The notes below the pieces were generated by a model. It was not told the origin of the DNA. It searched no databases and saw only the letters and a list, made by a program, of their open reading frames with translations. Source: an alpha proteobacterium IMCC14465 (GTDB taxonomy: Bacteria > Pseudomonadota > Alphaproteobacteria > RS24). From it: a stretch of 48,003 nucleotides of DNA. The stretch is from contig ALYF01000012.1 in assembly GCA_000293845.2 (NCBI GenBank), forward strand, positions 1-48,003, in the 5' to 3' direction. Both the position numbers and the translations under genes were made by a program. Positions 1 to 48,003 of this stretch are shown here, one piece after another (position 1 is the first letter of the stretch; each line of letters opens with the position of its first letter).

Positions 1-653
1 TCTTCGCCCCCGACAGAAAACGCATAAATTGTGTCGCGCATAATCATCGGTGGTTCAGCAGGATTAAGAATAATAATCGCTTTGCCTTTTTCCGCGCCAC
101 CAATCACCTCGACGCCGCGCGCCGTGGTTTCTGTAAATTCATCAATATTCGCGCGTGTTCCGGGGCCAGCGGAGCGCGACGAAACAGAAGCCACAATTTC
201 CGCATAAGGCACGCTGTCACTCACACGGGTCACGGCATAGACCATAGGGATTGTCGCCTGCCCGCCACATGTCACCATATTCACATTTTGTTTATCGACA
301 TGCTCATCAGCATTCACAGGAGGAATACAAAACGGGCCAATCGCCGCCGGGGTTAAATCAACCATCAGCTTGCCGTCGCGAATACAAATTTCATTATGGA
401 TTTTATGCGCACCTGCCGAGGTCGCATCAAAACAAATCGCAATCTCTGACCAAATATCAGATGCCACTGCGCCCTCAATACCCTCATGAGTGGTGGCCAC
501 ACCGCGTTCGCGCGCAATACGCAGACCATCAGACTCGGCATCAATACCAATCACAAGTGCCGCCTCCAGAATTTCTGAGGTTTCCTGAATTTTAATTAAT
601 AAGTCGGTTCCGATATTGCCTGAACCGATAAGCGCACATTTTATTTTGGACAT
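1..653 (-). CDS. dmpF: Acetaldehyde dehydrogenase (acylating), 3' part cut by window edge
   Basis: This enzyme converts acetaldehyde plus CoA and NAD to acetyl-CoA, the last step of meta-cleavage of catechol, normally in a channelled complex with 4-hydroxy-2-oxovalerate aldolase. The visible 217 codons begin ATG-TCC-AAA and give a Rossmann start with [14 protein letters not shown], then DATSAGAH and CGGQATIPM, as in the DmpF/MhpF/BphJ family (usual length about 310 residues), so roughly the last 90 residues lie left of the window. The start is 20 bp after the dmpE stop, so the two are co-transcribed. The family call is firm; the choice of dmpF over mhpF rests on the neighbouring dmp genes. 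Confidence 0.93.
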
Positions 654-673
654 AGCCAACCTTTTTGCTTTAG

Positions 674-1462
674 CTAACCACTGAAATTAGCTCTAACAGA
701 ACCCAGACCATTAATTTTGACTTCATAGCTTTCATTCATACTCACCGGGGTGAGCGGCCCCAAAGCACCCGATAGAATTAAGTCACCTGCCTTTAAAGGA
801 CGCCCTACTAACAGCATTTTTTTTGCCAACCATAAACACGCATTAAGTGGATTACCCAAACAGGCCGAACCAACACCTGTGCAAACAGGCTGCCCACGAT
901 GCTCAATCACCATGCCACAATTTAGATGGTCAAACGCATCCAGCTTAACGGGACGCGATCCCAACACATAAAGACCAGAAGACGCATTATCGGCAATCGT
1001 ATCGGTGATTTGGATATCCCAATCCGCAATCCGACTATCAACAACTTCAATCGCGGCAACGGCATAATCAATCGCGGTAACCACCTCTGCCAAAGTCACG
1101 TTCTCTTGATCTAAATCCCGCTTTAAATAAAATGCAATTTCACCTTCAATACGCGGCTGTAAAAGATTGTTTATCGGAATTTCTTCACTATCAGCAAACG
1201 CCATATCCGAAAACAACATCCCAAAATCCGGCTGGTCAACACCAAGCTGGCTTTGAACGGCATGCGAGGTCACACCAATCTTACGACCACTTAAATGCCG
1301 TCCGGATTTAATCCAATGTTTTGTATTTTCCTCTTGAATGGCATAAGCATCGTCAATCGACATATCAAATCTTTCACGCAATGGCGCGATGGGTTGATGT
1401 GTTTCATAAGCCGTTTGAATTAGCTCTGCCGCCTGGTTTATTTCTTTTTTTGAAATTGTCAT
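674..1462 (-). CDS. dmpE: 2-oxopent-4-enoate hydratase
   Basis: It hydrates 2-hydroxypenta-2,4-dienoate to 4-hydroxy-2-oxovalerate in the cytoplasm. The 262-residue protein has the length and motifs of the DmpE/MhpD hydratases: [17 protein letters not shown] followed by [11 protein letters not shown] near residues 60-88, an [10 protein letters not shown] metal-ligand segment around residue 103, and [11 protein letters not shown] near 204. The related 4-oxalocrotonate decarboxylase (DmpH) has a similar fold, but the GVTS-AVQ...QPDFG pattern favours the hydratase. It starts 9 bp after dmpC and ends 20 bp before dmpF, inside the phenol operon. No hydrolase gene (dmpD) lies before it. Confidence 0.9.
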
Positions 1463-1471
1463 ATTACCCTC

Positions 1472-2935
1472 TTAAACTTTCAAGCAGACATTCTTCAATT
1501 CTGCATAAAACTCCAATCCATGAACGCCACCTTCACGACCAATACCTGATTTTTTCATACCGCCAAAAGGCGTTCGTAAATCTCTTAAAAACCATGAATT
1601 GACCCAAATTATGCCAGCATCTATCTGACGGGCAACGCGAACCGCCCGTGAGTTATTTTCAGTCCAGATGGCACAAGCTAAACCATAATCCGTGTCATTA
1701 GCTCGACGGATCACATCATATTCGTCGTCAAAAGGTAAAAGCGCACAACAAGGACCAAAAATTTCTTCCCGAACCACGCTGCAATCATCATTTAAACCAG
1801 TCCAAATAGTCGGTTCAACCCATGCACCTGCCTGCAAATCAGTTGGCATATCCGGCACACCACCACCCAATTCAACAGTCGCACCCTCTTCCACAGCTTT
1901 TTTGTAATATGAAAGAACTTTTTGCTGATGTTCTTTGGATACCAAGGGGCCAAAATTTGCTTTTTGGTCGTCAGGCTTACCTAGAACCAACTGGCTGCCT
2001 TTCTCTTTGAGGCGAATTAAAAATTCATCAAAAATCGGCCGCTCAACATAAACCCGCTCGGTCCCAAGACAGACCTGCCCACAATTTGCAAAAGCTGATC
2101 TCATTGTGCCTTCAATCGCTTTATCCATATCGCAATCAGCAAACACAATCGCCGGATTTTTACCGCCCAATTCAAATGAAATATTACGCAAATCATTAGC
2201 ACAGGCGCGCATAATAATTTCACCCGTACGTGTTTCACCGGTAAATGTAATACCATCCACATCTTTATGCTGGGTCAAATAGGCTCCCGCGCTGTCAGGG
2301 CCAAACCCATGTACCACATTATAAACCCCGTCAGGCACACCCGCCTCTTTCATTACCTCACCAAGCATCGTTGCAGTCGTTGGGGTTTCCTCTGATGGCT
2401 TGACCACGACTGTATTGCCACAAGCCAATGCTGGGCCGACTTTCCAAGTCATTAGAAGAAGCGGTAAATTCCAAGGAGAAATAACCCCAATAACCCCACG
2501 CGGCACTCTTATTGAATAATTCAGCGCCCCCGCACCATCTGGTGTAGCTAATTCAAAACTTTCACCAGGTATATTTTTCACCAAATCAGCAAAGACTTTA
2601 AAGTTTGCAGCGCCACGCGGTATATCAATCATGCGTGCCAGCGACTCAGGCTTGCCTGTATCGCGGCATTCCGCAGCCAAAAACTCATCAAATCTAGCGG
2701 TTACACCATCTGCTACTTTATGTAAAATTGCACTTCGTTCGTCCTGGGTCATTTTCCCCCAAGGGCCATTAAGAGCCGCTTTAGCTGCCGCTACAGCCTG
2801 ATTAATTTCAGCTTGCTTGCCTTCACAAACTTCAGAAATCAAGCTGCCGTCCACAGGAGAAATATTTTCAAACATAATACCGGAGTCACCGGCCGTGTAA
2901 GATCCATTTATGAAATGTAAGGTTTTGTCTTTCAT
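1472..2935 (-). CDS. dmpC: 2-hydroxymuconic semialdehyde dehydrogenase
   Basis: It oxidises the ring-cleavage product 2-hydroxymuconic semialdehyde to 2-hydroxymuconate (4-oxalocrotonate) with NAD. The 487-residue protein is a full-length aldehyde dehydrogenase: SPWNLPLL with Asn156, FELGGKNP with the general base Glu255, and NCGQVCLG with the nucleophile Cys289. Its place directly after catechol 2,3-dioxygenase gives the substrate. A 9-bp-stem hairpin lies between it and dmpB. Because dmpD is missing here, this dehydrogenase is the only visible route for the semialdehyde, so a decarboxylase (dmpH) and tautomerase (dmpI) are expected outside the window. Confidence 0.93.
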   Translation of the reverse strand: MKDKTLHFINGSYTAGDSGIMFENISPVDGSLISEVCEGKQAEINQAVAAAKAALNGPWGKMTQDERSAILHKVADGVTARFDEFLAAECRDTGKPESLARMIDIPRGAANFKVFADLVKNIPGESFELATPDGAGALNYSIRVPRGVIGVISPWNLPLLLMTWKVGPALACGNTVVVKPSEETPTTATMLGEVMKEAGVPDGVYNVVHGFGPDSAGAYLTQHKDVDGITFTGETRTGEIIMRACANDLRNISFELGGKNPAIVFADCDMDKAIEGTMRSAFANCGQVCLGTERVYVERPIFDEFLIRLKEKGSQLVLGKPDDQKANFGPLVSKEHQQKVLSYYKKAVEEGATVELGGGVPDMPTDLQAGAWVEPTIWTGLNDDCSVVREEIFGPCCALLPFDDEYDVIRRANDTDYGLACAIWTENNSRAVRVARQIDAGIIWVNSWFLRDLRTPFGGMKKSGIGREGGVHGLEFYAELKNVCLKV

Positions 2936-2955
2936 TATATATCTTTCAGGATAAA

Positions 2956-2989
2956 CGGGTGGGGTTTGTGGAGTTGCTTACCCCACCCG
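2956..2989 (-). other. Intergenic hairpin between dmpB and dmpC
   Basis: A perfect 9-bp inverted repeat (CGGGTGGGG at 2956-2964, CCCCACCCG at 2981-2989, 16-nt loop) lies in the 113-bp gap between the catechol dioxygenase stop and the dehydrogenase start. In the direction of transcription it is followed by TTTATCC and not by a clean U-run, so it is more likely an mRNA-stabilising or partial-stop structure than a full terminator. Confidence 0.5.
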
Positions 2990-3048
2990 ATCCAAAGGTT
3001 GTGCTAACCGCACTTCTATAAGTTTAGATAACAAACAATCAATTATCG

Positions 3049-3975
3049 TCAGGTTACGACGGAGAGGAAAGTCTCATTAATTGCTTTTTCATAGTAGAAA
3101 ATGGCTTTACCAGTTTGATCAGCCGACCAGACACGAACCGGATGATCCGGATAGGAGTCATAACCACCAGCAAAAACTTCATTTCTATTTCCTGACGGAT
3201 CCCAGAAATAAATAGTCTGCCCCCGCGTGATACCGTGACGCGTTGGCCCAATATCTACAGAAATATCATAGCGCGACATAATATCTGCCGCATGACCAAT
3301 TGCGTTCCAATCTTCAAGCATGAAAGAACAATGGTGGAATTTATTATCTTCGTCATGGCGAACAAGAGCAATATCATGAGCTTTTGTTGAGCATGAAAGA
3401 AAAATCGCAATCCGCATCTCACCATCTTCAGCCTTGGCAACTTCTGTAACGCGGAAACCGAGAACCTTTGTGAACAAATCCTCTGCACCATCAATATCGC
3501 CACCATAAAGCAGACAATGATCAAACCGTACTGGGCTCATGCCATGTGGTGGCTTTTCCCAAATATCCGGATTTTCTGTCATTGGACCATTATCAGAAGC
3601 TTCAATGTCGGCGTATAATTCAAAATTATGCCCTGTCGGTGCTACAAAGCGCACCCGCTCGCCAAGCCCCGGCTGGTCACCAGCTGCAATGGTCTCTGTT
3701 GAGATGCCATAATCTTCAATTTTTTGTTTAAACATATGAAGCGTCTCAGTGCTATCGACTTTAAAACCCATAAAATCCATGCCAGGCTCATCAGCTTCAC
3801 GCAAAATAATGCTATGACGATCAAATTCATCAAATGTTTTTAAATAGACCCGACCATCGCTTTCAGTGCTGACTACATTCAGCCCGACCAAATCACGATA
3901 ATGCCTTAATGCCGGCTCCATTTCCATAACCCGAATCTGAACATATCCGGGTCTTAATACTCCAGTAAGTGCCAT
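3049..3975 (-). CDS. dmpB: Catechol 2,3-dioxygenase (extradiol, type I)
   Basis: It opens the catechol ring next to the two hydroxyls, giving 2-hydroxymuconic semialdehyde. At 308 residues it matches XylE/DmpB (307). The iron ligands are visible as His153 (FDHCLLYGG), His215 (KFHHCSF) and Glu266 (GNRNEVFAGG), with second-sphere His200, His247 and Tyr256 in the expected spacing. It consists of two vicinal-oxygen-chelate domains. The upstream neighbour is the DmpQ ferredoxin, which in known systems reduces iron in the oxidatively inactivated dioxygenase. A good GGAGGG ribosome site precedes the start. Confidence 0.96.
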   Translation of the reverse strand: MALTGVLRPGYVQIRVMEMEPALRHYRDLVGLNVVSTESDGRVYLKTFDEFDRHSIILREADEPGMDFMGFKVDSTETLHMFKQKIEDYGISTETIAAGDQPGLGERVRFVAPTGHNFELYADIEASDNGPMTENPDIWEKPPHGMSPVRFDHCLLYGGDIDGAEDLFTKVLGFRVTEVAKAEDGEMRIAIFLSCSTKAHDIALVRHDEDNKFHHCSFMLEDWNAIGHAADIMSRYDISVDIGPTRHGITRGQTIYFWDPSGNRNEVFAGGYDSYPDHPVRVWSADQTGKAIFYYEKAINETFLSVVT

Positions 3976-4008
3976 AATTTACCCTCCTTATGAATATCCC
4001 AAGCCATT

Positions 4009-4356
4009 TTATAACGAACTCTTGGTCTGCTGGAACTTTTTAAAAACTTTCCCTAATGGTTTTATTTTTATTGAACTTAGTGGATATGTTCGACAAGCTA
4101 ATGAGACTGAAGCGGACTTAATATCCTCATCGGATATGTGAGCTTTGCTCATTTTCCCTCTTGTAAAATCTCCACTTGTGATAGCGATTTTGCATATACC
4201 GCAACCGCCACCACGACATCCGACTGGCACACCCGCCAAGCCAGCTTTCTCCATTGCGGACAGAATGGACAGGTTATCAGGACAGAAAAAAGAAATATTT
4301 CCATCTACATGTTCCACATGAACATCAAATCCCTGACTTATCTGGCTCGCCTTCAT
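4009..4356 (-). CDS. dmpQ: Plant-type [2Fe-2S] ferredoxin, XylT/DmpQ-like
   Basis: A 115-residue ferredoxin with the cluster cysteines Cys47, Cys52, Cys55 and Cys88 (GCRGGGCGICK and LACRTYP). XylT and DmpQ proteins reactivate catechol 2,3-dioxygenase by reducing its ferric iron after attack by substituted catechols, and position between the hydroxylase reductase and the dioxygenase is typical. The gap to dmpP is 13 bp and to dmpB 33 bp. Function is taken from family and synteny. Confidence 0.9.
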   Translation of the reverse strand: MKASQISQGFDVHVEHVDGNISFFCPDNLSILSAMEKAGLAGVPVGCRGGGCGICKIAITSGDFTRGKMSKAHISDEDIKSASVSLACRTYPLSSIKIKPLGKVFKKFQQTKSSL

Positions 4357-4369
4357 AATCTAAACAGCC

Positions 4370-5431
4370 TTAAATTCGTTTAAACACCTTTGATTTTGAA
4401 GCTGTCTCAGCCTCCGCAGAAGTTAAGAAACCCTCAGTAAATATATCTTTCTCAAACAAACGCCCTTGCATGAGCGCACGAATGCAAACTTCAATCATGC
4501 CAGGGGGACCACAAAGATAAGCCGTCCAATTCTTAAAATTCCCCTCGAATTTTTGTGAGATAACATCTTGCAAAACACCATGTTCACCGACCCAATCCGC
4601 GCCGGACTCATCGGAAATATCAAAAGGAACAGGCGTATAAGAAAAATTCTTATGCTCGCTGCTTAATGTCTCAAACAACTCTTTGTCGTAAACATCAGCA
4701 GCCGTGCGTGTACCGTGAAACAACTCAATAGGCTGCTTGAAACCAGTATCAAGCAGGTCAAGGATCATCGACTTCGGACTAGACAAACCCGACCCGCCGG
4801 CGATAAACATAACCGGTGTCGTACGGGATTTTCGCACAAAAAACCGGCCAAATGGACCAGAGGCTTTTAACGTATCCCCAATATTTAAATCATTATGTAA
4901 AAAACTAGTGGCTTTTCCATCAGGCACATACCGCACATGTAATTCTATCAAGTCTGATTGGCTTACGGACGAGGCAATTGAAAAAGCGCGTGGTTGGGCA
5001 ACACCTGGCACTTGCAGGTTAATATATTGCCCGGCCTGAAAATCCAAATCCTTATCAAGCTTCAACCAAATGCAAATAATATCCCCAGTCAATTTCTCAA
5101 CTCGTTCAACTTTGGCATCAAAGTCTTGTATAGGAATTATCCGCGCATCAGGGTCAACATCAATTTCAGCTTCAATCACAATATCAGATTGCGCTGTTGC
5201 ACAACAAGCTAATGCGACCCCTTCATCACGCTCAAAATCCATGAGCGCAAAAGGCGACGCTTCACCATGATCCACCTCTCCTTCAAGGATCGTCACCTTG
5301 CAGGTGGAACACAAACCATGACCACATTGATAAGGAATAGAAATACCTGAGCGAAGAAGGGTGTCTAAAATTGTTTGCCCTTCTTTAACTTCAAGCACAT
5401 CACCGGTTGGTTCGACAACGAGTTCAAACAT
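4370..5431 (-). CDS. dmpP: Phenol hydroxylase reductase component
   Basis: It passes electrons from NADH through FAD and a [2Fe-2S] centre to the di-iron hydroxylase. From the chosen start (353 residues) the ferredoxin domain has Cys36, Cys41, Cys44 and Cys76 (QCGHGLCSTC, ALACCA); the FAD site RAFS is at 149-152; the NAD domain has IAGGSGLSSP near 211-220 and CGPPGMI at 308-314. The open frame runs nine codons further upstream to 5458, inside dmpO, but the MFEL start fits DmpP homologues (they begin a few residues before EPTG) and follows GGGTGAAGAG only 4 bp after the dmpO stop. Confidence 0.94.
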   Translation of the reverse strand: MFELVVEPTGDVLEVKEGQTILDTLLRSGISIPYQCGHGLCSTCKVTILEGEVDHGEASPFALMDFERDEGVALACCATAQSDIVIEAEIDVDPDARIIPIQDFDAKVERVEKLTGDIICIWLKLDKDLDFQAGQYINLQVPGVAQPRAFSIASSVSQSDLIELHVRYVPDGKATSFLHNDLNIGDTLKASGPFGRFFVRKSRTTPVMFIAGGSGLSSPKSMILDLLDTGFKQPIELFHGTRTAADVYDKELFETLSSEHKNFSYTPVPFDISDESGADWVGEHGVLQDVISQKFEGNFKNWTAYLCGPPGMIEVCIRALMQGRLFEKDIFTEGFLTSAEAETASKSKVFKRI

Positions 5432-5435
5432 CTCT

Positions 5436-5804
5436 TCACCCAGCCGCTGAGTCAGCACCTGCCAACCCCTCTAAACCCGGCGTCCTGACACGGATAACAG
5501 ACTTATGACTAAGCCCGTTTTCTTGGAGTGATTTTGAAAAATCAGGGGTGAAGGGTACATTATTTAATTGCCATTCACCTTTTTCAAAATCCACGTTTTC
5601 AGAGTCTGGGTGTACGGCGTATGCGGGGGCAAGGACCCCCGCTACCAAATCTCCAAAGGGCATATCTGGTGGCAATGGGAAAGCCAAGGGCGCACAAAAT
5701 GACAAGTGCTTTTCCCACTGCATGTAAACCAGCATGTTTCCATGAAAATTTTCCACCTTATCTTTTGGAGTGAAAGAATAATCACCTATTGACTTAACGC
5801 TCAT
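5436..5804 (-). CDS. dmpO: Phenol hydroxylase gamma subunit
   Basis: The small 122-residue subunit of the (alpha beta gamma)2 phenol hydroxylase oxygenase. It carries no cofactor. FTPKDKVENFHGNMLVYMQW and the following FCAPLAFPLPP segment are typical of the DmpO/TomA4 family. It sits between the large subunit (23 bp upstream) and the reductase (start 4 bp downstream), exactly the dmp order. The call rests on length, these segments and position. Confidence 0.9.
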   Translation of the reverse strand: MSVKSIGDYSFTPKDKVENFHGNMLVYMQWEKHLSFCAPLAFPLPPDMPFGDLVAGVLAPAYAVHPDSENVDFEKGEWQLNNVPFTPDFSKSLQENGLSHKSVIRVRTPGLEGLAGADSAAG

Positions 5805-5827
5805 TTTTACCCTCTTGTAACTTTAAA

Positions 5828-7351
5828 TCAGACAGCCTTTTTTTGGTTCTCTGACCATTCGGTCCACATTTTGAAATCCTCAGAGTCATGATAATCCCCA
5901 TTATCGACCCCAAGATCCATCTGGTACCATTTCAGCACATCTTCGAGCTCGGCACCGCCACAATTTCCTTGATAAATTTGGTGAACAGGCATCCAAGACT
6001 GGATATATTTTTCAGGTTCATAATCAAAAATGTCTTTACAGCCATCTGAACAGAAGTGATATTTATCGTCCTTATACTCACTTTCACGATAGCAAGTCGT
6101 TGTTGGATCACCCGGCTCTGTGAAGATGAGTGGAATCTGGCATGTGTTACAGAGCATTGGCAAAGACCCGTTAAAGAAACGCTCTCCGGCTTCTTTTTTA
6201 GCCGTAAAGTGATCAAAACGTGGTTCGTAATGCTTTTCGAAACTGTCCGGATATTTATCCTTCAACCAGCTCTTTTCATTATCATTAGGCATCCATGTAT
6301 GGAATGCAGCCGCACCCGCATAATTATAGAATGTGCTCCAAACCTGGTGCGAAAGATGATCTTTCTCCCATGTTGCAACTTCATGATATTTTGGCATACG
6401 GATACCATAACGGCCTAAATCTTCAAATAAGGCTGCGCCAGCTTCCTCGAAATACATCTCCCATGCCTCTTTCCAAGACATGACGCGCTTTGGCAACATG
6501 TAATCCATCATCATAGAGACAAGTGCCAGCATTCGGTAACCACGCCAGAACCATTTATCAATCCAACGCTGAACAATCGGCACATTCGCCTCGTCCTGCT
6601 CAAGCATGAATTTAATAATTTCAATACCTAACGTCATGTGACGAGCTTCATCTGATTGAGCCGAGAAGCCAAATGTCACAGTTGCCATATCACCATTATG
6701 CGCCGCACCGGACATGAAAGGCACAAACAATAAATTGGTCAAAACATATTCAAAAGAGAATGAAATAGCGGTCAGGAATTCAAAAGGCCCGGCTGTCATT
6801 GCATCATCAAAGAAAGATTTTGGAACAGACAAATACCAAACGCGGTCATGCATCATCTTATGCGAATGCATACCAGAGAAAAATTTATTGTAATGGCTCA
6901 TAGAATGCAGCTGAGTTTGTGCATGCCGAAGCTCGTCAACAGATTGCATCTGACAGGCAATCCGCGCTCCAACACCTCTAAAATGACGACCCGTAAAGGC
7001 ATAACCCCTGTGAGCGGCATATTCCAAAGGCGATACGCCGGTAAGGAAGATTTTAACAGCATTTAAATAACGCGCGTCAGTAATACCTAATTGACCGTTA
7101 TTTTGCGCAAAGCTGTCAATAACAGCATAAAGCTTGCGTTCTTTTTCCGACTGATATTTCCAGTAAGCGTCCATTGTCAGTCGGAACGGATCAACCCATG
7201 CATCCCAGTCATGAATTTTGATTCCTTCATATGTGTCATATGGGAAGACTTTATCCATTGGCTGGTAGCTCGTCTCCCAACCTAAGTCACGTGTCATGGA
7301 AGCATAACGCTCCTTAATACCCATTTTTTTTGTACGCTTATGTACTGTCAT
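5828..7351 (-). CDS. dmpN: Phenol hydroxylase alpha (large, di-iron) subunit
   Basis: The catalytic subunit that hydroxylates phenol to catechol using O2. The 507-residue protein has the full di-iron ligand set of bacterial multicomponent monooxygenases: Glu110, Glu140 and His143 (DELRH) in the first pair of helices, and Glu201, Glu235 and His238 (DEARH) in the second. The C-terminal part has a YHS-type zinc segment (CNTC...CYRES...FCSDGC, about residues 403-440). It lies between dmpM and dmpO. No key residue is missing, so the enzyme should be active. Confidence 0.97.
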   Translation of the reverse strand: MTVHKRTKKMGIKERYASMTRDLGWETSYQPMDKVFPYDTYEGIKIHDWDAWVDPFRLTMDAYWKYQSEKERKLYAVIDSFAQNNGQLGITDARYLNAVKIFLTGVSPLEYAAHRGYAFTGRHFRGVGARIACQMQSVDELRHAQTQLHSMSHYNKFFSGMHSHKMMHDRVWYLSVPKSFFDDAMTAGPFEFLTAISFSFEYVLTNLLFVPFMSGAAHNGDMATVTFGFSAQSDEARHMTLGIEIIKFMLEQDEANVPIVQRWIDKWFWRGYRMLALVSMMMDYMLPKRVMSWKEAWEMYFEEAGAALFEDLGRYGIRMPKYHEVATWEKDHLSHQVWSTFYNYAGAAAFHTWMPNDNEKSWLKDKYPDSFEKHYEPRFDHFTAKKEAGERFFNGSLPMLCNTCQIPLIFTEPGDPTTTCYRESEYKDDKYHFCSDGCKDIFDYEPEKYIQSWMPVHQIYQGNCGGAELEDVLKWYQMDLGVDNGDYHDSEDFKMWTEWSENQKKAV

Positions 7352-7381
7352 AATTTCCTCCTATAGAAATTGACAAAAGAG

Positions 7382-7657
7382 TTATCTCTTGCCCCAACTA
7401 AGTTCAAAATAATCATCATCTTCATCGACCTCACCAGACAAAGAGACGAGAGATAAATGCAGTTCCTGCACCTCCCAGTCCCTGCCTAAGAAAGCCTCAA
7501 CACTTCCGCGGTTAATCCTCAACGGCCCCGATGTGTCGACTTTTATAAGTGATGGGAGCTGTTGAATCTCACAATCAGGATTATCTTGCTCAATTGCCTG
7601 CAAAACTGGACGCGAGTCGTCATTATTAAGCAAAGTGATAGATACAGTCCTAACCAT
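7382..7657 (-). CDS. dmpM: Phenol hydroxylase regulatory (effector) protein
   Basis: The 91-residue cofactor-less effector that binds the hydroxylase and couples electron transfer to substrate oxidation. It has the usual short MmoB/DmpM fold length and the family features VSITLLNNDDSRPVLQAI near the start and an acidic tail (EVDEDDDYFELSWG). Gene order between the beta (dmpL) and alpha (dmpN) subunits matches known phenol hydroxylases. Confidence 0.93.
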   Translation of the reverse strand: MVRTVSITLLNNDDSRPVLQAIEQDNPDCEIQQLPSLIKVDTSGPLRINRGSVEAFLGRDWEVQELHLSLVSLSGEVDEDDDYFELSWGKR

Positions 7658-7700
7658 TTATTCCTCCATACCCCATTTTGTTCCTTGTATAATTAAATGC

Positions 7701-8744
7701 CTAAAGACCAATGGCGGATTTTTTCCGATCTAATTCATCCATACAAGCAGTCGTAATCTCACCAGATTTATCCGGCATAGCGTAATCTGCTAATGCCCCG
7801 ATGGCGGGCAAAGCTTGTTCGGCCCATTCATCAATCCAGCTAGAAATTAAAGTTTTATTTTCTTCACTCTCGTTCACAACTCGTTTAATGACAGCCGTTA
7901 CCCAACGATCACGATCTGCAAACCATGTTCGGAAAATTTCAGTCATCATAGATGCGCTTTGCACCCCACGTTCAGACATAAACTGATCAAAATGATTATG
8001 AGCGAACTCATAAACAAGTGTGTCCAAGACAAAATTTTGGGCGATAAAAAGCTCAAACCAATCTTTAAGAACAAGAGAATTCTCAACAGCTTTGCGAAGT
8101 GGCTGCCAGAGGTCTTCTCCAACCCACTCAACACGCGTAACATGCAGACAAGACGCAGTCACAGAAGCATTGTCAGACTTTTGGGCGACATCCTCATCAG
8201 AATCTTCCATTGACGCATCGAAAATCAACCCAATACGACAGATTAATTGCGCCAAACCCAAACGATCCATTGCGTCAAACGCACAAGCCTGTGTAACTGA
8301 TGTGCCGCTCCCAAAGCGCGTGATTTCCATATTATTCATATTTGCGCCCCACTCATAATGACGCAATGGCAATAGAATTTTTTTCAGTAAATCACGGCTC
8401 TCAGCATCAACCGATGAGAGAAAATTACGGTTTTCAACAAAGTTGAGTTGCGAGTCAGCACCCTCGAACATTTTGTTGCGATTTATTGTGTAGGTCCCGT
8501 AATAAAATTGGCGTGGGTCTTTAAGCTCATACCAATCTTCCATTTTAATTTTTGTACGACCTTCATCATATATTTCAAAAGAAGGGTCCCATGTGGGACG
8601 ATAATGAAAGTTTTCTTTAGGCTCTAAATCGAGTGTAGCTTCTTCATATCGTGAAGCCGGTCTATCTTCCCCAAAACGCTCAGCGATATTTCCATAGGTT
8701 TGACGCTTTGGTTTTATGACATTTACTTTGATATCTAGTGACAT
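7701..8744 (-). CDS. dmpL: Phenol hydroxylase beta subunit
   Basis: A structural subunit of the oxygenase with a ferritin-like helical fold but without the di-iron ligands; it packs against DmpN. The 347 residues include the family segments RHYEWGANMNNMEITRFG near 128-145 and FELFIAQNFVLDTLVYEFAH near 233-252. It starts 24 bp after dmpK and ends 43 bp before dmpM. Confidence 0.94.
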   Translation of the reverse strand: MSLDIKVNVIKPKRQTYGNIAERFGEDRPASRYEEATLDLEPKENFHYRPTWDPSFEIYDEGRTKIKMEDWYELKDPRQFYYGTYTINRNKMFEGADSQLNFVENRNFLSSVDAESRDLLKKILLPLRHYEWGANMNNMEITRFGSGTSVTQACAFDAMDRLGLAQLICRIGLIFDASMEDSDEDVAQKSDNASVTASCLHVTRVEWVGEDLWQPLRKAVENSLVLKDWFELFIAQNFVLDTLVYEFAHNHFDQFMSERGVQSASMMTEIFRTWFADRDRWVTAVIKRVVNESEENKTLISSWIDEWAEQALPAIGALADYAMPDKSGEITTACMDELDRKKSAIGL

Positions 8745-8768
8745 TTCTACTCCCCTAATCTGCTTTTT

Positions 8769-9062
8769 CTAGCGCGCCAGCAACTCGTCTGGGCGCCCAG
8801 GAACTATTCCATGCTCCCGGCACAAAACTTCGTAATCTTTATGTGCCTCTTCACTGGTTGAATCTAACATCAACACATCGTTGACAGTGCAAAACTCTGA
8901 GAAAGCAGCAATCGGCAAAACCAATTCAACAGTTAAAGTTGGGTCACCTGCAACAAATTCGAATTCTACAAAAAAATTGCGCTTAACTCCCATCACGCGT
9001 GCGCAATTTCTTCCATCAGGTATATCAAGTGTTCGATCATATGGATCGTATTCATCAATCAT
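8769..9062 (-). CDS. dmpK: Phenol hydroxylase assembly protein P0
   Basis: The first gene of the operon. DmpK-type proteins (about 90-100 residues) bind the apo-hydroxylase and help it become active, probably during iron loading, and are not needed in catalysis. The 97 residues contain RNCARVMGVKRNFFVEFEFV and end with a conserved basic tail. The start follows GTAGGAGGGGTAA, a strong ribosome site. The promoter described at 9119-9134 places the transcript start about 45 bp upstream. Confidence 0.9.
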   Translation of the reverse strand: MIDEYDPYDRTLDIPDGRNCARVMGVKRNFFVEFEFVAGDPTLTVELVLPIAAFSEFCTVNDVLMLDSTSEEAHKDYEVLCREHGIVPGRPDELLAR

Positions 9063-9118
9063 TTACCCCTCCTACAAAACGTTTATATCGTGATTTGTAA
9101 ACAATTTAAATACTATGA

Positions 9119-9134
9119 AGCAAAAAGCGTGCCA
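9119..9134 (-). promoter_or_regulatory. Sigma-54 (-24/-12) promoter of the phenol operon
   Basis: On the minus strand the sequence reads TGGCACG-CTTT-TTGCT, a full match to the RpoN consensus TGGCACG-N4-TTGCW with the invariant GG and GC in the right spacing. The expected transcript start is near 9108, 46 bp before dmpK. A sigma-54 activator of the DmpR type is encoded 8.4 kb away at 17566, which makes the site highly credible. Confidence 0.9.
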
Positions 9135-9182
9135 TTTTTTTATATTTTCAGTAACCATTTTGCCCTTAATCCTAATAACCAA

Positions 9183-9211
9183 TTGATATATATGAATTTA
9201 ATCAACTGATT
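9183..9211. promoter_or_regulatory. Possible activator-binding half-sites upstream of the dmpK promoter
   Basis: TTGAT (9183-9187) and ATCAA (9201-9205) form a spaced inverted repeat, and AATCAACTGATT (9200-9211) is a near-palindrome. DmpR/XylR upstream sites are built from TTGA...TCAA arms, but the spacing here is not canonical and it is only 75-100 bp above the expected start. Another palindrome, TTGATCAA, is at 9330-9337 inside the end of the GST gene. Either may be the enhancer. The rest of 9063-9308 shows nothing else. Confidence 0.25.
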
Positions 9212-9308
9212 TGACGTTTAGAAATCCTCTTAATCACTCCCAAAATACACATTTATTTTTTATGATATGGTAAGATTAATACTCTACAATTCGATGATAT
9301 AAACAAAT

Positions 9309-9905
9309 CTAATAATAAGCCGCCTTTACTTGATCAAGCTCCTTAAACGCCCCATACCACCTCGCATAATCTTGAGCGTGATCAAATTTAAGGCCATATT
9401 TATCTGCTAATGCAAAGCGTGGAAAAAAGGTGCAATCCATCAAATTTGGTTTTTCAGAGCCTCCCATTTGTGAAAAAAATGTGCTTAGCCAACCAAGAGC
9501 ATATTCAAAACGCTCACGGGATTGAGACAATATTTGTATATCTCGGTCTTCGGGATTGGGTTTGCGCATCTCTTTGACATATGGAAAAATAGCTTTCCCA
9601 AAATAATTATCGCTGTACTGACAGATTTGTAAAATTTGCGCGCGATGCGCTGCGTTTTCTGGCAACAGACCGATTTCTTTGTGTGCATCAGCCAAATAAA
9701 TAGCAATCAAGGACGAGTCCCACAGCACAAAACTCTCCGCAATCATAACCGGTACAGTACCACCCGGATTAAGCGATATCACATCTTCATTTTGTTCACC
9801 GCGTGCCACACTGATTACGTTAAACTTGATGCCTACAAATTCCGCAACCAATCTAACCTTCCAACAAAATGGGCAATCATCACGATTATACAAAGTAAAG
9901 GTCAT
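9309..9905 (-). CDS. Glutathione S-transferase family protein
   Basis: A 198-residue protein with a thioredoxin-fold N-terminal half (YNRDDCPFCWKVR, Cys11-x-x-Cys14; TVPVM with the cis-proline of the glutathione site; WDSSLIAIYL) and a helical C-terminal half, as in glutathione transferases. The CPFC pair is also seen in glutaredoxin-like GSTs. It overlaps the preceding HCCA isomerase-like gene by 4 bp (ATGA), so the two proteins are translated together and may act in one glutathione-dependent step. The substrate is not evident; detoxification or isomerisation of an aromatic intermediate is an inference from its place behind the sigma-54 transport operon. Confidence 0.8.
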   Translation of the reverse strand: MTFTLYNRDDCPFCWKVRLVAEFVGIKFNVISVARGEQNEDVISLNPGGTVPVMIAESFVLWDSSLIAIYLADAHKEIGLLPENAAHRAQILQICQYSDNYFGKAIFPYVKEMRKPNPEDRDIQILSQSRERFEYALGWLSTFFSQMGGSEKPNLMDCTFFPRFALADKYGLKFDHAQDYARWYGAFKELDQVKAAYY

Positions 9906-10492
9906 GGCTTCGCCGCACCCCGTGCTTGCAGTTCCTCGCGAACGAAATCAAGGCGATCATTGCCCCAAAAAATCTGGTCTTCAATAACCAACGTAGGCAC
10001 ACCAATAACATTCATTTTTTCAGCATCTTGCGCACTGGCAGTTAGTTTTTCGTGATTATCAGCCGAATCTGCAGCAGCAACTAAAGAGGTTTTATCTAAA
10101 CCGACAAGTTGCGCTATGGTTTCAATGGCATCTGTCTGGCCTATATCGACCCCCTCAGACCATTCGAGTTTCATTGTTTCAATAATATATTCTTTTAATC
10201 TCCCTTCCTGTTCTGCATAAAAAGACGCAGCAGCAGCACGGGTTGGGTCTGTCGTAATAGGAGGTGGATTCATTGGAATATTCATCCGTTTGCACCAGCG
10301 CGCAACATCCTGGCGCGCTATAGGGAGCTTATGTTTTGCTCTTTCAGGTGGAGAACGACCTGTCCAGCCGCCTAGAGGGCGCCAGACAAATTCAATGTCA
10401 AAATCATCACAAAGCGTGAATAAGTTTTTCGAGATTAAGTAACAATAAGGGCTTCGAAAATTAAAAAATACCCATACAGGAAGTTTATTCAT
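9902..10492 (-). CDS. 2-hydroxychromene-2-carboxylate isomerase / kappa-class GST (DsbA fold)
   Basis: 196 residues of the DsbA-like kappa GST family: FFNFRSPYCYL near the start (the S-P-Y active region), WRPLGG, a long helical insertion, and near the end IGVPTLVIEDQIFWGNDRLD, the usual cis-proline and F-WG-DRLDF ending. Family members isomerise hydroxychromene carboxylate in naphthalene breakdown, but no naphthalene genes are seen here. ATG at 10492 follows GAG-TG at good distance; a GTG three codons upstream is the alternative. It lies after a strong hairpin that separates it from the DUF1329 gene. Confidence 0.82.
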   Translation of the reverse strand: MNKLPVWVFFNFRSPYCYLISKNLFTLCDDFDIEFVWRPLGGWTGRSPPERAKHKLPIARQDVARWCKRMNIPMNPPPITTDPTRAAAASFYAEQEGRLKEYIIETMKLEWSEGVDIGQTDAIETIAQLVGLDKTSLVAAADSADNHEKLTASAQDAEKMNVIGVPTLVIEDQIFWGNDRLDFVREELQARGAAKP

Positions 10493-10509
10493 TTTTTTCA
10501 CTCAAAATT

Positions 10510-10533
10510 GGGGGTGCCCAAGAGAACACCCCC
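10510..10533 (-). terminator. Hairpin after DUF1329 gene (partial terminator)
   Basis: Perfect 7-bp stem GGGGGTG (10510-10516) and CACCCCC (10527-10533) with a 10-nt loop. For minus-strand transcripts it is followed only by AATTTTGAG, a weak U-tract, while the strong T6 run lies on the plus-strand side. It probably attenuates the transport operon before the two glutathione-linked genes. Confidence 0.6.
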
Positions 10534-10572
10534 GTTTTTTGTGTCAAAATTCATATTTAAGTTGCTAATGGC

Positions 10573-11874
10573 TTACTTGCCAGTCGCTCTTAAGTTCTGA
10601 ACAGTGAATTTTGATTGTGGGTTAAGGGACGGATCAACCTGCCCTTTAAATTGGCCCGTCGTGCAGTGATCTGCCTGAACATCAATCATAGAGAATGAGT
10701 CATCAACAGAAACACCTGAACCCTTGTTAATATCGTCATGATTGTCAGGGTGTGCTTGACCAATCAGGAACGTTTTCCACAAATCACCCTTACGGTCATA
10801 AATCAATGTCCGTGGTTTTGTGAAAGTTTGAGCATCGACATAATGCACCCGCTTTGAAATTGGATGGTTTTCGTCAACTGGCTGTGACTCAAGCACATAG
10901 GCCTTACGCAATTGCCAAGTGATATTCGGGAAACATCCACCACGACCACTGAAATCAACGAACTCATAGCCGTCTTTTTCATTAAACTCACCTGTCAACT
11001 CTAGTGAATTATGATCATAGAATGGCAGCAAAACATTTTTAGTGCCTTTATATGCCCAATTCATGTCAGATATCCGCCCATTATAACCTTCAAAGTCTTC
11101 AATCATGAGATCAGAACCCAAAAAGCTATCTGTCACCTGACCAGATGCCAAACGACGCACACGGCGTTGGAAGCCAAGATACAGCCAAGCATTATCTCGG
11201 TTCAGATCATCAGAATAACGATGAATTAAAAGCTGAGTGTTTTTCAAATCAAACGGCTCCAAAACCTGAACATAAATACCACGGAAAATTTCATCCGGGT
11301 TACCTGGGAACTCAGGTTTCGGGTCTTGATTGACACGATGCTTAAAGTTTAAGAAGTGAAAATTCGCCTTAATAGTCCGTTCAACTTGACCAGTTTTCAT
11401 GTTCCTATAGCGCCAGTAGAAAGGATAAATCGCGGCGTTGTCACCCCAGTTATAACCATATTTAAAGTTCCAAGCCAGCTTCTCACCAGCGCGTGAATCA
11501 TCAAGCTTAGGCTCTTGCGGGAAAGGACGGCCAGCAACAAAATTGTTGATTTGACCAACCTTTTCACCAAGCGTTACATTATTGAGGCTTTTTCGCGTCT
11601 CTTTAATATAATTTGGATGCAAATCAAATGATGTTGTTGGACCAACTTTAATACTTGTCCAACCATCTTTAATTTGTTGTGCAATACCTGGATCTAAAAT
11701 GTCGAAATAGCGATCAACATTTGACTGATCAATCGTCATCCCCACAGTTAGGCCCGGATATTTAGGCGTTGTATTTTTGTAGGGGAAGAACGAGTCGTCC
11801 ACCACATCGGCATATACAGAGCCTGAAATCAAACTCACAATAACCGAAATTTTCAAAAGCTTTAAAAGTTTCAT
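10573..11874 (-). CDS. DUF1329 family envelope protein
   Basis: A 433-residue exported protein. It starts at ATG 11874 behind GAGGAG; an in-frame TTG five codons upstream is inside the ribosome site and is rejected. The N-terminus is a signal peptide (MKLLKLLKISVIVSLISG, cleavage near VYA-DV). The body is the DUF1329 domain, predicted to be a LolA/LolB-like lipid-binding half-barrel in the outer envelope. DUF1329, DUF1302 and an RND transporter occur together in many degraders of hydrophobic compounds, and their joint role is not settled. The gene follows the DUF1302 gene by 18 bp. The exact substrate is unknown. Confidence 0.85.
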   Translation of the reverse strand: MKLLKLLKISVIVSLISGSVYADVVDDSFFPYKNTTPKYPGLTVGMTIDQSNVDRYFDILDPGIAQQIKDGWTSIKVGPTTSFDLHPNYIKETRKSLNNVTLGEKVGQINNFVAGRPFPQEPKLDDSRAGEKLAWNFKYGYNWGDNAAIYPFYWRYRNMKTGQVERTIKANFHFLNFKHRVNQDPKPEFPGNPDEIFRGIYVQVLEPFDLKNTQLLIHRYSDDLNRDNAWLYLGFQRRVRRLASGQVTDSFLGSDLMIEDFEGYNGRISDMNWAYKGTKNVLLPFYDHNSLELTGEFNEKDGYEFVDFSGRGGCFPNITWQLRKAYVLESQPVDENHPISKRVHYVDAQTFTKPRTLIYDRKGDLWKTFLIGQAHPDNHDDINKGSGVSVDDSFSMIDVQADHCTTGQFKGQVDPSLNPQSKFTVQNLRATGK

Positions 11875-11892
11875 AATTAATCTCCTCAATTC

Positions 11893-13857
11893 TTAGAAGC
11901 GATAACGAACTGTCATTTGGAACTCGTCTTCAGCCATCGCAGAGCCGATTGGGCCCTGACGGAAGCGTCCAAGTGGTTCAAAACCAGCCAAACCAACAGA
12001 ACCAGCCGCAAATGGATCAGTATGTAATCCAGATGCTGTAAATGGACCCCATGGGTTACAACTACGACAATCGTCGAATGATTGTGGATCAGCACCAAAT
12101 TTGATATTCCCGCCAACAACAACTTTCCAGCTATCGCTCAACAGAAACTCAATAGATGGCGCAGCTACTGAAGCTTTAGCTTCAAAATCGTGAGCCATAA
12201 TAATTTGTGCGTTTACCAGACCATTTTTGAATGGCTGACGAACCAATAATGTTGCTGTCCAGTTATCTTCCCAATCGGGAATACCTTTTTGCGTGAAACC
12301 AGGAAGGCCAAGCGCGCTACCAGCACTATCAACCAATTCATGATCAAGAATATGCTGACCAAAAATCTGAGCTGAAATCAAAGCCAGTGAATTTGACTGC
12401 ACAAATGGCAATTTCATATTGGTATCAACACCAACAACGTAACGGAAAACATCGCTAGATGAATAAAGGTCCGGGACATTTGTGTTCGCAAATTCCTCAC
12501 CTTCGGTATAAGCCGCCTCAATTCGAATAGCTGATTTAATGCTCTCTAGATAGAGGTCGAGCGAACCGCCATAAAGCTGAATACGCGGAAACTCAATATC
12601 AAAGGCAATCAAATATGGCCAATTTTGAGTTTGTCCAGTAAAGGCATTTGTGGCTGGGAATTGATTAGCTCGCAAGCTTGGCAATTGGGAAATATAATCG
12701 ATATAGTTCAAAGAGAAACCAATCTCGTTGATTACACCTTCAAGCTTCAAACCCCATTGGTCGTGACCATTAGGCAAATTCGCCTTACGAATACCAATTT
12801 GACCTGGACCAAAGTCTGTCGAAACGCCGCCACCGGCAAAGTTACCAACCGAACAACCAAGCTCCCAACAAACATTCATGGCTCTGAAGAATGATCCTGC
12901 ATCCAAAATTGAATACGGGCTACCACCCTGACCTAAATTGTTTGGTCGGAATTCATCAAAGTTCCAAACAGCCGCAAAATTCAAATCAGCAAACGGGCCG
13001 ACGGAACCATAACGGGCTTCGACATTCAGCATCCACTGAGGAATACGAATATCTTCAAGCTCATCGTAAATATTATGACGAGAATAATCGACAGGGTTTA
13101 AGACATCGAGAACACGGAAAAGGTCCGTACGCCCCCAAACAACCTGTTGCTTACCCAAACGCACGCCAATATCTGTGCCACTATCAAGATTGATTGTACC
13201 ATCAATATAAAGCTCACGAATAAAGTCTGCATGATCATTGAACTCTGGGTGTTTCAAATCATTTTCTGAAAAGTCGAGATAATCTTCGATACAGCCGCGT
13301 GAGTCGACATCACAAGGACGCACCGGATAGGCTAAAACAACACCATTACCTTGCTCATGGATAGCATGGCCGAGAATAGCTAGCCCATCATTGGGATTCG
13401 TCGTGGCATCAAATCCCCATTGTGGATTTGGGCCAGCAGGGAAGCCTGTTGTGATGACAGACGAACCATATGGCGTAAAATGTGCAGGTATAGCTGGAGT
13501 GCCAGGCCCAAGCGTTCCCGCAGGAACCCCGACACCAGTCAAAGACACAGAACCCCCGGCCTTATCACCAAATTCATCATCATTAAGATCATAAACAGCA
13601 TCATAAGAGCCGCGCAGAATTGCATTTACAGAGAAGTTGGACATACCAGCCGCTTCCCCGTAGTTTTTATTTAGCTCGACTTGCAATGTATTTCTGACTT
13701 TCGAAAGGCCATAATCATCACGATAATGGGTTACGTTCTCCAAAAAACCAGAAATGTCCCAATCTTGAGCTTTAGATGTATTCGGCATGAATACAATGGC
13801 CACGCCAGCAATGCTAAACAGCAAAGACTTTGCAGCCCTTAGAACAATCTTTTTCAT
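11893..13857 (-). CDS. DUF1302 family outer-membrane protein
   Basis: A 654-residue protein with a signal peptide (cleavage after TSKA, about residue 30) and a long body rich in alternating beta-strands ending in an aromatic terminal residue (MTVRYRF), as outer-membrane barrels do. DISGFLENVTHYR, RLGKQQVVWGRTDLFRVLDV and LNPVDYS are typical DUF1302 segments. A strong AAAGGGAGGG ribosome site precedes the ATG. It is probably the pore partner of the DUF1329 lipid-binding protein and the RND pump; passage of a hydrophobic aromatic is an inference from the shared phenol-type promoter. Confidence 0.87.
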   Translation of the reverse strand: MKKIVLRAAKSLLFSIAGVAIVFMPNTSKAQDWDISGFLENVTHYRDDYGLSKVRNTLQVELNKNYGEAAGMSNFSVNAILRGSYDAVYDLNDDEFGDKAGGSVSLTGVGVPAGTLGPGTPAIPAHFTPYGSSVITTGFPAGPNPQWGFDATTNPNDGLAILGHAIHEQGNGVVLAYPVRPCDVDSRGCIEDYLDFSENDLKHPEFNDHADFIRELYIDGTINLDSGTDIGVRLGKQQVVWGRTDLFRVLDVLNPVDYSRHNIYDELEDIRIPQWMLNVEARYGSVGPFADLNFAAVWNFDEFRPNNLGQGGSPYSILDAGSFFRAMNVCWELGCSVGNFAGGGVSTDFGPGQIGIRKANLPNGHDQWGLKLEGVINEIGFSLNYIDYISQLPSLRANQFPATNAFTGQTQNWPYLIAFDIEFPRIQLYGGSLDLYLESIKSAIRIEAAYTEGEEFANTNVPDLYSSSDVFRYVVGVDTNMKLPFVQSNSLALISAQIFGQHILDHELVDSAGSALGLPGFTQKGIPDWEDNWTATLLVRQPFKNGLVNAQIIMAHDFEAKASVAAPSIEFLLSDSWKVVVGGNIKFGADPQSFDDCRSCNPWGPFTASGLHTDPFAAGSVGLAGFEPLGRFRQGPIGSAMAEDEFQMTVRYRF

Positions 13858-13890
13858 AGCACCCTCCCTTTAAGGTTAAGTTGTTCAACT

Positions 13891-16254
13891 TCACATAACT
13901 CTGCTTGTATTTTGTTGAGTTATGAATTTGGGTTTGAAAATCCGTATCCATGCCGGCACAAGCAAAATTGCTGCAATGGCATTCAATGCAAGCATGACGC
14001 AGAGCAATAAAGCTGCATCAGCCTGGAATCTGAGACTTGATACGAATTTCCAAATAATCACACCACAAACGAGCGTGATAGCCGTGAAGCAAATCGCTAA
14101 GCCAGCAGATCGCAAGGCTGAACGAATTGCGTCATCTAAATTGTTTCCATTTTTGGACGCCATTTCTCTGATGCGGTCCATCATATAAATGGAATAATCA
14201 ATCCCAACGCCAACACCAATAGCGATAATGGGAACAGTATTGGTGTTAATACCAATATCAGCGACCCCCATGTAGGCATAGGTTAGCGTGGTCGCAAAAG
14301 TCATCATCGCCAACATTAAGAAACCAGAATGGAAAGTCATATAGAAGATGGTGACAAAAGCAAAAATCAGCAATAAGACCAACGGCAGAACAACCATATT
14401 AGTTTCAAATGCCGCTTCATTGCCCGCCGCCGTGACACCAATAATCCCACCTGCCAACTCAAATTTCAGTCCTTCAACTTGATTAGCGGGATCATTTATC
14501 CATGTTTTAAGCATATGGAATGCGCGGCGAATTGTTGTGCCTTTATGGTCTTTATAGAAAACCACAATACTGGCCTCATCCTCATCAGGCGACACAAATT
14601 CTTGTAAAGCGCCTGGAATAGGACTGGACGCCATATAAGTGAATAAAAGGCCACCTGCATAGGCTGGGTCATCAGGAATATATAACCATCTTGGATCGTC
14701 GGAGTGAATCAATCTGTTCACCTGCTCCACTAAAGATGGTAAAGCCTTAACCCCGCCAACTACCGGGTCTGTCATCATATATGTTTGTAATGATTTAACC
14801 GCACGCAAAACCTCAGGGCGTTTCATGCCGCCGGGCTCATCTGTCCGTGCAACAACAATCAACTCTTCCGAACCCGGAAATAATTCGTTGATAGCTTTAG
14901 CTGATACATTGTAATCGTGGTCACGATATAGAATTGGTGAGCCCGGCTCTGACTCCCCAATTTGAACGCGAGAAGCATATACCCCACCAATAAAAGTCAA
15001 TACCAAAAGACTTACCAGCGTGATTGCCGATGTTTTTTGCCCCACAAGACGGTCACCTACAACTTGCATTAGTCGCATAATCGGATTGTTAAGATTGTTA
15101 ATCACTTTTTGCTTTGGAATTAAACTCAGCATTAGTGGAACAGCTATCAGAACGGTCACCACAACGCTTAACGCCCAAAGCGATGCGTAATGGGCGAGCT
15201 TTGTGTTAATCGGTATTGAACCAAGTGAAATTAAGAAAATACCCGTCGCATCTGAGACAACACCCAGTGAACCGGGGCGGAACAAACCTTCAAAAGTTCG
15301 TCGTGCCGCTTCAGAGCCTGTTTCGGATACGTCCAGCTCATCATTATAACGTTGCACAAGTTGAACTCCGTGCGATAGCGCTCGCGCTGACACCAAAAAC
15401 GGAATCACCATAGTAAGCGGATCAAGATTGTATCCGAGCAAAGAAATCACGCCCAAACCCCAAATGCTTGAAATTGTGATGCCAATGAGCGGAATGACAA
15501 TAGCGTAAAACCGGCGGAAATAAACAACCAACAAGGCCATTAAAATAGCTGCTGTGAGGAGGAAGATTTGTATAACCTCGAGCAGATATGAATGAACCCA
15601 CCCGACCAAAACAGGTTGACCGGCTGCATATATTTTTACCCCTTTAGCTGATTGAGCATCATCGAGCATTTCTCGAATTTTCGAAAAAACCTCTGGGTAA
15701 TTCAGTCGCCCCTCATTTAACGTGCCTTTAATTAAGGCCGCCTTTAAATTTGGGGATACCATGATACCAAAAACCTGCGGATTAGCCTTTACAGCTTGAC
15801 GCATGGCATCTAATTCTTCATCTGTATAGCCCTCTTTTAAGGGGTCATAATAAGGCTCAGAATTAATATCACCCTCGGATGTAAGCCACACCTTCCGCGT
15901 GGTACGGTGCGTTATACTTTTAATAAGATTGTGGTTAATGCTTGGAAGGCTGTCGACAGAATTGGTTAAATCATCAACCAAACTCATGGTATCATTGGTA
16001 AAAATATCACCTTCTTCAACCTCAACCGCGATGATGACATTATTAGCCCCGCCAAAATTATCTCGCACCTCATTATGAAGCTGAATGTAAGGGTGTTTTT
16101 GCGGCAGAAGATCAGCAAATTCTGAATACATTTTCAACGCAGGAATCTGTATCGCGAAGTAAACAGTCAAAAGCAAAATTGCACTCAGTGACAGACGCGG
16201 ATTGTTAAAAATTCCTCGTTCAATTTTAACCAAAATACTTGAAATAAAATTCAC
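13891..16254 (-). CDS. RND/MMPL-superfamily inner-membrane transporter
   Basis: 787 residues with the duplicated RND layout: one membrane helix near residues 20-40, a large periplasmic domain to about 220, a block of helices about 220-400, a second single helix near 415-435, a second periplasmic domain and a final helix block about 625-775. GVGVGIDYSIYMMDRI near 685-700 is the conserved helix-4-like segment in the second half. It is the single-chain exporter type (COG1033-like) and not the AcrB type, and no adaptor protein gene accompanies it. It starts with GTG after AGGGT, 9 bp behind the Ycf48-like gene. Import or export direction cannot be read from the sequence. Confidence 0.88.
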   Translation of the reverse strand: MNFISSILVKIERGIFNNPRLSLSAILLLTVYFAIQIPALKMYSEFADLLPQKHPYIQLHNEVRDNFGGANNVIIAVEVEEGDIFTNDTMSLVDDLTNSVDSLPSINHNLIKSITHRTTRKVWLTSEGDINSEPYYDPLKEGYTDEELDAMRQAVKANPQVFGIMVSPNLKAALIKGTLNEGRLNYPEVFSKIREMLDDAQSAKGVKIYAAGQPVLVGWVHSYLLEVIQIFLLTAAILMALLVVYFRRFYAIVIPLIGITISSIWGLGVISLLGYNLDPLTMVIPFLVSARALSHGVQLVQRYNDELDVSETGSEAARRTFEGLFRPGSLGVVSDATGIFLISLGSIPINTKLAHYASLWALSVVVTVLIAVPLMLSLIPKQKVINNLNNPIMRLMQVVGDRLVGQKTSAITLVSLLVLTFIGGVYASRVQIGESEPGSPILYRDHDYNVSAKAINELFPGSEELIVVARTDEPGGMKRPEVLRAVKSLQTYMMTDPVVGGVKALPSLVEQVNRLIHSDDPRWLYIPDDPAYAGGLLFTYMASSPIPGALQEFVSPDEDEASIVVFYKDHKGTTIRRAFHMLKTWINDPANQVEGLKFELAGGIIGVTAAGNEAAFETNMVVLPLVLLLIFAFVTIFYMTFHSGFLMLAMMTFATTLTYAYMGVADIGINTNTVPIIAIGVGVGIDYSIYMMDRIREMASKNGNNLDDAIRSALRSAGLAICFTAITLVCGVIIWKFVSSLRFQADAALLLCVMLALNAIAAILLVPAWIRIFKPKFITQQNTSRVM

Positions 16255-16263
16255 TTTAATACC

Positions 16264-17283
16264 CTATTTACTTTTTTTTGTCGTTTGATTTGATGAAGGG
16301 GTCATGCTGATTTTAGTAGCCAATGCCTGCCCACCCAAGTAAATCGCATTTTCATGCCCCGCAATGGCGCGCAAATAGCCGAATGTGCTAACACCTATGT
16401 CGGCGTTCACCCACGCTTCATCTGTATAACGTAAGAATGTTCCAGAATTGCCGATGGCATAAACCTCACCTGCAATCTCCTGAATTCGATAAATTGGCGC
16501 TTCGCTATTGACGGTCTCGCTAGACCAGCTTTGTCCACCATCAGTGGTTTTTAAAATATCACCACTTAAACCACCAACCCAGCCGGTTTGCTCATTAAGG
16601 AAAAAACTTGAAAGCGGATAAAAATCATAAGGCGTTGATGCAAGATTATCCCAGCTCTCGCCCGCATTATTAGTTTTCATCAAGGTACCAAATTCACCTA
16701 CAGCGAAGCCAGTATTTTTATTAACAAAATCCAACTCGGTTAAAAAAGCATCTTCATATGTCGAGAAACTTTGCCAGTCCTCACCCCTGCCCTCACTTTT
16801 AAACAAGGTTGAAAAACTGGCTGCCAACCATAATTTGCCATCTGGAGCGCATTCAATCGCTTGCAGAGTCTCCTCGGTATCGACAGGATTAGGTAACCAA
16901 TTACCCTGCGCTTCGCGCTCCCAAACATCACCATCTAAGCTTAACGCATAGACTGAATTATCCGGACAAATCGTAATATCTATTAAGCTTGGAAATGCAC
17001 TAAATGAGCCAAGTTGGCTACGTAAAATATTTTGACTATCAGTCGAATACTCTAATACTAACCCGTCGCTACCGACAAAAATAGCGGTCCCATCAGGCAA
17101 TAAAATCACATCCTGAATTACGTCAGTGCGACGCACACTATCTTTTAAAGACTGCTCTACCCCTTGCATTTCAAGAGGTGCTTCACATGCAATTAAAACA
17201 AACAGCAGAAACATCACGCCTGTAAAGCGCTTAAACCCTATAAATCCCAACTTACTTCCCCCCAAATATGACTTTGAAGTCAT
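16264..17283 (-). CDS. Ycf48/Hcf136-like beta-propeller lipoprotein
   Basis: 339 residues: a signal sequence with lipobox (LFVLIAC, Cys33) and a beta-propeller with BNR-type repeats such as GTLMKTNNAGESWDNL and GDILKTTDGGQSWSS. Plants and cyanobacteria use Ycf48 in photosystem II assembly, but in heterotrophs such proteins sit beside RND, DUF1302 and DUF1329 genes, where they may act as assembly or scaffold factors. It is the first gene behind a sigma-54 promoter (about 39 bp leader). The ribosome site is weak; a second ATG at 17214 after CAGGCG would give a shorter signal peptide and is possible. Confidence 0.83.
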   Translation of the reverse strand: MTSKSYLGGSKLGFIGFKRFTGVMFLLFVLIACEAPLEMQGVEQSLKDSVRRTDVIQDVILLPDGTAIFVGSDGLVLEYSTDSQNILRSQLGSFSAFPSLIDITICPDNSVYALSLDGDVWEREAQGNWLPNPVDTEETLQAIECAPDGKLWLAASFSTLFKSEGRGEDWQSFSTYEDAFLTELDFVNKNTGFAVGEFGTLMKTNNAGESWDNLASTPYDFYPLSSFFLNEQTGWVGGLSGDILKTTDGGQSWSSETVNSEAPIYRIQEIAGEVYAIGNSGTFLRYTDEAWVNADIGVSTFGYLRAIAGHENAIYLGGQALATKISMTPSSNQTTKKSK

Positions 17284-17332
17284 TATTTGATTTTTAATTC
17301 TTGTTTACTTGCCGCAAATCTTAATATTTATA

Positions 17333-17348
17333 AGCACAAACTGTGCCA
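17333..17348 (-). promoter_or_regulatory. Sigma-54 (-24/-12) promoter of the transport operon
   Basis: The minus strand reads TGGCACA-GTTT-GTGCT. All of the -24 TGGCAC and the -12 GC are present at the canonical spacing; the only departures from TGGCACG-N4-TTGCW are at less critical positions. The expected start is near 17322, about 39 bp before the Ycf48-like gene. The match is weaker than at dmpK, which suggests lower strength. Confidence 0.78.
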
Positions 17349-17463
17349 ATTTTTTGAAACCCAAGGTCCGAATTAATAAATAAGGGAATTTACCCTATCA
17401 AAATCAATATGTTAAAATTTTCTTTGGCGGAAAATATTAATAGTTTCTAACTAAATTTAAAGG

Positions 17464-17482
17464 TTGAGCAAATCATTATCAA
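17464..17482. promoter_or_regulatory. Candidate enhancer (UAS) for the sigma-54 activator
   Basis: TTGAGCAA-ATCA-TTATCAA is an inverted repeat with TTGA and TCAA outer arms like DmpR/XylR enhancer sites. It lies about 150 bp above the predicted start of the transport operon, the usual enhancer distance, and 84 bp before the activator gene, so it could also give autoregulation. The central spacing is longer than in the known sites. The remaining AT-rich DNA from 17284 to 17565 shows no other clear site. Confidence 0.4.
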
Positions 17483-17565
17483 AAATTTAATTTGACCTTT
17501 TGGTAAAAATAAATTTGAGTATTAATTATAAGATTAAATTAACAGTTTTTGATAAGGGTGTTAAA

Positions 17566-19449
17566 ATGTCACCATCTGATGAAATTATAGACTTTGAAAA
17601 TACCCCCTCTAGTGGAACCAGTATTTCTGGCCAAGATTTACTATCTTCTTCAAATGATAAAATTTCGGATATGCCCGACATTAGCGACCTATCAAAACGC
17701 ATCAAATTTGCGCCCGATAAAGGACATATTTGGTTCGATCAACGCCGCATGTTTTTGCTACACAGTCGTGCTTTTGGGGCGTTACGACACAATATGATTG
17801 AAAATGCAGGTGCATCTATGGCACGGGCTATTCTCATGCGAACTGGCTATACCGCGGGGTCACTTGATGCAGAAATGGCATCTCGTGTGCGCAAAAATGA
17901 TGAACTATATGATGTCTTTTCTGTTGGTCCACAAATGCATGCCCTATTAGGGGTGACACTCGCAGAATGTGTAGATTTTGACGTTGATGTCAGCAAAGGC
18001 AAATTTACATCTGAATATATTTGGCATGACAGTATAGAAGATGATGCACATTTGAGGTTTTTTGATATTGGACCAGACCCTGTTTGTTGGTTCCAAATTG
18101 GTTATGCGAGTGGCTTTTCATCTGTTTTTATTGGCCGCCAAATTATTTACAAAGAGGTAGAGTGCCGCACACAAGGTTATAAACATTGTCGTATTGTAGG
18201 TAAAACCTATGAAGAATGGGATGATGCTAGTGATGAAATGGCAATATTACAGCCTCACCTACAAAATTTTAACAAAACTGATACAGATAAAAAAGCGCTT
18301 TTATTTGAAGAAACAAAAAAACGCGCTCCAAATATCTTACCAGACCCTAAAGCCGTTATGCCTTTAAGCGGCAAAAACTCAGTCAACTCATCGGATGAAA
18401 ATTTTATCGGCGTTTCACCAGGCTTTCAGGTTGCATTTAACAAACTAAATAAAGTAGCCAAAACCGATGCGACTGTTTTATTTTTGGGTAATAGTGGAGT
18501 AGGTAAAGAAATCTTTGCAAAAAAATTACACAAGATTTCTCTTCGATCTGATCAACCTTTTATTGCCGTTAACTGTGCCGCTATTCCTGAGGATTTGATT
18601 GAATCTGAACTTTTCGGCGTTGAAAAAGGGGCTTATACAGGTGCTGTTACCTCCCGCAAGGGCCGTTTTGAACGCGCAGACGGAGGCACTTTATTTCTAG
18701 ATGAAATCGGCACACTAAGCTTATCCGCACAAGGGAAATTACTACGTGCTCTCCAGGAAAAAGAATTTGAACGCGTCGGTGATGAACATACCCGAAAAGT
18801 CAATACACGTGTAGTGGCAGCAACAAACCAAAATCTTCTTGATGAAGTAAAGGCAGGCAATTTCCGTGAAGATCTTTATTTCCGGCTTAATGTTTTTCCA
18901 ATCAATATACCGCCCCTCGCCTCAAGGCGTCCTGATATACCATTATTGATTAACCATTTCTTCAAACATTTTTCTGAAACACACAATCGCACCCCATCGG
19001 GCTTTTCAGAGCGTGCAATTAACGCCCTCTTTACTTACGATTGGCCCGGGAATATCCGTGAAATGGAAAATATGATTGAACGTGGGGTGATTTTAGCTGA
19101 ACCGGACATGCCGATTGATATCCAGCACTTATTTACGTCAGGCGAAAAAATTGACACCTATATGATGACAGTTCGCAACAATGGGCATTTAGATAAGTTT
19201 ATCTCAGAGGACGAAATAAAAGATGCTCAGCTTGCAGACAGTGTGACCTCAGAAACACCACAAACTATGGATGATGTTTTATCAAAACTGGTTAGTTCCG
19301 ATATGGGTCTTGAAGAACTTGAAAGCGAAATCTTAAAAAAAGCAGTTAATAAGTCCAAAGGTAATTTATCGAAAGCAGCACGCATGCTTGGTATTACCCG
19401 GCCGCAATTGGCATATCGACTTAAAAAATCGGAGTCATATGGGGCTTAA
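17566..19449 (+). CDS. dmpR: DmpR/MopR-type phenol-sensing sigma-54 activator
   Basis: 627 residues from ATG 17566 (AAGGGTG upstream; an in-frame TTG at 17500 is rejected). The N-terminal sensor (about 45-215) keeps residues aligning with MopR: zinc ligands Cys174, Glu197, Cys200 and Cys208, and phenol contacts His125 and Trp153. The AAA+ domain has Walker A GNSGVGKE (308-315), GAYTGA (355-360, sigma-54 contact) and Walker B GGTLFLDE (373-380). A Fis-type helix-turn-helix spans about 597-621. It is longer than DmpR (563), with an acidic, Ser-rich N-terminal extension and a longer linker (525-575). It is divergent from the transport operon and probably activates both sigma-54 promoters when phenols are bound. 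Confidence 0.93.
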   Translation: MSPSDEIIDFENTPSSGTSISGQDLLSSSNDKISDMPDISDLSKRIKFAPDKGHIWFDQRRMFLLHSRAFGALRHNMIENAGASMARAILMRTGYTAGSLDAEMASRVRKNDELYDVFSVGPQMHALLGVTLAECVDFDVDVSKGKFTSEYIWHDSIEDDAHLRFFDIGPDPVCWFQIGYASGFSSVFIGRQIIYKEVECRTQGYKHCRIVGKTYEEWDDASDEMAILQPHLQNFNKTDTDKKALLFEETKKRAPNILPDPKAVMPLSGKNSVNSSDENFIGVSPGFQVAFNKLNKVAKTDATVLFLGNSGVGKEIFAKKLHKISLRSDQPFIAVNCAAIPEDLIESELFGVEKGAYTGAVTSRKGRFERADGGTLFLDEIGTLSLSAQGKLLRALQEKEFERVGDEHTRKVNTRVVAATNQNLLDEVKAGNFREDLYFRLNVFPINIPPLASRRPDIPLLINHFFKHFSETHNRTPSGFSERAINALFTYDWPGNIREMENMIERGVILAEPDMPIDIQHLFTSGEKIDTYMMTVRNNGHLDKFISEDEIKDAQLADSVTSETPQTMDDVLSKLVSSDMGLEELESEILKKAVNKSKGNLSKAARMLGITRPQLAYRLKKSESYGA

Positions 19450-19513
19450 AAGCCGCATCACCGTAGCGACTTGTCAAAAATATTAGAGCTTGTGAACTCA
19501 AATTTACCTGCAC

Positions 19514-20716
19514 TCACTCCCCCATCAAATATCTTTGCCAATTATTAAGCATATCTGCTCGCTCTGCAAAGTAATCTGTTCTGTTATATGCGGCCTCCAG
19601 CTTATCTTTTTCATGTGACAACTGCATTTCAGTCACCTCTTGGCGGTAACTGTTCTCAGTCGCCCATGTCTTCAACGACGCTCTCCAGCCATGAGCTGTA
19701 ACTTCATAGCCGGGAATTTTCTTAAACTGCATCGTGATTACATTTGGCGAGATATGTCTCAGCCTACTTCTATCGTTATCAAATACATACTTATGATTAC
19801 TTCTTAGTGGCGCAATGCGCTCGACTACTTCACTGGTCAGTGGTGTTCTATAAAGCCTGTCAGTCTTGCCGACAGTAAACTTCCAAACCTTATTCTCTAA
19901 ATCAACATCATCCCATTGCATTGCGGCGACATCCCCTGCCCTAACTGCAGTCATCATTACGACCAGACAGGCGATGTTAACGTCCCTATCCATCTCTCTG
20001 GAGCTGATGAAGTCGGCAAAGTATTCTGGGCATCTTTCAGGTTCTATAAATTTGTGATGTTTTGTTTTTAAGTTTCTTGGCTTCACAAGAATATAATCAT
20101 GGTTAACGTCGGCAGGATTGAAAAAATCTATATTTAAAACATACCTGCAATAATCAAATATGCCTTTTACTCTGGCTAAGTTTCTGCTGGCTGTCTCATG
20201 TCGTGCAACCCAGAACTGCTCACCATCCACTTTTTTAGTTAATGCTTCTACGATGTTTTCTTGAGTAATAGTGTCGACAGGCTTGTGTTGAAAATATGGA
20301 TAGAAGATATTTTTAACCTCATTGAGGTTTTGCTTTAAATGATTTCCATCACGCCACTGTTTAGCGTCGACCATGTGTTGATGCCATTTCTGATGTGCCT
20401 CTTCGAATGTGACTGCCCCTTTAGTTAGTTTAAAATCAGTAATGCCTAAAAAGAGCTTTTGCAGTACTTCAGCGTCTTTCGTTTTGTGGAGAAAGTCTTT
20501 TAGGAAATTAACCGAGTTACCTTTTTTAATCTCTATTTTAACTAACAGGTTAAGGTCTCTGGCATCGCTTAGTGATAGGTCGGGATAACTCCCAAGCATC
20601 AAATATGTCGTTTTAATTCTATGCCACCAACTTTTAGCACCACTAGTCGAAACCCTTAAGTAAAGACTATCCCTGTCGGAATAATAACCAGTTTTCTTAA
20701 AAGACTTTACCTTCAA
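19514..20716 (-). CDS. Tyrosine recombinase (P4-type integrase), unusual start
   Basis: About 400 residues. The N-terminal arm-binding domain (LYLRVSTSGAKSWWHR, LGSYPDLSLSDAR) and a C-terminal catalytic domain with the full set Arg259, His342-x-x-Arg345, His368 and Tyr377 mark an island or prophage integrase. No ATG exists between the in-frame stop near 20768 and the conserved region: only TTG (20716), ATA or CTG codons are available, with a poor ribosome site. The family normally begins a few residues further upstream, near ATA-CTG-ATA-GAT, so the original start may have been lost. Two tRNA-end-like repeats lie just upstream. It is convergent with the dmpR-like gene, 64 bp apart. Confidence 0.85.
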   Translation of the reverse strand: MKVKSFKKTGYYSDRDSLYLRVSTSGAKSWWHRIKTTYLMLGSYPDLSLSDARDLNLLVKIEIKKGNSVNFLKDFLHKTKDAEVLQKLFLGITDFKLTKGAVTFEEAHQKWHQHMVDAKQWRDGNHLKQNLNEVKNIFYPYFQHKPVDTITQENIVEALTKKVDGEQFWVARHETASRNLARVKGIFDYCRYVLNIDFFNPADVNHDYILVKPRNLKTKHHKFIEPERCPEYFADFISSREMDRDVNIACLVVMMTAVRAGDVAAMQWDDVDLENKVWKFTVGKTDRLYRTPLTSEVVERIAPLRSNHKYVFDNDRSRLRHISPNVITMQFKKIPGYEVTAHGWRASLKTWATENSYRQEVTEMQLSHEKDKLEAAYNRTDYFAERADMLNNWQRYLMGE

Positions 20717-20728
20717 ATCTATCAGTAT

Positions 20729-20754
20729 GGGGGTTGAATCCTTATGTCTCCGCC
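20729..20754 (+). repeat. att-like repeat, copy A
   Basis: The plus strand reads GGGGGTTGAATCC then TTATGTCTCCGCC. It resembles a tRNA 3' end (T-arm with GGTT-GAATCC, then the CTCCGCC end of Ser/Leu-type tRNAs) with one base of the T-loop missing. It lies only 12 bp upstream of the integrase TTG, where attachment cores are common. No tRNA body is attached. Confidence 0.4.
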
Positions 20755-20760
20755 TAAAAT

Positions 20761-20780
20761 CTTGTTACACCTTGTTACAC
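20761..20780 (+). repeat. Tandem 10-bp direct repeat
   Basis: CTTGTTACAC occurs twice in a row between the integrase and the second att-like repeat. Short direct repeats beside an attachment core may be arm-type sites for the integrase; this is a guess from position. Confidence 0.35.
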
Positions 20781-20897
20781 TTTTAGGTGAAGATTTGCAT
20801 AGAAACTATAAAACATGTTTGGAAACAAACAAAATATTATTCAATAATATTAATAACTTAGAGAGACATCAATAGACATGCTTGAACAGTAAAATAA

Positions 20898-20924
20898 GGG
20901 GGTTATAACTTCTTCCTCTCCGCC
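20898..20924 (+). repeat. att-like repeat, copy B
   Basis: GGGGGTTATAACT then TCTTCCTCTCCGCC, similar to copy A at both ends (GGGGGTT and TCTCCGCC) and closer to a Ser-type tRNA 3' end (CTCTCCGCCA). The 144 bp between the copies and the DNA from 20925 to 21136 contain no gene I recognise. If the integrase element lies to the left, this may be its right attachment site. Confidence 0.4.
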
Positions 20925-21136
20925 ATATATTTCAGCCAACTATATTGATAAAAATCAGTATTAATTACCCCTCCCCCATTGAGCCTAAAACCCATAATAA
21001 GGCGGTTAAAATCTTCCTTTATATGAAGTGTGGCTCCCAGAGATAATCTGAATTCGTTAACTTCGGGGATACCTTTAATGACTCAGTCGATATCTCGGCG
21101 CTTGCGACGCTCTCGGCTAAGTCTTCATAATGAATA

Positions 21137-22375
21137 TTACATAACACCTGTGGTTTGAAGTATGTCGGGGATTTGTTTCTTTACCTTAAAAAAGCCAGCC
21201 GTCGCGTAACGCCAAATTGCGTCATCCCAATCTCTGCGCCATTCAACGAACTCTATTCCGGCTTCATTCAGAGCGGGCGTGGCTTCAACTATCCAGTCTC
21301 TGAGCGGGCCGGTTGGGATAAATGGCGTGACGATTTGGGTCGCGCCTGCACACGAAGCCCACCGAGCTAAATCAGATGGTACCCCTGCCCGCAATTCGGT
21401 GATGTCCAGATTAAGTCGTGATGCGGTATCGCTCAACGCGCCCAGCTCAAATTTTTCAACAATTGGAGCAACAGTTAGCGGCGAACGCAGATGACTTGCC
21501 GCGAGTGTCGCACATCCGACAAGGTTCAAAGATGACAGGTCGAAGTCCTCGGGGCGACAATCCTCTTCAGTTATGAGCAAGACTGTTGGGCGGTTTAAAA
21601 CAGGGGCTTTTAGTGTACGCACTGGTGATACGTCTGGCAAACCCTCTGGTTCTTCGTTCTCGAGACCTTCAACAACTTCTGAAAGGTCTGATGGACACGG
21701 GTCAAAGCGGCTATTGGTAAACTTCGCAATATTCCACGCCTGAGCATGATAGGGCTTGCCCCGCGTATGGAGGCCAGCAACCCAGCGCCATCCCAGAGTG
21801 TTTGAAGCGGGATCACCATCAAGGAGATGTCTAAAAAAGAAGTCTGCACCAAGTCGCCATGGCAATTCGAGTGTGAATATCCATATAGAGGCAAACCACA
21901 TGCGCGCATGGTTGTGAAGGTAGCCCGTCTCGACGAGTTCTTCTGCCCAGCTGTCAAAATAGTCCAGCCCGGTTTGACCTGCCTCAGCCGCCTCAACACA
22001 CCGGCGCAGTCTACGATCGCGGCTTAAAGCCTCCAGGTCTTGGGTCAAGCCGTCTTTGTAAAGATCCCAAATGACTGGGCGACGCTCTAGCCAACCTTTA
22101 AAATAACTACGCCAAACAACCTCTTGGATGAACTTTTCCGCGTCTTCTAAGCCGTGCGCCTGTATCGCTGAAGTCACCAAGTCCTGTTCAAGCACAAGGC
22201 GCCGTCGCACATAGGGTGAGAGCATGGATACATCACGGTGTTGACCAGCGCCTCGATCAAAATTACGGCCATTGGTGTAACGTTTGCCCATTTGCGGTGT
22301 AAAAGCTTTTAGTGCTGCTTCGCCGGCTGTCCGCGTGGGCTCAAAATGTTGAGTGTTTAAATTATCAAGTGGCAT
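21137..22375 (-). CDS. Photolyase/cryptochrome-like flavoprotein with reversed domain order
   Basis: 412 residues. Residues about 1-235 match the helical FAD-binding domain of photolyases: LSPYVRRRLV near 52-61, VVWRSYFKGWLERRP, YLHNHARMWFASIWIF near 152-167, NTLGWRWVAG near 192-201 and WNIAKFTNSRF. Normal photolyases carry the alpha/beta antenna domain first, but here it is absent from the N-terminus, and residues about 260-410 form an alpha/beta region (PTVLLITEEDC, QIVTPFIPTGPLRDWIV) like an antenna domain placed last. The start follows AAGGAAG. DNA repair or light sensing are both possible. The gene seems richer in G+C than its neighbours, which may mean transfer. Confidence 0.75.
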   Translation of the reverse strand: MPLDNLNTQHFEPTRTAGEAALKAFTPQMGKRYTNGRNFDRGAGQHRDVSMLSPYVRRRLVLEQDLVTSAIQAHGLEDAEKFIQEVVWRSYFKGWLERRPVIWDLYKDGLTQDLEALSRDRRLRRCVEAAEAGQTGLDYFDSWAEELVETGYLHNHARMWFASIWIFTLELPWRLGADFFFRHLLDGDPASNTLGWRWVAGLHTRGKPYHAQAWNIAKFTNSRFDPCPSDLSEVVEGLENEEPEGLPDVSPVRTLKAPVLNRPTVLLITEEDCRPEDFDLSSLNLVGCATLAASHLRSPLTVAPIVEKFELGALSDTASRLNLDITELRAGVPSDLARWASCAGATQIVTPFIPTGPLRDWIVEATPALNEAGIEFVEWRRDWDDAIWRYATAGFFKVKKQIPDILQTTGVM

Positions 22376-22462
22376 GGCTTCCTTCGCATTTCAATAAACG
22401 AAAAGTAAGCTGAAATGCTCGTGAGGCGAGCAAGTATTTCGCGCGTCACCAAGGCTATGTGA

Positions 22463-22858
22463 TTAGCTGTCTTCTTTATTTTCAAATGGTTCACAATTCA
22501 ATGCAATTAATAAGAGAAGCCCTGCGAATATACCGAGATTTTTCACAAAATTTTGTAGCTCATGTCCTCTATCAACGCCTTCATAAACATTCCAAAAATC
22601 ATGCAGATTAACATTAATTACCAAAACCATAGATGCAAGAATGATGGAGCAGATTGCCACTTGTTTGTTTATCAATAAACAAATACTGGTGCCGATTTGA
22701 ATGATGCCAGCTAGCGCAAGTAACAAGGGAATGAATATCATATTATGTGTTTCCATGAGGGCTACAGATCTATCCCAAGCAACAAATTTCATGAAACCAG
22801 GAAAGAGAAAATACAATGCCAGTAATGTTCTGCCGGCGTGAATTAAGTTGGTTTGCAT
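22463..22858 (-). CDS. DoxX family membrane protein
   Basis: 131 residues with about four membrane helices. TLLALYFLFPGFMKFVAWD near the N-terminus is the conserved DoxX opening (helix with a G-x-x-K motif). DoxX-like proteins are linked to quinone or thiol redox and stress responses, but a specific role cannot be assigned. It stands 87 bp upstream of the photolyase-like gene on the same strand, so the two may be co-transcribed. Confidence 0.72.
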   Translation of the reverse strand: MQTNLIHAGRTLLALYFLFPGFMKFVAWDRSVALMETHNMIFIPLLLALAGIIQIGTSICLLINKQVAICSIILASMVLVINVNLHDFWNVYEGVDRGHELQNFVKNLGIFAGLLLLIALNCEPFENKEDS

Positions 22859-23223
22859 GGATATTTCCCTGTTACCGCATATTAATATATTTAAATAAAT
22901 ATTTGGAGTAACAATAAAACAATCAATTTTTTACACCCCTATAAACTTCTCAACACGGATAAGCTGAAAGATATCGCTCGTTATCTGGCTATTACACAGG
23001 GTGATATCGGTCTCATTTGAGGCAGAAATTGAAATCATTATCGCGGCTATAAGGTTAAGGGCAAATATCTTAAATGAGCATCAGAAATTATGGGACAAAG
23101 CTAAAGAGCATGAGCGACAAGTCGCAAATCCCGTTGCGGTCTAAAACTTGTCCTTCAGTCCCAAGCTCCAAAATGCTTGGGTAACAGAACATGTGAAATG
23201 GATGAGATAACTATATAATCTGA
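22859..23223. other. Gene-poor spacer with a short open frame
   Basis: The only coding-like stretch is a plus-strand frame from GTG 23001 to TAA 23144 (47 codons) with a charged helical tail (LNEHQKLWDKAKEHERQ). The DNA before it reads on in another frame (DKLKDIARYLAITQGDIG), so this may be a frameshifted relic; I do not recognise the family. CCCAAGC...GCTTGGG (23160-23181) forms a 7-bp hairpin downstream of the RimK gene, without a U-run. Confidence 0.3.
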
Positions 23224-24600
23224 CTAGACTAAAACTTTTCGTTTCACATTCCTTTCAATGCTGTCAATCATCAGGCCAGCGACATCTTTTTCTGTAATAT
23301 CTTCAATACCTTCAAGTCCTGGTGACGAGTTGATCTCTAAAACTTTTGGCCCGTCCTTGGAACGAATTATGTCAACTCCAGCGACTTTTAATCCGACTGT
23401 TTTTGCTGCAGTAATTGCAATCCTACGTTCTTCAGCGGTAATTTTTACCGAGCTGGCTGTTCCACCAAGATGTAAGTTTGCTCTAAAATCACCTGCTGCG
23501 GCTTCGCGCTGAATCGAACCAACTACTTTTCCATCAATTACAAAAGCGCGTATATCTTTGCCTTGAGCTTCTTTTATAAACTCTTGGACGAGAATATTAG
23601 CACGTAGACTCTTAAATGCGTTGATAACACTTTCAGCAGCTTTTTTGGTTTCTGCCAAGACCACACCTTTGCCTTGCGTTCCTTCTAATAATTTTATGAC
23701 TAATGGTGGACCGCCTACCATTTCGATAATCTCAGATGTATCAACCGGGGAGTTGGCAAAACCAGTGACAGGCATAGGAATCCCATTGCCCGATAATAAT
23801 TGTAGTGAAAGTAATTTGTCTCGCGAGCGTGCTACTGAGACAGAGTCGTTTAAACAATAAGCCCCAATCGACTCGAGTTGTCGGGCAATAGAACAGCCAT
23901 AAAATGTCATTGAAGGTTTGATGCGTGGTATAACAGCGTCCACACTCTCTAAAACCTCACCACCACGATAATGTACTTCAGGGTTTGCTTCGCTGATGTT
24001 CATATAGCATTGGCGAATATTTATGAAACGCATTTCATGGCCACGTTCTTCCCCCGCCTCCATTATACGTTTATTCGAGTAAAGTTCAGGATTGCTGGCT
24101 AGCAAAATAATTCGAAGTCCATTTTTTCTAGGCGTAACTTTACGATAGTAGTTTACAATTTTTGCTTCATTTTGATTGCCGAGGCAGAATGAGCTATCTG
24201 GATCGATTAATACCCGCTCTTTCATTGCCTCTCGTCCAATGAGCATGCGGTAGCCCATCGCGTCTCTATTTGTCAACGTGACTTCAATTTCCCATGACTC
24301 ACCACCCAGAGTGACAGGCGTTTTTATCACATGGCGCTTTTCTTTTTCTCCGCTAGAGCTTTTGACATCGCGGCGGTCAACAACCACACCTCTACAGCTA
24401 TGAACGATTTGACGGTTATTTTGAATAGGGTGAATATCAAAATGCACATATTTTTTTGCACCCTCCACAAACGTATGAATATTAAAAGCATGAATAGAGG
24501 AAGTTTTAGCGCCAGAATCAATGCGAGCTTTAATAGCAGGCAAGCCCAATTCAGGGAGGCCGCACCATTCTTCTTTTCCTATTACAATTTTGTTGGTCAT
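23224..24600 (-). CDS. rimK: RimB-RimK fusion: retropepsin-like protease domain plus ATP-grasp glutamate ligase
   Basis: 458 residues in two parts. Residues 1-145 are an ATP-dependent zinc protease-like (RimB, PF05618-type) domain with the aspartic motif [14 protein letters not shown] and MLIGREAM. Residues about 158-455 are Rim[14 protein letters not shown], the ATP-grasp loop [30 protein letters not shown], and metal ligands in [14 protein letters not shown]. RimK adds glutamates to ribosomal protein S6 and RimB-type proteases modulate this, so the fusion couples writer and trimmer in one chain. It is monocistronic as far as seen. The assignment of both domains is good; the substrate in this organism is inferred. 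Confidence 0.88.
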
Positions 24601-24770
24601 AATTAAAACTTCAGGCTAACCAAAACAATATAGATTTACTAATAAATGCTATTGTAGTGATTATCACCTCATCGGGATACTTAAAACTTGGTAGTTGCTA
24701 TAATATAGATAAATGCATATGGACAAATTGTTTTAATTTGGCAAATTTTTGACCTGGTACAAATCCCGTT

Positions 24771-24870
24771 GGAGTCAACATTTTTGTCTACACCCCCATA
24801 CAGACTATTGGGGAACGGACAGCTTTACCTTTCGCGTCAGAGACGAGCACGGCCTTGAAACAAATTTGGA
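24771..24870 (+). pseudogene. Relic of a cadherin-like (tandem-95) repeat protein
   Basis: One frame reads GVNIFVYTP and, after a one-base shift, the next reads TDYWGTDSFTFRVRDEHG. Together they make the signature of a bacterial cadherin-like repeat (YTP-nadf-NGTDSFTF-v-D-G) found in large surface proteins. The frame break and the absence of flanking repeats show a dead fragment. The rest of 24601-25006 holds only AT-rich DNA and presumably the promoter of the LacI gene. Confidence 0.55.
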
Positions 24871-25006
24871 TTTCATAGCGACGACAAACCCCTGCCCTGT
24901 GCAGGATTTTGCATTTGCATTTCGCATAAAAAAAAAGATATAGACAGAGTTGAAATTGTATTCTCAGTCGCCTTGTTCATTGGCCAGATATTTGGAAAAC
25001 AAGAGA

Positions 25007-26035
25007 ATGTCCTCGCGCATAAATAAAAAAAGAGTAACCGTTACGGATATTGCCAAAGAAGCCGGCGTGTCACTAAAAACAGCATCTCGCGCCCTTAATA
25101 ATAGCCCCCATGTGCGAGAAGAAAAACGCGAAGCTGTTCTTAAAGCGGCAAAGAAATTTAATTTCCGCCCTAATATTTCTGCCCGTCAACTTGCGAGCAA
25201 CCGCTCTTATGTCATCACGCATTTTTACGATAATGTGAACACTGATTATGTCTCAAAAATTTACACGGGCATGCAACAGGCCTGTCATAAGCATGGCTAT
25301 TATGCGGTTGCTGAAACAACTGACTGCAGCAAAAGAAAATTTATCGAACAAACACTAGACTATGTCACCGCCTTCAACATTGACGGCTTGATATTGTCCC
25401 CGCCGCTTTGTGATGACACCGCGCTGATGACTGCTCTTAAAAAACACGGCATTAAAGTGGTTCTTATATCGCCACAAGAAACAAGCGAAGACGATTATTT
25501 TGTTTTTGTCGATGAAGAAAAGTCAGCTTTTCAGATTACCGAACATCTCATTAATCTCGGTCATAAAGACATCGCGTTTCTCGGCGGATTGAAATCTCAC
25601 AAGGCTGCCTTAAACCGCCAAAAAGGTTTCGTTGCTGCTATGAAACAATACGGGCTGAATGCATCACGCAAAACGATCAAAACTGGCGACTTTACAATGC
25701 AGTCTGGTCATAACGCCTATGTAGATATTATGAAAAAACTGCCAGAGGCAACGGCAATTTTTGCGGCTAATGACGAGATGGCAATGGGTGTGATTATGGC
25801 CGCCCTGAATGATGGCAAAAAAATCCCAGATGAAATTGCAGTCGCCGGTTATGACAATAGCAGGTTTTCCGGATTATTTTGGCCGAGCCTGACGACCGTC
25901 TCCCCACCCGTCATCGAGATGGCGGATTATGCAACAAATCTTCTGATAAGATTAATCTCTGGTGAGGCCGTCGAGAACAAAAAGCATGAATTTGTATCAG
26001 AGATTATTCTTCGCAAAAGCACAGACAAAAAATAA
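25007..26035 (+). CDS. LacI-family transcriptional regulator (Entner-Doudoroff locus)
   Basis: 343 residues. An N-terminal helix-turn-helix (VTVTDIAKEAGVSLKTASRAL) and hinge (NISARQLASNRS) are followed by a periplasmic-binding-protein-like effector domain with DGLILSPPL, AAMKQYG and IFAANDEMAMGV. ATG 25007 after AAGAGA is chosen; an in-frame TTG at 24950 gives 19 unlikely extra residues. It is directly upstream of, and in the same direction as, zwf-pgl-edd-glk-eda, whose promoter carries a 14-bp palindrome that is the best candidate for its operator. The effector is probably a glucan sugar or a sugar phosphate. Confidence 0.9.
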   Translation: MSSRINKKRVTVTDIAKEAGVSLKTASRALNNSPHVREEKREAVLKAAKKFNFRPNISARQLASNRSYVITHFYDNVNTDYVSKIYTGMQQACHKHGYYAVAETTDCSKRKFIEQTLDYVTAFNIDGLILSPPLCDDTALMTALKKHGIKVVLISPQETSEDDYFVFVDEEKSAFQITEHLINLGHKDIAFLGGLKSHKAALNRQKGFVAAMKQYGLNASRKTIKTGDFTMQSGHNAYVDIMKKLPEATAIFAANDEMAMGVIMAALNDGKKIPDEIAVAGYDNSRFSGLFWPSLTTVSPPVIEMADYATNLLIRLISGEAVENKKHEFVSEIILRKSTDKK

Positions 26036-26086
26036 CACCCTCATCAACAGCCATTAAAGAACACAAAACATATCCAAAGCATAAAT

Positions 26087-26100
26087 TGACAGCGTTGTCA
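26087..26100. promoter_or_regulatory. LacI-type operator overlapping the zwf promoter
   Basis: TGACAGCGTTGTCA, a 14-bp near-perfect palindrome with the central CG typical of LacI operators. It contains most of a -35 element (TTGACA, 26086-26091), so binding would block RNA polymerase. It lies 74 bp before zwf and is the exact reverse complement of the site upstream of gap. Confidence 0.82.
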
Positions 26101-26173
26101 TTTATAAGTAATTTACCGTTGAACCATTCTGGATTAGGGTTGTTTTATCACCTCTGGATATTAGGTAATTAAT

Positions 26174-27655
26174 ATGGCTAAATTTATTCCTGTCGGGTCT
26201 TTTGATATCGTCATTTTTGGCGTTACAGGTGATCTCTCGAAATTAAAGTTGATACCGGCTTTGTTTCATAGATTTCTTGACGGACAAATAGACCGCGCCA
26301 GCAAAATTATCGGCATATCCAGACAGACTCTCACAGAAGAAGAATTCCTTAAGCTTGCATATGATGCCTGCGCTAAAGCAACGGCCAAAGGTGATGCATT
26401 CCCGGAAAAAGAATGGACGGAATTTGCCGCCATGTTGACCTATCTGGAAATGGACGCGACCCAACAATGCGAAAAATGGACAGACTTGAAAAATCTGATT
26501 TCAGATAAAGACCAACCTTGCATTTTTTATCTGGCTGTTTCGCCCCATCTTTATGTACCGATTTGTAACAGCATTGCCGAGACGGGAACAAAATCTGAAA
26601 ACGCGCGTGTAGTTCTGGAAAAGCCGATTGGCACAGATTTACAATCCGCGATTGAGATTAATCAGGGGGTTCGGGCTGTATTTGATGAAAACTCAATTTT
26701 TCGAATGGATCATTATCTGGGTAAGGAAACCGTTCAAAACCTTCTTGTATTGAGATTTGCCAATACAATTTTTGAACCTCTTTGGTCTAACCACTCAATT
26801 GACCATGTTCAAATCACTGTGTCAGAGACTCTGGGCGTTGAAAATCGCCATGAATATTACGACAAATCCGGCGCTGTTCGCGACATAATGCAAAACCATT
26901 TGCTTCAGCTGCTTTGTCTGACGGCTATGGAAGCGCCGATATCGTTAAAAGCTGAAGACGTGCGGGAAGAGAAAATCAAAGTCCTGCGCGCGCTTAAGGG
27001 TTTTGATGCACAATCAGTATTAAAGGAAACCGTACGCGGACAATATGTGAGCGGTCACGTCGATAAGCAAGCTGTCAGCGGCTATACGGAAGGCTTGCCG
27101 GACAAGCTAAAAAACAGCACGACCGAGACGTTCGTCGCCATCAAGACTGAGATTGAAAACTGGCGCTGGGCGGGTGTCCCGTTTTATCTGCGGACTGGCA
27201 AGAGAATGGCGGCGCGGCGCTCTGAGATTGTTCTTCAGTTTAAGCCCCTCCCTCATAATGTTTTTGGCGACGGTATTAGAGAACCGAACCGCCTCGTCAT
27301 CAGGCTTCAACCGGATGAAGGCATGCGCCTTTACATGCAGATTAAAGAACCCGGCCCTGGCCATCTGGCACTGAAATCACTCCCGCTTGACTTGTCTTAT
27401 GCGGAGAGCTTTTCCGAAGTGAGCTACCCAGATGCTTATGAGCGTCTTCTTATGGATGTGGTGCGTGGCAACCTATCCCTCTTTATGGGGCATAATGAGG
27501 TCGAGGCAGCATGGCAATGGACGGATAATCTTCTGCAGTCTTGGAATGAGGCTAATCAACCCATAGAGACCTATATGGCAGGCACAAATGGCCCTTTACA
27601 ATCCGCCATGTTGCTGGATCGTGAAAACCGTGCGTGGTGGGATGAGAAGTCTTAA
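26174..27655 (+). CDS. zwf: Glucose-6-phosphate 1-dehydrogenase
   Basis: It oxidises glucose 6-phosphate to 6-phosphogluconolactone with NADP (or NAD), the entry to the Entner-Doudoroff route. The 493 residues contain the cofactor loop GVTGDLSK (16-23) and the substrate motif DHYLGKE (179-185), followed by NLLVLRFAN. It is the first gene of an operon with pgl starting 1 bp after its stop. An operator lies in its promoter. Confidence 0.97.
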   Translation: MAKFIPVGSFDIVIFGVTGDLSKLKLIPALFHRFLDGQIDRASKIIGISRQTLTEEEFLKLAYDACAKATAKGDAFPEKEWTEFAAMLTYLEMDATQQCEKWTDLKNLISDKDQPCIFYLAVSPHLYVPICNSIAETGTKSENARVVLEKPIGTDLQSAIEINQGVRAVFDENSIFRMDHYLGKETVQNLLVLRFANTIFEPLWSNHSIDHVQITVSETLGVENRHEYYDKSGAVRDIMQNHLLQLLCLTAMEAPISLKAEDVREEKIKVLRALKGFDAQSVLKETVRGQYVSGHVDKQAVSGYTEGLPDKLKNSTTETFVAIKTEIENWRWAGVPFYLRTGKRMAARRSEIVLQFKPLPHNVFGDGIREPNRLVIRLQPDEGMRLYMQIKEPGPGHLALKSLPLDLSYAESFSEVSYPDAYERLLMDVVRGNLSLFMGHNEVEAAWQWTDNLLQSWNEANQPIETYMAGTNGPLQSAMLLDRENRAWWDEKS

Positions 27656-27656
27656 T

Positions 27657-28358
27657 ATGACCATACAACATCCTAAAATTGAGGTCTTCGATACACGCGA
27701 CCAGCTTAATGGCGTTGCAGTCGACCGCCTTTCAAAAATGCTGGGTGGTCAAAGCTGCACCCTCTTTATGTCCGGCGGCAGCACCCCTGGGCCGGTATAT
27801 GACCGATTATCTGAGGTAAATTTAGACTGGCAGAATATCTACGTCGCCCCGGCAGATGAAAGATGGGTGAACGAAACCGACCAAGGCTCGAATGCGCGCA
27901 TAATTAAAGAAACGCTGGTGAAAAACCGGGCCGGTCATGTGAATTTCATTCCTATGAAATCAGGTCACGCGACACCGAATGATGGCGCCCTGAGCGTTGA
28001 GATGAATTATCAACAACTCCCCCGCCCTTTTTACATTGTCCTCGGCATGGGTGCTGATGGGCATATCGCCTCTTGGTTTGCAACAGCGCCAGAATATCAA
28101 ACGCTTATGACCCGCCGTGACAAGTTTCTGGTCGCCCCCATTCATCCTGAACAAAACGACATTACCGGCACCTATACATCACGTATGACCATTACGCCTT
28201 ATACATTGCATATGTGCCAAAAGGCCGTTCTGATGATTACGGGGAAAGAGAAATATGATTTATTGCGATCATGTCTTGAACAGCCTGATAAACATTTGCC
28301 TGTAAATCACGCCATTAACATTTTAAAATCGAAACTGACTATTCTTGCGACGATTTAA
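27657..28358 (+). CDS. pgl: 6-phosphogluconolactonase
   Basis: It hydrolyses 6-phosphogluconolactone to 6-phosphogluconate. The 233-residue DevB/SOL-type protein has FMSGGSTPGPVYDRL near residues 37-51 and YVAPADERWV near 61-70. ATG 27657 is chosen; the open frame reaches back into zwf, but MTIQHPKIEVF fits the family. It is translationally close to zwf, and edd follows after 36 bp. Confidence 0.92.
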   Translation: MTIQHPKIEVFDTRDQLNGVAVDRLSKMLGGQSCTLFMSGGSTPGPVYDRLSEVNLDWQNIYVAPADERWVNETDQGSNARIIKETLVKNRAGHVNFIPMKSGHATPNDGALSVEMNYQQLPRPFYIVLGMGADGHIASWFATAPEYQTLMTRRDKFLVAPIHPEQNDITGTYTSRMTITPYTLHMCQKAVLMITGKEKYDLLRSCLEQPDKHLPVNHAINILKSKLTILATI

Positions 28359-28394
28359 TCTCGCGACAGTCCGGTTTCTTACCCGGGGATAAAT

Positions 28395-30221
28395 ATGACC
28401 CATAAGAAAATCATTGAGATAACTGAAAAAATTACGGCACGCTCACAGGCTAGTCGGAAAAATTATCTCGATATGATTGAAGCAGCTCAGACCGCACATC
28501 ATGAAAAAGGGTTATCGGCAGGTAATGTTGCGCATGCGACGGCTGCCTGCCCTGTCGCAGATAAAAAATCCATGATAGCTGGCGACTGGGCGCATCTTGC
28601 AATCATCACAGCCTATAATGATATGCTTTCCGCCCACCAGCCCTATGAGCGCTATCCAGAACTTATTCGCGGCTTTGCCAGAGAATTCAACGCAACAACG
28701 CAGGTGGCAGGCGGCGTTCCTGCTATGTGTGATGGCGTGACACAAGGTCAGCCCGGCATGGAACTGTCTTTATTTTCAAGGGACGTGATTGCCATGTCCA
28801 CGGCAATTGCCTTATCGCATAACACTTTCGAAGCTGCGATTTATCTTGGTATTTGCGACAAAATCGTTCCCGGCCTGTTAATGGGTGCATTACAATTCGG
28901 ACATTTGCCAAGCATTTTTATTCCCTCAGGGCCAATGCCCTCCGGTCTGGCCAATGAAGAGAAAAGCCGTGTCCGAAAAGCTTATGCCCGCGGTGAAGCC
29001 AGCCGTGAGGAATTGCTGGCAACCGAAATGAAAAGCTATCACAGCGCAGGAACATGCACATTTTACGGCACAGCAAATTCAAATCAAATGTTGATGGAGA
29101 TTATGGGACTCCACGTCCCTGGTGCAGCTTTTATTCCACCCGAAACAGATATACGCGATGCTCTGACTCGTGAAGCTGTTAAGCAGCTCGTTGAGAATGC
29201 ACAAAAATCTAAAACGAAAAATCGCCTTGCCGATATCGTCACAGAGAAATCAATTGTGAATGCCATGATTGGCCTGCTGGCAACAGGTGGGTCAACCAAT
29301 CATACTATTCACCTACCCGCCATTGCGCGAGCGGCTGGCATTCACATCAACTGGGATGATTTTGACGAGCTGTCGCAAGTCATTCCCCTCATCTGCAAAA
29401 TCTATCCAAATGGCAAAGCCGATATTAACCAATTCCATGCCGCAGGTGGCATGAGCTATGTTATCCGCACGCTTTTGGATAATGGCTACCTTCATGCGGA
29501 TGTTAAAACCGTTCTTGGAGACGGGCTGGAGTCTTTTGCTACCGAGCCAGTCTTGCAAGGCGGTGAAATTGAATGGCGCGACGGGCCTTTAACATCCGGC
29601 GATGACAGCATCATCAGTGATGCCCAAACACCCTTTAGCAAAAATGGTGGTTTGCGGACTGTTTCAGGCAATTTGGGGCGCGGTGTTGTCAAAATCTCAG
29701 CCGTAAAACACGAACATTATATTATCACTGCGCCCGCACGCGTGTTTTACGACCAGAATGATGTTGTCACAGCTTTTGAAAACAGCGAGCTTGAAAGAGA
29801 TGTGATAATTGTCCTAATTGGGCAAGGCCCCAAATCGAATGGCATGCCTGAGCTTCATAAACTCACTCCGCCACTTGGTTCTTTGCTTGAAAAAGGCTTT
29901 AACGTCGCTCTGGTGACGGATGGGCGGATGTCCGGTGCCTCAGGCGCTGTGCCGGCTGCCATTCAAATAACACCCGAAGCTGCTGATAATGGATTTCTTA
30001 CGCGCATAAAAGATGGCGATATGATTTGCCTCGATTGCGAGAAAGCAACTCTAACAAATCTGGCAGAGGATTTTAACAAGCGTGAGAATCTTCACGACAA
30101 AGCATTTAAACCCTCTGAAAACACCACCTACCAAACAATGGGGCGTAACCTGTTTGCCCCCTTACGCAATGTCGTTTCCGGCGCTGAAAGTGGCGGCTCC
30201 ATTTTCTTTGAGGAAATGTAG
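28395..30221 (+). CDS. edd: 6-phosphogluconate dehydratase
   Basis: It dehydrates 6-phosphogluconate to 2-keto-3-deoxy-6-phosphogluconate, using an iron-sulfur cluster in the IlvD/Edd family. The 608 residues show [37 protein letters not shown] and [16 protein letters not shown], typical of Edd and full length. It starts after GGGGATAA. The stop is followed by the glk start after a single base. Confidence 0.96.
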
Positions 30222-30222
30222 C

Positions 30223-31176
30223 ATGATACTTGTGGGGGATATTGGGGGAACCAATGCGCGCTTTGCCATTGCCATGGAAACCGAGAATAGGCAAATCGTG
30301 ATAAGCGATTACGAAAAATTCAAAACCTGCGAGTTTGAGCAGTTTAACGAACTTCTCGAAAAATTTGTTCACGGCATTAAACACAAGCCTCAAAAAGCTA
30401 TTCTTGCCGTTGCCGGTCCGGTGAAAAACGGTAAGGCCAAATTCACAAATCAAAATTGGCTGGTTGATAACAAACTGATTGAAGAGAAATGCCGTATCTC
30501 CTCAGTAGATATCATCAATGACTTTTCAGCTATGGCAATGGCTGTACCAAAAGTTGGTGATGAAGGCTTTATTGAAATTAACCGCGGAGAGGCACATATT
30601 GATGCGCCTATTCTTGTGTCTGGCCCCGGCACGGGGTTCGGCTCGTGTATTCTTGTGCCCCAGCAAGATCAATCATGGCGCCCCCTGCCCTGTGAAGGCG
30701 GACATAGCCTTTTTAGCCCGCGCGATGAAACGCAGATTGAAATCGTTAGAATTCTTCAACGCGACAATCCGAATGTGTCGGTAGAGAATTTTTGTGGCGG
30801 TAAGGGGCTTAATGATCTCGCAAAGGCGGTCTGTGAATTACAAGGGGTTGCGTATGAACAACTTAGTCCGCATGAAATCATCGAGAAATCAGAAGCCGGC
30901 GAAGAACCTTATGCCAGCATTTGCGACATTCGTGCCAATGCCATTATGTCGTCACTGGCAAATATGGCACTTGTTACTGGCGCGCGTGGCGGGGTGATTA
31001 TTGCCGGTGGTGTCGCCAAACATCTTGTGAATTTTTTATCTTCCGAGACAGCGCTTGAAGCCTTCACTTCGGTATGGCCACATAATGACATGCTAAAAAA
31101 TATACCCGTCAAACTATTGATTGAACCAACCGCTCCACTTCTAGGCGCGGCGGCCTTTGGCTTTAACCGAGATTAA
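30223..31176 (+). CDS. glk: Glucokinase
   Basis: It phosphorylates glucose with ATP. The 317 residues begin with the phosphate-binding LVGDIGGTNARFAIA and contain NDFSAMAMAVP, SGPGTGFGSCIL and the EGGHSLFSP sugar-binding segment, as in the proteobacterial Glk family (not ROK). ATG 30223 is chosen over longer in-frame starts within edd. Its presence implies that free glucose, not only phosphorylated sugar, enters this pathway, in line with sodium/glucose-type symporters and no PTS gene nearby. Confidence 0.95.
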   Translation: MILVGDIGGTNARFAIAMETENRQIVISDYEKFKTCEFEQFNELLEKFVHGIKHKPQKAILAVAGPVKNGKAKFTNQNWLVDNKLIEEKCRISSVDIINDFSAMAMAVPKVGDEGFIEINRGEAHIDAPILVSGPGTGFGSCILVPQQDQSWRPLPCEGGHSLFSPRDETQIEIVRILQRDNPNVSVENFCGGKGLNDLAKAVCELQGVAYEQLSPHEIIEKSEAGEEPYASICDIRANAIMSSLANMALVTGARGGVIIAGGVAKHLVNFLSSETALEAFTSVWPHNDMLKNIPVKLLIEPTAPLLGAAAFGFNRD

Positions 31177-31188
31177 AAAGAAATTGAT

Positions 31189-31818
31189 ATGACTCAGCTG
31201 AGCAAAATACTCGACACAATAAAAACCAAGCCAATTATACCGGTGCTGACCATTTACAATCTTGATCACGCCATCCCATTAGCAGATGCTTTTGCGGCGG
31301 CTGAAATCAACACAGTTGAAATCACCTTCAGAAGTGAACAAGGCGCTGCAGCCATTGAGAAAATCAAAACGGCGCGCCCGGAAATGATTGTGGGTACAGG
31401 CACAGTTATCACACCACAAAATTGTCAGACCGCGATTGACAGCGGCAGCGATTTTATCGTTACCCCCGGCATTAATGAGACATTACTCAATACTTTGGGG
31501 GGGCTATCCATTCCGGCAATCCCCGGTATTGCGACAGTGAGCGAAGCAATGATCGCGCTTGAAAAAGGGTTTACCTATCAGAAGTTCTTTCCCGCAGGCA
31601 TAGCAGGAGGGCCGGATTATCTAAAATCTATCCACGCACCTCTGCCGCAAATCAGCTTTATGCCATCAGGCGGCATTTCACAAAATAACGCAGCAGACTA
31701 TCTCGCTCTCGAAAATGTCTTTTGCGTATGCGGCACTTGGATGATGAATAAGGAGATGCTCGAACAAGAAAACTGGCACGCTCTCTCCGAATATATAAAG
31801 CAACACGCCACTTCTTAA
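31189..31818 (+). CDS. eda: 2-keto-3-deoxy-6-phosphogluconate aldolase
   Basis: It splits KDPG to pyruvate and glyceraldehyde 3-phosphate. The 209 residues align with the E. coli enzyme at the catalytic residues: Glu44 and Arg48 (VEITFRSE) and Schiff-base Lys132 (YQKFFPA), then MPSGGIS. It is the last gene of the zwf operon; glyceraldehyde 3-phosphate passes to the GAPDH encoded next. Confidence 0.96.
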   Translation: MTQLSKILDTIKTKPIIPVLTIYNLDHAIPLADAFAAAEINTVEITFRSEQGAAAIEKIKTARPEMIVGTGTVITPQNCQTAIDSGSDFIVTPGINETLLNTLGGLSIPAIPGIATVSEAMIALEKGFTYQKFFPAGIAGGPDYLKSIHAPLPQISFMPSGGISQNNAADYLALENVFCVCGTWMMNKEMLEQENWHALSEYIKQHATS

Positions 31819-31875
31819 ATATATTTTCATCCACATATCTTCCTATTGACAGTGGCATATAAACCTTATTAATTT

Positions 31876-31889
31876 TGACAACGCTGTCA
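31876..31889. promoter_or_regulatory. LacI-type operator overlapping the gap promoter
   Basis: TGACAACGCTGTCA, the exact reverse complement of the zwf operator. It overlaps a -35 box (TTGACA, 31875-31880) that is followed 17 bp later by TAAATT as a likely -10. The gap gene starts 68 bp downstream. Confidence 0.82.
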
Positions 31890-31957
31890 TTTTTACCTAA
31901 ATTATAAGTAAGAAGACTAAAAAAAATCAATTTGAGATAAAATGAAGAGAGCTCGCC

Positions 31958-32962
31958 ATGACAATCAATATTGCCATTAACGGATTTGGCCGCATTGGTC
32001 GCATGGTGCTTCGAAGCCTTGTTGAAAATAATATTAAAGGTTTAAAAGTTGTTGCACTAAACGACCTTGGTTCACTTGAAAACAATATTCATCTTCTCAA
32101 ATATGACAGTATTCACGGCAATTTCAACGCACCCATCAGGCAGTTAAAGTCTGGTCTGAAAATCGGTAATCAAAATATCGCATGCCTATCAGAACGTGAC
32201 CCCGCCAATCTCCCATGGGAAAAACTTAATGTAGATATTGTGCTGGAATGCACCGGTATCTTTACATCCCGCATTGGGGCAGGAAAGCATCTGGAGGCAG
32301 GTGCGAAAAAAGTGCTGATATCCGCGCCCGGCTCAGAAGTCGATTTGACCGTTGTTTATGGGGTTAATCATAAGAAAATCAGACAGAAGCATAAAATTAT
32401 TTCAAATGCGTCCTGCACAACTAACTGTCTCGCACCGGTTGCCAAAATCTTAAACAATAAATTTGGGATTGTTCAGGGACATATGACAACGATCCACGCC
32501 TATACTGGTGACCAAAATTTGCTGGATACAGTCCATAAAGACCCCCGCCGAGCGCGTGGTGCGGCGCTGTCTCTCGTACCAACATCCACTGGCGCTGCTA
32601 AAGCAATTGGTCAAGTTTTACCTGAGCTTGCTGGCCGCCTAGAAGGCACGGCCGTTCGCGTCCCTGTGCCGAATGTATCGGTCATTGATCTCGTTGTTCA
32701 ATTGAAAAAACCAGCCAGTGTGAGTGATATTAATAATGAAATGAGCAAAGCATCCAAAGGGCTGTTGAAAGGCGTTTTGGACATTAATTCAGCCCCGCTG
32801 GTTTCAAGTGATTTTAATCACAACCACCACTCCTCCATCTTTGACACCACTCAGACCCAGCTTATCGGCAAAAAAATGGCGCGGGTCATGAGCTGGTATG
32901 ACAATGAATGGGGTTTCGCCAACAGAATGCTTGATGTGGCTAAAACTATGGGCGCAAAATAA
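31958..32962 (+). CDS. gap: Glyceraldehyde-3-phosphate dehydrogenase
   Basis: The phosphorylating NAD enzyme of lower glycolysis. The 334 residues show INGFGRIGRMVLRS at the NAD site, SNASCTTNCLAP with catalytic Cys153, and WYDNEWGFANRM near the end. It has its own promoter with the same operator as zwf, so it is probably induced together with the Entner-Doudoroff operon; a second housekeeping gap elsewhere would not be surprising. Its stop is 1 bp from the end of the convergent symporter gene, leaving no room for a separate terminator. Confidence 0.96.
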   Translation: MTINIAINGFGRIGRMVLRSLVENNIKGLKVVALNDLGSLENNIHLLKYDSIHGNFNAPIRQLKSGLKIGNQNIACLSERDPANLPWEKLNVDIVLECTGIFTSRIGAGKHLEAGAKKVLISAPGSEVDLTVVYGVNHKKIRQKHKIISNASCTTNCLAPVAKILNNKFGIVQGHMTTIHAYTGDQNLLDTVHKDPRRARGAALSLVPTSTGAAKAIGQVLPELAGRLEGTAVRVPVPNVSVIDLVVQLKKPASVSDINNEMSKASKGLLKGVLDINSAPLVSSDFNHNHHSSIFDTTQTQLIGKKMARVMSWYDNEWGFANRMLDVAKTMGAK

Positions 32963-32963
32963 G

Positions 32964-34526
32964 TCAGGCAAACAGAAAAACAAACGACAAGGTGCTGATA
33001 AGAAGCAAGACCGTAGCTACAAGCAAAGCACGGTCTTTTAAAACCTCTATCACGGAATGCTCTGCCCCCGACCATGTAAGATGCTTATCCAACACCACGG
33101 CCTTATCAGAAGTTGAAGCATCAACATAGCTGATGATGAACATGGATATCAGGCACAAAATACAAATTGGCAAGGGCACATAGAGATAATGAAAATCAAA
33201 TATTGGTATATAATTTTTGAGCACGGCGAGACTTAGTGAGCTGGCAATACCAATCAACAGGCTATAAAAGGCCGCATTGGGCGTAATGCGCTTAATAAAG
33301 ATACCCCCGACATAAACCGTCACCAAAGGCGTGATCGAATAAGATAGAGTGCTTTGGACATATTCGAAAAGCGTATCGAATTTATCTATCTCACGCGCCC
33401 AGAAGGCGCTGATTATCATAATCACAAGTGTGAAAACGCGGCTGATTAAAATCAGTTGTTTATCAGAAAGGTTCGGCTTGCCTCTACGCACAAGGTCGAG
33501 CGTAAAGATTGTCGTCGCCGCATGAAGCGATGAGTCGGTATTGGAAAGCAAGGCAGCGACCAGGCCTGTCATAGCCAGTCCCAGTGCTCCTGCCGGCAAA
33601 AGCTCTGTCAGCAAAATAAGATAGACTTTATCCGGCTCATCAATACCCGGGAAAAGAACTGCCGCGAAGACACCCGGGACAACCAGAATAAAAAATACGG
33701 AAAGTTTCAAAAAGCCTGTAAAAACCAAACCAAATTGCGCATCTCGCAAACTTTTTGCACTCAGCCCCCATTGAAGCATATTTTGGTTCGCAAACCAGAA
33801 ATAGGCACATAATATTGGAATGCCTGTTATGAGACCTGGCCATGGCACGGCGCGATCATTTAAAGGGCGTATCAAGGAGAAACTTTCCGGCGCCAAACCA
33901 GCCTGAAAATCATCAATTAGCTGAATTGAGGCCACAGAAAAATAGGCAACGGTAACAGATCCAGCAATGATGATGAGAAACTGTAAAGAATCCGTGCGGG
34001 AAATTGCCGCCAGCCCGCCAGCCAAAACATAAACACCCGAAAAAATAACAGCCAGCATAATAATTTGAGTGACGGATAGAGACGGAATAAGTGAACTTAA
34101 AATCAATCCCCCAACATATAATGCACCAGCCAAATCGATGAAAATAATCATGAAAATCATGAAGACGGAATAAAAAATCATGACGCGATGGTCATAGCGT
34201 TTGCTCAAATACTCAGAAATAGTGAACACACCGCTACCCAGTAGCATTTTGTAGAGAACAAGCGCCATGAAAATCAGCGCCAGAATACCAATCCATTCAT
34301 AATTATAAATGGCAATGCCCGTCAGATAAGCCGCGCCAGTAATCCCAACCAAAGCAGAGGCGGAGAAATTAGTAGCAAAAAGCGAAGCACCGATTTTCAG
34401 CCAAGAAAGGTTACGGCTACCGAGGAAAAAATCTTCAAGCGTGTCGTGTTTCTTTTTGCCTGCGAGTCCGAAAAATAAAATCGTTACAAGCGTGACAAAT
34501 AATATTGTGTAATCCACACCAACCAA
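32964..34526 (-). CDS. Sodium/solute symporter (SSS family), probable sugar importer
   Basis: 520 residues with about 13-14 membrane helices. SRNLSWLKIGASLFATNFSA near residues 36-55 and the GLAMTGLVAALLSNTDSSLH stretch around 315-335 (sodium-site region) mark the SSS/SGLT family. It is the last gene of the TonB receptor-GH16 operon, 35 bp after GH16, so a glucose or small gluco-oligomer substrate is likely. It resembles the second symporter at 46092. Confidence 0.88.
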   Translation of the reverse strand: MVGVDYTILFVTLVTILFFGLAGKKKHDTLEDFFLGSRNLSWLKIGASLFATNFSASALVGITGAAYLTGIAIYNYEWIGILALIFMALVLYKMLLGSGVFTISEYLSKRYDHRVMIFYSVFMIFMIIFIDLAGALYVGGLILSSLIPSLSVTQIIMLAVIFSGVYVLAGGLAAISRTDSLQFLIIIAGSVTVAYFSVASIQLIDDFQAGLAPESFSLIRPLNDRAVPWPGLITGIPILCAYFWFANQNMLQWGLSAKSLRDAQFGLVFTGFLKLSVFFILVVPGVFAAVLFPGIDEPDKVYLILLTELLPAGALGLAMTGLVAALLSNTDSSLHAATTIFTLDLVRRGKPNLSDKQLILISRVFTLVIMIISAFWAREIDKFDTLFEYVQSTLSYSITPLVTVYVGGIFIKRITPNAAFYSLLIGIASSLSLAVLKNYIPIFDFHYLYVPLPICILCLISMFIISYVDASTSDKAVVLDKHLTWSGAEHSVIEVLKDRALLVATVLLLISTLSFVFLFA

Positions 34527-34561
34527 AAAGACACCTCATAACGCATAGCATAAACGCTATC

Positions 34562-35530
34562 CTAATTTTTGTGGCAGCCTTTTCCAGTCTGCTTATCTTG
34601 CTGACACTGATAAACACGCACCCAGTCAATGACAAATTGCTTAGGAAATGACTGAGTTATAAAACCAACATCATTATGCTCTTCAGGCCACTTCCCACCA
34701 ACTGCAAGATTCAAAATCATATGAAAGGGATGATCGAAAGGTGCATGTTCACTCGGATTACCTTTTTCGGGTATGGTCGACCAGTCCGCAGAGGTCAGAG
34801 TCGAAAAATGCTGACCGTCCACATACCAATCCATTCTATCCTCGCTCCATTCGAGCGTATAAACATGAAACCCGTCCACAGGAGCAGAGAGCGCAATATT
34901 TTTACCTTTATGAATATTATTCGGGGCCGCTCCACCAAAATGTAGAGTGCCATAGACGCGGTCTTCACGCCCAACCGCACATTCAGCGCAGGTCGCAGAA
35001 AGATTAATCGCTTCCATAATATCGATTTCACCCGATGCCGCCCAACCGCCATAGCGCCATTCTTCAGGCAACATCCAGAAAGCTGGCCACATGCCCTGCC
35101 CCATGGGCAGTTTCATACGGGCTTCAAAGCGTCCATATTTCCAAGCTTGTTTGCCGCGAGTTGAAATTCGGCCTGACGTATAGGCTTGGCTTTTTTTCTC
35201 AAATGTTTTGCTGTTCGTTGGGTTCGGCATATAACCGTCCCGAGCAATTTGGGGAACTGCAGGACCTTTGGCCTGCTTCTTAAGCGCTATAATTTTGAGA
35301 AAACCATCTTCAAGCTTCACATTTTCAGTTTTATCCGTATAGCATTGACGTTCGTTATTGCCGCCGCCCCAGCAATCAACATCATAAGTCCATTTTGATA
35401 AATCAAGTTTTGACCCATCAAATTCATCCGACCAAATAAGTTTCCAATTTCCATTTTCGAGGGACGCTGAATTGGCCGGGACAGTAAAGCCCATAAATAA
35501 AACCACGATAACTAAACAATACCTTGTCAT
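34562..35530 (-). CDS. GH16 endo-beta-glucanase (laminarinase type)
   Basis: A secreted hydrolase of 322 residues. It has a signal peptide (cleavage near NSAS, about residue 22), the domain start WKLIWSDEFDGSKLD, and the catalytic E-x-D-x-x-E box GEIDIMEA with nucleophile Glu168, Asp170 and acid/base Glu173. The uninterrupted GEIDIMEA form is that of bacterial beta-1,3-glucanases. It is located 19 bp after the halogenase-like gene. Laminarin or another beta-1,3-glucan is the likely substrate. Confidence 0.92.
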   Translation of the reverse strand: MTRYCLVIVVLFMGFTVPANSASLENGNWKLIWSDEFDGSKLDLSKWTYDVDCWGGGNNERQCYTDKTENVKLEDGFLKIIALKKQAKGPAVPQIARDGYMPNPTNSKTFEKKSQAYTSGRISTRGKQAWKYGRFEARMKLPMGQGMWPAFWMLPEEWRYGGWAASGEIDIMEAINLSATCAECAVGREDRVYGTLHFGGAAPNNIHKGKNIALSAPVDGFHVYTLEWSEDRMDWYVDGQHFSTLTSADWSTIPEKGNPSEHAPFDHPFHMILNLAVGGKWPEEHNDVGFITQSFPKQFVIDWVRVYQCQQDKQTGKGCHKN

Positions 35531-35549
35531 TATTACTCTCTTTTTTAAG

Positions 35550-37061
35550 TTATGCTGGTTCTTTCACACCACAATATTGCTTCACATAATCATGATGCAT
35601 TGGAAGATTTTGGACAGTCTTTTCAACACCTTCGCGGATTGTTTTCAAAAAAACGTTAAGCTCATTATCCGTCATCTTATCCGCAATCGGGTGATACGCT
35701 TCAGGCATAATCCCCTGCCCTAACATCACTTGAATCCATGAATTTTCAGCGAATAATTCTTCATTATGACGGAATACCCGACCGGTTTCCCTAAACAGTT
35801 CAATCTTCTGCTTGAGACTATCCGTCATTTTAATAGACGCACACATTTTCCAAAACGGATCATCACGTTCATTCGCGACATAATGCAGAACAAGAAAATC
35901 ACGAATGGTTTCCATATCCAGATCGGCTTGATTATTGAATTCGTCAATATCGCGTTGAGATATTTCCTGAAACGGCATCATGCGTATAAACCGCAAAATA
36001 TTACGCTGGATGAGGTGAATGCTGGTCGACTCCAAAGGTTCCATAAATCCGCTTGAGAGACCAACCGCAATACAGTTTTTATGCCATTGTTTTTTGCGTG
36101 TTCCGGCACGGAATTTAATGAAATTCGGGTCCGTAATGGTTTTCCCGTCAACGGTCTGGAGTAATTTATCAAGCGCCTGATTTTCATCCATAAACTCATT
36201 GCAATAGACTATTCCATTACCGGCTCGATGTTGAAGTGGAATACGCCATTGCCAACCCGCATGATGCGCAATAGACCGCGTATAGGGAACAGCCGGGCGA
36301 ACAGATTCGGTCTGAACGGCAATTGCGCCATTACAAGGCAAATGGTCCGTCCAATCTTCAAAATCTATCCCAAGTGCTTCGCCAATCAGCAGGCCACGGA
36401 AGCCCGTGCAATCAATGAAAATATCACCTTCAAGCGTTATCCCATTATCCAAATCTAAAGAGCTTATAAACCCAGTTTCGCCGTTGAGATTGACCTTATT
36501 GATTTTGCCTTCAACACGCACCACGCCATTCTTCTCTGAGAAGCCACGCAAAAATTTTGCATAGCGCGACGAGTCGAGATGAAAGGCATAGCTCATACCC
36601 TCATTAGGCAGATGCGAGAATTTATTATCCAGTGCCGCTTTAAGCTCCAAACAATAATCATCATAGGCCATATCATGACCACGCTTGAGACCATTTAACC
36701 AAAAATGTTGGAACCCGCTGGTCCAATGATCCTTGCCGGTTGTGCCAAAGGAATGAATATATTTTTCACCCTCCACACGCCAATTTTCAAAACTAATACC
36801 CAGCTTAAAGGTTGCTTGTGTCTCCCGCATGAATTCATTTTCCGCAATATCCAGCATACGATGAAACGTAATAATGGGCGGAATTGTTGCCTCACCAACA
36901 CCGACCGTTCCGATTTGTTCGGACTCGACCAGCTTAATATCGACTAACTCACCAAGGGTTTTAGACAAGGCTGCCGCCGCCATCCAACCGGCTGTTCCGC
37001 CGCCGGCGATAACGATTTTTCGTAATTTAGATTTATCATCTGCAGACATATCTCGACTCAT
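35550..37061 (-). CDS. Tryptophan halogenase-like flavoprotein (TonB-receptor-associated)
   Basis: 503 residues of the flavin-dependent halogenase family: FAD motif GGGTAGWMAAA near 20-30, VGVGEATIP near 53-61, the signature GWQWRIP, and the catalytic Lys86 (ATFKLGIS) and Glu of MEPLEST both kept. Despite the name, the members paired with TonB receptors, SapC and cupin proteins in polysaccharide loci have no proven halogenation substrate. The start overlaps the stop of the cupin gene (TAATG). No separate flavin reductase gene is visible nearby. Confidence 0.88.
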   Translation of the reverse strand: MSRDMSADDKSKLRKIVIAGGGTAGWMAAAALSKTLGELVDIKLVESEQIGTVGVGEATIPPIITFHRMLDIAENEFMRETQATFKLGISFENWRVEGEKYIHSFGTTGKDHWTSGFQHFWLNGLKRGHDMAYDDYCLELKAALDNKFSHLPNEGMSYAFHLDSSRYAKFLRGFSEKNGVVRVEGKINKVNLNGETGFISSLDLDNGITLEGDIFIDCTGFRGLLIGEALGIDFEDWTDHLPCNGAIAVQTESVRPAVPYTRSIAHHAGWQWRIPLQHRAGNGIVYCNEFMDENQALDKLLQTVDGKTITDPNFIKFRAGTRKKQWHKNCIAVGLSSGFMEPLESTSIHLIQRNILRFIRMMPFQEISQRDIDEFNNQADLDMETIRDFLVLHYVANERDDPFWKMCASIKMTDSLKQKIELFRETGRVFRHNEELFAENSWIQVMLGQGIMPEAYHPIADKMTDNELNVFLKTIREGVEKTVQNLPMHHDYVKQYCGVKEPA

Positions 37062-38101
37062 TAACTCAAGACCTCCAATAAATAACTCTTAATTTTTCGT
37101 GCCAAATCCGAACTTATTCCACTCAAAATACCCCGACTATTTTCGGGAATATGAGCTATATTATCCTCGGAATTTCTAAATATATAATAGTCAAATAATT
37201 GCTGCCAGTGTTGTTTTTCTTGATGCGGCAAATCGCGTATCGTCGCGATGGCTAATTTCATTGCAGCATCAGGGCCACCAAGAAATGTTTGGTTTTCTCG
37301 CCACCAAAAATTCAACATGACGTTAAAATCGTCTAACCCTTCAACGGCATGCCACCACATACTCGGAATATGAATAACATCCCCCGGCTCCAGCTCACCA
37401 GTCAGTGCATAGTCAAGCGCCCTAGCAAATTTTGGATATTTTTTTAAATCTGGATTTTCCAAATCAACCATACTCACCGCGCGCCCTGCCGGTGTAAAAT
37501 CAATAGGACCGAGATAAAGGTTTTCAAATTGCGCAGGTGGTATGAGTGTAAATTTGCGGCGGCCACCAATCACACAAGCAACATTACTTGGAAAATCATT
37601 ATGCAATGGTACCTGAATTTTATTACCAATCCATAAGCCTGCACGATAGTTATCATGCTCAAGATAGCGCGGCGTTTCAGACAATAGGTTTACAAAATAT
37701 TTATGTATCTCGAGAGAACTTAAATAAAGCGCAACATCCTCCCCGGCGTCACGGATTTCATCAAAATAGCCCAGCACGGTGTCGAATGGCGCTTTGCGTT
37801 CAACAAAATTGACGCCCATATCTTGATTATAAAAAATCCGGCCATTTTGCTCTGGCTCACCAATCGCAAAAACAAATTCCCGTTTAAGACTGTGTTCTAG
37901 AAGATACTGCTTGAGCGCCGAGGCGGACTCACACCCTTTTCTTACCAACGGCCAGTCTTTATGCAATTGCCGCACAATAAAGGGACGCCCCGCAGCAAAT
38001 CCCTCTTTCAAGGCCTCAGGGTCGTGAGATGATATCTCTGATATTGCTTGAAGAGACATAGACTTCCGAAACCCTCCTATGTTCGGAAAACCAGTATTCA
38101 T
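37061..38101 (-). CDS. Cupin-like (JmjC/cupin_8) oxygenase-like protein
   Basis: 346 residues. A likely metal site H-x-D is visible in VPLHNDFPSN, with a distal histidine in HIPSMWWHAVEGL; RKFTLIPPAQ is typical of the JmjC/cupin_8 fold. Such proteins are usually Fe(II)/2-oxoglutarate hydroxylases, but the substrate here is unknown. ATG 38101 overlaps the SapC stop by 4 bp (ATGA), which suggests coupled translation; ATG 38059 after AGGAGG and GGAAG is a real alternative that removes 14 residues. Confidence 0.82.
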   Translation of the reverse strand: MNTGFPNIGGFRKSMSLQAISEISSHDPEALKEGFAAGRPFIVRQLHKDWPLVRKGCESASALKQYLLEHSLKREFVFAIGEPEQNGRIFYNQDMGVNFVERKAPFDTVLGYFDEIRDAGEDVALYLSSLEIHKYFVNLLSETPRYLEHDNYRAGLWIGNKIQVPLHNDFPSNVACVIGGRRKFTLIPPAQFENLYLGPIDFTPAGRAVSMVDLENPDLKKYPKFARALDYALTGELEPGDVIHIPSMWWHAVEGLDDFNVMLNFWWRENQTFLGGPDAAMKLAIATIRDLPHQEKQHWQQLFDYYIFRNSEDNIAHIPENSRGILSGISSDLARKIKSYLLEVLS

Positions 38102-38823
38102 TTTCCAAGTTTAAGATTTTTTCTTTCAATTAATCCCGTGACGCTCGCGAGTGACGCTAAAATCATATAAGTGGGCATCAAATATCCCTTGCCTCGCATT
38201 TCAAGCAGCAAGTCGTCTTCTAACTCCTTGAAACGGTCTTCATTGATTGTTTGAAAACCCGTCAGCCTGTTCAGCGAGTTATCATCAAGAGCTACATCAA
38301 GAACAAATGGCTCAAGCAAGTCGTATTTAACCAGCCATTCGACATATCCTTTGCAGCTCTCAAAACCGAAATGAAGCATTTCCATATTCTTCACAGTGTT
38401 TTGAAGAAACTCAGTCTCCACACCGGTTTCATCAAAAATACGCACACCATCCGTATCATCCTCAGCAGCGATAAGGGGGCTATCGAGATCTACAAATACG
38501 CGTCCATCACTTTCATTATCCTCATTAGCACGGCCAATGATAAAAGGCTGAACATCAAGAGCGAGTGGAATATAACTACAATCCCACCCCGCTTCACTTA
38601 CAAATAAATTCTCAGATGGCTCAAGGCCCAGAAGAGCCACAGGCGTAAATTTTTCATTCTCGGGGTTTTTTTGAAAAAATATTGGATAATGCGTCTGTAT
38701 ATTCCTGAACTCAACTGGGAATGTCGCGCATACGCTTACCCCAAAGGCGAGGTGAGCATTTTTATCTTTCTTCAGTTTGAGGTCTTTATGATTTTCTTTT
38801 GTTAGCAAAACGACATTTGTCAT
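38098..38823 (-). CDS. SapC family protein
   Basis: 241 residues. The family pattern is visible: HLAFGVSVCATFPVEFRN, the central YPIFFQKN, GWDCSYIPLALDVQPF, and a C-terminal AL-DDNSLNRLTGFQTI segment. The name comes from a Campylobacter S-layer-locus protein, but in this setting (next to TonB receptors, cupin_8 and halogenase-like genes) the role is unknown. ATG 38823 is chosen over an in-frame GTG three codons upstream. No signal peptide is seen, so it is likely cytoplasmic. Confidence 0.85.
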   Translation of the reverse strand: MTNVVLLTKENHKDLKLKKDKNAHLAFGVSVCATFPVEFRNIQTHYPIFFQKNPENEKFTPVALLGLEPSENLFVSEAGWDCSYIPLALDVQPFIIGRANEDNESDGRVFVDLDSPLIAAEDDTDGVRIFDETGVETEFLQNTVKNMEMLHFGFESCKGYVEWLVKYDLLEPFVLDVALDDNSLNRLTGFQTINEDRFKELEDDLLLEMRGKGYLMPTYMILASLASVTGLIERKNLKLGK

Positions 38824-38871
38824 AAAAATCACTTTTAATAATTAGAATTAAATTCAGTTTAAAAGAAAAGG

Positions 38872-38916
38872 GGGCAGGTTAGTCAAGCCTCAAATGAGAA
38901 CTAATCTAACCTGCCC
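38872..38916 (-). terminator. Hairpin between TonB receptor and SapC (partial terminator)
   Basis: An 11-bp perfect stem, GGGCAGGTTAG (38872-38882) and CTAACCTGCCC (38906-38916), with a 23-nt loop. Minus-strand transcripts run on into CCTTTTCTTTT, a broken U-tract. It probably lets some transcripts continue, so the receptor would be made in excess over the enzymes downstream. Confidence 0.65.
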
Positions 38917-38950
38917 ACCAAAGTGTGTTCAGTCTAACCTACGGATAGGT

Positions 38951-41920
38951 CTAGTAAGTGTAACGCAGACCGAAATAGTATCTTGCAAAGCCCGGGGCTG
39001 CAAAGAATGTATACGAAGAGTCTCGTCCATGCGTACGCGGCAGATCCTCTTCCGTCATATTGATACCATCAAAGAATACAGTAACATTATCATTGACCCT
39101 GTAGCTGGCGCTTACATCAATTTGTTCGTATTCCTCAACGTAAGTTGGATGGTTGCCAGTCGCATTCAAGAATGTGTCGCGCCAATTATAAGCGATACGT
39201 GCTTGAATACCATCTTTGTCATAGTAACCAACAAGGTTCGCACTATCACTCAAGCCGACAAGAGCAAACTGGTTACCGGCAGCAGCATTAACTAAATTGT
39301 TATATTCTGCTGACCCATCAACGATTGTGTAGTTAGCCACGAAGCCAAAACCTGTATCGGTGAAATCATGTTGCCATGCAATTTCCCAACCATCGATTGT
39401 TTCTTCATTGGCTCCGTTCGTTGGTGCCGTAAAGCGGAATGGAATATCCGGATCTGTAGACAGACCATTAATAACAGTCAAGCCGTTTGCATCGACGCTA
39501 GTTGACTCTGGGTAATTAGCAATGATCCAGTTTCTTACAGCGTTAGCATCTGTATCACCGAGAGCGGCAACTGCAGCATCATAACGTGGACCCTGACCAG
39601 GGTGACCAACATTAAATGGCGCCACATCAACATTACCGGAAGTAATCCAATTGCTTACATCTTTGGTAAAGTAACCAACAGAGAAGTAACTGACATCACC
39701 ATAGTAATACTCAGCTGACAAATCGAGGTTTTCAGACTCGAATGGAAGCAACTCAGGGTTACCACCTGAACCTGTACCGCGGTCAATACGGAAAAGTTGG
39801 TCAACAGTATAACCAGCCTGCAAGTCTGAATATGTCGGGCGTGTGATAGTCTCACTCCATGACATACGGAACTTGATATCATCCGTAAAATCAAAATCAA
39901 AATCCAATGAAGGAAGTTGGTAATCATATTCTGCAGTCTGAGTTAGGAAGTTTTCACCTGGCGCAAAACCGAGATAAAACTCGTTCGCAGTCGCCCAGTT
40001 CGACGCAACAGGCACCTGACTTAAGGCTGTGGATGTAACTTCAGTTTCTTCGTGACGCAGACCGGCGACAACATTAGCCGGACGACCGAAAAGCTCAAAT
40101 TCCTTATTCAACTGAATGTATAAGGATGTTGTTTCTTCTTCCAAAGTCCGGTTGTTACCAGTGTAACCTGGGAAACAAACATTATCAGTTCCACAAACAT
40201 TATAGTTAGTTCTTAGGAAATCTGCAGTTTCCGCAAAGTCAAAACGGTGGAACTGAGAGATTAACTGATTAGCGCCGCTCATACCATCAAATGCACTTTG
40301 CAAATTAGTCAGTTTGAACAAGTCGTCTGGCGTATTTGCTGGTGTGTTTCCTGGAATTCCACCCCATGTGTCATTTTGACGGAAGCCATATTTTGACTCA
40401 ATTTCATTTTCAATAATTGAAACACCGAAATCGATACTGTCAATGTAGTCATTAACCGTGTCATTATTGGTAAAGTCATATGAACCATGAACCTGACCTT
40501 GGTCAATGTCTGACTTCATGTAGGCATAACGGAAGACATTACCCGTGAACTGACGACTAGCAGAACTGAAAAGTGTTGCCTGATCAGTCTGACCAGTGAC
40601 GGACATGATTGGCAAACCACCAGAGAAATCAATACCCTGACCTGCAAGCTGAATGGCTGCAGTACCGATATCATTGTTTGAGCCATATTCGCTATTTGGC
40701 TTAGACTCGGAAGATGACCGGTTGTAATCAAATACCAAGCTGAGGTTTTCAGTTGCCTGAACCTCAAGATTCAAACCAATACTATCAAGAATATTTTCAT
40801 TAGCCGTCAGACCTGCACCCATTGAGAAATCGGAAGGCGCAGCAGCATCGAATGTTTCAGTATAAGAAACGATTGGAGTAGGATTACCATCACCCCAAAC
40901 AGATGCAACATTGCCATGGTTAAACCAGATGCTGACATTGTTACGTCTTTCTTCGATTTCATAAGTTGCCTTAAGAATATCGACTGTTGCCGTAATTTTT
41001 TCATTTGGCGCATATTGGAAAGTCAGAAGACCGTTGAAGCGTTCTGAGTCATAATCCTTAAGGGCATAACCCATGTTTTGCGGAATACGATATACATCTG
41101 TATCACCCGGGCCGTTAGTAACCGTGTGATTGTCGTTTCCAACAATTGAACCCCAATTGCCTTCAGCGCCGTAATAAGCATCACGCCACCCTACTGTCGC
41201 TTCATTAACACTGCTTTCACGCTCTTGTGAAATCAGAGACAGAGAAACACCGAATGTGCCTTCATTAATGTCCCATGTGTTTGAAACAAGCGCAGAAATT
41301 TCTGGAGTCTCCGAAGAGCCACCATTACTAGACTCGTCACTGACAATTTTATATGAACCTGTAGCTTTGAAACCAGGATCATCAAGAGGGCGGGTTGTGT
41401 TGATATTAATGACCGACCCGATACCGCCACTGGGAACACCCGCACGACCTGTTTTATAAATTGAAAGGCCTGCAACTGACTCAGATGCAAGATTGGCAAA
41501 ATCAAATGAACGAGAAGAAGGAGCACTTGCGCCATCACCAAGCGTAGATGTAGCCAATTGGCGTCCGTTAAATGTTACAAGGTTGTATTCAGGACCGAAA
41601 CCACGAACGGTGACGGTAGACCCCTCACCTCTTTGACGGTCGATTGAAACACCTGAAATTCTTTGAAGCGACTCAGCCAAGTTTGTATCCGGGAACTTAC
41701 CCATCTCTTCAGCTGAAATGGCGTCAACGATACCTTTAGCATTACGCTTAATATCACCGGATGATTTAAGACTTTTCCGGATACCCTGAACAATAAGCTC
41801 GTCTACTTCCTCAACACTCTGTTGAGCTGACGCAACATCAACACCCATTGAAATTGCAGCAACCGAAACCCCTGCAAGCAATGAATGTTTAAATGCTTTT
41901 TTGGCAAACAAATTAGGCAT
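38951..41920 (-). CDS. TonB-dependent receptor, probable glucan oligosaccharide importer
   Basis: 989 residues. A signal peptide (cleavage after ASAQ, about residue 33) precedes a TonB-box-like region (VDELIVQGIRKSL) and a plug domain (NLAESLQRISGVSIDR, GEGSTVTVRGFGPEYNLVTF), followed by a 22-strand type barrel ending in GLRYTY. It belongs to the large receptors common in marine proteobacteria for oligosaccharides. AGAGGGGG gives a strong ribosome site. Its operon with GH16 and the symporter points to beta-glucan oligomers. It has its own leader with repeated motifs. Confidence 0.93.
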   Translation of the reverse strand: MPNLFAKKAFKHSLLAGVSVAAISMGVDVASAQQSVEEVDELIVQGIRKSLKSSGDIKRNAKGIVDAISAEEMGKFPDTNLAESLQRISGVSIDRQRGEGSTVTVRGFGPEYNLVTFNGRQLATSTLGDGASAPSSRSFDFANLASESVAGLSIYKTGRAGVPSGGIGSVININTTRPLDDPGFKATGSYKIVSDESSNGGSSETPEISALVSNTWDINEGTFGVSLSLISQERESSVNEATVGWRDAYYGAEGNWGSIVGNDNHTVTNGPGDTDVYRIPQNMGYALKDYDSERFNGLLTFQYAPNEKITATVDILKATYEIEERRNNVSIWFNHGNVASVWGDGNPTPIVSYTETFDAAAPSDFSMGAGLTANENILDSIGLNLEVQATENLSLVFDYNRSSSESKPNSEYGSNNDIGTAAIQLAGQGIDFSGGLPIMSVTGQTDQATLFSSASRQFTGNVFRYAYMKSDIDQGQVHGSYDFTNNDTVNDYIDSIDFGVSIIENEIESKYGFRQNDTWGGIPGNTPANTPDDLFKLTNLQSAFDGMSGANQLISQFHRFDFAETADFLRTNYNVCGTDNVCFPGYTGNNRTLEEETTSLYIQLNKEFELFGRPANVVAGLRHEETEVTSTALSQVPVASNWATANEFYLGFAPGENFLTQTAEYDYQLPSLDFDFDFTDDIKFRMSWSETITRPTYSDLQAGYTVDQLFRIDRGTGSGGNPELLPFESENLDLSAEYYYGDVSYFSVGYFTKDVSNWITSGNVDVAPFNVGHPGQGPRYDAAVAALGDTDANAVRNWIIANYPESTSVDANGLTVINGLSTDPDIPFRFTAPTNGANEETIDGWEIAWQHDFTDTGFGFVANYTIVDGSAEYNNLVNAAAGNQFALVGLSDSANLVGYYDKDGIQARIAYNWRDTFLNATGNHPTYVEEYEQIDVSASYRVNDNVTVFFDGINMTEEDLPRTHGRDSSYTFFAAPGFARYYFGLRYTY

Positions 41921-41972
41921 AAGTTTTCCCCCTCTATACCAAATTATTTATATTATTTACCAAAGAACTAAA

Positions 41973-42014
41973 ATTGTCCATCATTGTCAATTGTAATTAT
42001 TTTTATCAGACAAT
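41973..42014. promoter_or_regulatory. ATTGTC/GACAAT motif cluster upstream of the TonB receptor
   Basis: ATTGTC at 41973-41978 and 41983-41988 and GACAAT at 42009-42014. The same hexamer in both orientations is found before the GH3 gene (43298-43337). The LacI gene between the two (42130-43143) could encode the protein that binds them. The geometry differs from classic LacI operators, so this is tentative. Confidence 0.4.
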
Positions 42015-42017
42015 ATT

Positions 42018-42056
42018 TGTTACATCAGGATAAATTCTGTTACATTTATGTTACAT
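42018..42056 (+). repeat. Three copies of TGTTACAT upstream of the TonB receptor
   Basis: TGTTACAT occurs at 42018-42025, 42038-42045 and 42049-42056, between the receptor and the end of the LacI gene. The spacings are 20 and 11 bp, about two helical turns and one. It may be a cluster of sites for an activator. Nothing else is seen in 41921-42129. Confidence 0.45.
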
Positions 42057-42129
42057 AAGTTGTGTGCAACTTTATAAATGCCGTTTATTCAGCAGTCATT
42101 AAACAATTAAATTTTTAATAAAAATTCGG

Positions 42130-43143
42130 CTAGCTTTGCGACTGGCTTGAGTCTCGAACATGTAATTTATGTGGCAAAACCCTCACAATAGGGTCAAATT
42201 CCTGAGATTTCGGGAAATTGTTAAGCTGCTGCATGGCCTCGGATGCCATTTTAGAAAAAGGCTGAGCGACGGATGTCAATTGCGGCCAAAGCACTTTTGA
42301 AATAAACGAATCATCAAACCCGGCAATCGCTAGCTGTTCAGGCACGCTTAACCCCATTTTACTGGCAATCATCATCGTTGCCGCCGCCATCTCATCATTC
42401 GAGCAGAAAATGGCCGTCGGGCGCGCATTTTCGGGCAAGGAGAGTAATTCCTGCGAACAGGTAAGCGCTTTTTTATAGTTAAACCCACCCTCTTTAATAA
42501 AGTTCGAGCGAATAGGAAGCCCTGCATCAGTTAGCGCCTTTTCGTAGCCGCGCTGACGTAACAAACTCGCCACATGCATCACATCCCCCGTCAAATGGGC
42601 AATCCGCTCATGTCCTTGATCAATCAGGTGTTTTGTTATTTGAATTGCAGCTTTTTGTTCATCAATGACGATAGACACACAGGATGGAAAGGTTTGAGAC
42701 GGTGAAATAAGCACAAAATTAACGCCGCGATGGCGCAAAAGCTCATGAACATCTTCCGAGTCACAAAGCGGCGGCACCAGCACAAAATTTTTGATTTTGG
42801 TTTTATCTAAAAAACGGGTGACTTGTTTCACCCAGTCCCGATCATTTTCATTTAACAGTTCGGCAACCAGATAACGCCCGGCATTAAAACATGCCTCCAA
42901 AAACGCCTGATTAAGGCTGGATTGATAGCCACTGCTCGGATCGCCATACATCAACCCAACACTAAGTGTGTCTCCCAAGCGCATTTGTCTGGCGATAGAG
43001 CTTGGCGAATAATTCAGTTCATCTATGGCAGACTGGACCTTATCGCGGGTTTTTGCACTCACATGACTATAATCATTGAGAACCCGGGAAACGGTCTTGA
43101 CGGATACACCGGCCTTATCTGCAACATCGTGGATAGTACTCAA
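42130..43143 (-). CDS. LacI-family transcriptional regulator (glucan locus)
   Basis: 337 residues. The helix-turn-helix TIHDVADKAGVSVKTVSRVL and hinge SSIARQMR are followed by the sugar-binding-like domain with VLVPPL, INFVLISPSQ-like strand segments, IFCSNDEMAAATM and AGFDDSFISK. It lies between the TonB receptor operon and the divergent GH3 gene and is a paralogue of the regulator at 25007, sharing the IxSPP/VPPL and ND-EMA patterns. It probably controls these two neighbours. Confidence 0.9.
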   Translation of the reverse strand: MSTIHDVADKAGVSVKTVSRVLNDYSHVSAKTRDKVQSAIDELNYSPSSIARQMRLGDTLSVGLMYGDPSSGYQSSLNQAFLEACFNAGRYLVAELLNENDRDWVKQVTRFLDKTKIKNFVLVPPLCDSEDVHELLRHRGVNFVLISPSQTFPSCVSIVIDEQKAAIQITKHLIDQGHERIAHLTGDVMHVASLLRQRGYEKALTDAGLPIRSNFIKEGGFNYKKALTCSQELLSLPENARPTAIFCSNDEMAAATMMIASKMGLSVPEQLAIAGFDDSFISKVLWPQLTSVAQPFSKMASEAMQQLNNFPKSQEFDPIVRVLPHKLHVRDSSQSQS

Positions 43144-43297
43144 AATAACCCCTTTAAGAACTGCACATACAACACAGAGCCATAAAACCTAGATTGATTC
43201 CCAGTAAACCGCGCTCGAATTTTGGCTGGTACATATTTAAAGCTTTTTCTTTCGTTAAAATATAACACCAGCATAATTTTTGCCGTTCATGGCTAAT

Positions 43298-43337
43298 ATT
43301 GTCCCATAATACATTGACATTGTCCAATAAAGACAAT
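43298..43337. promoter_or_regulatory. ATTGTC/GACAAT motif cluster between LacI and GH3 genes
   Basis: ATTGTC at 43298-43303 and 43319-43324, and GACAAT at 43332-43337; the last two form an inverted repeat with a 7-bp spacer. The cluster lies in the 425-bp divergent region (43144-43568), which otherwise shows only AT-rich DNA and a weak GGGAATTCC ribosome site before GH3. Confidence 0.42.
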
Positions 43338-43568
43338 AACCATTTTATGAAGACAAATAATTACCGAAAGAAGCGCAAAAAAAAGAGGTGAAAATGGGAG
43401 ATAATAACTATTTCGATATCTTTCAAAAATTAGAGATCACATGAGCTTGACCTAATGCTGAAACCCAAAGCCTTCTGAGCCGATACCGCCATTTCAATTC
43501 AATCACTTATTTTCAAACCTTTCTGTCTGGAAAGATGTCTATAGATAAAAGAAAAACAGGGAATTCCA

Positions 43569-46073
43569 ATGTTTGACAACCGCGCCACTCGTAAAATCAT
43601 TTTTTTCATAGCCATTGCCCTCATTGGTCTGCAACTCAATGCTTGTAGCGAGGACAGGGCTAATCAGGCGGAACTCATTTTATCTCAAATGACGCTTGAA
43701 GAAAAAATTGGACAAGTCATTCAGGCTGATATTGCCTCAGTCACGCCCGCAGAAGTTAAAGAATATAATCTCGGATCCATTCTAAATGGCGGCAATTCTG
43801 CACCGGGCGGGGGTAAATCAGCCGCATGGCAAGACTGGGTCGCCCTTGCCGATGCTTATTGGTTAGCATCAACCGATACATCTGATGGCGGTCTGGGTAT
43901 TCCAGCAATTTGGGGAACAGATGCCGTTCACGGTCATAACAATCTGCAATCAGCGACTATCTTTCCGCATAATATAGGCTTAGGGGCAACAGGCGATACA
44001 GATTTGTTGGAACGCATTGGCGCCGTCACTGCGCATGAAGTTCGCGCTACGGGTCTTGATTGGGTCTTCGCACCAACAGTTGCTGTCGCCCGCGATTACC
44101 GCTGGGGACGTACCTATGAAAGCTATTCGGAAAATCCACAACTTGTTTCAGATTTGGGTGCTGCTCTTGTTTTAGGGCTACAAGGCAAGCCCGGTTCAGA
44201 GACATTTTTGGGCGATAAGAAAACCATTGCAACTGCCAAACATTTTGTGGGTGACGGCGGAACGCAATATGGCATCGATAAGGGCGACACAATTGTTACA
44301 GAGCAAGAACTGCGTGACATTCATGCCTATCCCTATAAGCAGGCTTTTAAAAACGACGTGCAGACTGTCATGGCTTCATTCTCGAGTGTGAATGGTACCA
44401 AAATGCATGAAAGCAAAACTTATCTCACCGGCCTGCTCCGTGATGAAATGAATTTCAAAGGTTTTGTTATCGGCGATTGGAACGGCCATGCAGAGATACC
44501 CGGATGTACAGCAACTAATTGCCCCGATGCTCTCCTTGCTGGTGTCGACATGTATATGGCACCTGAAAGCTGGAAAGGCATTTACGAGTCTCTCAAATCA
44601 CAAGTGGAAAGCGGCGCCGTTCCAATGGCGCGCCTTGACGAAGCAGTGTTGAGAATTCTCCAAACCAAATTGAACGCCGGTGTCTTTGAAGCCGGTCTGC
44701 CTTCAAAACGCCCTGCAACACAACAGCAATCATTAGGAAGTGCCGAACACCGTGACGTAGCCCGCGAAGCCGTTCGTAAGTCCCTTGTGCTTTTGAAAAA
44801 TAATAATAACACTCTCCCCGTCAAACCCGGCAGTAATGTGCTTGTCGTTGGCGCGGCGGCGAATTCTATGAAAGATCAAACCGGCGGCTGGACGCTCTCA
44901 TGGCAAGGCAATAATAATTCCAATGAAGAATTTGAAACCGGTGAGACCATTTATGAGGGTCTTGAAACAGCCATCACGCAATCAGGTGGCACCATTAGCT
45001 GGTCAAAAGACGGTCGCTATCAACAAAAACCTGACACAGAGCCTGACATTGAGACTGATATGGCGCCTGATATAGCAATTGTTGTTTTCGGCGAAGAACC
45101 TTATGCGGAGTTTCACGGCGACCGCATGGATTTGATTTATGAATTTGAAGGCGACCCTAATCTCGCCATTCTCAAGCAACTAAAAGCCAAGGGCATTCCT
45201 GTAATATCCGTTTTCATAAGCGGGCGCCCACTTTGGGTAAACAGCCATATTAACCTGTCCGACTCTTTCGTCGCAGCATGGCTCCCCGGCACAGAAGCTG
45301 GCGGCATTGCAGATGTTTTGATTGCAGATGCCAATGGTAAGCCCCGATTTGATTTTGTCGGCAAACTGCCCTTTGCATGGCCCGTCGGGGCGACAGGCGA
45401 ATTAGTACGCAAAGATGCCGGTACAACTTTTCAATTCGGTTATGGTCTAAATTATGGCGATGATGTTCAAGTCGCCACCCTGCCCGTATCCGAAATTCTA
45501 AAAAAGCCCGAAGAAATCTTTTCAGGGGAAATCATTGCCAAAGGCAAGGCCGTCGACCCGTTGGAGTTTTATTTGGGTGATCTTACCAATTCGAACACCC
45601 CGGCTCCCATGCTTAATCTGACAAGCCTTGGCGGCAGTCTTGTTTCTGAAGGCACAGATTATCAAGCGCAGGAAGACTCCAGAAAATTAAGCTGGGTAAA
45701 TGCCAATAGAGCTGAGGCCTCAGCGCGTCTGGCGCGTCCGTTTGACCTTACCCAGATAGAAGATTATGAGAGGCTTACTCTTAGCCTGACGCTTAAAGTC
45801 TCCGCGACAGGCGATGATAATATCATACTGGGTATGGCGTGCGGTGAAGGTTGTCTTAGTGCGTTGAACATGTCGTCAACTTTGTCTGACCTCCCGCGCA
45901 ATCAGTGGAATAAGCTGGCTATTCCTCTCGCTTGTTTTGTTAATAAAGGGCTTGACCCAACCAAGGTCGAAGTCCCCTTATTCGTGCAAGCCAAACAAGG
46001 TTGGGAATTGTCACTTCATCAGGCGAGCCTTAGCAATGCCAAGACTGAAGAACTGACTGACTGTCCGCAGTAA
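43569..46073 (+). CDS. GH3 exo-beta-glucosidase lipoprotein (ExoP-like)
   Basis: 834 residues. A lipoprotein signal (LQLNAC, Cys26) anchors it in the envelope. The GH3 barrel has IWGTDAVHGHNN, KHFVGDGG (224-231) and the nucleophile Asp303 in VIGDWNGH; the GH3 C-terminal domain has LLKNNNNTLPV and VVVFGEEPYAE-like segments; the last about 170 residues form an extra beta-sandwich domain (DPLEFYLGDL onward). This layout and length match marine exo-1,3/1,4-beta-glucanases such as Pseudoalteromonas ExoP. It would release glucose from oligomers made by the GH16 enzyme. It is convergent with the symporter, 18 bp apart. Confidence 0.94.
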   Translation: MFDNRATRKIIFFIAIALIGLQLNACSEDRANQAELILSQMTLEEKIGQVIQADIASVTPAEVKEYNLGSILNGGNSAPGGGKSAAWQDWVALADAYWLASTDTSDGGLGIPAIWGTDAVHGHNNLQSATIFPHNIGLGATGDTDLLERIGAVTAHEVRATGLDWVFAPTVAVARDYRWGRTYESYSENPQLVSDLGAALVLGLQGKPGSETFLGDKKTIATAKHFVGDGGTQYGIDKGDTIVTEQELRDIHAYPYKQAFKNDVQTVMASFSSVNGTKMHESKTYLTGLLRDEMNFKGFVIGDWNGHAEIPGCTATNCPDALLAGVDMYMAPESWKGIYESLKSQVESGAVPMARLDEAVLRILQTKLNAGVFEAGLPSKRPATQQQSLGSAEHRDVAREAVRKSLVLLKNNNNTLPVKPGSNVLVVGAAANSMKDQTGGWTLSWQGNNNSNEEFETGETIYEGLETAITQSGGTISWSKDGRYQQKPDTEPDIETDMAPDIAIVVFGEEPYAEFHGDRMDLIYEFEGDPNLAILKQLKAKGIPVISVFISGRPLWVNSHINLSDSFVAAWLPGTEAGGIADVLIADANGKPRFDFVGKLPFAWPVGATGELVRKDAGTTFQFGYGLNYGDDVQVATLPVSEILKKPEEIFSGEIIAKGKAVDPLEFYLGDLTNSNTPAPMLNLTSLGGSLVSEGTDYQAQEDSRKLSWVNANRAEASARLARPFDLTQIEDYERLTLSLTLKVSATGDDNIILGMACGEGCLSALNMSSTLSDLPRNQWNKLAIPLACFVNKGLDPTKVEVPLFVQAKQGWELSLHQASLSNAKTEELTDCPQ

Positions 46074-46091
46074 ATTTTACGAGCCAACCTT

Positions 46092-47678
46092 CTACCAGAA
46101 GAAGATATAGATAGCTGTCAGCAGGACCCCGATAGAAATTGATACGCGGTTAAACAGTGCCGCGCTCTCAAAGCTAATGCCCGAAACGTCAACAGGCTGT
46201 CCGGGCTCAGGCTCTTTCGTAAGCAGGGAAATGATATAACCTGCCGCCATGCATCCGAGGAATACAACCCATATACGGATAACAAAAGGCGTGTCCGGCG
46301 TGGCCAGCTTAAGTATAATATTCGAGCCAACCGATACGATGAGCATGCCGAAAGCACCTTGTGCGTTACATCTCTGCCAGAACATGCCGAGCAAGAAAAC
46401 CGCCACAATACCCGGTGCTATATAACCTGAATATTCTTGAATGGTTTGAAAAGCACTTGCCATGCCACCCAAAAACGGGCGCGCCAAAATAACCGCAATC
46501 ACAATCGAGACCAATGCAGTCACCCGACCAACCGTCACATAATGCTGTTCGGTTTTCTCGGTCACGAGATAATCACGATAAATATCCATCGTGAAAATCG
46601 TCGAGATAGAATTCATCATTGATGCCAGTGACGACACAATCGCCGCGATAAGTGCGGCAAATACCAAGCCGCGCAGACCTTGCGGCATGAGTGTCATCAA
46701 AACTCCATAGGTAGAGTCTGGCTTAGCCTGGAGCGTTGCCATATCCAATTGGGCATTTTGTGCCAACCATAAAGCGGCAATGCCGGGTATCACAACAATG
46801 AGAGGTATTAACAGTTTCAAAAACGCAGCAAAAACCAACCCCTTACGCGCCTCTTGCAGGCTTTCAGCCCCTAACGCGCGTTGAATAATATACTGGTTGA
46901 ACCCCCAATAAGAGAAGTGCAAAACCCACAAACCACCAAGGAGAGTCCAGATACCCGGCAAATCCTGATAGCTTGGGTGCTCTGGTGATAAAATCATTTT
47001 AAAGTGGCCGGGAATATCATTCATCAACACACCAAAGCCACCAAGCATACTGCCGCCATTATTCACCATGGAAAGCAAAATACCTGTAATCGCCGCACCG
47101 CCGACAACCAAAATGACAACCTGAATAATATCGGTCAGCGCCACAGCTTTCAGGCCACCATATGTTGAGTAAAGCACGGCAAAAACAGCCAGCCCAATCA
47201 TGCAATACATGACACTCCATCCGGTAAGCGCGTTCAGCGCCAGCCCGCCTAACCACAACACAGCAGTTAGATTGACGGATGTGTAAAGCACAACCCAGAA
47301 AATCGCTAAGAGCAATTTCACCTCGCCACCAAAGCGGGTCTCTAAAAATTGCGGCATGGTGTAGATTTTTTTCTCAAGGAAAATTGGTAGGAAAAATTTT
47401 GCGACAATAATCAATACAAGCGCGGCCTGCCATTCATAGGCGGCAATTGCGAGCCCGACGACAAACCCCTGCCCTGACTGCCCGATAATCTGTTCAGCTG
47501 AAATATTGGCAGCAATCAAAGACGACCCGACAGCCCACCACTTCAGGCTATTCCCGGCGAGGAAGTAATCCTTACTGTTTATTTCGTGATCCGCAGGCGC
47601 TCTCGAAACATAAAGTGCGACACCCATCAATACGGCGCCATAAATCGCAATCACGGATAAATCTAGAAATGTAAGCAT
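46092..47678 (-). CDS. Sodium/solute symporter (SSS family), SGLT-like
   Basis: 528 residues with about 14 membrane helices. LKWWAVGSSLIAANISAEQI near residues 45-64 and GLVFAALIAAIVSSLASMMN near 337-356 are hallmark SGLT segments. FSYWGFNQYIIQRALGA is also typical of sodium/glucose-type carriers. It starts after GGGAGGGGTCA. Its promoter has the same 14-bp palindrome as zwf and gap, so glucose uptake is the likely role. Confidence 0.92.
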   Translation of the reverse strand: MLTFLDLSVIAIYGAVLMGVALYVSRAPADHEINSKDYFLAGNSLKWWAVGSSLIAANISAEQIIGQSGQGFVVGLAIAAYEWQAALVLIIVAKFFLPIFLEKKIYTMPQFLETRFGGEVKLLLAIFWVVLYTSVNLTAVLWLGGLALNALTGWSVMYCMIGLAVFAVLYSTYGGLKAVALTDIIQVVILVVGGAAITGILLSMVNNGGSMLGGFGVLMNDIPGHFKMILSPEHPSYQDLPGIWTLLGGLWVLHFSYWGFNQYIIQRALGAESLQEARKGLVFAAFLKLLIPLIVVIPGIAALWLAQNAQLDMATLQAKPDSTYGVLMTLMPQGLRGLVFAALIAAIVSSLASMMNSISTIFTMDIYRDYLVTEKTEQHYVTVGRVTALVSIVIAVILARPFLGGMASAFQTIQEYSGYIAPGIVAVFLLGMFWQRCNAQGAFGMLIVSVGSNIILKLATPDTPFVIRIWVVFLGCMAAGYIISLLTKEPEPGQPVDVSGISFESAALFNRVSISIGVLLTAIYIFFW

Positions 47679-47735
47679 TGACCCCTCCCGAAAATGTTAA
47701 AATCTCTGAATATTGAAAATAATAATTGCCTTTTA

Positions 47736-47749
47736 TGACAACGTTGTCA
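47736..47749. promoter_or_regulatory. LacI-type operator upstream of the SGLT-like symporter
   Basis: TGACAACGTTGTCA, a perfect 14-bp palindrome 58 bp before the symporter start. On the minus strand it begins with TTGACA, which may be the -35 box, as at zwf and gap. The rest of 47679-47904 has one weak hairpin (47821-47841) and no gene. Confidence 0.85.
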
Positions 47750-47904
47750 AATCATCACAATTTCAACGTAACGCGCAGGTCACTTAAACCCCGATAGAGT
47801 CCAGATGGAATTCAGATTCAGGCAGGCTTTTCAGTCCTGCCATGCGAATATGTGACAAGTTTTAAATCAGCTTATGTGAAAGTCAGTTGCGGTCGCGCAA
47901 AGGT

Positions 47905-48003
47905 TTAGGACGATTCCTGATTCTCTTCTTTTTGCTTCACAAGATCCAGCGCGACATCGACAATCATATCTTCCTGCCCGCCGACCATGCGTCGGCTTCC
48001 CAG
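47905..48003 (-). CDS. 4-hydroxy-2-oxovalerate aldolase, C-terminal fragment at window edge
   Basis: The last 32 codons and stop read LGSRRMVGGQEDMIVDVALD then LVKQKEENQESS. The RRMVGGQEDMIVDVALDL ending is highly characteristic of the DmpG/MhpE/BphI aldolases, which split 4-hydroxy-2-oxovalerate to pyruvate and acetaldehyde. The gene begins right of the window. It is the last gene of its transcript, and 226 bp separate it from the symporter. It may be the partner of the DmpF encoded at the left edge or belong to a separate pathway. Confidence 0.85.
   Translation of the reverse strand: MGSRRMVGGQEDMIVDVALDLVKQKEENQESS

Follow-up and report, generated by a model that had tools for sequence, protein, structure and literature searches.

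The protein described here is encoded on the minus strand of the window, i.e., the whole stretch of 48,003 nucleotides analysed, from the alpha proteobacterium IMCC14465 (contig ALYF01000012.1). It has the two halves of a photolyase in reversed order, with the FAD-binding domain first and an antenna-type alpha/beta domain last. We regard it as a NewPHL-type photolyase of inverted topology that probably repairs cyclobutane pyrimidine dimers (CPDs) in single-stranded DNA beside a class I enzyme, a reading to which we assign a probability of about 80%. The inverted order has already been described in bacteria, where NewPHL and Phr4/Phr5/Phr6 are in print (PMC9426592), and the window protein is a further example of it rather than a new kind. 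The suggestion from the sequence-only reading of a permuted family with its own function therefore holds for the coherence of the family but not for its novelty.

Gene context and domain order

The strand of the gene had been left unspecified; its open reading frame lies on the minus strand (Table 1). The frame measures 417 aa compared with 412 aa from the ATG, opening just five codons before the start, and AGGA is located directly 5' of the ATG, which together indicate that the protein truly begins with the catalytic domain. An antenna domain hidden in another frame upstream, which had been raised as a concern, was ruled out by the short open frame and by the next gene up, coding for a DoxX-like membrane protein. 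This neighbour adjoins the photolyase in close relatives only, and we do not count it as part of the photolyase system. The tyrosine integrase gene on the other side possibly marks a mobile-element border, and no tRNA genes were found in the window. Among relatives of the fused gene, a flavin amine-oxidase-like gene (PF01593) was observed directly downstream on the same strand at loci L004, L005, L006, L020, L024, L026, L034, L041, L043 and L046, and directly upstream, also on the same strand, at L136. The IMCC14465 genome (1.92 Mb in 16 contigs, 99.75% complete) carries, in addition, a class I photolyase with conventional domain order (474 aa, L002). The FAD-first gene is more than a chance arrangement, since relatives share 46–87% full-length identity with the window protein and dN/dS is about 0.11–0.16 between the window gene and its two nearest relatives.

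Table 1. Positions of the FAD-first photolyase gene, its parts and its neighbours in the window
Feature	Position	Strand	Basis or remark
FAD-first photolyase gene	21137..22375	minus	ATG at 22375, stop ending 21137; 412 aa plus stop
Catalytic FAD-binding domain, residues ~5–240	21656..22363	minus	PF03441 match and model alignment
C-terminal alpha/beta (antenna-type) domain, residues 255–412	21140..21613	minus	separate model and profile link
TPFIPTGPLRDW motif, residues 350–361	21293..21328	minus	sequence; aligned to class I N-domain
D186 to W198	21782..21820	minus	flavin site D186, D188, N192; proximal Trp W196; CPD Trp W198
DoxX-like membrane protein gene	22463..22858	minus	nearest same-strand upstream neighbour; PF07681, E 7e-07
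Tyrosine integrase gene	19514–20716	minus	directly downstream of photolyase; PF00589

The FAD-binding signatures noticed earlier within the first 235 residues correspond to Pfam FAD_binding_7 (PF03441), which covers residues 82–220 with an E-value of 3e-23. An AlphaFold2 model of the whole protein, built from 13 sequences, reached a mean pLDDT of 91.7 and a pTM of 0.91; its residues ~5–240 align to residues ~199–462 of photolyases, their C-terminal catalytic domain (Z 12–15), and the best E-value of the whole-model Foldseek search was 2.5e-5.

Residues 255–412, modelled alone with 52 sequences, gave a pLDDT of 95.6, the alpha/beta domain spanning ~263–410 with its first strand beginning at residue 263. 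Ranks 1–31 of the Foldseek search with this part were all photolyases or cryptochromes (E 2.7e-4 to 1.3e-3). Comparison with photolyase N-terminal domains by VIA-align yielded Z of 8–10.4, with 142–150 of the 158 residues aligned in most rows; the best match was 1iqr (Z 10.4, 142 residues aligned), and residues 3–164 of 1owl gave a Z of 9.6. An unrelated fold was rejected, universal stress proteins reaching a Z of at most 8.9 over 109–130 residues versus 142–150 for most photolyases. The Pfam DNA_photolyase model did not detect the C-terminal domain, and a Pfam TGL match of this part (E 0.06–0.24, below the cut-off) was taken as chance. By profile comparison, the domain matches the alpha/beta proteins of split relatives (E 1e-5, or 2e-9 in reverse), and these in turn match the canonical photolyase N-domain (E 6e-10); the direct match of the two domains is weak (0.002) and in register, and six unrelated control clusters gave 0.04 or worse. 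The TPFIPTGPLRDW motif (TP-x-x-PTGPLRDW), previously noted as part of an antenna-like region, falls, in the alignment, on the post-beta 'Y-x-x-x-x-x-x-RD' segment of a class I N-domain, before its conserved RD. The PF03441 match, the whole-model alignment and the C-terminal fold thus confirm the reversed domain order.

Residues of the active site and proposed function

For the residue comparison, 98 fused proteins, 17 two-gene proteins and 17 class I enzymes were aligned with the photolyase of A. nidulans, one row each. The fused rows comprise the window protein and 97 relatives, a relative being kept if its ORF aligned over 340 query residues or more. ORF picking dropped about a dozen fetched loci (e.g., L008, L014 and L039) in favour of longer overlapping frames; L126 and L131, which are Fe-S FAD-first proteins with over-extended starts, belong to neither the fused nor the two-gene set; four of 21 class I candidates were left out, as the ORF used lacked the N-terminal motif; and L089 and L130 represent the same place.

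The window protein keeps the flavin-site residues Y33, S50, L52, S53, R89, N155, D186, D188 and N192, as well as the lesion-site residues E85, W88, M159 and W198, which we take to be those that touch the dimer in class I enzymes. The previously proposed look at the active site thus showed the CPD-site residues to be kept. E85, W88, M159, N192, W173 and W196 are present in all 98 fused rows and W198 in 97; presumably, the Trp at the latter position is replaced in DASH enzymes. The tryptophan chain consists of W196 and W173, with A116 in the distal column, and forms a dyad. This column holds Trp in 17 of 17 class I rows, and Trp is absent from its six commonest entries among the fused rows (together 75 of 98). 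The column of class I Arg350 is occupied by His in 95 of the 98 fused and all 17 two-gene rows, at position 156 of the window protein. The Fe-S ligand set is lacking: Tyr139 occupies the ligand 1 column, and the remaining ligand columns are gaps. Of the 98 fused rows, 70 have Cys in the ligand 1 column; with one exception, these rows lack the other three ligands, and the Cys may be a relic of a lost cluster. The full set of Fe-S cysteines occurs in one fused row of 98, belonging to the FAD-first photolyase on plasmid p380k of Deinococcus sp. AJ005 (L133, 2920–4290).

Two other functions are difficult to reconcile with these residues. A cryptochrome-type light sensor, or an enzyme of photolyase descent with another job, is highly improbable: the repair-site residues, needless for a sensor, are invariant in 97–98 of 98 fused rows, and the PF01593 gene adjoining some fused genes, which could link to a non-repair role, is missing from the window locus. 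Barely credible is a (6-4) photolyase, given that the Fe-S ligands are missing from the window protein and that M159 takes the place of the His that marks (6-4) enzymes. What speaks for it is the same domain order in Phr4/Phr5 of marine Synechococcus, for which, as for Phr6, (6-4) activity was proposed from the Fe-S cysteines (PMC9426592).

NewPHL, in contrast, matches the window protein in every published hallmark compared, and no difference was found, the match being one of hallmarks rather than of direct sequence alignment. Both carry the FAD domain at the N-terminus and the second domain at the C-terminus, and both occur in Alphaproteobacteria. NewPHLs of Dinoroseobacter shibae and Methylobacterium mesophilicum are reported to repair cyclobutane dimers in single-stranded DNA (PMC13274461, PMC9426592, PMC8948257, PMC12083526), the D. 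shibae enzyme has a Trp dyad instead of a triad (PMC8948257), as in W196/W173, and an Asn near the flavin is conserved (PMC12083526), corresponding to N192, an Asn shared by all 98 fused rows. Published NewPHLs carry the accessions A8LJA9 (D. shibae), M7YZC8, Q2N8F4 and B6IPR5 (PMC13274461). Fe-S cysteines are absent from the window protein, as PMC9426592 states for Phr7, which represents the NewPHL type in Prochlorococcus. The structure-search matches listed include no solved NewPHL structure.

The most likely function of the window protein is that of an accessory light-driven CPD photolyase. From its catalytic anatomy we infer that FAD would be bound in the helical domain, and the C-terminal domain would pack back on it and seal the flavin pocket, as reportedly described for NewPHL by Emmerich et al. 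2020 (NAR 48:12845); this domain may or may not hold an antenna pigment. Blue light would excite FADH-, from which an electron would pass to a CPD held against W88 and W198, and the dimer would be split by this electron transfer. On the model of the two NewPHLs that have been characterised, lesions in single-stranded DNA are probably preferred, alongside the cell's own class I photolyase.

Since W198 is kept, repair of double-stranded DNA is conceivable as well, and all class I CPD-contact residues tested are retained. A general CPD photolyase acting on double-stranded DNA would, however, duplicate the class I enzyme. Among 289 Alphaproteobacteria genomes, a canonical-order photolyase, defined by proxy as a full-length DASH-profile match at E 1e-50 or better, was found in every one of the 24 genomes that encode the fused form and in 153 of the 265 others (Fisher p 8e-6, kinship uncorrected and confounded by phylogeny). 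A second identical role is thus less likely, and we consider this alternative unlikely. The DASH profile exceeded its cut-off in none of the 289 Alphaproteobacteria genomes and in one of 14 control genomes.

With class I CPD photolyases (1owl, 1dnp, 1iqr and the cell's own enzyme) the window protein shares both folds and the CPD and FAD residues, but it differs in the reversed order, the missing distal Trp and the His at the R350 position. Cryptochrome DASH has a similar catalytic fold, and DASH and NewPHL alike are reported to repair CPDs in single strands, whereas the domain order differs and the window protein scores 67.7 bits against a TIGR02765 cut-off of 317. The SPL group of Xu et al. 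2021, reportedly FAD-first with Fe-S cysteines, and Phr4/Phr5/Phr6 resemble the window protein in having the FAD domain first and the alpha/beta domain second, but their alpha/beta sequences are far apart from its own. According to PMC9426592, this order is seen in marine Synechococcus/Cyanobium, where Phr4/Phr5 are encoded by two genes and Phr6 is fused, and Fe-S cysteines are reported for Phr4/6, four in number where the window protein has Y139 and gaps. In the same paper, the phr4/phr5 pair raised the UV-C survival of E. coli, with survival in light not significantly above that in the dark, so that the light dependence of this form is unproved in that source.

Two-gene relatives and the origin of the fused form

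The Phr4/Phr5 arrangement of PMC9426592 is the same as that of a two-gene form in the window's own bacterial family (L089–L101). Among the 28 genomes of this family, 14 encode the two-gene form, with a FAD-first protein of about 265 aa, seven encode the fused form and none has both (hypergeometric p 0.003, kinship uncorrected). The short FAD gene is followed immediately by a ~143-aa alpha/beta gene, whose product begins with the photolyase-like motif LIWLHED. We examined 14 such gene pairs, representing 13 distinct places, two of them outside the family. The paired genes overlap by 1–8 bases in 12 rows (11 places); one of the other two pairs overlaps by 92 bases, likely owing to an over-extended start, and the second is separated by 14 bases. 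Because the FAD gene precedes the alpha/beta gene in these relatives, the layout can be accounted for by a fusion or fission of genes just as readily as by a true circular permutation. The proximal Trp is replaced by Phe (LSFQWVAS) in 13 of 17 two-gene FAD proteins, all at the 13 loci L089–L101 of the window's own family, and is Trp in the other four; nature thereby offers an equivalent of the classic Trp-to-Phe mutant.

In the tree, an analysis recommended by the sequence-only reading, fused and two-gene FAD-first proteins fall together across a 100/100 branch from class I, with long branches between the fused group and class I of which the tree program itself warns. In a careful tree omitting L134 and ten near-copies, the fused Deinococcus protein groups with a two-gene protein (100/98), and the fused rows form a single clade in 0% of 200 bootstrap trees. 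The alpha/beta domain of the Deinococcus protein is likewise nearest to two-gene alpha/beta domains (E 5e-22). A single fused clade was not rejected by the AU test on the careful tree (p 0.207), nor on the quick tree (p 0.856), for which the search had missed a better tree. Fusion may thus have happened once or twice, and both readings stand.

A broader scenario, which we find quite unlikely, would make the FAD-first photolyases one clade in which the Fe-S cluster was lost and flavin reduction through the Trp relay decayed, a dedicated partner taking over the reduction, e.g., the amine-oxidase-like flavoprotein encoded beside the fused gene at 11 loci. The lone Cys kept at ligand 1 by 70 of the 98 fused proteins would reflect the loss, and the dyad of the fused form and the proximal Phe of the 13 two-gene proteins would reflect the decay of light-driven reduction.

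Distribution of FAD-first photolyases

Relatives are encoded by at least 566 stretches in species genomes. The best 80 of these show 46–77% identity and share the FAD-first layout; most are from Rhodobacterales, while other Alphaproteobacteria account for some and Gamma- and Betaproteobacteria for a few. The fused form is present in 24 of 289 Alphaproteobacteria genomes (E 1e-90 or better). Relatives that match over 80% or more of the query are present on nine plasmid records, including those of Peteryoungia, Ruegeria, Niveispirillum, Novosphingobium, Asticcacaulis and Deinococcus; if annotated at all, they are labelled 'FAD-binding domain-containing protein'. Carriage of the gene by phages or viruses was rejected: in 10 phage records the match is confined to the FAD part and in none does it extend over 80% of the query, and no relative was confirmed among viral contigs. 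On a Persicobacter plasmid (L135, 2863–5494), a gene for a 391-aa FAD-first protein is followed directly by one for a photolyase-like protein of the usual order.

FAD-first photolyases are therefore widespread beyond the few named cases, chiefly in Rhodobacterales as judged from the best 80 stretches, and on plasmids as well. The window's own bacterial family offers a compact setting for testing the fusion, the loss of the Fe-S cluster and the need for the Trp chain.
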